DNA of 33,973 bases from Clostridia bacterium (lineage in GTDB: Bacteria > Bacillota > Clostridia > Oscillospirales > SIG627): positions 1-33,973 of the forward strand of contig JAFQMA010000053.1 of NCBI GenBank assembly GCA_017414535.1, in the 5' to 3' direction. Positions 1-33,973 of this stretch are shown here, one piece after another. Within the stretch, counting starts at the first letter, position 1, and each line of letters starts with the position of its first letter. Under the pieces are notes generated by a model, which ran no database searches, had not been told where the DNA came from, and worked only from the letters and a program-made list of their open reading frames with translations. Position numbers and translations under genes: made by a program.

Positions 1-2
1 CC

Positions 3-1973
3 TTCGAGCACGATTACCCCTTCTGCTGGCGCTGTGACACCCCCCTGATCTATTATGCAAGAGAGTCCTGGTTTATTCGCATGACCGACGTGCGCGACAG
101 ACTCATTGCCAATAACAACACCATCAACTGGATCCCCGAAAGCATCGGCAAGGGCCGCTTTGGCGACTGGCTGGAGAACGTGCAGGATTGGGGTATTTCC
201 CGTAACCGCTACTGGGGCACGCCCCTGAACATTTGGGAGTGCGAATGCGGTCACCGCCATGCCATCGGCTCCATCGAGGAGCTGAAGGCCATGAGCCCCA
301 ACTGCCCCGAGAAGATCGAGCTGCACCGCCCCTATATCGACGCCGTGACCATCACCTGTCCCCATTGCGGCAAAGAGATGCACCGCGTGCCCGAGGTGAT
401 CGACTGCTGGTTCGACTCCGGTGCCATGCCCTTCGCTCAGCATCACTATCCCTTTGAAAACAAGGAGCTCTTCGAGGCGCAGTTCCCCGCAGACTTCATT
501 TCCGAGGCGGTGGACCAGACCCGCGGCTGGTTCTATTCTCTTCTTGCCATTTCCACCCTGATCTTCGATAAGGCTCCCTATAAGAACGTTATCGTGCTGG
601 GTCACGTGCAGGATGAAAACGGTCAGAAGATGAGTAAGTCCAAGGGCAACGCCGTGGATCCCTTCGACGCGCTGGAAAGCTACGGCGCCGATGCCATCCG
701 CTGGTATTTCTACACCAACTCTGCCCCCTGGCTTCCCAACCGCTTCCACGGTAAGGCCGTGGTGGAGGGTCAGAGAAAGTTCATGGGCACTCTGTGGAAT
801 ACCTACGCCTTCTACGTGCTCTACGCCAATATCGATAACTTCGACCCCACCAAGTACACCTTGGATTACGAAAGCCTTTCTGTTATGGACAAGTGGCTTT
901 TGTCCAAGCTCCAGTCCACCGTGAAGAGCGTGGATGAGAACCTTGAAAATTATCGCATCCCCGAGGCCTGCAGAGCCCTGCAGAGCTTTGTGGACGAGCT
1001 GTCCAACTGGTACGTGCGCCGCGGCAGAGAAAGATACTGGGTGGCGGGCATGCCTCAGGATAAGATCAATGCCTACATGACCCTCTACACCGCCCTGACC
1101 ACCGTGACCAAAGTAGCGGCTCCCATGATCCCCTTCATGGCAGAGGACATTTATCGCAATCTGGTCTGCAGTGTGGATAAGACCGCGCCCGAGTCCGTGC
1201 ATCTTTGCGACTACCCCGTGGCTGACGAGTCCCTCATCCGTGAGGATCTGGAGACTGAAATGGAGGAGGTCCTGAAGATCGTGGTGGCAGGCCGTGCCGC
1301 CCGTAACGGCAGCGGCAGAAAGAACCGCCAGCCCTTGGCCTGCATGTACGTCAAGTGCGACGCACCCCTCAGCGAGGAGGGCAGTGCCATCGTCAGCGAG
1401 GAGCTGAACGTGAAGAAGGTGGTCTTTACCGACGACGTGGACGGCTACCTTTCCTACTCCTTCAAGCCTCAGCTGAAGACCTGCGGACCCAAGTTCGGCA
1501 AGGTGCTGGGCGAATTGAAGGCGGCTCTTGCCGAGCTCGACGGCTCCGCCGCCAAGCGTGAGCTGGATGAGGATGGAACCCTCGCTCTCACCCTGCCCTC
1601 CGGCAGAGTGGTGCTGGAGCCCGAGGATCTGATCTGTCAGACCGTGCAGAAGGACGGCTTCTTCGCCGTGGCCGAAGGCGGCATCACCGTGGCGCTGGAT
1701 ACCACCCTCACCGAGGAGCTGGTGCGCGAGGGCTTTGTCCGTGAGCTGGTCAGCAAGATCCAGACCATGCGTAAGGAGGCTGACTTCAACGTCACCGACC
1801 GCATTGAGATCGGTCTTGCCGGCAACGAGCTGCTTTGGGCTCTTGCCAAGGAGAACGAGGCACAGATCTGCGCCGATACGCTGGCCGTGGCAGTGAACGC
1901 CGAGCATGGCGAAATTGCCCGCGAATGGGATATCAACGGCGAGAAGGTAACTCTCTCTGTCAAGGTAATGTGA
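3..1973 (+). CDS. ileS: Isoleucyl-tRNA synthetase, C-terminal part (5' end outside window)
   Basis: This gene charges tRNA-Ile with isoleucine in the cytoplasm. The reading frame is open from base 3, so the N-terminal part, including the HIGH motif, lies outside the window. Visible features are the pre-KMSKS region (FCWRCDTPLIYYARESWF), paired Cys motifs (CECGH and CPHCGK) of a zinc-binding insertion, the class I signature KMSKS at bases 627-641 followed by KGNAVDP and YGADAIRWY, the helical anticodon-binding domain, and a C-terminal region ending in EELVREGFVRELVSKIQ that resembles DUF5915. The motif context and the absence of a terminal Cys-rich zinc finger match the eukaryote-like IleRS2 clade. 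That clade is generally linked to natural insensitivity to mupirocin; applying this here is inference. A strong terminator follows the stop codon. Confidence 0.95.
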   Translation, partial: FEHDYPFCWRCDTPLIYYARESWFIRMTDVRDRLIANNNTINWIPESIGKGRFGDWLENVQDWGISRNRYWGTPLNIWECECGHRHAIGSIEELKAMSPNCPEKIELHRPYIDAVTITCPHCGKEMHRVPEVIDCWFDSGAMPFAQHHYPFENKELFEAQFPADFISEAVDQTRGWFYSLLAISTLIFDKAPYKNVIVLGHVQDENGQKMSKSKGNAVDPFDALESYGADAIRWYFYTNSAPWLPNRFHGKAVVEGQRKFMGTLWNTYAFYVLYANIDNFDPTKYTLDYESLSVMDKWLLSKLQSTVKSVDENLENYRIPEACRALQSFVDELSNWYVRRGRERYWVAGMPQDKINAYMTLYTALTTVTKVAAPMIPFMAEDIYRNLVCSVDKTAPESVHLCDYPVADESLIREDLETEMEEVLKIVVAGRAARNGSGRKNRQPLACMYVKCDAPLSEEGSAIVSEELNVKKVVFTDDVDGYLSYSFKPQLKTCGPKFGKVLGELKAALAELDGSAAKRELDEDGTLALTLPSGRVVLEPEDLICQTVQKDGFFAVAEGGITVALDTTLTEELVREGFVRELVSKIQTMRKEADFNVTDRIEIGLAGNELLWALAKENEAQICADTLAVAVNAEHGEIAREWDINGEKVTLSVKVM

Positions 1974-1979
1974 AAGTAG

Positions 1980-2006
1980 AGGGAGGAGTCTTGCTCCTCC
2001 CTTTTT
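1980..2006 (+). terminator. Rho-independent terminator after ileS
   Basis: A perfect 9-bp stem (AGGGAGGAG / CTCCTCCCT) with a 5-nt loop is followed by a run of T. It starts six bases after the ileS stop codon and separates ileS from pit. Confidence 0.9.
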
Positions 2007-2052
2007 CCGATATTCGGAACGTGTTTGTGTAAAAAGAAAGTGAGAAAAGCCT

Positions 2053-3102
2053 ATGAATTTAGACTTTATTCCGTTTTTACAGCAGTTGGCGGCCAATCCT
2101 CTCCTGATGGTGGCCACCCTTCTGACGCTGGGCGTGATCCTGGTCAACGGCTGGACCGATGCGCCCAACGCCATCGCCACCTGCGTGGTGACCCGCTGTA
2201 TGTCGGCCCGTGCGGCCATTTTTATGGCGGCGGTATTTAATTTCCTCGGCGTATTCCTTATGAGCCTGTTAAGCCCCGCCGTGGCGGAGACCATTACCAA
2301 AATGGTGGACTTCGGTGACAATTCCCACGAGGCTATCGTGGCGCTGTCCGCCGCACTCTTTGCCATTGTGGTCTGGGCCACCGTGGCATGGATCTTCGGC
2401 ATTCCCACCAGTGAGAGCCACGCCCTCATTGCCGGCCTCACGGGAGGTGCCATTGCCTTGCATAACTCCCTGGACGGTGTGAATGCAGGGGAATGGGTAA
2501 AGGTGCTTTACGGCCTTGTGATCAGCGTGCTTCTGGGCTTTGGCTTGGGCTGGGGCGTTTGCAAACTGGTGACGCTGCTGTTCCGCAGGGTACAGAGAAA
2601 ATACACGGAAAAATTCTTTCGCGGTGCGCAGATCTTCGGTGCCGCCGCCATGAGCTTTATGCACGGTGCGCAGGACGGTCTGAAATTTATGGGCGTTATT
2701 CTGCTCAGTATGTTCCTGGCCAACGGGCAGGAGCCTCATCCCGTGGATATGCCCATGTGGCTGATGCTGGTCTGCTCCGTGGTGATGGGCGTGGGCACCT
2801 CCATCGGCGGTAAGAAGATCATCAAATCCGTGGGTATGGATATGGTGAAGCTGGAAAAATATCAGGGCTTTTCCGCCGATATTGCCGCTTCCATCTCTCT
2901 GCTTTTCTCGTCCCTCTTCGGTATTCCCGTTTCCACCACCCACGCAAAGACCACCTCCATCATGGGTGTGGGCGCGGTGAAGCGTCTCTCCGCCATCAAT
3001 TTCTCCGTGGTCAAGGAGATGGGTCTCACCTGGATCCTCACCTTCCCGGGTTGCGGACTCATCGGATTTTTGATGACCAAGCTCTTTATGTGGCTCTTCT
3101 GA
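2053..3102 (+). CDS. pit: Inorganic phosphate transporter, PiT (PHO4) family
   Basis: An integral membrane symporter for inorganic phosphate, 349 residues. The internal duplication typical of PiT proteins is visible. The first signature occurs as NGWTDAPNA (residues 32-40, in place of the usual GANDVANA), and GIPTSESHALIAGLTGG follows near residue 116. The second half has HGAQDGLKFMG (in place of GANDAQKTMG) and GIPVSTTHAKTTS near residue 295. The conserved Asp of each signature is kept, although Asn is changed to Thr or Gln at the neighbouring position. About ten hydrophobic segments are visible. Only a weak purine-rich RBS precedes the ATG. The next gene, 26 bases downstream, encodes a DUF47 protein, the usual partner of PiT, so the two form an operon. 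No convincing promoter is visible in the short gap after the ileS terminator. Confidence 0.92.
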   Translation: MNLDFIPFLQQLAANPLLMVATLLTLGVILVNGWTDAPNAIATCVVTRCMSARAAIFMAAVFNFLGVFLMSLLSPAVAETITKMVDFGDNSHEAIVALSAALFAIVVWATVAWIFGIPTSESHALIAGLTGGAIALHNSLDGVNAGEWVKVLYGLVISVLLGFGLGWGVCKLVTLLFRRVQRKYTEKFFRGAQIFGAAAMSFMHGAQDGLKFMGVILLSMFLANGQEPHPVDMPMWLMLVCSVVMGVGTSIGGKKIIKSVGMDMVKLEKYQGFSADIAASISLLFSSLFGIPVSTTHAKTTSIMGVGAVKRLSAINFSVVKEMGLTWILTFPGCGLIGFLMTKLFMWLF

Positions 3103-3128
3103 TATAATAAGGAAAGGAAAAATAGAAA

Positions 3129-3749
3129 ATGGCAAAGCAGGATAAATTTTATTACGAAAACTTGATCGCCGCCGCGGAGATCTCCGTGCGTGCGGCAAAC
3201 TACCTGGTGGAATGTCTCACCGACTACCGCCCCGATGCCTTTGAGGAGCGCCTCACCGCCATGCACGCCATCGAGCATGAGGGCGACGGCAAAAAGCACG
3301 AAATGTCCCGCGCGCTGGCCCGTGCCTTCGTGACTCCCGTGGATCGCGAGGACCTGGCCCTCATCAGCCAGAATATCGACGACGTGACCGACTCCATCGA
3401 GGAGGTGCTTCAGCGCTTCTACGTGGATCAGATCCCCACCGTCACCGAGGATGCCATCACCTTTGCCAAAAAGCTGGTGGATTGCTGCACCCAGATGAAG
3501 GAAATGGTCGGCGAATTCGAGCACTTCAAGAAGCCCGCCAAGCTTCACGAAATGGTGATCCGTCTCAACCACACCGAGGAGGAATGCGACCAGCTTTATC
3601 TGACCGCCTCCCTCAATATTCGCTGCACCGCCGAATCTCCCATCGAGATCTTCTTCTGGCGCGAGATCTACGACAAAATGGAATTCTGCTCCGATGCCTG
3701 CGAGCACGTGGGCGATAGCGTGGAAATCGTCGTTATGAAAAACACTTAA
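3129..3749 (+). CDS. DUF47 / PhoU-like phosphate transport accessory protein
   Basis: A 206-residue soluble, mostly helical protein of the DUF47 family (PhoU-like, formerly 'phosphate transport regulator'). Family features visible are an acidic N-terminal helix, EHEGDGKKHEMSRALARAFVTPVDREDL near residues 50-75 and the ISQNIDDVTDSIEEV stretch that supplies acidic metal ligands in PhoU-like folds. Proteins of this family are nearly always encoded next to a PiT transporter and are thought to modulate its activity in the cytoplasm. Here the gene lies 26 bases behind pit with a good RBS (AAGGAAAGG), so co-transcription is likely. Family assignment is firm; the regulatory role is inferred from the family. 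Confidence 0.9.
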   Translation: MAKQDKFYYENLIAAAEISVRAANYLVECLTDYRPDAFEERLTAMHAIEHEGDGKKHEMSRALARAFVTPVDREDLALISQNIDDVTDSIEEVLQRFYVDQIPTVTEDAITFAKKLVDCCTQMKEMVGEFEHFKKPAKLHEMVIRLNHTEEECDQLYLTASLNIRCTAESPIEIFFWREIYDKMEFCSDACEHVGDSVEIVVMKNT

Positions 3750-3779
3750 TTTTCTTCGAAAAATCGGGAGGATCAAACC

Positions 3780-4709
3780 ATGACAGAAAAGCGTTTTCCC
3801 CGTTGTCTTCTGTGTGCGGCCTGTATTCCATGGACGGAAAGCGGCACACTGGATGTTGCTCTTTTTCGCCAAGGCGTTCGTCTGCTTTGTGAAAACGGAG
3901 CGGGCAGCATTTATCTCTTCGGCACAGCCGGCGAAGGCTACGCAGTCAATCGAGAGCAGTACGTACAGATCGTCACGGAATTTATGGAGGAAATAAAGCA
4001 GTTTCCTCAAGTGATTCCCATGGTGGGAGTGATTTCTCTGTCCCAATCGGAGATCATGGAGCGAATCCGGTTGGCCGCAGCGCTTGGCGTACGGGATTTT
4101 CAAATCTCCTTTCCTTCTTGGGGCGCACTGTCCGATACCGAGGCCTTTGCCTTTCTGAAGACAGTCTGCGGCACGTTCCCGCACTATCGCTTCATGCACT
4201 ACAACAACGCCCTTCGCTCCAAAAAGCGCCTTTCTCCCAAGGATTACCTCGCCTTAACCAAGGAAATTCCCAATTTGGTGGCAGTAAAATTCATTGCTCC
4301 TTCCTTTGGCGAGATTCAAGATTTTGCAAGGCTGGAGCTTCCCCTACGCGTATTCTTTTTGGAATATGCCTACGGCTTTGGCAGCATGGTTGATTCCCAA
4401 TTCGGCTTTTTGGCCTCCATCACTAACGCCGCACCCGCCGTGATGCGAGCCTACTACGAGGCGGGGCAAAACAAGGATTGGGACACCATTTCGCAGATTC
4501 ACAAGGACTTCCCCCTTTTCTACGACAGCCTTTTCACTCAATGCCCCGGCAGTAAGATCGACGCGGCTTATGACAAGCTGTATCTGCAGTTTTTGATCCC
4601 CTCCTTCCCCTCCCGCATTTTACCACCCTACGAAGGCTTTTCCCACGAGGAGGTCGAGCGCTTCAAAAGCGACGTGCGGGAAAAGCTGCCCCATTGGTTC
4701 ACCCGCTGA
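3780..4709 (+). CDS. DapA/NanA-superfamily aldolase (dihydrodipicolinate synthase family)
   Basis: A 309-residue TIM-barrel lyase of the class I aldolase DapA/N-acetylneuraminate lyase superfamily. The sequence shows GTAGEG (residues 48-53, the GTTGE substrate-carboxylate loop), a catalytic Tyr in MHYNNA (Tyr141) and the Schiff-base Lys in NLVAVKF (Lys170). These are all needed for aldolase chemistry on pyruvate-type substrates. The exact substrate cannot be told from sequence: the Ala in the GT-A-GE loop and the unusual C-terminal third argue against a standard DapA, and no lysine-biosynthesis genes are nearby. The RBS is CGGGAGGA. The gap to the DUF47 gene is 30 bases, so it may be read through from pit. 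Its codon use looks less biased than that of its neighbours, which could indicate acquisition. A terminator follows at 4769. Confidence 0.85.
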   Translation: MTEKRFPRCLLCAACIPWTESGTLDVALFRQGVRLLCENGAGSIYLFGTAGEGYAVNREQYVQIVTEFMEEIKQFPQVIPMVGVISLSQSEIMERIRLAAALGVRDFQISFPSWGALSDTEAFAFLKTVCGTFPHYRFMHYNNALRSKKRLSPKDYLALTKEIPNLVAVKFIAPSFGEIQDFARLELPLRVFFLEYAYGFGSMVDSQFGFLASITNAAPAVMRAYYEAGQNKDWDTISQIHKDFPLFYDSLFTQCPGSKIDAAYDKLYLQFLIPSFPSRILPPYEGFSHEEVERFKSDVREKLPHWFTR

Positions 4710-4768
4710 CCTCGGCTCGCTCCCTTTTTCTTCGCAATTTAATTATCTAATTTAAAAATAAAAAAAGA

Positions 4769-4801
4769 GGCCTTTCCGAAAATCGGAAGGGCTTCCGTTT
4801 T
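4769..4801 (+). terminator. Terminator-like hairpin after the DapA-family gene
   Basis: The stem GCCTTTCCGA / TCGGAAGGGC (10 bp, one G-T wobble) has a 3-nt loop. It is preceded by an A-rich run and followed by a short T run. It is the likely end of the pit operon transcript. Confidence 0.65.
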
Positions 4802-4911
4802 AGCCTTCCCCGGAGGGGGAAGGGGGACCACGGACGTGGTGGATGAGGCGTTAGTAACAAAGCTTTTCTTTGTCCCTTTCCGTTCTCTATCCTGACGGAT
4901 GAGATCGTCGT
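4802..4911. repeat. Intergenic hairpin-module block (no gene)
   Basis: No coding sequence. Two hairpins lie close together: CCTTCCCC/GGGGAAGG with a GGAG loop, then ACCAC/GTGGT, followed by GGATGAGGCG. From general knowledge, modules of this kind recur in many intergenic regions of gut Oscillospirales genomes. Open frames through it translate to low-complexity peptides and are not genes. Together with the repeat copy downstream it fills most of the gene-free stretch 4710-5231. Confidence 0.6.
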
Positions 4912-5041
4912 AAAATCGGCTTTTGGCAAAAGCCAAAAAGCTTCCATAACCTTTTCCCGCAAGGGAAAAGATTTCATCAAAGCAAGGCTTTGATTTCATC
5001 CACGTTAGCGGATTTCACCGAGCCGCAGGCTCGATTTCACC

Positions 5042-5071
5042 AAAAAAAAGCACCCCGAGGGGTGCTTTTTT
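5042..5071. terminator. Bidirectional terminator hairpin in repeat copy 1
   Basis: The 8-bp stem AGCACCCC / GGGGTGCT is flanked by eight A on one side and six T on the other, so it can work in both directions. It is nearly identical to the hairpin that follows dinB. Confidence 0.8.
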
Positions 5072-5104
5072 ACTTTTCCTCTTGGGGCTCGAAGCCGCGG
5101 AAGG
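5071..5104 (-). pseudogene. Relic of the dinB 3' end
   Basis: On the minus strand this reads as the last ten codons and stop of the intact dinB located 1.19 kb away, with one synonymous difference visible (GAA for GAG). Nothing upstream of it in this copy resembles dinB. It marks the edge of the duplicated block. Confidence 0.75.
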
Positions 5105-5157
5105 GAAAAGCAAGAGGGAGCTTTTGTTAATAATTTGAAAATCAAACATTTTTTCTG

Positions 5158-5186
5158 TTGCCAATGTCGTCTTTTTTTGTTATAAT
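5158..5186 (+). promoter_or_regulatory. SigA-type promoter for the gene at 5232
   Basis: A -35 TTGCCA and a perfect -10 TATAAT are separated by 17 bp. They lie about 45 bases before the start codon and the GGGAGG ribosome binding site. Confidence 0.8.
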
Positions 5187-5231
5187 GAAAATAGAGGGTT
5201 GAATTTATGAACAAAGAAGGGAGGCTATACA

Positions 5232-6065
5232 ATGAAAAAGATCTTAATTCCAATCGTTGCTTGCTTACTTCTTTTGGCCGTTGGCGCTGTCAGCTTATTT
5301 TTCCTTCTCCCCCGCGAAACGCTCGCACCCACGGAGGAGCCCCCGCAAACCGAAGCCACCGTGTGTCTGCGTGCGCCGTATCTTTTGGAGAGCGACGGAT
5401 CTCTGCTTCATCTGCGTTTTCTTGAAACGGCAGGCTATGCCTACGACGAGGCGGCGGTCGGGGACGCAGCTCCCGACTATCTCGTGCTCCGCTTTGAGAT
5501 CCTTCACGATTTCTACGGAAATTTTTACTACGAAAATTTTTATGAAGACGCCATCATTCAGAGAGATCTGGGACGGGTAGGCCTTTTAGACAAGCTGGAG
5601 CTGTATCTTCCCCTTACCTACAAAGAGCGGGGGGAGTCCACGCTCACTCTCACGGGAGAGCGTTATTCCATTCCCGCGAGCGAGGTGGAGGAAATCTTTT
5701 CCTCCGCCCCTGAATTTATCCTGTTTTGCGAAACTCACCTCCCGGGAAAAGTCTATTATCGGGAGGACGGCACCCCGTTTGTCACCGAATATTCCAAATT
5801 TGATGGACTGCTCATCCGCTCGGGAAGCCTGATCGCCTATCCCCTGATCCCGCTGAAGGACGGAGCGGTGGATTTTTCCGTGTTGAACCGCCTTTGGGAG
5901 CGGCACGGCAAGAATATATACCGTTATATGTCGCCTGCCGATCAACTGCTACGGCTTGATTTTTTAGCACACGCCACTCTTCCCACCACCACGGAGGAGT
6001 GCTACCGCTTCTTTGAGGGGCTGATGGAAAAGCACTGTATTAAAGAGTTTGCACCATGGATCTGA
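5232..6065 (+). CDS. Unknown protein with N-terminal membrane anchor, repeat-flanked
   Basis: I do not recognise this 277-residue protein. It starts MKKILIPIV and has one hydrophobic segment (about residues 4-26), then a Pro/Glu-rich linker (about residues 30-42). This suggests a signal anchor or uncleaved signal peptide with the rest outside the membrane. The remainder is rich in aromatic residues (FYGNFYYENFYED near 97-109) and acidic, with no recognisable catalytic motif. The start is fixed by GGGAGG eight bases upstream and by a strong promoter at 5158. The gene and its promoter lie between two 193-bp direct repeats beside dinB. A 15-bp stretch inside its 3' end (CTGATGGAAAAGCAC) is repeated across and beyond the stop codon, which suggests that the C-terminus has been rearranged. 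Confidence 0.75.
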   Translation: MKKILIPIVACLLLLAVGAVSLFFLLPRETLAPTEEPPQTEATVCLRAPYLLESDGSLLHLRFLETAGYAYDEAAVGDAAPDYLVLRFEILHDFYGNFYYENFYEDAIIQRDLGRVGLLDKLELYLPLTYKERGESTLTLTGERYSIPASEVEEIFSSAPEFILFCETHLPGKVYYREDGTPFVTEYSKFDGLLIRSGSLIAYPLIPLKDGAVDFSVLNRLWERHGKNIYRYMSPADQLLRLDFLAHATLPTTTEECYRFFEGLMEKHCIKEFAPWI

Positions 6066-6101
6066 TGGAAAAGCACGGCATCAACTCCTCACCGCCCAAG
6101 A

Positions 6102-6294
6102 AAAATCGCCTTTTGGTAAAAGCCAAAAGGCTTCCATAACCTTTTCCCGCAAGGGAAAAGATTTCATCAAAGCAAGGCTTTGATTTCATCCGCGTTAGCG
6201 GATTTCACCGAGCCGCAGGCTCGATTTCACTGAAAAAAAGCACCCCTCGGGGTGCTTTTTTACTTCTCCTCTTGGGGCTCGAAGCCGCGGAAGG
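6102..6294. repeat. 193-bp direct repeat, copy 2 (overlaps the dinB 3' end)
   Basis: Second copy of the hairpin-module block at 4912-5104. Its hairpin ATCCGC/GCGGAT is perfect here and imperfect in copy 1. Its right-hand end is the true 3' end of dinB. Identity stops at 6294, where copy 1 runs into unrelated sequence. The offset between copies is 1190 bp. Confidence 0.85.
6232..6261 (-). terminator. Terminator of dinB
   Basis: The stem AGCACCCC / GGGGTGCT begins immediately after the dinB stop codon on the minus strand, with T runs on both sides. It could also stop transcripts from the gene at 5232. Confidence 0.85.
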
Positions 6295-7498
6295 GGATAT
6301 AGCCGTGGGAATCGGGCAGGGCGCGGTCCAGAAGGGTGGCGCTTTTCAGGGCGTCCTTGCCGTAGCGGTGGCGGATCTGGTCGGTGACGCGGTCGATGGC
6401 AGAGGAGCGGGAGGGGGCGTTGTCCTCCGCAAAGAGGGAGAGCTGAGTGGCGCCCTCCTCCTCCAAGGAAATGGCACGGACGGTGACGGCCCGCAGGGGC
6501 TCGGACAGAGTGAAGCGGCTTTGAAAGAGGGAAAAGGCCTCCTTGGCCAGCGTCATGGTATTGTCCGTGGGGGCGGGCAGGGTCTTTTGCACCGAGCGGG
6601 ACACGAGATTTCTGTCCTTGCAGTCCAGGGCAATGCCCCGCGCCTTCCTTTTGTAGCGGCGGAGCTTTTCCCCGATGTCCTGACAGAGCTCTAAGATCAG
6701 GTGCCACACCTCCTCGGGGGTGGTCAGATCCTTTGGGGTGGTCAGACCGTGGCCCACGCTTTTCATGGGATTCTGCTCCTCGCGGGACAGCACGGGGCTT
6801 TCGTCCCCGCCGTTGGCCCAGGCCTTGAGCTGAGCGCCCACCTTTCCCATTTTATGCTTCAAAAGCGTGTCGTTGGCGTGGGCCAGATCTCCAACGGTCA
6901 GAATGCCGAAGCGACGGAAAAAGGCAAGGGTCTGCCTGCCCACCCCGAAGAGCTCCTCCACGGGCAGGGGCCACACCACCTCGCGGAAATTTTCCTCGGA
7001 GATCAGGGTCAGCCCGTCTGGCTTTTTTCTGTCACTGCCCAGCTTTGCAAAGACCTTATTAAAGGAAACGCCCACGGAAATGGTCAGCCCCAATTCCTTT
7101 TTCATTCTCTCCCGCAGGCGGTTGCCGATGGTCACACCGTCCCCGAAGGCCAGGCGGGAGGCGGTCACGTCCAGCCAGTTTTCGTCCAGTCCGAAGGGCT
7201 CCACCAGATCCGTGTATTCCTCGTAAATTTGGGTGGCCAAGCGGGAATATTTCACGTACCTTTCAAAATGGGGCTCCACCGCCACGGCGCTCGGGCATTT
7301 TTGCAGGGCCATCCACAGGGGATCCCCCGTTTTTACCCCGCATTTTTTGGCCTCCTCGCTTTTTGCCAAAACGATGCCGTGCCGCTTTTCCACGTTGCCG
7401 CACACCACCACGGGCACCTGCTTTAAGCGCTCGTCGTAAAGCCGCTCCACCGAGGCGTAAAAATTATTCATATCGCAATGCAGTACGGTGCGCCCCAT
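6260..7498 (-). CDS. dinB: DNA polymerase IV (Y-family, DinB)
   Basis: Error-prone Y-family translesion DNA polymerase, 412 residues. The N-terminal catalytic motif CDMNNFYASVE gives metal-binding Asp9. The second acidic pair is in GLDENWLDVT (replacing the usual SIDE), and SFNKVFAKLGSDRKKPDG is the finger/thumb signature. A clamp-binding motif QLSLF lies at residues 352-356. All expected catalytic residues are present, so the enzyme should be active. The start is the ATG at 7498, preceded by AGAGGGAG; a longer open frame extends upstream but has no RBS and crosses the promoter. A -10 TATAAT (7535-7540, minus strand) and an inverted repeat lie in the gap to the divergent XRE gene. The 3' end overlaps repeat copy 2. 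Confidence 0.93.
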   Translation of the reverse strand: MGRTVLHCDMNNFYASVERLYDERLKQVPVVVCGNVEKRHGIVLAKSEEAKKCGVKTGDPLWMALQKCPSAVAVEPHFERYVKYSRLATQIYEEYTDLVEPFGLDENWLDVTASRLAFGDGVTIGNRLRERMKKELGLTISVGVSFNKVFAKLGSDRKKPDGLTLISEENFREVVWPLPVEELFGVGRQTLAFFRRFGILTVGDLAHANDTLLKHKMGKVGAQLKAWANGGDESPVLSREEQNPMKSVGHGLTTPKDLTTPEEVWHLILELCQDIGEKLRRYKRKARGIALDCKDRNLVSRSVQKTLPAPTDNTMTLAKEAFSLFQSRFTLSEPLRAVTVRAISLEEEGATQLSLFAEDNAPSRSSAIDRVTDQIRHRYGKDALKSATLLDRALPDSHGYIPFRGFEPQEEK

Positions 7499-7525
7499 GG
7501 CAAAAACTCCCTCTTGACAAATTTC

Positions 7526-7563
7526 GTTCGTGACATTATAATAAAAGCACGAACAACATTTCG
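7526..7563. promoter_or_regulatory. Candidate operator region between dinB and the XRE/ImmA pair
   Basis: A perfect 7-bp inverted repeat (GTTCGTG at 7526-7532, CACGAAC at 7548-7554) brackets the -10 box of dinB. Overlapping it is CGAAC-AACA-TTTCG (7550-7563), one base short of a palindrome. It is close to the Gram-positive LexA box CGAAC-N4-GTTCG. The site could bind LexA, the neighbouring XRE repressor, or both; the sequence alone does not decide. Confidence 0.6.
7535..7540 (-). promoter_or_regulatory. -10 box of the dinB promoter
   Basis: Minus-strand TATAAT, 37 bases upstream of the dinB ATG. No good -35 hexamer is visible at 16-18 bp; that place is taken by the LexA-like box. Confidence 0.55.
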
Positions 7564-7626
7564 TATTTTTATTATAACCAAACCGTAGAAAAAAGTCAAC
7601 GACTATTTTTTGGAAAGGCGGCAAAG

Positions 7627-8022
7627 ATGCAATTTGCGGAAAAATTAAAGGAAGCAAGAAAAAAGGCGCACCTGTCTCAGGAGGCGCTGGCAGGCATGGC
7701 GGGGATCTCCGCCCGCACCCTGCAGAATTATGAAATGGGCAAGCGCTATCCCGCCAATATGGAGATCACGGTAAAGCTCGCCACGGCTCTGGGGCTGACG
7801 GCGCAGGAGCTTTTATCCCCTGCGGAGGAGACCATCGTTCTGGTGACCGCGCCCGATGCCAAGGCGCAATTAGAGGAGCTGGTGCTGTCTCTGTCGGGTC
7901 TGTTTTCCGGCGGACAGATCCAGGACGAGGATCGGGATGCGGCCATGGAAGCCATCATTGCAGCCTATTGGGCGGCACGGAAGGCCTCCCGCGGGTCTGC
8001 CCCCACGGAGGAAAAGCGGTGA
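7627..8022 (+). CDS. XRE-family transcriptional regulator
   Basis: A 131-residue protein with an N-terminal Cro/C1-type helix-turn-helix (residues 2-60). LSQEALAGMAGISARTLQNYEMGKRYP gives the two helices and the recognition turn. The C-terminal 70 residues are helical and acidic, ending in a short basic tail; they could be the dimerisation or protease-sensitive part. The next gene, an ImmA/IrrE protease, overlaps its stop codon (GTGA), so the two are translationally coupled, as in ImmR/ImmA and DdrO/IrrE pairs. The likely role is a repressor that the protease removes on a signal. Because dinB is divergent and shares the intergenic region, dinB and the pair itself are the obvious targets (inference). 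Confidence 0.88.
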   Translation: MQFAEKLKEARKKAHLSQEALAGMAGISARTLQNYEMGKRYPANMEITVKLATALGLTAQELLSPAEETIVLVTAPDAKAQLEELVLSLSGLFSGGQIQDEDRDAAMEAIIAAYWAARKASRGSAPTEEKR

Positions 8023-8498
8023 AGGAGATCGAGCGTATTGCCCGCTTAAGTGACGAGCTGGTGGAGCGCTACGGCACCCGCAATCCCTTCCGTCTGGCCG
8101 ACGCCATGGATATTCGCGTGACGGTCTGTCCCGATTTTCAGAAGCTGCGGGGCATGTATAAGGTGATCCTCGGCAAGAGGTTTATTTTTCTCAACGGCAA
8201 TCTCAAGCGTAGGGAAGCGGCATGGACACTGGCTCACGAGCTGGGACACGATGCCCTCCATCGGGAGATGGCGGAAAACAGCATCGTGCAGGATAATTTT
8301 ATTATGGATATGACCCTAAAGCCCGAATACGAGGCCAATCTTTTCGCGGCCAACCTTCTCTTTGACGACGGGGAGGTGGCGCATCTTCTGCGGGCGGGAG
8401 AATCGGTGGACAACGCCGCCCGACTTTTGGGCGGGGAAAAATTCCTCCTGCAGATGAAGATCCGCATTATGGAAAGCCGCGGCCGCCTTCCTTCGTAA
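8019..8498 (+). CDS. ImmA/IrrE-family metallo-endopeptidase
   Basis: A 159-residue zinc protease of the ImmA/IrrE (DUF955) family. The gluzincin motif HELGH is at residues 73-77, and the likely third ligand Glu105 is in YEANLFAANLL, which matches the family pattern of ExxxFAxxLL. Known family members cleave a partner XRE repressor (ImmR in ICEBs1, DdrO in Deinococcus) in response to DNA damage. I chose the GTG at 8019 because GGAGG lies eight bases upstream and the start overlaps the stop codon of the XRE gene. A longer open frame upstream has no RBS. No phage or ICE genes are nearby, so this pair looks like a stand-alone chromosomal switch. Confidence 0.9.
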   Translation: MKEIERIARLSDELVERYGTRNPFRLADAMDIRVTVCPDFQKLRGMYKVILGKRFIFLNGNLKRREAAWTLAHELGHDALHREMAENSIVQDNFIMDMTLKPEYEANLFAANLLFDDGEVAHLLRAGESVDNAARLLGGEKFLLQMKIRIMESRGRLPS

Positions 8499-8550
8499 GG
8501 GGAAAGGGGCGTTTTTCCTTTCTTTCTTCAGCAGAAAAAATGCAAATCCC

Positions 8551-8579
8551 TTGCAAAGAAAGGAAGCTTGTGGTAAAAT
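8551..8579 (+). promoter_or_regulatory. ackA promoter
   Basis: -35 TTGCAA, 17-bp spacer, -10 TAAAAT with an extended -10 TGG just before it; 36 bases upstream of the start codon. Confidence 0.75.
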
Positions 8580-8615
8580 GATACTATCATTATTCCATGA
8601 AAGGAAGAAAAATAA

Positions 8616-9815
8616 ATGAAAATTTTGGTGATCAACGCCGGTTCCTCCTCCGTTAAGTATCAGCTGATCGATATGACCCGCGAAGAGCTGCTGGCAAAGG
8701 GACTTTGCGAGCGTATCGGTATCGAGGGCGGTGCCTTCAAGCATCAGGTTCCCGGTAAGGACGCTTACAAGATCGACATTCAGATGAAAAATCACGGCGA
8801 GGCCATTGCCCTTGTGGTAAAGACCCTGACCGATCCCGAGCACGGTGTCATTTCCGATCTCAGCGAGATCGGCGCAGTGGGACACAGAGTGCTCCACGGC
8901 GGTGAGAAGTTCTCCGGCAGCGTTGTGGTAAACGAAAAGGTCATCGAGGCCATTGAGGAGTGCTGCGAGCTCGGCCCGCTTCACAACCCCCACAACCTCA
9001 CCGGTATCCGCGCTTGCGCAGAGATCATGCCCGGCGTACCTCAGGTTGCCGTGTTTGACACCGGCTTCCATCAGACCATGCCCAACTACGCGTACATGTA
9101 CGCTCTGCCCTACGAGTACTACGAGAAGTACAAGATCCGTCGCTACGGCTTCCACGGTACCTCTCACCGTTACGTTTCTCTCCGCGCCGCCGAGCTTCTG
9201 GGCAAGAAGCCCGCTGAGGTAAACGTAGTTACCTGCCATCTCGGCAACGGCTCCTCCATTGCCGCTGTAAAGGAAGGCAAGTGCCTGGATACCACCATGG
9301 GTACCACTCCTTTGGAGGGTATTATCATGGGTACCCGTTGCGGCTCCATTGACCCCGCTATCGTTCCCCTTCTCATGAAGAAGGAAAACCTCACTCCCGA
9401 CCAGGTCGATGCCGTGATGAACAAGAAGTCAGGTATCCTCGGTATTACCGGCTTCACCAGCGATAACCGCGACGTGGAAGCAGGCACCAAGGAAGGCAAC
9501 GAGCGTTGCAAGCTGGTTGAGGATATGCTCTGCCACCAGCTGACCAAGTACGTAGGCGCCTTCTCTGCCGCTATGGGCGGTGTGGATGCCATCGTATTTA
9601 CCGGCGGTATCGGCGAGAACAACACCAGCTATCGCCAGAGAGTGGCCGATAAGCTTGGCTTCATGGGCGTGAAGATGGATCCCGAGAAGAACAAGATCGC
9701 AACCCTCGGCAAGGAAATGGACGTTGCCGCTGAGGATTCCCGCGTTCGCATCCTCATCATCCCCACCAACGAAGAGCTGATGATCGCAAGAGACACCTTC
9801 GAGCTCTGCAAGTAA
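8616..9815 (+). CDS. ackA: Acetate kinase
   Basis: Makes ATP and acetate from acetyl phosphate and ADP in the cytoplasm, the last step of acetogenic fermentation. The protein is 399 residues, the normal length. Signature elements are present: NAGSSSVK (7-14), GHRVLHGG with Arg91, the catalytic Asp148 in FDTGFH, RRYGFHGTSH with His180, the nucleotide-binding CHLGNGSS (207-214), Arg241 in MGTRCGS, and TGGIGEN near residue 330. The RBS is AAAGGAAG. Codon use is strongly biased, as expected for a highly expressed fermentation enzyme. The phosphotransacetylase gene that often precedes ackA is not here; the gene has its own promoter and terminator and is monocistronic. Confidence 0.98.
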   Translation: MKILVINAGSSSVKYQLIDMTREELLAKGLCERIGIEGGAFKHQVPGKDAYKIDIQMKNHGEAIALVVKTLTDPEHGVISDLSEIGAVGHRVLHGGEKFSGSVVVNEKVIEAIEECCELGPLHNPHNLTGIRACAEIMPGVPQVAVFDTGFHQTMPNYAYMYALPYEYYEKYKIRRYGFHGTSHRYVSLRAAELLGKKPAEVNVVTCHLGNGSSIAAVKEGKCLDTTMGTTPLEGIIMGTRCGSIDPAIVPLLMKKENLTPDQVDAVMNKKSGILGITGFTSDNRDVEAGTKEGNERCKLVEDMLCHQLTKYVGAFSAAMGGVDAIVFTGGIGENNTSYRQRVADKLGFMGVKMDPEKNKIATLGKEMDVAAEDSRVRILIIPTNEELMIARDTFELCK

Positions 9816-9830
9816 TTTCAAAGCAAGAAA

Positions 9831-9857
9831 AAAGCACCCAAACGGGTGCTTTTTTTG
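9831..9857 (+). terminator. ackA terminator
   Basis: Stem AGCACCC / GGGTGCT with an AAAC loop, flanked by A and T runs, 16 bases after the stop codon. Confidence 0.92.
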
Positions 9858-9875
9858 AGAGAAGCAGTGGCATGA

Positions 9876-9916
9876 AAAAAGCCTTTCCGCCATTTGGCGG
9901 AAAGGCCTCTTTTTTT
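9876..9916 (-). terminator. Terminator of the VWA/zinc-ribbon operon
   Basis: A perfect 11-bp stem GCCTTTCCGCC / GGCGGAAAGGC with a 4-nt loop, with A and T runs on both sides. It lies just past the stop codon of the minus-strand gene at 9926 and can also back up the ackA terminator. Confidence 0.88.
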
Positions 9917-9925
9917 GTTGTAAGG

Positions 9926-12235
9926 CTAAATCTTATTGCCGCAGGAGGAGCAGAAGAGGGCGCCCTCGGAAAGCTTGGCACCGCAGTTGCCGCAGAACTT
10001 GGGCTGCTGAGGCGCGGGAGCTTCTTTCTCCGCAGGCGCGGGGTCTGCCACAGGAGCGGGCTCAGCCGCAGGAGCGGGCTCTGCTACGGGTGCAGGTTCA
10101 GCCACAGGTGCAGGCTCAGCCGCAGGCGCGGGGTCTGCCACAGGAGCGGGCTCGACCACAGGAGCGGGTTCAGCCGCAGGAGCGGGCTCAGCCGCAGGAG
10201 CGGGTTCAACCACGGGAGCGGGCTCTGCCACGGGAGCAGGGGGAGCAAAGGGAGCGGGAGCCTCAAAGGAGGCGGAATCCTTCTGCTTCTTTATTTTCTT
10301 TTCCTTGGGGGCTTTGGGAGGCTTGGGGGCCTTGGGTCCGTTCCCTGCGGGAACGGGGATCAGACGGGCTACGATGGCAAGGATCAGTGCGCCGAGGGTC
10401 AGACCGATCCAAAGGATCATGGTCCACATGGCGTCGTTTTCCTCCTCCATGAGAGCGTAGGCCTCGTCCACGGAGCTCTGTGCCTCAAAGTAGAAATCAG
10501 CGGAATTGACCGTGCCGTGCAGGGTGAAGAACTCCACTGCCATGAATACGGTCACCACCAGAAGCACTGCCGCCACAAAGTAGAGGGAGGCGGAGACGAC
10601 GTTTCGTACGGCCACGGCGGTACCGTTTGCGGCACGGCTCTTGCCGAAGCTCTTCACGGCGAGAAGCACGAAGACGGTCAGACCTGCCGAGCCCAGCAGT
10701 GCCAGCATCAGGGGAAGGAGGCTGAGGATGGAGAAGCCCTCGCCCTCGGTCTCCACCACGGCGGCGGCACGGCGCTCCACCACAAAGCTTTGGGTGGACA
10801 CGTTGCCGGAGGGGCTCTGTGCGGTAACGGTGAAGCTGTTCTTACCTGCCTTCAGGGGCAGGGTCACGGTAAAGCCGCCGTTTTCGTCGGCGGTAACGGT
10901 CTGTTCACCGATGGTGACGGTGCAGCCCGATGCGGTCTTACCTACCAGCGTGTATTCGCTCTTGGTGGTGGAAACGGGTGTGCTTCCCACCTCGTACAGG
11001 AAGAGGGTGGGGGCCTTCCAATCCGTCCAGATCTTTCCGCCCTTGCGGAAATGAAGAGAGTCAGAGACGGAAAAGACAAATTCGATCTCGTTATCATATT
11101 CCTGCAGCTGTACGGAAAGGGAGCTTGCGCCCTTGCAGCTCAGCTCCTCCTCGACTCCGTTGACCGTCAGAACGGCGGGGATCGCCTCGGTGAAGCGGGA
11201 AAAATCATAGCTGATGCGGTACTGTGCGGCGGTGGTGATCTCCTCGGTGGGCACGGTCACGAGGGCGGCAAGCGCCAGATCCACCTCGGCGGTTACGGGC
11301 TGAGAGACCACGCCGTGGGATTCGTATCTTAACTCGATGCGGTATTTTGCGGCGGTGCTGTGATCGGCGGCGATCACGTCCACAGTCTCGTCCTCGCCCA
11401 GTCGCTGGGAATAGAAGGGCTCGGCCTCACCGTCGCGGAATACGGCCAGAATATAGGCATCGGCCATGTATTTTCGGGTTTTGCTCCAGTCGATACGCAG
11501 GGAGGAATCAATGAAGTCCACCAAGGCATCAAAGCCGTCCATGGCCTCGGGGGTGTTGGGATTGGTATAGGCGAAGGGTGCATCGGCAACGAGGGAGTCA
11601 AAGACCTCCACGCCGCCGGATACGGTGCGCACCTCCATGTGAAGGCGCCACTTGTCGAAGGTGTTGAGCTTCGACAGGGAGAAGCTGAGCTCCTCCTCCT
11701 TGCCTGCCACGGCGGTACCCGTGCCAAGCTCCTCCTTGCCTACCACGTTGCCGTTTTCGTCACAGACGGCGGCGGATACGGTGTAGCTGATGGGGGAGGT
11801 GCCCGCATAGGACAGAAGGTACTTGACCTTCAGAGTGCCTCCGTCGGCCGAGCCGGAAAGGGAGCGGATGCTGAGCACCTCGCCGTAGGGCATCCATTCC
11901 ACTTCCATATCCTTGTTTTGTCCCTTGTCGTAGCAGATCTTCCACTGACCTGCCGTAGCCTCGGGTACGTAAAGGTAGATGGCCTTGCCGTCGTCCTCAC
12001 GGCGCAGACCCTGCCAATCCCCCGCGGTCTTGCCGGCGGTCTTACCGTCGGGTGCGATGAGATATACGGCGGGGGCGGCGGTATCGTAGGTGATGCGGAC
12101 GGCCATGTTTCTCTTTTCCGTCAGGCGGAAGAGATCTTCCGTTTTTTCTGCGGCAAAGGCAGGCATTGCCAGGGTGGGGATCACTCCTGCAAGGAGCACC
12201 AGTGCCAGCAGAAGGCTGAATAGTTTCTTTTTCAC
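9926..12235 (-). CDS. Secreted/membrane protein with Pro/Ala linker and C-terminal zinc ribbon
   Basis: A 769-residue protein of unknown function. In order it shows a signal peptide (about 1-28, ending PAFA), an extracytoplasmic region of about 470 residues with beta-sandwich-like segments (including a bacterial Ig-like stretch near 420-480), three membrane segments (about 501-523, 547-569, 606-627), a cytoplasmic lysine-rich stretch, a Pro/Ala/Glu/Val repeat linker (about 658-736), and a zinc ribbon with Cys748, Cys751, Cys762 and Cys765 at the extreme C-terminus. The start is a GTG with AAGGAGG directly upstream; that RBS overlaps the stop codon of the VWA gene, so the two are coupled. The layout would place the zinc ribbon in the cytoplasm and the sandwich domains outside, as in a sensor or scaffold. 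Function is not inferred further. Confidence 0.82.
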   Translation of the reverse strand: MKKKLFSLLLALVLLAGVIPTLAMPAFAAEKTEDLFRLTEKRNMAVRITYDTAAPAVYLIAPDGKTAGKTAGDWQGLRREDDGKAIYLYVPEATAGQWKICYDKGQNKDMEVEWMPYGEVLSIRSLSGSADGGTLKVKYLLSYAGTSPISYTVSAAVCDENGNVVGKEELGTGTAVAGKEEELSFSLSKLNTFDKWRLHMEVRTVSGGVEVFDSLVADAPFAYTNPNTPEAMDGFDALVDFIDSSLRIDWSKTRKYMADAYILAVFRDGEAEPFYSQRLGEDETVDVIAADHSTAAKYRIELRYESHGVVSQPVTAEVDLALAALVTVPTEEITTAAQYRISYDFSRFTEAIPAVLTVNGVEEELSCKGASSLSVQLQEYDNEIEFVFSVSDSLHFRKGGKIWTDWKAPTLFLYEVGSTPVSTTKSEYTLVGKTASGCTVTIGEQTVTADENGGFTVTLPLKAGKNSFTVTAQSPSGNVSTQSFVVERRAAAVVETEGEGFSILSLLPLMLALLGSAGLTVFVLLAVKSFGKSRAANGTAVAVRNVVSASLYFVAAVLLVVTVFMAVEFFTLHGTVNSADFYFEAQSSVDEAYALMEEENDAMWTMILWIGLTLGALILAIVARLIPVPAGNGPKAPKPPKAPKEKKIKKQKDSASFEAPAPFAPPAPVAEPAPVVEPAPAAEPAPAAEPAPVVEPAPVADPAPAAEPAPVAEPAPVAEPAPAAEPAPVADPAPAEKEAPAPQQPKFCGNCGAKLSEGALFCSSCGNKI
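10027..10263 (-). repeat. In-frame Pro/Ala repeat tract
   Basis: About 13 imperfect 15-18-bp units coding for variations of PAP(V/A)(A/V)(E/D) within the gene at 9926. The DNA copies are similar enough for slippage to change their number between strains. Confidence 0.8.
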
Positions 12236-12245
12236 GTTGTCCTCC

Positions 12246-15200
12246 TTACAGCTTGCGCTTGCCACAGTCAAGCTTGGTCTTTTCGTTCCAGGTCAGGTAG
12301 TATTCTTCCACGTTCTTGTTGCCCGTGCCGCGTGCGATGACGGCGAAGTTCAGAAGATCCTCGCTATCCTCGTAGACACCCAGCAGAACGCGACCGTCGG
12401 CATGGAATTTCTTATGGAAGATCCACCAGCCCACGTCGATCTCGGCGAAGGCCACACGCTCGATGGCAAAGAGCTTGGAATGGGCGTTGAGGTTGCCCTG
12501 ACCGCCGATATTCACGTGGACGTTATCGGTCTCCCATTTTAAAGCACGGGTGATGCTGGCCTGCAGACCGTTTGCCTCCTCCTCGATGCCCAAAAGCATG
12601 ACGTTGAAGGGGAGATAGCCTGCCTTGAAGCTTGCCTTGCCGAATTCGATGGCTTCGATGAATTTGACGGTGGTCTCAAGGGAGACAAACTTTTGTCCGA
12701 AGCTGAAGGAAAGGGTAATATCGTCCAGCTTCAGAAGGGAAACGTCACCGACCTTTTCATCCAGACCCTTGATGTAATCGCTGATCTTGGAGATGCCAAA
12801 GTCGCAGGAGCCCTGGAATACGCTCAGGAAGAAGTTCTTGTCGGGGGTGATGTCGGACACCTTCAGCTTGAAGTCGTCCACGGTCACGGGAACGGGACCG
12901 ATGCTGGTGTTGACGGAGGCATCCACGCCGAAGCCTGCGCTGTTGAGCCAGAGCTTGTCCACGCCCTGGGCATCCTTCAGCTGCTTCCAATCCATTTCCA
13001 GCATAACGCCCGTGCCCTTAAAGAGGAAGGGAAGCTCCACTTCGAAGGTAAAGCCGAAGGAAACGTCGGAGGTGTTGATGCGGAATTTTAAGCTGTTTCT
13101 GTCTTCCTCCCAAAGATTGATGAGGAAGTTGCCGAATTTCGGCGGGCCGGGGCCGCGGTCCTTGCCGAATTTCACGGTGATCTCCGTGTCGATGCCGGCG
13201 CTCTGTCCCGTAATGACACCCTTGAAGTCGCCCTTGAAGTCAAAGAGCTTTTGCTCCTTGGCGCTCTTCAGCAGCACGTCCTGCAGGGGCAGATCGGTGG
13301 AGAAGGTGTCCGTTTCCAGAATGAGCTTGTTGGGATACAGCTTCAGTCCGGGGGAATCCATTTCCATGAGGGTGGGCAGAAGCAGCAGGGGAGAGATGAT
13401 GGGATGGACCTTGTAATCGTCGGAATCGGGATCGTTCAGGGTATCGTTATAGAGGATCACGCCGCCCAGCGCGCCGATGCGCGCTACCTGACAGCGGCTT
13501 GCCAGAAGCTTGGCAAAGCCCGTGGCGGTGGCGGTGTCGTATTCCACGTAGGCGCCGTGGTTATCCCGCATGGTGATCTCGTAGGCATTCAGGTTGCCCT
13601 CCAGCACCACGTCGCCGTCGAAGTGGAGCCAGCCGTTCAGGGTCACGTCACCGGAGAGGGTCACGGTGTTGCCGTTTTCCACCTTGGTGCCGGAGGTGAA
13701 CTTGTAGGGACCGAACTCGGTGCTCCTCAGCTGGGAGGGATCCACCACGGAAAGGGCATTCGTCATGATGCCCGTGCGGTCGTTTACGTGAACGGTCACG
13801 TTGTAGTTACAGCAGACCAGATTTTTGGGCAGGGTCAGGCGCAGGGTGGTATCGTTGACGAATTCCACCTTGATCTGATCGGCGGAGTAATCAAGCAGAC
13901 CGTCAAGCTCTACGCTGACTTTATCCTCGGCGGTAAAGCCGTCCACGGCCAGAGTCACCACGGTGGGCTCATTGCTCTTGCCGATGCGGCGGGGAGAAAT
14001 GCCGTAGAGGGTCTTTTCGGTCATGACGATCTTGGTATCGGTCTCGTCGGGATCGGGCACGTCGGTATTGCCGCCCAGGTAGTAGGGGACCGTATCGGAT
14101 ACGGTTCCCTCGTAATCCTTGTGGGAGAGGGTCACCTCACGGGATACACGCAGGGTGTCCTTGGCGCGGTAGGTGACGGTGTAACGGTAGCGAGCCTGAT
14201 TTCTCAGCTCGTCGTAGAAGCTTTCCAAAGAGGAGGAATCCTGCACGGCAAGATAGGTGCCGCCGGTGGAATCGGCCAGCGCGGTCATGTATTCGGAGTC
14301 CACACTGCTGCCAAGACCCAGAGAGAAGAGCACGATACCGCGGCTTCTTGCCACAGAACCGATCTCGTTTTCGATCTGGGCCTCATCGCGGCGACTGCCG
14401 TCCTGACCGTCGGACAGGAGCAGGATGTAGTGAACCTCGGTGGGATCGGAGGAGAAGCTCTTGAGGGATTCTACGATGGCGCCGTACATATTGGTGCCGC
14501 CGCTGGCGCCGATGCGCTCAGCCGCCGCACGAACGTCGGTCACGGCCGTATCAAAGCCCAGATTGGTCTCCACCCAGTTGCTGAAGGTGACCAGCGCTAC
14601 GTTTTCGCCTGCCTCCATGGTGTCGAGGTAGGTGAGCACGGCCTTTTTCAGATCCTGAATGGGCTTGCCTCCCATACTGCCGGAAACGTCACAGCAAAGG
14701 AGAATATTGGTAGCGGTAATATCCACCTTTTCCACGGTGAAATCGGTGATCTCCACACCGCAGTCGGTCAGCTTCAAAAGCTTTTTCAGCTCCTCGGGGG
14801 TGCCGGCGTAGTCCTTGCCCACGTTGAAGGTGAGCTTGACCTCCTCGAAGTTTGAGGCATCCACGTCGGTGATCTTCAGCGCGATGCGGACCTTGTTGAC
14901 CGCGTCGGTCATATAGTCCTCAAAGCTTTGCTTTTCTTCCTTTTCTTCGTCCTTATTCTGCTCGGAATTTTGCTCCTTCTGCTCCTCCTTGGCCTTCTGT
15001 GCCATGAGCACCACGGCCTCGTCGGAGGAATGGCGGGTAGCGGCATCAACCAGATCGGCTACCTTCTTGAGCTTTTCGGGATCGTCCTTGTCCTGAATGG
15101 CGTCGGCCAAACCTGCCATGGGAACCATGAAGCTGTCGTCGTCACTGACACCTACCTGGCTGAGGGCGGCGGAAATGTGCAGGGAGGCCTTATCGTCCTT

Positions 15201-16322
15201 GCCGTCGCTGTATTCCCACTTGGCCAGCTGCAGATTTGCCTTGGCGCGGTTGGGCGAGTCGGCATCCTCTGCCTCCTCGGCCAGACCGTTCTTCACTCTC
15301 TGCAGGGCAGGGGAGGAGGAAACGCTGTCCAAACGCTCCAACGTGGCATCGGGCTTTTCACCCAGCGTCTCGGAGGTGAGAACGCCCTTTTCCTTCAGCT
15401 CCTTTAACCTGGCGGCAACCTGCTCCGCATGGGCACGGTAATTCTTACCGAAGTCCTCGGAGAAGGAGCCTTCCTTCACCAGTCCCTGCGCGTACAGCTC
15501 GGAAATGATGGCGAATTCCTCGTAGCCTGCATTTTCATCCAACAGCTTGGCACCCTGAGAGAAGGAGCCGTTCAGCACGTTCATCTTCAGGCGGCATTCG
15601 CGGAAGGTGGGCACGTACGCCAGTCCGGGCTCGGTCTCGGCGGCACTCTTTAGGCGGGACAGACAGCTTTTCAGCTTATCGGAATCCTTTTCTCCCTCGG
15701 AAACGAATTTTTTAAATACGCCCTCGGACTGGATCACGGCCTCGGCGGCCTTGTCGTAGGAGTCGGAAAGAATGCGACTTTCCAAAGCCTCCTTGGCGTG
15801 CTTTTTCAAATTCTTCAGGGCATCCTTATCGCCGCCCTCCACGGTCTGACCGAGAAATTCGGCGGCTGTGCGGTCAAGCTTTCCTTCGCTTAAGGCGGCA
15901 TCACACAGCGCGATGGCGGCATTGCCCTCCTCCGCACCGTTCTCCACGGCCTTTTGGATCAGAAGCTTTGCGCCCAGCGCATCGCCCTTCATGGCGCAAA
16001 GATAGCCCTCGCACAGCACCAGCTCCTCGGACTCGGGCATTTCCGCCCGCATATCCTGCAGAAGCTCGGTGGCGTAGGAGAGGCCGTCCTCACGGCTTCC
16101 CATGGCGCAGGCAAAGCTCAAAAGCGCGCTTTCCTCCTCCACGTTTACCTCGCGCTCGGGCTCGTAGAAGAAAAAGAGCATGAGCGAGGTCACGGCCGAA
16201 AGGGTAAATACGCTTCCCAGCACGATGGAGGTCACCCGACCCGATCGGCGAAAGATCGCCAAAAGGACAAAGGTGACCAGCGCAGGAAGCAGTCCCAGCG
16301 TGATCTGTAAAAAGATGTCCAT
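12246..16322 (-). CDS. Large membrane-anchored von Willebrand factor A domain protein
   Basis: A 1358-residue protein. Two N-terminal membrane helices (about 5-24 and 31-51) with basic residues between them predict that the rest lies outside the cell. Residues 55-440 are helical and repeat-like (TPR/Sel1-type appearance, not assigned). An acidic/lysine/glutamine coiled stretch is at about 441-465. The VWA domain (about 538-715) has a complete metal-ion-dependent adhesion site: DVSGS at 545-549, Thr610 in GGTNMYG and Asp638 in LLSDGQDG. After it come beta-rich regions, including a right-handed repeat-like stretch (about 870-930), and a long C-terminal part I cannot assign. The RBS is GGAGGT. 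It is the first gene of an operon with the zinc-ribbon protein, with a 10-base gap. A surface adhesion or assembly role is plausible from VWA biology but unproven. Confidence 0.85.
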   Translation of the reverse strand: MDIFLQITLGLLPALVTFVLLAIFRRSGRVTSIVLGSVFTLSAVTSLMLFFFYEPEREVNVEEESALLSFACAMGSREDGLSYATELLQDMRAEMPESEELVLCEGYLCAMKGDALGAKLLIQKAVENGAEEGNAAIALCDAALSEGKLDRTAAEFLGQTVEGGDKDALKNLKKHAKEALESRILSDSYDKAAEAVIQSEGVFKKFVSEGEKDSDKLKSCLSRLKSAAETEPGLAYVPTFRECRLKMNVLNGSFSQGAKLLDENAGYEEFAIISELYAQGLVKEGSFSEDFGKNYRAHAEQVAARLKELKEKGVLTSETLGEKPDATLERLDSVSSSPALQRVKNGLAEEAEDADSPNRAKANLQLAKWEYSDGKDDKASLHISAALSQVGVSDDDSFMVPMAGLADAIQDKDDPEKLKKVADLVDAATRHSSDEAVVLMAQKAKEEQKEQNSEQNKDEEKEEKQSFEDYMTDAVNKVRIALKITDVDASNFEEVKLTFNVGKDYAGTPEELKKLLKLTDCGVEITDFTVEKVDITATNILLCCDVSGSMGGKPIQDLKKAVLTYLDTMEAGENVALVTFSNWVETNLGFDTAVTDVRAAAERIGASGGTNMYGAIVESLKSFSSDPTEVHYILLLSDGQDGSRRDEAQIENEIGSVARSRGIVLFSLGLGSSVDSEYMTALADSTGGTYLAVQDSSSLESFYDELRNQARYRYTVTYRAKDTLRVSREVTLSHKDYEGTVSDTVPYYLGGNTDVPDPDETDTKIVMTEKTLYGISPRRIGKSNEPTVVTLAVDGFTAEDKVSVELDGLLDYSADQIKVEFVNDTTLRLTLPKNLVCCNYNVTVHVNDRTGIMTNALSVVDPSQLRSTEFGPYKFTSGTKVENGNTVTLSGDVTLNGWLHFDGDVVLEGNLNAYEITMRDNHGAYVEYDTATATGFAKLLASRCQVARIGALGGVILYNDTLNDPDSDDYKVHPIISPLLLLPTLMEMDSPGLKLYPNKLILETDTFSTDLPLQDVLLKSAKEQKLFDFKGDFKGVITGQSAGIDTEITVKFGKDRGPGPPKFGNFLINLWEEDRNSLKFRINTSDVSFGFTFEVELPFLFKGTGVMLEMDWKQLKDAQGVDKLWLNSAGFGVDASVNTSIGPVPVTVDDFKLKVSDITPDKNFFLSVFQGSCDFGISKISDYIKGLDEKVGDVSLLKLDDITLSFSFGQKFVSLETTVKFIEAIEFGKASFKAGYLPFNVMLLGIEEEANGLQASITRALKWETDNVHVNIGGQGNLNAHSKLFAIERVAFAEIDVGWWIFHKKFHADGRVLLGVYEDSEDLLNFAVIARGTGNKNVEEYYLTWNEKTKLDCGKRKL

Positions 16323-16357
16323 AATTACCTCCGATGAATAGGCTGAAATCTTTCCTT

Positions 16358-16386
16358 ATTATACCATGCCTCCCTTAAAATGTAAA
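16358..16386 (-). promoter_or_regulatory. Promoter of the VWA operon
   Basis: Minus strand: -35 TTTACA, 17-bp spacer, perfect -10 TATAAT with an extended TGG, 36 bases before the ATG. Confidence 0.85.
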
Positions 16387-16406
16387 CAAATCTTAAAATA
16401 TTATGA

Positions 16407-16436
16407 CAAAAAAGCACCCGAAAAAGGGTGCTTTTT
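16407..16436 (-). terminator. MATE gene terminator
   Basis: Stem AGCACCC / GGGTGCT with a 6-nt loop, A run on one side and T run on the other; 19 bases past the stop codon of the MATE gene. The stem is the same as in the ackA terminator. Confidence 0.85.
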
Positions 16437-16454
16437 CAATATCGATCGTGACTG

Positions 16455-17813
16455 TCAGCGGATATGCCTTCGGTAAAAGCGGATCAGGAAGGGGATGGCC
16501 ACAAGGAAGGTGCAAAGATCTGCCACCGATTGGGAAATGAGAACGCCCGTGGTGTTGAGGAAAAGGGGCAGGATGAGGACCGCGGGCAGGAAGAAGATGC
16601 CCTGACGGCAGGAGGCCAGAAAGCTGGCGATGGCCTTGAAGCCCAAGCCCTGATATAAGTGATTGACGTAGGTGCTGACGGCAAGGGTGGGAAGAACAAC
16701 GCAGGACAGGCGCACCATGCGAACGCCAAGCTCTACCACCGTCTCGTCGGGGGTGAACCAGGTCATAATGGGACGGGCGAAGAAATAGAGGATCAGGGTA
16801 AAGAAAATGCAGATGCCCGTTCCCACAAAGCAGGCGAAGGTAAAGGACTGCCAGGTTCGCTTTTTCTTTCCCGCACCGAAATTATAGCCCGCCACGGGCT
16901 GGAAGCCCTGCCCGAAGCCGAAGCAAATGCTCCGCACCAGCGTATAGAGCTTGCCCGCCACGGTGACTGCGGCTCCTGCCGCATCGCCGCCGTAGGAAAT
17001 GGCCTGAATGTTCAATACCGCTGCGGCAATACTGCTCAGTCCCTGGCGGCAAATGGTGGGAAGCCCCGTTAGAATAATGAGGCGATAGTCGGCAAAGCTG
17101 CGGGGGAGATAGCGGGGATGGATGCGGACGATGTTGCGCCTCGTCAGAAAGAAAAAGCCGAGGATCAAAAAGCTGAGGATCTGCCCGATCATGGTAGCCA
17201 GTGCCGCACCGCCCGTGCCCATGTCGAGATAGGTAATAAACAGGGCGTCCAGGCCGATGTTGGCAATGGCCCCCGCACTGATGCCGACGGTGGCAATGCC
17301 CGTGCGACCCTCTCCGCGGAGGGTGGAATTTAATACGAAGGTCACGCAGTTGATGGGTGCGCCCAGAAGGATGAATCTTGCGTAGGGGATGGCGTAGGGC
17401 AGCATGGAATCGGTACAGCCCAAAAGGCGCAGAATGGGAGAAAGAAGGCTCAGCCCCACGGTCAGCAGAAAAAGCCCTGCCAGCAGGGCGGCCAGAAAGG
17501 CCCCGGAGGCAAAGCGGTGGGCCTCCTCCGTCTTCTTTGCACCCAGCCTGCGGCTGATGAGACTGCTGGCGCCCATGCCGATCCCGTAGCCCAAGGCTTG
17601 AATGGCGGCCATGATGGCAAAGACCGCGCCCACGGCCGCGGAGGCGGAGGGGCTGATCTGAGAGACGAAATAGGTATCGGCCGTGTTGTAGATCACGCTG
17701 ACCAGCATACCCGCCGTGGCGGGCAGGGCAATGGAGGTCACAAGACGTGGGACGGGGGTCTGCGTCATGCGACGGTATTGGGCCTCTTCCTCGGCCGAAC
17801 GGAATCGATCCAC
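16455..17813 (-). CDS. MATE-family efflux transporter
   Basis: A 452-residue integral membrane exporter with two MatE repeats and about twelve membrane segments. Typical features are the N-terminal helix VTSIALPATAGMLVSVIYNTADTYFVS, RRLGAKKTEEA after the first repeat loop, and GFGQGFQPVAGYNFGAGKKKR in the second repeat, the MATE signature around residues 300-320. It would export cationic compounds or metabolites using a Na+ or H+ gradient; the substrate is unknown. The start is a GTG with AGGAGG eight bases upstream. It is divergent from the DegT aminotransferase and has its own strong promoter. The subfamily is closest to NorM/DinF-like clostridial MATEs by general appearance. Confidence 0.93.
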   Translation of the reverse strand: MDRFRSAEEEAQYRRMTQTPVPRLVTSIALPATAGMLVSVIYNTADTYFVSQISPSASAAVGAVFAIMAAIQALGYGIGMGASSLISRRLGAKKTEEAHRFASGAFLAALLAGLFLLTVGLSLLSPILRLLGCTDSMLPYAIPYARFILLGAPINCVTFVLNSTLRGEGRTGIATVGISAGAIANIGLDALFITYLDMGTGGAALATMIGQILSFLILGFFFLTRRNIVRIHPRYLPRSFADYRLIILTGLPTICRQGLSSIAAAVLNIQAISYGGDAAGAAVTVAGKLYTLVRSICFGFGQGFQPVAGYNFGAGKKKRTWQSFTFACFVGTGICIFFTLILYFFARPIMTWFTPDETVVELGVRMVRLSCVVLPTLAVSTYVNHLYQGLGFKAIASFLASCRQGIFFLPAVLILPLFLNTTGVLISQSVADLCTFLVAIPFLIRFYRRHIR

Positions 17814-17842
17814 GGTGTTTCCTCCTTCTTTTGCTTTCTTTT

Positions 17843-17871
17843 ATTATAACACCTAAAAAGTCCCTTTTCAA
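17843..17871 (-). promoter_or_regulatory. Promoter of the MATE gene
   Basis: Minus strand: -35 TTGAAA, 17-bp spacer, -10 TATAAT with extended TGT; about 30 bases before the GTG start. Confidence 0.85.
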
Positions 17872-17989
17872 GCGGAGAAAAGTACGGAAAATGCGCTTTT
17901 TTTCGAGGTTTTTCTTCTAAAAGAGAAAAAAACGGCACAACAAAACCGCTTAAGTATGAATTTTTTGGTATAAATCAAAAATTTTATTC

Positions 17990-18018
17990 TTGCCAAACGG
18001 CAAGGGGCATGATAAAAT
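17990..18018 (+). promoter_or_regulatory. Promoter of the DegT-family gene with overlapping palindrome
   Basis: -35 TTGCCA, 17-bp spacer, -10 TAAAAT. A perfect palindrome CTTGCC-AAAC-GGCAAG (17989-18004) overlaps the -35 box and could be a repressor site. Confidence 0.7.
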
Positions 18019-18050
18019 GAAAAAAAACGTAACAGAAAGGGGTTACTAAA

Positions 18051-19232
18051 ATGTATAGAATTGGTAAAGAAGAAGCAGAAGCTGCTGCACGCGTTATCGA
18101 GTCCGGTCAGCTTTTCTTCGTCAACGATGGTTTCCAGGAAGTAAAGAACTTTGAGAGAGAGTGGGCCGAAAAGATCGGTACCGAGTACTCTATCCTTCTT
18201 ACCAGCGGAACCGGTGCTCTTATCTCCGCTCTGGTCGGTCTGGGCGTAGGCCCCGGCGATGAAGTCATCGTTCCCGGTTACACCTTCATGGCAAGTGCCT
18301 CTGCCGTTCTGGCCGTTGGTGCTATCCCCGTGCTGGCTGAGATCGACGAGACCATGACCATCGACGTGAAGGACGTTGAGAAGAAGATCACCGATAAGAC
18401 CAAGTGTATCATCCCCGTTCATATTTGCGGCTTCCCCTGTAACATGGATGCGATCATGGAGATCGCCAAGAAGCACAACCTCCTCGTTCTCGAGGATGCT
18501 TGCCAGGCAGACGGCGGTAAGTACAAGGGTCGTCGCCTCGGTTCCATCGGTAACGCCGGTGCCTTCAGCTTCAACTACTTCAAGCTGATCTCCTGCGGTG
18601 AGGGCGGTGCCGTTGTGACCAACGACCGCAAGGTATACGAGCGCGCTGCTATCTACCACGACAGCGGCTGTGCCTTCCGTCCCTACTCCGGCGAGTTCTC
18701 CGAGCCCTTCTTCATGGGTATGCAGCTCCGCTCCAACGAGGTTATGGGCGCCATCATGCGCGTTCAGCTGACCCGTATGGACGACATCATTGCCAACCTG
18801 AAGGAGACCAAGGCAAAGCTGATCGCAGGTCTGGCTGACGAGAAGAAGATCACCATCATCCCCTCCCACGACATCGAGGGCGACCTGGGCTCCAACCTGG
18901 GCTTCCGCTTTGCTACCGCTGAAGAGGGTGCTAAGTTTGCCGAGATGGCTAAGGCCGAGGGCTTTGACGGCTACCTGGTTGCTAACTCCGGTAAGCACAT
19001 CTACTACAACTGGGATCCCATCATGAAGCACCTGGGCTCTCACTGCGAGGCTCTGAACCCCTACGCACTGCCCCAGAACAAGGGTCTCTGCATGGAGTAC
19101 AGCGACGATATGCTGCCCCAGACTCTCGACCTGGTAAACCGTACCTACCACATCAACCTGAAGTGCGATCGTTCCGACGAAGAGATCCAGAAGATGATCG
19201 ACACCATCAAGAAGTTCTGCGCACAGCTGTAA
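18051..19232 (+). CDS. DegT/DnrJ/EryC1/StrS-family PLP aminotransferase
   Basis: A 393-residue type I fold PLP enzyme of the sugar-aminotransferase family. Family motifs are TSGTGALISAL (51-61, phosphate binding), GDEVIVPGYTFMAS (69-82), EDACQA (148-153, with Asp149 and Gln152 contacting PLP), and the Schiff-base Lys178 in FSFNYFKLISCGEGG. Members usually transfer an amino group to an NDP-keto-sugar; the precise substrate cannot be told. No sugar-nucleotide, glycosyltransferase or polysaccharide genes are next to it, so it is an orphan. Codon use is as biased as that of ackA, which suggests high expression and argues for a housekeeping role. The RBS is AAAGGGG. It is monocistronic, with a promoter at 17990 and a terminator at 19244. 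Confidence 0.92.
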   Translation: MYRIGKEEAEAAARVIESGQLFFVNDGFQEVKNFEREWAEKIGTEYSILLTSGTGALISALVGLGVGPGDEVIVPGYTFMASASAVLAVGAIPVLAEIDETMTIDVKDVEKKITDKTKCIIPVHICGFPCNMDAIMEIAKKHNLLVLEDACQADGGKYKGRRLGSIGNAGAFSFNYFKLISCGEGGAVVTNDRKVYERAAIYHDSGCAFRPYSGEFSEPFFMGMQLRSNEVMGAIMRVQLTRMDDIIANLKETKAKLIAGLADEKKITIIPSHDIEGDLGSNLGFRFATAEEGAKFAEMAKAEGFDGYLVANSGKHIYYNWDPIMKHLGSHCEALNPYALPQNKGLCMEYSDDMLPQTLDLVNRTYHINLKCDRSDEEIQKMIDTIKKFCAQL

Positions 19233-19243
19233 TTTCAAAAACA

Positions 19244-19274
19244 AAAAAGAAGCCGAATTTCGGCTTCTTTTTTT
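19244..19274. terminator. Bidirectional terminator between convergent genes
   Basis: Stem AAGAAGCCG / CGGCTTCTT with a 5-nt loop, A run on the left and T run on the right. It ends both the DegT gene and the nine-gene minus-strand operon, whose last stop codon overlaps it. Confidence 0.88.
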
Positions 19275-19764
19275 ATGCGGTGATTTTGCTTAACAGGGAA
19301 AAGAGCGTTTCATCCGGCTCAAATTCCAGAAGGATATAGCCGCCTTTTTCGCGGTCGGGGAAGAGGAGCACGGCACTGTCTTTGGGAAAGGGGTTCTGGC
19401 AATAGGAAAAGCGATGGGAGAGGGGATAGTCCCTCTTCTTTTTTTGCCAGTCCTCCTTTTTGAAAAGGAGGCAGTCCCTCGTTACGGGAAGGGAGCCCAG
19501 ATTTTTCATGCGCCGTCCCGAGAGGGAGGAGAGGGAAAGAAGGCCGTCCTCCAGCGTGTAGGTATAGGCGGTGAGGAAATAGCGGGAGCTGATCTGAACA
19601 AAGAGGATCAGAAGCACCACGCCCAGCCCCTGCCCCACAATGCGCAGATGTCCCGCCAAATAGCGGGAGAGGAAAAAGCAGGCCAGAGAGAAAAAGAGGA
19701 GCGAAATGCAAAAAATGAGGGAAAGGACCCCTTGACGGCGGCCCTCACAGCGGTAAGAGCTCAT
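19273..19764 (-). CDS. Small membrane protein of unknown function
   Basis: A 163-residue protein with two predicted membrane helices (about 13-36 and 42-64) followed by a soluble cytoplasmic region with TYTLEDGLLSLSSLSGRRMKNL, which resembles the PH-like domains found after two helices in some Firmicute membrane proteins. The similarity is only by eye. It is the last gene of the pot-alaS operon, its start overlapping the stop of the RNase M5 gene by ATGA. No function is assigned. Confidence 0.75.
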   Translation of the reverse strand: MSSYRCEGRRQGVLSLIFCISLLFFSLACFFLSRYLAGHLRIVGQGLGVVLLILFVQISSRYFLTAYTYTLEDGLLSLSSLSGRRMKNLGSLPVTRDCLLFKKEDWQKKKRDYPLSHRFSYCQNPFPKDSAVLLFPDREKGGYILLEFEPDETLFSLLSKITA

Positions 19765-20312
19765 AGCGGTATCTCCAAAAGGGTAACGATCTCCAAAAAG
19801 GCATTGGAGGAGAGGGTCTTGGGAAGACCTGCCTGTTCCAGCACGGCCTCCCGCTTCTGCTTGGATTCGGGTCTGCCCGTATAGCCCATGGCGTAAAGAT
19901 CGGCCTTGGTATAGCGCCTTTGGCGGGGCTCGCCTCCCAAAAGGCCGCTTTTTTCAAAGAGGGAAAGGAGCAGCTCGCCCGTCATGCCCTCCACGCCCAG
20001 AAGGCCTGCCTTACCGGGGGCGGCTTTTCTTTTTTCCTTGCCGCGGATGGGAGGGATGTACAGATCCGTCACGCCCTCGCCGCCGGTAATGGTGCGGATG
20101 TGACTGCGGATGACACTGCCGCCTCCGTCGGAGTCGCACAGCACCACCAGCCCTCTTTCGCGGGCAAGGCGACGCAGGAGGGTCTTTTTCTCCTCGTCGC
20201 GGAACAGACCGAAGCCCTCGGTGGTAATGACGGTGGCGTCCAAAATGCTGTCCAAGCGGATCTTGTCGTATTTACCCTCCACCACAATGACCCTTTGGCA
20301 GACGGGCTTCAT
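19761..20312 (-). CDS. rnmV: Ribonuclease M5-like Toprim protein
   Basis: A 183-residue protein. The N-terminal Toprim domain shows VIVVEGKYDKIRLDSI (about 8-23, catalytic Glu) and LVVLCDSDGGGSVIRSHIR (about 55-73, DxD motif). The C-terminal part (YTKADLYAMGYTGRPESKQKR onwards) matches the DUF4093 half of RNase M5. RNase M5 matures 5S rRNA in Firmicutes. The usual neighbour ksgA is not here; the gene follows holA with an ATGA overlap. I chose the ATG at 20312 because GGGAGG lies just upstream; the longer open frame is the holA gene read in another phase. Family assignment is good; the exact substrate is taken from the family. Confidence 0.83.
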   Translation of the reverse strand: MKPVCQRVIVVEGKYDKIRLDSILDATVITTEGFGLFRDEEKKTLLRRLARERGLVVLCDSDGGGSVIRSHIRTITGGEGVTDLYIPPIRGKEKRKAAPGKAGLLGVEGMTGELLLSLFEKSGLLGGEPRQRRYTKADLYAMGYTGRPESKQKREAVLEQAGLPKTLSSNAFLEIVTLLEIPL

Positions 20313-21361
20313 GCGCCGCCTCCCATGAGCCGTGCCATTTCCAGCACCTTCAATTCCGTTACCGCCCAGGCGTTGCTTCGCTTGCCCTTCAGGGCGCGGT
20401 CCAGCCGGAGGCACAGGGCAAGACAGCCCTCGGCGCATTCCCTCTTTTTGCCGTGGAGGGAGCGCTTCATGCGCTCGTACTGCCACGGGAAGGTGTTGGT
20501 GGCCTTGGTCAGCGCGGCGGCATCGGCACCGTCCAGCACCAGCATGGCCGCGGTAAAGCTTTTGGCGAGACTGCCCGCAATGACGATGGGCTCGGTCTCG
20601 TGCCGCTTGAGGTTATATAGGATCTTGGCGGTGGCCTCCGCGTTTCCGTCCAGCACCGCATCGCTGAGGTTCCAGACGGCAAGCTCCGTGGTATCCTCCG
20701 CAAAGAGGAGCACGTCCTCCTCGGTGACGGTGGTGCGCTTTTGACTTATAAGATAGGCCGACAGCTTTTCCAATTCCCCGCGGATCACGTTCATACGACC
20801 GGAGGACAGACGGAACAGGGTGGTCATGGCACCCGTTTCTCCCTTCAGCCCGTCGCGGGCGAGGATCTTGGCGCTCCATGTCATGAGGGTGCGCTCGTCC
20901 TGCAAAGGGAAGGAAACGAAGGTGAGATGCTCGCTGAGGGCCTTGACGGTCTTTTTGCCCACGGTGGCCTTATCGGCAGTAAATTCTCCCTCCTCCAAAT
21001 AGAGAATGAGGGTCAGATACGGGGGAAAATCCTGCAGGAGAGCCAAAAGCTCCTTGACCTGCCCCTCGGTGAGCCTTGCGGGATTGAGGCCGCGGCAGAC
21101 GATGAGACGCCGTTCACCGCCGAAGGGGAGGATTTCCGCCTCCTGCAGAAGATCCTGCAGGCTGTGATCCCGCGTCATATCCAGCCGACAGAGGTTGAAA
21201 TCCGCCATGCCCTCCTTTTCAATGAGGGCAATGAATTTCTGCAGATAGAACTGCTTTAAAAGCTCCTCGGGTCCGAAAAAGGCAAAGGCGCCCTCGGGAT
21301 GCTCCTTCAGACGCGCCTTTAAGCCCGGCACCGAGATTCCGAATGGAGATCTCTCTGCCAT
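20309..21361 (-). CDS. holA: DNA polymerase III, delta subunit
   Basis: A 350-residue clamp-loader subunit that opens the sliding clamp for loading onto DNA. The N-terminal part (AFAFFGPEELLKQFYLQKF, then FNLCRLDMTRDHSLQDLLQEAEILPFGGERRLIVCRG) is the typical delta start of the AAA+-like fold without a Walker A. The middle has LSSGRMNVIRGELEKLSAYL and the C-terminal collar helices are near 210-350. Length is normal. The start ATG is one base after the stop of the HIT gene (TGATATG), without a strong RBS, so it probably relies on translational coupling. Its stop overlaps the rnmV start. Confidence 0.92.
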   Translation of the reverse strand: MAERSPFGISVPGLKARLKEHPEGAFAFFGPEELLKQFYLQKFIALIEKEGMADFNLCRLDMTRDHSLQDLLQEAEILPFGGERRLIVCRGLNPARLTEGQVKELLALLQDFPPYLTLILYLEEGEFTADKATVGKKTVKALSEHLTFVSFPLQDERTLMTWSAKILARDGLKGETGAMTTLFRLSSGRMNVIRGELEKLSAYLISQKRTTVTEEDVLLFAEDTTELAVWNLSDAVLDGNAEATAKILYNLKRHETEPIVIAGSLAKSFTAAMLVLDGADAAALTKATNTFPWQYERMKRSLHGKKRECAEGCLALCLRLDRALKGKRSNAWAVTELKVLEMARLMGGGA

Positions 21362-21362
21362 A

Positions 21363-21701
21363 TCAATTCATTGTTTCGGAAAGCTGAGTGCCGCCCAGAA
21401 CGTGAAAATGCAGATGCTTTACGCTCTGACAGCCGTGCTCACCGATATTGGTGACGATGCGGTAGCCCTTTTCCAGCCCCAGCGCCTTGGCGATCTTGGG
21501 GATGGCCTCGAACACGGCCGCCACCGCGGCGCTGTTCTCCTCTCCGATGGCGTCGGCGGAGGAAATATGCACCTTGGGGATCACCAGCACGTGAACGGGA
21601 GCCTGAGGGTTGATGTCGTGGAAGGCGTATACACGCTCATCCTCGTACACCTTATTGGAGGGGATCTTCCCCTCTAAAATGGAACAAAAGAGGCAATCCA
21701 T
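21363..21701 (-). CDS. HIT-family nucleotide-binding protein
   Basis: A 112-residue histidine-triad protein of the Hint/HinT branch, which hydrolyses adenosine phosphoramidates and acyl-adenylates. The triad is HLHFHV with His96, His98 (nucleophile) and His100. The N-terminal Cys3 and Cys6 (CLFC) are half of the zinc site seen in many bacterial Hint proteins. HinT proteins can act on aminoacyl-adenylates, so its place directly after alaS fits, although HIT genes are common in many contexts. The RBS is AAAGGAG, 12 bases after the alaS stop. Confidence 0.93.
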   Translation of the reverse strand: MDCLFCSILEGKIPSNKVYEDERVYAFHDINPQAPVHVLVIPKVHISSADAIGEENSAAVAAVFEAIPKIAKALGLEKGYRIVTNIGEHGCQSVKHLHFHVLGGTQLSETMN

Positions 21702-21713
21702 GGCTTTCTCCTT

Positions 21714-24320
21714 TCAGAACAGCTCGTAGAAGGCCTTTTCAGCCTCGGGGAGCTTTGTGGCATCCTTGCCGCCGGACTGTGCGGAATCGGGTCTTCCGCC
21801 GCCACCGCCGCCTACGATGGGGGAGATGGTCTTGAGAACGTTTCCTGCGTGTGCCCCCTTGGCTACGGCGCCCTTGCCGCAAACGGCGAAGAACAGGATC
21901 TTTTCGCCCTTCAGCTGATAGAGCACGGCAACGGCGTTTTCTTCCTTATCGCGGATCAGATCGCCCAGCTTTCTGCCGTCGGTGCCCTCGTCGATCTTGG
22001 CGAAGATCAGCTTCAGGCCGTTCTTCTCCTTGCCCTCGGCAATGAGGCTCGTAAGGCCTGCGCGGGCCAGCTTTTCGGACAGAGCGTCGATGGTATCGCG
22101 GGCCAGCTTTAATTCATTCTTCTGCGCGCGCACCTTTTCGGGTACCAGCGGAACGGTGGTCTTCAGGGTCTCGGCGGCCTCGCGGAGCTGTGCCTCCTTC
22201 TCGTAGAGGAGACCCAGCACGTTCTTGCCCGTGACGGCCTCGATACGGCGGATGCCTGCGGCAACGCCCTGCTCGGACAGAATGCGGAACAGGCCGATGC
22301 GGGCGGTGTTATCCATGTGAGTGCCGCCGCAAAGCTCGCGGGAGAACTCACCCATGGAGACCATGCGTACCTCATCGCCGTACTTTTCGTCAAACAGTGC
22401 CATGGCGCCCATTTCCTTTGCCTTGTCGGCATCGGTCACCAGGGTGGTGATCTCCATGGCCTGCAGGATCTTTTCGTTGACCAGAGCCTCCACGCGGGAA
22501 AGCTCCTCCTCACTCATGGCACGGAAGTGCTTGAAGTCAAATCTTGCGCGGGCCTCGTCCACAAAGGAGCCTGCCTGCTCTACGTGATCGCCCAGCACCT
22601 CACGCAGGGCTGCCTGCAGAAGGTGAACGGAGGAGTGGTTTCTGCGGATGGCATCGCGGCGGTAAGCATCCACCACGCAAAGCACCTTATCGCCTACGGA
22701 AAGCGTACCGTTTTCAAGGCGAACGGTGTGGAGGAAAATGCCCTCGCTCTTCTTGGTATCCATGACGCAAAGGGAAGCCTTTTCGGCGGTGATGATACCC
22801 GTATCGCCCACCTGTCCGCCGCTTTCGCCGTAGAAGGGGGTGGTATCCAGGATCACCGTGGCCTCACCCTCGGTGAGGGTGTCTGCCTTGCCCTCCTCAG
22901 TGAAAATGGCAAGCACGGTGGCATTTTCGGTGGTCTTTTCATAGCCGCAGAACCGGGTCTTTGGCAGGGAGGAGATCTCGGTCTGCTCGGCACCGCTCCA
23001 GCCGGAGATGTTGGCGCGGGCGGCGCGGGCTCTTTCCTTCTGCTCCTGCATCAGGGCGGTAAAGCCCTCCTCGTCGATGGAAAAGCCCTTTTCCTCGGCG
23101 ATTTCGCGGGTCAGGTCAATGGGAAAGCCGTAGGTGTCGTAGAGCTTAAAGACAGCCTCGCCCTCCAGTTTCTTCTCACCGCGATCGTTTGCCTTTTCCA
23201 TCCAGTCGGACAGAATGGCAAGACCGGCATCGCAGGTGGCGTTGAATTTTTCCTCCTCCAGAGAGAGGATGGTCTTGATGTATTCTTCCTTTTCGCGCAT
23301 TTCGGGATAGCCTGCCTCGTTCTCCTCCACCACAACGGTGCAGAGATCGGCCAGAAAGGGACCCTTGATGCCAAGCAGTCTTCCGTGGCGGGCGGCACGG
23401 CGCAGGATGCGGCGCAGCACGTAGCCGCGGCCCTCGTTGGAGGGGATAACGCCGTCACAGATCATGAAGGAGGAGGAACGGATGTGGTCGGTGATGATAC
23501 GGATGGAAACGTCCGTATCGCCGCCCTTTCCGTATTCCTTCTTTGCAATGGCGCAAACGGCATCCAGAATGCGGCGGACGGTGTCCACCTCGAACATGTT
23601 ATCCACGCCCTGCATGACGCAGGCAAGTCTTTCCAGACCCATGCCCGTGTCGATATTCTTCTGGGTCAGCTCGGTATAGTTGCCGTTGCCGTCGTTATTG
23701 AACTGGGTAAATACGTTGTTCCAGATCTCCATATAGCGGTCGCACTCACAGCCGGGCTTGCAATCGGGAGAGCCGCAGCCGTATTTTTCGCCGCGGTCAA
23801 AATAGATCTCACTGCAGGGGCCGCAGGGGCCGGAGCCGTGCTCCCAGAAGTTGTCGGCCTTACCGAGACGCACGATGTGATTTTCCTCCACACCGATCTC
23901 GTCCTTCCAGATGTGGAAGGCCTCCTCGTCCTTTTCGTAGATGCTGGGCCACAGGAGCTCTTTCGGGATCTCCAGAGTTACGGTGAGAAATTCCCATGCG
24001 AAATGGATGGCCTCGCGCTTAAAGTAATCGCCGAAGGAGAAGTTGCCGAGCATTTCAAAATAGGTGCCGTGGCGGGCGGTCTTACCTACGCGCTCCAGGT
24101 CGGGGGTGCGGATGCACTTCTGGCAGGTACAAACTCTCTTGCGGGGAGGCTCCACCTCGCCCGTGAAGTATTTTTTCATGGGAGCCATGCCGCTGTTGAT
24201 GAGCAGCAGGGACTTGTCTCCCTGGGGCACCAGGGAGAAGCTGGGGAGACGAAGGTGACCCTTGGTCTCGAAGAAGGAAAGATATTTTTCTCTCAGTTCG
24301 TTCAGTCCGGTGTATTTCAT
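21714..24320 (-). CDS. alaS: Alanyl-tRNA synthetase
   Basis: Charges tRNA-Ala; 868 residues, the normal length. Class II features are clear: SFSLVPQGDKSLLLINSGMAPMKKYF and RHGTYFEMLGNFSFGDYFKR (motifs 1-2), and GRGYVLRRILRRAARHGR (motif 3 region). The editing domain has HSSVHLLQAAL and the CGGTH zinc motif. The C-terminal C-Ala part includes the glycine-rich VGGGGGGRPDSAQSGG. The RBS AAGAGG is modest. It starts nine bases after the potD stop, so it is transcribed with the polyamine transporter; no T-box leader fits in the gap. Confidence 0.98.
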   Translation of the reverse strand: MKYTGLNELREKYLSFFETKGHLRLPSFSLVPQGDKSLLLINSGMAPMKKYFTGEVEPPRKRVCTCQKCIRTPDLERVGKTARHGTYFEMLGNFSFGDYFKREAIHFAWEFLTVTLEIPKELLWPSIYEKDEEAFHIWKDEIGVEENHIVRLGKADNFWEHGSGPCGPCSEIYFDRGEKYGCGSPDCKPGCECDRYMEIWNNVFTQFNNDGNGNYTELTQKNIDTGMGLERLACVMQGVDNMFEVDTVRRILDAVCAIAKKEYGKGGDTDVSIRIITDHIRSSSFMICDGVIPSNEGRGYVLRRILRRAARHGRLLGIKGPFLADLCTVVVEENEAGYPEMREKEEYIKTILSLEEEKFNATCDAGLAILSDWMEKANDRGEKKLEGEAVFKLYDTYGFPIDLTREIAEEKGFSIDEEGFTALMQEQKERARAARANISGWSGAEQTEISSLPKTRFCGYEKTTENATVLAIFTEEGKADTLTEGEATVILDTTPFYGESGGQVGDTGIITAEKASLCVMDTKKSEGIFLHTVRLENGTLSVGDKVLCVVDAYRRDAIRRNHSSVHLLQAALREVLGDHVEQAGSFVDEARARFDFKHFRAMSEEELSRVEALVNEKILQAMEITTLVTDADKAKEMGAMALFDEKYGDEVRMVSMGEFSRELCGGTHMDNTARIGLFRILSEQGVAAGIRRIEAVTGKNVLGLLYEKEAQLREAAETLKTTVPLVPEKVRAQKNELKLARDTIDALSEKLARAGLTSLIAEGKEKNGLKLIFAKIDEGTDGRKLGDLIRDKEENAVAVLYQLKGEKILFFAVCGKGAVAKGAHAGNVLKTISPIVGGGGGGRPDSAQSGGKDATKLPEAEKAFYELF

Positions 24321-24329
24321 GATAGCCTC

Positions 24330-25403
24330 TTATTTGTTATTGGTTTTTACGGTATTCCAAAGCTCGCGCACCAGATCGTTGGTGGCGGTGGGCAGGTTGC
24401 GGAAGGATTCCCAGGTCTCCTTCTTTTCCGGGTAGGCAATGGGATCGTTTTGCATTTCTTCATCCAGCAGCTCGAAGGCGGCTGCATTGGGGGTGGAGTA
24501 GCAAACGTACTCGGTGTTGGCCTTGCCTGCCTCTGCAGAGAGAACAAAGTTGATGAATTGTTCGGCCAAGGCCTGCTTCTCGCTGGTCTTGGGGATGCAC
24601 ATGGCATCGTTGAAGAGGTTCGTGCCGCATGCGGGGATCACAAAGCGAAGATCCTCGTTTTCTTCCATGACGGTCAGGCAGTCGCCCGCATAGTAGGTGC
24701 CGACGGCCAGGTCACCGGCAGGCATCATATCGAAGAACTGGTCCATGGCGTAAACGAATTTTTGCTGATCCAGAAGCGCGGCGGCGGCGCGGATCTCTTC
24801 TTCATTTACCGTGTTCTGAGAATAGCCGAGCTGCTTTAAGGCAATGCCGAAGGCATCGCGGGGGTTATCCATCATCATGATCTGATCGGGATAATTTTTG
24901 CTCCAGAGAATGCTCCAGTCCTTGCAGTCCTCCATCATGGCAAGGTCCTCGGCGGTAAGCTTGGACTCGTTGTAGATGATGCCCACGGTACCCCAGAAAT
25001 AGGGGACGGAGTATTCTTCGTTGGGGTCGTAATCCAAGCCTTTGAAGCGATCCATGATGTTCTTGTAGTTGGGGATATTGTCAAAGTTGAGCTTTGCCAG
25101 CATATCCTCTGCGATCATGCGCTCCACCATATAGTCGGAGGGGAAGATCACGTCGTACTTTCCGGCGCCGGATTTCATTTGGGAATAAAGGGTCTCGTTG
25201 GATTCGGCGGTGACGTATTTGACCTCGATGCCCGTGGCCTTTTCAAATTCCTTGATGATGTCGTAATCCGCATCGGATCCGGTGGACATGTATTCGCCCC
25301 AGTTGCAAACCACGATGGAGGGGCCGGAGCTGCAGGAGGAAAGAGGAAGGACCAGAGAGGCCATCATGGCGACGGCCAAGAAGAGGGACAGAATTTTTTT
25401 CAA
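24330..25403 (-). CDS. potD: Spermidine/putrescine ABC transporter, substrate-binding lipoprotein
   Basis: A 357-residue extracytoplasmic binding protein for polyamines. The N-terminus MKKILSLFLAVAMMASLVL has a lipoprotein signal with lipobox LSSC (Cys24). The mature part starts with IVVCNWGEYMS, the usual PotD beginning, and has YDVIFPSDYMVERM and YSVPYFWGTVGIIYN, typical of PotD/PotF. The start is a TTG at 25403 with AAAGGAG eight bases upstream; the open frame continues further but has no RBS. It lies last among the pot genes and before alaS in the same transcript. Confidence 0.94.
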   Translation of the reverse strand: MKKILSLFLAVAMMASLVLPLSSCSSGPSIVVCNWGEYMSTGSDADYDIIKEFEKATGIEVKYVTAESNETLYSQMKSGAGKYDVIFPSDYMVERMIAEDMLAKLNFDNIPNYKNIMDRFKGLDYDPNEEYSVPYFWGTVGIIYNESKLTAEDLAMMEDCKDWSILWSKNYPDQIMMMDNPRDAFGIALKQLGYSQNTVNEEEIRAAAALLDQQKFVYAMDQFFDMMPAGDLAVGTYYAGDCLTVMEENEDLRFVIPACGTNLFNDAMCIPKTSEKQALAEQFINFVLSAEAGKANTEYVCYSTPNAAAFELLDEEMQNDPIAYPEKKETWESFRNLPTATNDLVRELWNTVKTNNK

Positions 25404-25422
25404 TGAAGTATCTCCTTTGTGA

Positions 25423-26211
25423 TCAGATTTTTTGTTTTTGCTTGGCATCTTCCTTGGCATCGTGAATGTTCATGATAATGAGGATCACGAGCACGGCCAC
25501 GAAAATGACACCCGTCATGGCGGCCATCCAAGGCTTGATGCCTTTTTTCATGCTGTTGTTGATAAAGACGGACAGCGTTTGAAAATTGCCGCCTGTAAAG
25601 TAGCTGATGATAAAGTCGTCAAAGGAATAGGTCAGGCTGATGAGAAAGCCCGCAAAAATGCCGGGGAAGATCTCAGGCAGAACGACCCGAAGAAAGGCGC
25701 CCACCGGGGGACAGCCCAGATCCATGGCGGCCTCGTACAAATTGCGATCCATGCGGCGCAGACGGGGCAGTACGTTCAGGATCACGTAGGGGGTATTGAA
25801 TACGATGTGGGATAAAAGCACCGTGAAAAAGCCCAGCTCTACGTTGAAGACGAGAACAAAGATCAGCATGAGGGAAACGCCTGTAACGATCTCGGGATTG
25901 ATGATGGGCAGATTGGACAGGTTCATGAGCAGACCCCGTCCCTTCTTGACGTTGTTGATGCCCAGCGCCGCCATCGTTCCCAGCAGAGAGGCGCCCAGGG
26001 CGCTCAGCACGGCGATGACGACGGAATTGAGCAATGCCTCTACGAGGGCATCGTTTTCAAAAAGGGTCAGATAATGCTCCAGCGTGAAGCCCTTCCAGTT
26101 GGTAATGCCCGTGGAGGCATCGTTGAAGGAAAGGGCGATCATGACGCCGATGGGGATATAAAGAAAGAGAAAAATGAGGGCAAGATAGGCGCCCGAAACG
26201 GTTTTCTTCAT
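25423..26211 (-). CDS. potC: Spermidine/putrescine ABC transporter permease, PotC type
   Basis: A 262-residue inner-membrane permease with six predicted helices. The N-terminus MKKTVSGAYLALIFLFLYIP is typical of PotC. The EAA loop that contacts the ATPase is seen as NLYEAAMDLGCPPVGAFLRV around residues 155-175. The ATG at 26211 is chosen because AAGGAGGG lies just upstream, overlapping the potB stop region. The 14 extra residues further upstream in the open frame have no RBS. Confidence 0.94.
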   Translation of the reverse strand: MKKTVSGAYLALIFLFLYIPIGVMIALSFNDASTGITNWKGFTLEHYLTLFENDALVEALLNSVVIAVLSALGASLLGTMAALGINNVKKGRGLLMNLSNLPIINPEIVTGVSLMLIFVLVFNVELGFFTVLLSHIVFNTPYVILNVLPRLRRMDRNLYEAAMDLGCPPVGAFLRVVLPEIFPGIFAGFLISLTYSFDDFIISYFTGGNFQTLSVFINNSMKKGIKPWMAAMTGVIFVAVLVILIIMNIHDAKEDAKQKQKI

Positions 26212-26221
26212 GAAGCCCTCC

Positions 26222-27022
26222 TTAAACCAGAACGATGTCGTCGTCCTTGTCAAAGTGGTTCATCACGGCAATGGAGATCACGATGACCAGCATAAGAACG
26301 AAGGAAAGCATACCGCCTGCGTGCATATCGATCTCTCCCTTATAATAGGCCTCGATCGTATCTCCGATGAGATTGAAGCCGCCCAGACGGGCACTGATGA
26401 CGAAGGAGGAGGCCGCAGGTACGAATACCATGGTGATGCCCGAAATGACGCCGGGCAGGCTCAAGGGGAAGATCACTTTTTTCAGGAGCTGGAAGCCGTT
26501 ACAGCCCAGATCCTGTCCCGCCTCGATGAGGGATCGGGAGATCTTGGCCATGACCGTGTAAATGGGAAGCACCATGAAGGGAAGGTAATTGTACACGATG
26601 CCGATGACAACGGCGGTGGGGGTCTGGTAAATGGCGTTGCCGCCCAGTCCCAGCAGGGAAAGGAGCTGATTTAAAATGCCCGTGGGGCGAAAGATCAGAT
26701 CCAGTGAGCAGATGCGAAGGATGAAGTTCATCCACATGGGCAGCATGATGAGGATATTCATCATGCGTTGAGCACGGGGAGACATGCGACTCATGATAAG
26801 AGCCAGCGGATAGGCCAGGACAAGGCAGATCAAAGTGGAAAGGAAGGCCACCTTGAAGGAATCCAGATACACCTGACTGTTGACACCGATATAGCGGAAG
26901 TTTTCCAAGGTCAGGTGACCGTTCCCGTCGGTGAAGGCAAAGTAAAACACCATGCCAAGGGGGATCACCACGAAGGCCGCCATCCACACAAGATAGGGGA
27001 TCAGAGGCTTCTTGGATTTCAT
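26222..27022 (-). CDS. potB: Spermidine/putrescine ABC transporter permease, PotB type
   Basis: A 266-residue permease with six predicted helices. The start [22 protein letters not shown] and the EAA loop [20 protein letters not shown] near residues 167-186 match PotB. Its start codon overlaps the potA stop (ATGA), so the ATPase and permease are made together. The C-terminus is acidic ([10 protein letters not shown]). Confidence 0.94.
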
Positions 27023-28428
27023 TTTGCATCTCCCTTCACAAGACGAAGGGCGCCCTCGCGCAGGCGGAAAAACACCTCGCTGCCTGCCTGCTCATCCATT
27101 TGGCTTTTGATGAGCCAGCGGCGGGAGCCGGAAAGGAGGATCATTTCGTAATAGCTGCCCTTCCAGACAACACTGTCCAGAACGCCCTCGAAATCCGCGT
27201 CGTCTCCGTCACACAGCTCGACGTCCTCGGGAGAGACGGCAAAGGAGATCTTATCCTCCTCCGCATATTCACTCTCCAGCGGGAGGAGAAAGCTCTTTTC
27301 GTCAAAGCTTACTTCCACGAGACCTTGCTCGTTCTTTTCTGCAGTGACGGTGGCTTCGATGCGGTTGACGGTATCGGGGAACATTTTTTTCATGATGTGG
27401 ATGTTTTCGGGATCCACGCGCATGCCGATATTTTCGCCCACGGCTGCCGACACGGTGGAATGGATGATCCAGGTCTCGCCGCCGCAGGAAACGGTCATTT
27501 CGTAGTGCACGCCCTTGAAGAGGCTTGCCTCCACGTGGCCGATGACGGTGCCCTCCTCGGGCTTTGTGACGATCACGTCCTCGGGACGGATCACCGCGTC
27601 AACGAAGGGGGCGGGCATGGGATCCACGCAGTCGAATTCCGCACCGCAAAGGAGTACCTTGCGATCCTCCTTCATTTGTGCATCGAAAATATTGCTTTCG
27701 CCGATAAAGTCCGCAACGAAGGCGTTGGCGGGCTCGTTGTAGATATCCTGGGGGGAGCCGATCTGCTGAATGGTACCGGATTTCATGACCACGATGGTAT
27801 CGCTCATGGTGAGCGCCTCCTCCTGATCGTGGGTCACGTAAAGGAAGGTGATGCCCGACTGACGGTGCAACTGCTTCAGCTCCAGCTGCATATCCTTGCG
27901 AAGCTTTAAGTCAAGGGCGCCCAGAGGCTCGTCCAGAAGGAGCAGGCGGGGCATATTCACCAGTGCGCGCGCAATGGCCACTCTCTGCTGCTGACCGCCG
28001 GAGAGCTTGGCGATGGGGCGCTTTTCGTAGCCCTTCAGATCCACCATGGCCAGCATTTTCATGACCTTGGGACGGATCTCCGCTTCGGGCACTTTTTTTA
28101 TGCGCAGTCCGAACGCTACGTTATCGAAAACGTTCAGATGCGGGAAAAGAGCGTATTTCTGAAAAACGGTATTGATGGGACGCTTGTGGGTAGGAGTGTC
28201 CAGAATGCTTTTGCCCTCAAAGGTCACGTCGCCGGAATCCGGTTCCTCAAAGCCCGCGATACAGCGGAGGATGGTGGTCTTGCCACAGCCCGAGGGGCCA
28301 AGCAGGGTCACGAATTCCTTGTCTCTGATGTAGAGATTGACGCTTTTCAGGATCGCTTCGTTATCGAAAGATTTGCAAAGATTCTCCAGACGAATGAGTA
28401 CGTCCGATCCGGAGCGTTTTTTTTCCAT
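27019..28428 (-). CDS. potA: Spermidine/putrescine ABC transporter ATPase with two TOBE-like domains
   Basis: A 469-residue ATPase that powers polyamine uptake. The nucleotide-binding motifs are complete: Walker A GPSGCGKT (44-51), Q-loop Gln90, signature LSGGQQQR (142-149), Walker B LLLLDEP (162-168) and switch His200. Most PotA proteins are about 350-380 residues. This one is longer because the TOBE/OB part occurs twice: VIRPEDVIV with [10 protein letters not shown], and later AVSPEDVEL with [10 protein letters not shown]. Residues between them form a further beta-rich segment. The RBS is GAGGAGG. It is the first gene of the nine-gene operon, with the promoter at 28497. Confidence 0.95.
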
Positions 28429-28496
28429 TTATCTACCTCCTCACTTTTGTGCTCCTACTATATAGGAAGGAATACACCGCAAAAAAATGCAAGATA

Positions 28497-28525
28497 ATGA
28501 TACATTCTTTTGAGAAAAATGTCAA
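28497..28525 (-). promoter_or_regulatory. Promoter of the potABCD-alaS operon
   Basis: Minus strand: perfect -35 TTGACA, 17-bp spacer, -10 TATCAT. The untranslated leader would be about 60 nt and has no visible T-box or riboswitch. Confidence 0.82.
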
Positions 28526-28603
28526 GAAAAAGGGCGTATTTTCCCCGCATTTTTTCCGCATTTGATTTCACCCCTTTCCGCCGTTCTTTTTTCGGGGCCC
28601 TCC

Positions 28604-28632
28604 TTGACAGAAAAGAGAGAAAAATTTATAAT
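28604..28632 (+). promoter_or_regulatory. Consensus promoter for the cyclophilin-ribF operon
   Basis: Perfect -35 TTGACA and perfect -10 TATAAT with a 17-bp spacer. The expected transcription start falls at or next to the ATG at 28639, so the mRNA would have no leader. Confidence 0.88.
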
Positions 28633-28638
28633 ATCCTT

Positions 28639-28974
28639 ATGTTCAGTAAAATCTATAAAAAACTGTTCCCCGACCGCTATTACGCCTCCGCCACGTACCG
28701 GCGGGAGGCCGCGGCAAAATACGACAACAAACTGCTCAAATGCGTGACCGAGCGGCGCGAAGACGGGGACGTCGTGCTGTGCAGGGACGCCTATATCTGC
28801 GTGAAGGCGGGCTTCGTTTTCGTCAATTCGGAGACGGCCAGCATCTTCAAATGTCGGGACGAGGAAACCCGATGCGGAGAGCTGATGAGCCACGACGGGG
28901 TCATCTTCACGGGAAACGATGAAATCGAAGGAAAGGAAAGAAGTATCATCTGCTACTTCAAATATTACCGATGA
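28639..28974 (+). CDS. Small basic protein of unknown function, probably leaderless
   Basis: I do not recognise this 111-residue protein. It starts MFSKIYKKLFPDRYY, has no membrane segment, contains six cysteines scattered in short strands (KCVTE, LCRDAYICVKAGFVFV, FKCRDEETRCGEL, ICYFKYY), and looks mostly beta. No Shine-Dalgarno sequence precedes the ATG, and a perfect promoter puts the transcription start at about the ATG itself. The open frame extends upstream but that part overlaps the promoter. Its stop overlaps the start of the next gene (ATGA), which supports real translation and coupling. It is the first gene of the operon with the two cyclophilins and ribF. Confidence 0.68.
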   Translation: MFSKIYKKLFPDRYYASATYRREAAAKYDNKLLKCVTERREDGDVVLCRDAYICVKAGFVFVNSETASIFKCRDEETRCGELMSHDGVIFTGNDEIEGKERSIICYFKYYR

Positions 28975-29630
28975 AAGCCATGAAACGCATTTTTGCTCTC
29001 ACCCTCTGCCTTGCCCTGCTCTTCTCCTTTACCGCCTGCGGTGAAGAGGAAAAGGAAACGGGCAGCAGTGACGAAAGGATCGCCGCCATGCCCATCGAGG
29101 TGGACGGTGTGTCCTATCAGAAGACCGAGGAGACCACGGATTTCGTCTGCATTCAGATGAAGAGCGGCGGCCGTATCCTCCTGGAGCTTTACCCCGACGT
29201 CGCCCCCATCACCGTGGCAAATTTCCAAAAGCTGGTGGCGCAGGACTTTTATAACGGTCTCACCTTCCACCGTGTGATCCCCGGCTTTATGATCCAGGGC
29301 GGCTGTCCCGAGGGCACGGGCATGGGCGGACCCGGCTGGAGCATCAAGGGCGAATTTTCCGCCAACGGCGTGAAGAACGATCTCAAGCACACCCGCGGCG
29401 TGCTTTCCATGGCAAGAGGCAGCTACTCGATGGACAGCGCGGGAAGTCAGTTTTTTATCATGCATGCGGACTATCCCTCCCTCAACGGCCAGTACGCCGC
29501 CTTCGGTGAGGTGCTCTACGGCATGGACACGGTGGATCAGATCGCAGGAGTGAAGACCCTTTCCAACGACATGCCCGTGCAGAAGCAGGTCATGTACGAG
29601 GTCTATTTCATGGCGCCCGCGGCGCAGTAA
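28971..29630 (+). CDS. Peptidyl-prolyl cis-trans isomerase, cyclophilin type, lipoprotein
   Basis: A 219-residue cyclophilin exported as a lipoprotein: signal MKRIFALTLCLALLFS with lipobox FTAC (Cys23). It assists folding outside the membrane. Catalytic features are FHRVIPGFMIQGG, GSQFFIMHADYPSLNGQYAAFG and a cyclophilin core of about 160 residues starting near residue 55. The central core is close to that of the next gene, so the two are a tandem duplication with different destinations. The start could also be the ATG at 28980; the first overlaps the stop of the upstream gene. Confidence 0.92.
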   Translation: MKAMKRIFALTLCLALLFSFTACGEEEKETGSSDERIAAMPIEVDGVSYQKTEETTDFVCIQMKSGGRILLELYPDVAPITVANFQKLVAQDFYNGLTFHRVIPGFMIQGGCPEGTGMGGPGWSIKGEFSANGVKNDLKHTRGVLSMARGSYSMDSAGSQFFIMHADYPSLNGQYAAFGEVLYGMDTVDQIAGVKTLSNDMPVQKQVMYEVYFMAPAAQ

Positions 29631-29640
29631 AGGAGAAAAC

Positions 29641-30153
29641 ATGGCATTTGTAAAGAGTGAAGAAAAGACGAATTTCGTTTGCATCGAAATGGAGCAGGGC
29701 GGTAAGATCGTCGCGGAGCTGTATCCCGATATTGCCCCCATTACCGTGGAGAATTTCCAAAAGCTGGTAGCAGAGGGCTTCTATAACGGCCTCATCTTCC
29801 ACCGCGTGATCCGAGGCTTTATGATCCAGGGCGGTTGCCCTCAAGGCATCGGCATCGGCGGCCCCGGCTGGACCATCAAGGGCGAATTCAAAATGAACGG
29901 TGTGGAGAACGCGCTCAAGCACGAACGCGGCGTTCTTTCCATGGCACGCTCCCGCGAATTTGATTCCGCAGGAAGCCAGTTCTTTATCATGCACCGTACC
30001 AGCCCCCATCTGGATGGCCAGTACGCCGCCTTCGGCAAGGTGGTAGAGGGCATGGAGACCGTGGACGCCATTACGGATGAATTTACCGATTACAACGACA
30101 GACCTGCCGTTGACCAAAAAATGAAGGCGGTTTATTTCGTTAAGGAAGCGTAA
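29641..30153 (+). CDS. Peptidyl-prolyl cis-trans isomerase, cyclophilin type, cytosolic
   Basis: A 170-residue cyclophilin with no signal sequence, so it acts in the cytoplasm. It has FHRVIRGFMIQGGCPQG, GGPGWTIKGEF, the catalytic-core SAGSQFFIMH and LDGQYAAFGKVVEGME. The RBS TAAAGGAG is very good and overlaps the stop codon of the lipoprotein gene. It is a paralogue of that gene (shared blocks such as ELYPD-APITV and GVLSMAR). Confidence 0.95.
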   Translation: MAFVKSEEKTNFVCIEMEQGGKIVAELYPDIAPITVENFQKLVAEGFYNGLIFHRVIRGFMIQGGCPQGIGIGGPGWTIKGEFKMNGVENALKHERGVLSMARSREFDSAGSQFFIMHRTSPHLDGQYAAFGKVVEGMETVDAITDEFTDYNDRPAVDQKMKAVYFVKEA

Positions 30154-30156
30154 GAT

Positions 30157-31065
30157 ATGGCACCCGAAAAAAACGGGATGCGGGGGACCTGCGTTGCCCT
30201 GGGCAATTTCGACGGCATCCACTTAGGCCACGCGCACATTATCTCCACCTGTGTCGCCGCCGCCAAGGAAAAGGGACTTTTGTCTCTGGTGTGGAGCTTT
30301 CGCCGCCATCCCGAGCACATCATGAAGGGGAATTTTTCCACCGGCAATATCATTTCCAATTCGGACAAGGACGAGATCCTGCGCCGCATGGGCGTGGATC
30401 TGCTCTTTTTGGAGGATTTTGAGCGGGTGCGCCATCTTTCCCCCGAGGAATTTTGCGAGAAGATCCTTTTGGGCACTCTGTCCGCCAAGGCGCTGTTTTG
30501 CGGCTTTAATTTCCGCTTTGGCAAGGGCGGCGCGGGGGATGCCCGCTTTTTGAAAAAATATATGGAGGAGCGGGGCGTTTCCGTGTACGTGGCCCCGCCC
30601 GTCTGCGTGGGGGGCGAGCCCGTTTCCTCCACCCGTATCCGCGCCCTTCTGACGCTGGGCGATATGGAGGGAGTCAAGGGGCTTTTGGGGCGCAATTACT
30701 CCATTCGCTTTCCCGTGCTCCACGGGAAAAGGCTTGGCTCGCGCATCGGCTTTCCCACCCTCAATCAAGTCTTCCCCGAGGAATACGTGACCCCCAAGAT
30801 CGGCGTTTACGCCGTGAAGGTGCACGTGGACGGAAGGGCTTGGCGCGGCGTTTGCAACGTGGGCATTCGTCCCACCGTGGAGGAGGACGGCTGCCTTTTG
30901 GCAGAGACTCATATTTGTGATTTCTCGGGGGACCTGTACGGAAGACTGGTCACCGTGGAATTTTTGCGCTATCTGCGCGAGGAAAGAAAATTCGAGGATC
31001 TGGACGAGCTTTGCCGCCAGATCGATCGGGACAGAAAAGAGGCATTGGCACTCTCGGAGGAATAA
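30157..31065 (+). CDS. ribF: Bifunctional riboflavin kinase / FAD synthetase
   Basis: A 302-residue enzyme that makes FMN and then FAD from riboflavin. The N-terminal FAD synthetase half has GNFDGIHLGH (16-25) and the SSTRIR motif near residue 152. The C-terminal riboflavin kinase half has IGFPTLNQV near 195, the PTLN nucleotide/metal site, and the terminal region RYLREERKFEDLDEL. The RBS is AAGGAAG. It is three bases after the cyclophilin gene, so it is part of the same operon. No FMN riboswitch fits in the gap. Confidence 0.95.
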   Translation: MAPEKNGMRGTCVALGNFDGIHLGHAHIISTCVAAAKEKGLLSLVWSFRRHPEHIMKGNFSTGNIISNSDKDEILRRMGVDLLFLEDFERVRHLSPEEFCEKILLGTLSAKALFCGFNFRFGKGGAGDARFLKKYMEERGVSVYVAPPVCVGGEPVSSTRIRALLTLGDMEGVKGLLGRNYSIRFPVLHGKRLGSRIGFPTLNQVFPEEYVTPKIGVYAVKVHVDGRAWRGVCNVGIRPTVEEDGCLLAETHICDFSGDLYGRLVTVEFLRYLREERKFEDLDELCRQIDRDRKEALALSEE

Positions 31066-31068
31066 GGT

Positions 31069-32784
31069 ATGAAAAAAGGGCTTTCGCGCATCCTTTCTCT
31101 CATCCTTGCGGTAGTATGCATACTACCGCTCTTTTCCGTTGCCCGTGCCGCCGCTGAGCCCGCCCCCGAGGTGGCAAGCGGCTCGGCTCTGCTCTATCAC
31201 GTGGAAACGGGCAAGATCCTCTATGAAAAGAATGCGGATACCCGAATAAGCCCTGCCGCCTTCACAAAAATGATGACGGCACTCCTCGCCTTTGAATACC
31301 GCCGCGAAGCGGGCAATATTACCGTGACCGTCACCGAGGAGATGCTCTCCGGGGCGGGCGGTACCTCCATGCGCCTGAAGGCGGGGGAGACCCTGCCGCT
31401 GGATAGCCTTTTGGCAGGGCTTGTGGTGCAGAATGCCAACGACGCCGCACTGGTTCTGGCTTCCGTGGTGGGCGGCGATATCTCCTCCTTTGTGGACAAG
31501 ATGAACGCCCGCGCCAAGGAGCTGGGCATGAGTCACAGCTATTTTGCCAATCCTACGGGTGTGGACAGTGCCGTTATGTATTCTACCCTGCAGGACTGTC
31601 TTATTTTGGCCGCCACCCTCTATCGCGTTAACGATTTCATGGTGGTAAGCGAGAAGCAGAAGGCCACCATTCCCGCCACTAACCTGACGGAGGAGCGGGT
31701 CTATACCAACAAGAACCTTTTGGTGCCCTATTCCTACGTTTACGATTACTATATGGAAAATACCCGCGGCATGGTCGCAGGCTTTACCGCAGGGGCAGGC
31801 TATTGCTGTGCCACCACCCGCAAGGCGGGGGATTGCACCTATCTGGTGCTGGTCTCCGGCGGTAAGGATCGCAGCGAAAAGCAGAACGGCACCGATATTT
31901 CGTCCTACCGTGACGCCAAGAGCCTGATCGAATGGGCGGAAAAGAATTTTGCCATGCAGAGCGTTTGCACCTCCGGCGAGGTGATCTGCGAGGTGCCCGT
32001 GCGCCTGGCCGCAGGGGTGGACCACGTGATGCTGGTCACCAAGGGGGAGCTGGCGACCCTTCTTCCCGTAGGAGAGGATACCAAGGCTCGGATCACCACT
32101 GCCGTGCGCACCAAGGGCGAAAGCTTTACCGCGCCCATTGCGGAAGGGGAAAGCTACGGCGAAATGGACGTGTTTTTCGACGGTGAGCTTATTGCCACCG
32201 TGCCTCTGGTGGCGCTGAACAGTGTGCATCTGTCGGGATGGCTTGTGATGTGGGATGCGGTGGAGCGCTTCTTCTCCCGCGGACCCGCCCGCGTGGTGCT
32301 GATCCTGTTGATCGCGGCCGCCGTCATTTACGTGGCGGTGCTCATCGGCACGGTCTGGGTGCACGCCGCTCGCCGCAACCGCGCCCGCAATCAGCTCATT
32401 TCCGAAATGAACAGAAAAGAAGACCTTCGCATGAAAAAGGTAAGGCAGGAGGAGCGGCTCAACCGCCGTGCCAGATTCCGCCGTGCGGGTGTGTTTCTGA
32501 GAGAGGGCTTCCGTGTGCTCTCCGGTGAATCGGAGGCCATGGATACCGGCTCCCGCAGATCCCGTGCACCCAGTAAGGCGGTGGCCCGCGTGCCGGAAAA
32601 ATACCGTAAGGCAAAGCTTCCTCCGCCCTCAGCCGCACCCCGCCGCGCGGAAAAGGCACCCCGCCGTGCCGCGCCCGTTCGTCCCGCCTCCAAAAGACCC
32701 GCTCCTCAAAAGGACAGCCTGCGCCAAAAGCAGCTGGAGGCTCTGCGGGCCGCAAGACAGAGAAAGGACGGCAACCGCAAATAA
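31069..32784 (+). CDS. D,D-carboxypeptidase-like (peptidase S11) protein with lost active site
   Basis: A 571-residue homologue of D-alanyl-D-alanine carboxypeptidases (DacA/DacF). It has a signal peptide (about 1-28) and the S11 fold (about 30-290): SGSALLYHVETGKILYEKN, KMMTALLAFE, SYFANPTGVDS, YLVLVSGGKDR. All three penicillin-binding motifs are changed. The SxxK nucleophile Ser is Ala64 (AFTK, Lys67 kept), SxN is NAN (122-124), and KTG is VAG (236-238). It is thus predicted to be catalytically dead. A membrane helix (about 409-431) follows, and then a 140-residue Arg/Lys/Pro-rich cytoplasmic tail, which is not usual in PBP5-like enzymes. It starts three bases after ribF. A structural or sensory role is inferred, not shown. 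Confidence 0.88.
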   Translation: MKKGLSRILSLILAVVCILPLFSVARAAAEPAPEVASGSALLYHVETGKILYEKNADTRISPAAFTKMMTALLAFEYRREAGNITVTVTEEMLSGAGGTSMRLKAGETLPLDSLLAGLVVQNANDAALVLASVVGGDISSFVDKMNARAKELGMSHSYFANPTGVDSAVMYSTLQDCLILAATLYRVNDFMVVSEKQKATIPATNLTEERVYTNKNLLVPYSYVYDYYMENTRGMVAGFTAGAGYCCATTRKAGDCTYLVLVSGGKDRSEKQNGTDISSYRDAKSLIEWAEKNFAMQSVCTSGEVICEVPVRLAAGVDHVMLVTKGELATLLPVGEDTKARITTAVRTKGESFTAPIAEGESYGEMDVFFDGELIATVPLVALNSVHLSGWLVMWDAVERFFSRGPARVVLILLIAAAVIYVAVLIGTVWVHAARRNRARNQLISEMNRKEDLRMKKVRQEERLNRRARFRRAGVFLREGFRVLSGESEAMDTGSRRSRAPSKAVARVPEKYRKAKLPPPSAAPRRAEKAPRRAAPVRPASKRPAPQKDSLRQKQLEALRAARQRKDGNRK

Positions 32785-32787
32785 AAA

Positions 32788-32820
32788 AACGCGGCTTGAC
32801 CCATGGGGTCGGGCCGCTTT
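32788..32820 (+). terminator. Weak hairpin after the S11-like gene
   Basis: Stem GCGGC / GCCGC with inner GACCC / GGGTC and a short T run. A weak or partial terminator before the phosphodiesterase gene. Confidence 0.4.
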
Positions 32821-32847
32821 GCTGCACCGAACGGAAAGGAAAACGTT

Positions 32848-33390
32848 ATGAAATATCTGATCGCATCGGATCTGCACGGCTCTCTCGAGACCTGCCGTGC
32901 TCTCTTAGAGGCCTTCCAAAGAGAACAGGCCGACCGCCTTCTGTTTTTGGGCGATCTGCTTTATCACGGCCCTCGCAACGACCTGCCCGAAGCCTATGCC
33001 CCTAAGGGAGTTATCCCCCTTTTGAACGAAATGCGCGACCGCATCCTTTGTGTGAGGGGGAATTGCGATACCGAGGTGGATCAGATGGTGCTGGAATTTC
33101 CCATAATGGCGGACTATGCCATCCTTTCCCTCGGCGAAAGCTGCGTTTTCGTTACCCACGGCCATAAATTCAACGAAAACAACCTTCCTCCCCTGCGGCA
33201 GGGCGACGTGCTTCTGCACGGTCATACCCACGTGCCAACCTGGCACGTAAAGGACGGGATCCACATCTTCAATCCCGGCTCCGTTACCATTCCCAAGAAC
33301 GGCTCCGCCCGCGGCTATATGACTCTGGAAAACGGAGAATTTCTCTGGAAAACTCTGGCTGGCGAGCTGATCCAAAGAGTGATCCTCTAA
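32848..33390 (+). CDS. YfcE-like metallophosphoesterase
   Basis: A 180-residue calcineurin-fold phosphodiesterase. Metal-binding motifs are complete: SDLH (Asp8, His10), GD (Asp36), GNCD (Asn72), THGH (His104) and HGHTHVP (His124, His126, His128). Members of the YfcE group hydrolyse phosphodiesters in vitro; the natural substrate is not known. The ATG at 32848 follows GGAAAGG; an upstream ATG in the open frame would run through the hairpin and has no RBS. No clear terminator follows. Confidence 0.92.
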   Translation: MKYLIASDLHGSLETCRALLEAFQREQADRLLFLGDLLYHGPRNDLPEAYAPKGVIPLLNEMRDRILCVRGNCDTEVDQMVLEFPIMADYAILSLGESCVFVTHGHKFNENNLPPLRQGDVLLHGHTHVPTWHVKDGIHIFNPGSVTIPKNGSARGYMTLENGEFLWKTLAGELIQRVIL

Positions 33391-33455
33391 GTCCACCGCC
33401 GCCCCCTCCCACAACATCACCGCCGCCCATCTTTTTTCAAAAAGCACAAAACAAA

Positions 33456-33484
33456 TTGACATTTGCCCCCGTTTGTGCTATACT
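33456..33484 (+). promoter_or_regulatory. Consensus promoter ahead of the tRNA-Ser relics
   Basis: Perfect -35 TTGACA, 17-bp spacer and -10 TATACT. No open reading frame with an RBS follows; the first recognisable sequence downstream is a tRNA-like relic at 33518. Confidence 0.8.
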
Positions 33485-33517
33485 ACCGCGGTCGATATCC
33501 CTACGGAAAGCATCTAT

Positions 33518-33535
33518 GCAGAGATATCGAAGCGG
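33518..33535 (+). pseudogene. Short tRNA-Ser 5'-end relic
   Basis: Sixteen of 18 bases match the 5' end of the two tRNA-Ser half copies downstream, after which the similarity is lost. Probably an older relic of the same kind, but it is short. Confidence 0.4.
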
Positions 33536-33717
33536 GGACGTTTGCGACCGCCGCCCGAAGGCGGATGAAGGGAGCAAAAAGGGTTGGCCGCGGTCGAAAT
33601 TTTGCGAAGCGAACGGCAAGCAAAAAATTTCGGGTACGCTGGCAGGACATAACGTGGCGCCCCGTTCGATGAAAAATTGAATAGTCGTTATACTCCAAAA
33701 CGGGGTTTAACATAGAT

Positions 33718-33757
33718 GGAGAGATATCGAAGTGGTCATAACGGGGCTGACTCGAAA
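33718..33757 (+). pseudogene. 5' half of tRNA-Ser(CGA), copy A
   Basis: Reads as the first 40 nt of a bacterial tRNA-Ser: acceptor 5' strand GGAGAGA, D-arm with TCG/CGG stem, anticodon stem strand GCTGA and loop CTCGAAA (anticodon CGA). The 3' half (rest of anticodon stem, variable arm, T-arm, CCA end) is missing; unrelated sequence follows directly. Identical to copy B over all 40 nt, with no flanking similarity. Confidence 0.75.
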
Positions 33758-33905
33758 GGTAGACGACCTCGTCACTTGCGAATGTGCGAAAGCTCTTGTT
33801 TTCTCGCAATATCTCGCAAATGCTTCATTTTTCTTGAATTTTGGATGACAGCATTTCACTTTCGGCCTTGCAAAAGCCGTGCAAAATTCAAACACAACCA
33901 AATAC

Positions 33906-33945
33906 GGAGAGATATCGAAGTGGTCATAACGGGGCTGACTCGAAA
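33906..33945 (+). pseudogene. 5' half of tRNA-Ser(CGA), copy B
   Basis: Same 40 nt as copy A, starting exactly at the mature 5' end of the tRNA and ending with the anticodon loop. Two further bases (TC) still fit the anticodon stem, then the sequence diverges. No partner 3' half is found before the window ends. Confidence 0.75.
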
Positions 33946-33973
33946 TCTTCTTCGCCAAACGGAAGCCGAAACG

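Follow-up and report, generated by a model that had tools for sequence, protein, structure and literature searches.

What does a cell do with a penicillin-binding protein fold that no longer carries the residues for catalysis? This question is raised by a gene on the forward strand (positions 31069 to 32784) of the window, the whole stretch of 33,973 nucleotides analyzed here, which is the entire contig C34 of a 1.49-Mb clostridial draft genome (57 contigs, estimated to be 86% complete). A preliminary description of this locus had proposed a maintained but inactive D,D-carboxypeptidase of the PBP5 type, extended by a membrane helix and a basic tail and possibly sensing peptidoglycan.

The window protein has a PBP5 architecture without the catalytic side chains

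The gene encodes 571 amino acids without an internal stop, and its frame is thus intact, as had been described. Its translation, Pfam matches, and alignment to solved PBP5 structures identify a pseudo-D,D-carboxypeptidase. A putative signal peptide (residues 1 to about 29, 31069 to 31155), recognized in the sequence and as a helix at residues 3 to 23 of the structural model, ends at a predicted cleavage site and is followed by the S11 catalytic-fold domain (residues 30 to 255, 31156 to 31833). The match of this domain to Peptidase_S11 (PF00768; 2.9e-40, 138.7 bits versus a curated cutoff of 27.6) leaves the S11 fold as recognizable as first reported. Residues 294 to 387 (31948 to 32229) match PBP5_C (PF07943; 2e-9, 37.8 bits versus a cutoff of 21.2), indicating that the C-terminal beta domain of the PBP5 architecture is also present. 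In an AlphaFold2 model built on 29 sequences, the pLDDT of the ectodomain was mostly above 90, and the top structural matches were Escherichia coli PBP5 and other D,D-peptidases (VIA Z of about 36 to PBP5; rmsd of 5.0 over 345 aligned residues). As modeled, the PBP5/S11 fold is retained.

In the alignment to the solved PBP5 structures, alanine takes the place of the SxxK serine (A64-F-T-K67 within PAAFTK, 31258 to 31269; GCC at 31258), N122-A-N124 that of SxN (31432 to 31440; AAT for N122 at 31432), and V236-A-G238 that of KTG (31774 to 31782; GTC-GCA-GGC from 31774). Codons and alignment therefore agree with the three substitutions originally noted, and only Lys67, Asn124, and Gly238 survive from the motifs. 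A usable serine and KTG elsewhere in the same fold had been named as evidence that would count against inactivity; no replacement SxxK or KTG was found elsewhere in the aligned S11 domain. The protein belongs to S11 by fold and sequence; as a D,D-carboxypeptidase, it lacks the SxxK nucleophile, SxN, and KTG alike. In E. coli PBP7, another S11 protein, any one of the mutations S67A, S124A, and K231A is enough to abolish Bocillin binding (PMC11586513), and these are the same three positions that are replaced in the window protein. Because the side chains essential in PBP7 are missing, we strongly infer that penicillin binding and acyl-enzyme chemistry have been lost.

The genome encodes two further S11 proteins, a DacA-like protein on contig C47 with SVTK, SAN, and KTG and a transmembrane (TM)-anchored protein on contig C32 with SxC and KSG. 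The cell thus has S11 proteins besides the pseudoenzyme.

KTG-less S11 genes lie directly behind ribF in three families

Three base pairs upstream of the pseudoenzyme gene lies ribF (30157 to 31065, forward strand), encoding FAD synthetase/riboflavin kinase (Pfam FAD_syn, 6e-41; Flavokinase, 2e-39). We compared 48 S11 copies linked to ribF, a set defined by the S11 gene lying directly downstream of ribF in all 48: 19 from the family of the window (f1, window included), 13 and 15 from two other families of the same order (f19 and f20), and one from a named Clostridia contig (L041). KTG was found in none of them (0/48), and no intact KTG adjoined ribF in this set. The SxN serine was retained in only 9 copies and the SxxK nucleophile in 30. 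Conversely, none of the KTG-intact S11 genes examined adjoined ribF, and no S11 neighbor of ribF was found within the fetched flanks of 14 genomes from 12 other families. In a class-level search, all matches past the threshold were KTG intact and none adjoined ribF, the window itself excepted; the threshold, 1e-105, is strict, and the clade may be spread more widely.

Within f1, the gene was found in 19 of 22 genomes. Because the other three also lacked ribF, a missing contig seems likelier than a loss confined to this gene. Four of five congeners of the window carry an orthologue (47 to 59% identity). The five gene-bearing members of this genus have A, T, S, S, and A at the nucleophile position, and the SxN serine and KTG are absent from all of them. 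The relatives' genomes mostly appear to be metagenome-assembled drafts, and their start codons were chosen by rule. Motif loss is thus conserved among homologues, no intact relative was found behind ribF, and the substitutions are not those of a single altered assembly.

In many f1 loci, ribF and the S11 gene overlap by 1 to 4 bases or are separated by no more than about 20, as in the window, and the two are presumably coexpressed. This is probably all that ribF contributes: we found nothing tying flavins to the pseudoenzyme, and in the clustered f1 loci no neighbor other than ribF was conserved beyond the genus.

Upstream of ribF, the window carries tandem genes for cyclophilin-type peptidyl-prolyl isomerases (28971 to 29630 and 29641 to 30153), which also occur in the window's genus; the first has a likely lipoprotein signal (LFSFTACG). 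Repeats at the contig end (33508 to 33535, 33711 to 33757, and 33899 to 33945, spaced by about 190 to 200 bp) resemble the 5' half of a serine tRNA (GGAGAGATATCGAAGTGGTCATAACGGGGCTGACTCGAAA); neither ARAGORN nor Rfam detected an RNA gene there. Elsewhere, an 18-nucleotide (6-residue) tandem repeat at 10033 to 10237 lies within an open reading frame of 486 residues without a Pfam match (9872 to 11332), and a minus-strand frame of 1,358 residues (12246 to 16322) contains a von Willebrand factor A domain.

KTG was probably lost first and the nucleophile repeatedly thereafter

A wide tree was computed from 101 rows, 44 of the KTG-less clade and 57 others, with the motif columns removed, and changes were counted on the unrooted tree. 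The 44 KTG-less rows occupied one side of a branch with moderate support (SH-aLRT, 86), and 40 of them formed a starred clade, with a support of 98. KTG status changed only twice, the second time in an unrelated pair from family f8 (L142/L154). The SxxK serine changed 9 times within the 44 KTG-less rows versus twice among the 57 others, and the SxN serine 7 times versus once. On a second tree of 64 rows, from which columns 161 to 173 were also omitted, at least 9 nucleophile changes fell among the 48 ribF-linked rows. Independent changes were too few for informative independent-pairs tests of motif loss.

Judged from these unrooted changes and the intact relatives, the history was probably one early loss of KTG, followed by loss of the SxN serine in most lines and then by repeated loss of the nucleophile. 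This order can be read from living relatives, which are KTG intact, KTG-less, or nucleophile-less. The window protein hence belongs to an ancient, maintained clade of pseudo-D,D-carboxypeptidases.

The membrane anchor is ancestral and the long tail is not general

A predicted TM helix spans residues 409 to 431 or thereabouts (32293 to 32361; hydropathy peak, 3.1). In the model, it is part of a single helix (residues 405 to 480) that comprises the TM segment and a charged stretch. The basic tail (32362 to 32781) consists of this charged helix up to about residue 480, followed by an Arg/Lys/Pro region modeled with low confidence. Its roughly 140 residues include 44 K/R and 14 D/E, and by the positive-inside rule it would lie on the cytoplasmic side. 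The protein would thus be exported and bitopic, its S11/PBP5_C ectodomain facing outward and its basic tail the cytoplasm.

The helix had been regarded as an addition to the fold. However, a strongly hydrophobic segment toward the C terminus is also present in 53 of the 55 KTG-intact relatives compared. Most tails of these relatives are basic and short, with a median of 20 residues, indicating that both the anchor and the basic end are ancestral in the order. Only the long tail is a peculiarity, shared by the window's genus with some sister genera. Its proposed conservation holds in part. All five gene-bearing members of the window's genus share a long basic tail with a KAVA(R/K)xPEKYR-like element (KAVARVPEKYR, residues 503 to 513, within the tail of the window protein; conserved in the alignment of the genus), in which K503, V505, A506, and P509 are invariant across the window and its four congeners, and ten f1 members besides the window have tails of 80 to 198 residues. 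In contrast, f19 and f20 members mostly have tails of 9 to 30 residues. Since most f19/f20 tails are short and the unrelated inactive f8 pair is long tailed, the long tail cannot be the purpose of the whole clade.

A remodeled pocket points to a noncatalytic role

Near the pocket, the clade favors residues of its own. Met170 occurs in 31 of 44 clade rows, Asn236 in 27, and Gly122 in 22, where intact relatives have His, Lys, and Ser, respectively; Asn214 is favored as well (32/44). These preferences speak for a newly acquired constraint and against simple decay. Overall, most of the clade has other residues in place of the KTG Lys and Thr, the SxN Ser, and the rim residues His163, Leu165, and His170. 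In D,D-carboxypeptidases of Mycobacterium tuberculosis, the stem peptide is contacted by SxN, by a groove-lining Leu and Thr, and by the KTG strand (PMC4281109), and some of the positions replaced in the clade coincide with the S11 stem-peptide contacts described there; the groove Leu would correspond to Leu165 in window numbering.

These replacements make it doubtful that the old pocket senses stem peptides without cutting them, as had been suggested. Such a sensor would bind the peptides in the inactive pocket and relay the signal across the TM helix to the tail; the bitopic anatomy would suit this, and the fold, Lys67, and, fully or nearly so, Asn124 and Thr240 are indeed kept. It would nevertheless have to work with contacts exchanged in most of the clade and, in most f19/f20 members, with a tail too short for a signaling domain. 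We therefore consider it unlikely.

A changed chemistry, in which Lys67 and Asn124 serve another reaction and members with Ser64 perhaps act as esterases or in acyl transfer, is less probable still. The SxxK lysine is invariant in the compared rows, Asn124 nearly so, and Ser64 persists in 30/48 copies, so that a weak or different activity could exist in some members; migrated catalytic residues have been described for some pseudoenzymes (PMC10211241). However, the nucleophile was lost repeatedly, including in the window, while the gene and its place stayed, and the clade comparison revealed no new conserved nucleophile.

Stepwise motif loss and tight gene coupling might also be expected of a decaying relic retained only through its translation with ribF. 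Yet the frame is open over the S11 fold in 48/48 ribF-linked copies, with lengths of about 400 to 630 amino acids, and Lys67, Glu107, Phe141, Gly153, Gly164, Asp176, and Gly234 are invariant or nearly so. Moreover, for the pair L019/L023, from another genus than the window's, 361 ectodomain codons gave a dN of 0.055 and a dS of 0.61 to 0.76, that is, a dN/dS of about 0.07. The coding sequence of this pair, the only measurable one because pairs in the window's own genus were at or near synonymous saturation and were not used, is under purifying selection. Together with the gene's position beside ribF wherever ribF was inspected in the three families, these data lead us to reject the relic as very improbable. 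An artefact of sequencing or assembly, conceivable for one contig of an incomplete draft, is refuted, since four congeners and many other genomes, assembled independently, show the same losses.

The original view of a maintained pseudoenzyme rather than a chance mutation is thus upheld by the clade-wide losses, the purifying selection in the close pair, and the preserved fold. Conserved without its catalytic residues, the protein very probably has a nonenzymatic role. With a probability of roughly 0.6, we propose that the window protein is a maintained S11 pseudoenzyme that most likely acts as a noncatalytic scaffold for, or regulator of, active peptidoglycan enzymes. Because the stem-peptide contacts have eroded too, a protein-binding scaffold or regulator appears likelier than a peptide sensor. 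In this model, the signal peptide would export the protein, and the single TM helix would hold the ectodomain outside and the tail inside. Presumably unable to trim pentapeptides or to be acylated by beta-lactams, the protein would dock onto an active partner through the remodeled pocket face (positions 122, 170, and 236) and PBP5_C. Candidate partners are the genome's intact DacA (C47), the SxC-type paralogue (C32), a PBP, or a hydrolase. In genera that have one, the long tail may tie the protein to a cytoplasmic or membrane-surface partner. Such a logic would resemble that of LytM pseudo-hydrolases such as DipM.

More tentatively, at slightly less than even odds, these genes may represent an unrecognized bitopic pseudo-PBP family, fixed in its place behind ribF across three families belonging to a single Clostridia order, regulating extracellular peptidoglycan enzymes via a remodeled, substrate-free pocket and, in some genera, linking these enzymes to the cytoplasm by a long basic tail. 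We found no description of an inactive S11/PBP clade or of a ribF-carboxypeptidase operon in open-licence PubMed Central. Family-based annotation would label the members of this clade D-Ala-D-Ala carboxypeptidases and thereby inflate counts of PBPs and beta-lactam targets.

Comparison with known systems

The window protein shares its fold with E. coli PBP5 (DacA) and PBP7 (class C low-molecular-weight PBPs, peptidase S11) and, with PBP5, also the order of the S11 and PBP5_C domains. It differs in its three replaced catalytic side chains, bitopic TM anchor, long basic tail, and linkage to ribF. The membrane anchor of PBP5 is an amphipathic helix.

An S11 domain, a TM helix, and a basic C-terminal tail are also combined in TM-anchored S11 proteins of the order that have kept KTG and in the SxC paralogue on C32 (L003). 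Unlike the window protein, they have intact SxxK and KTG/KSG motifs and tails of mostly 7 to 35 residues, and they do not lie beside ribF in the examined loci. The SxC paralogue belongs to a clade of its own, together with the f1 paralogues L034 to L038 and L160 to L172; these S11 proteins are TM anchored, have SxC in place of SxN, and carry KTG or KSG. The SxC recalls the Streptomyces K15 D,D-transpeptidase; K15 Cys98 mutants were among the fold matches of the window model.

The f8 pair (L142 and L154, genomes G052 and G028) has also lost the SxxK serine, SxN, and KTG (PGELTK, NND, and IGG) and bears a basic tail of 144 to 150 residues with a net charge of +37 to +38. Its place in the tree is separate from the main clade, and it thus represents an independent case, known here by its motifs and tail.

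Among regulators, LytM factors such as DipM keep a cell wall hydrolase fold without catalysis as a regulator or adaptor (PMC10336132). Their fold is unrelated to the S11 fold of the window protein, and regulation has been demonstrated for them, whereas it is proposed for the window protein. Steering of cell wall enzymes by pseudo-hydrolases is known for LytM folds; in open-licence PubMed Central, we found no description of a catalysis-free clade with a penicillin-binding fold. Finally, M. tuberculosis Rv3330, an S11 D,D-carboxypeptidase, differs from the window protein in having three intact motifs and binding meropenem; it too has a TM helix, and its clade-specific conserved surfaces have been suggested to bind partners (PMC4281109).
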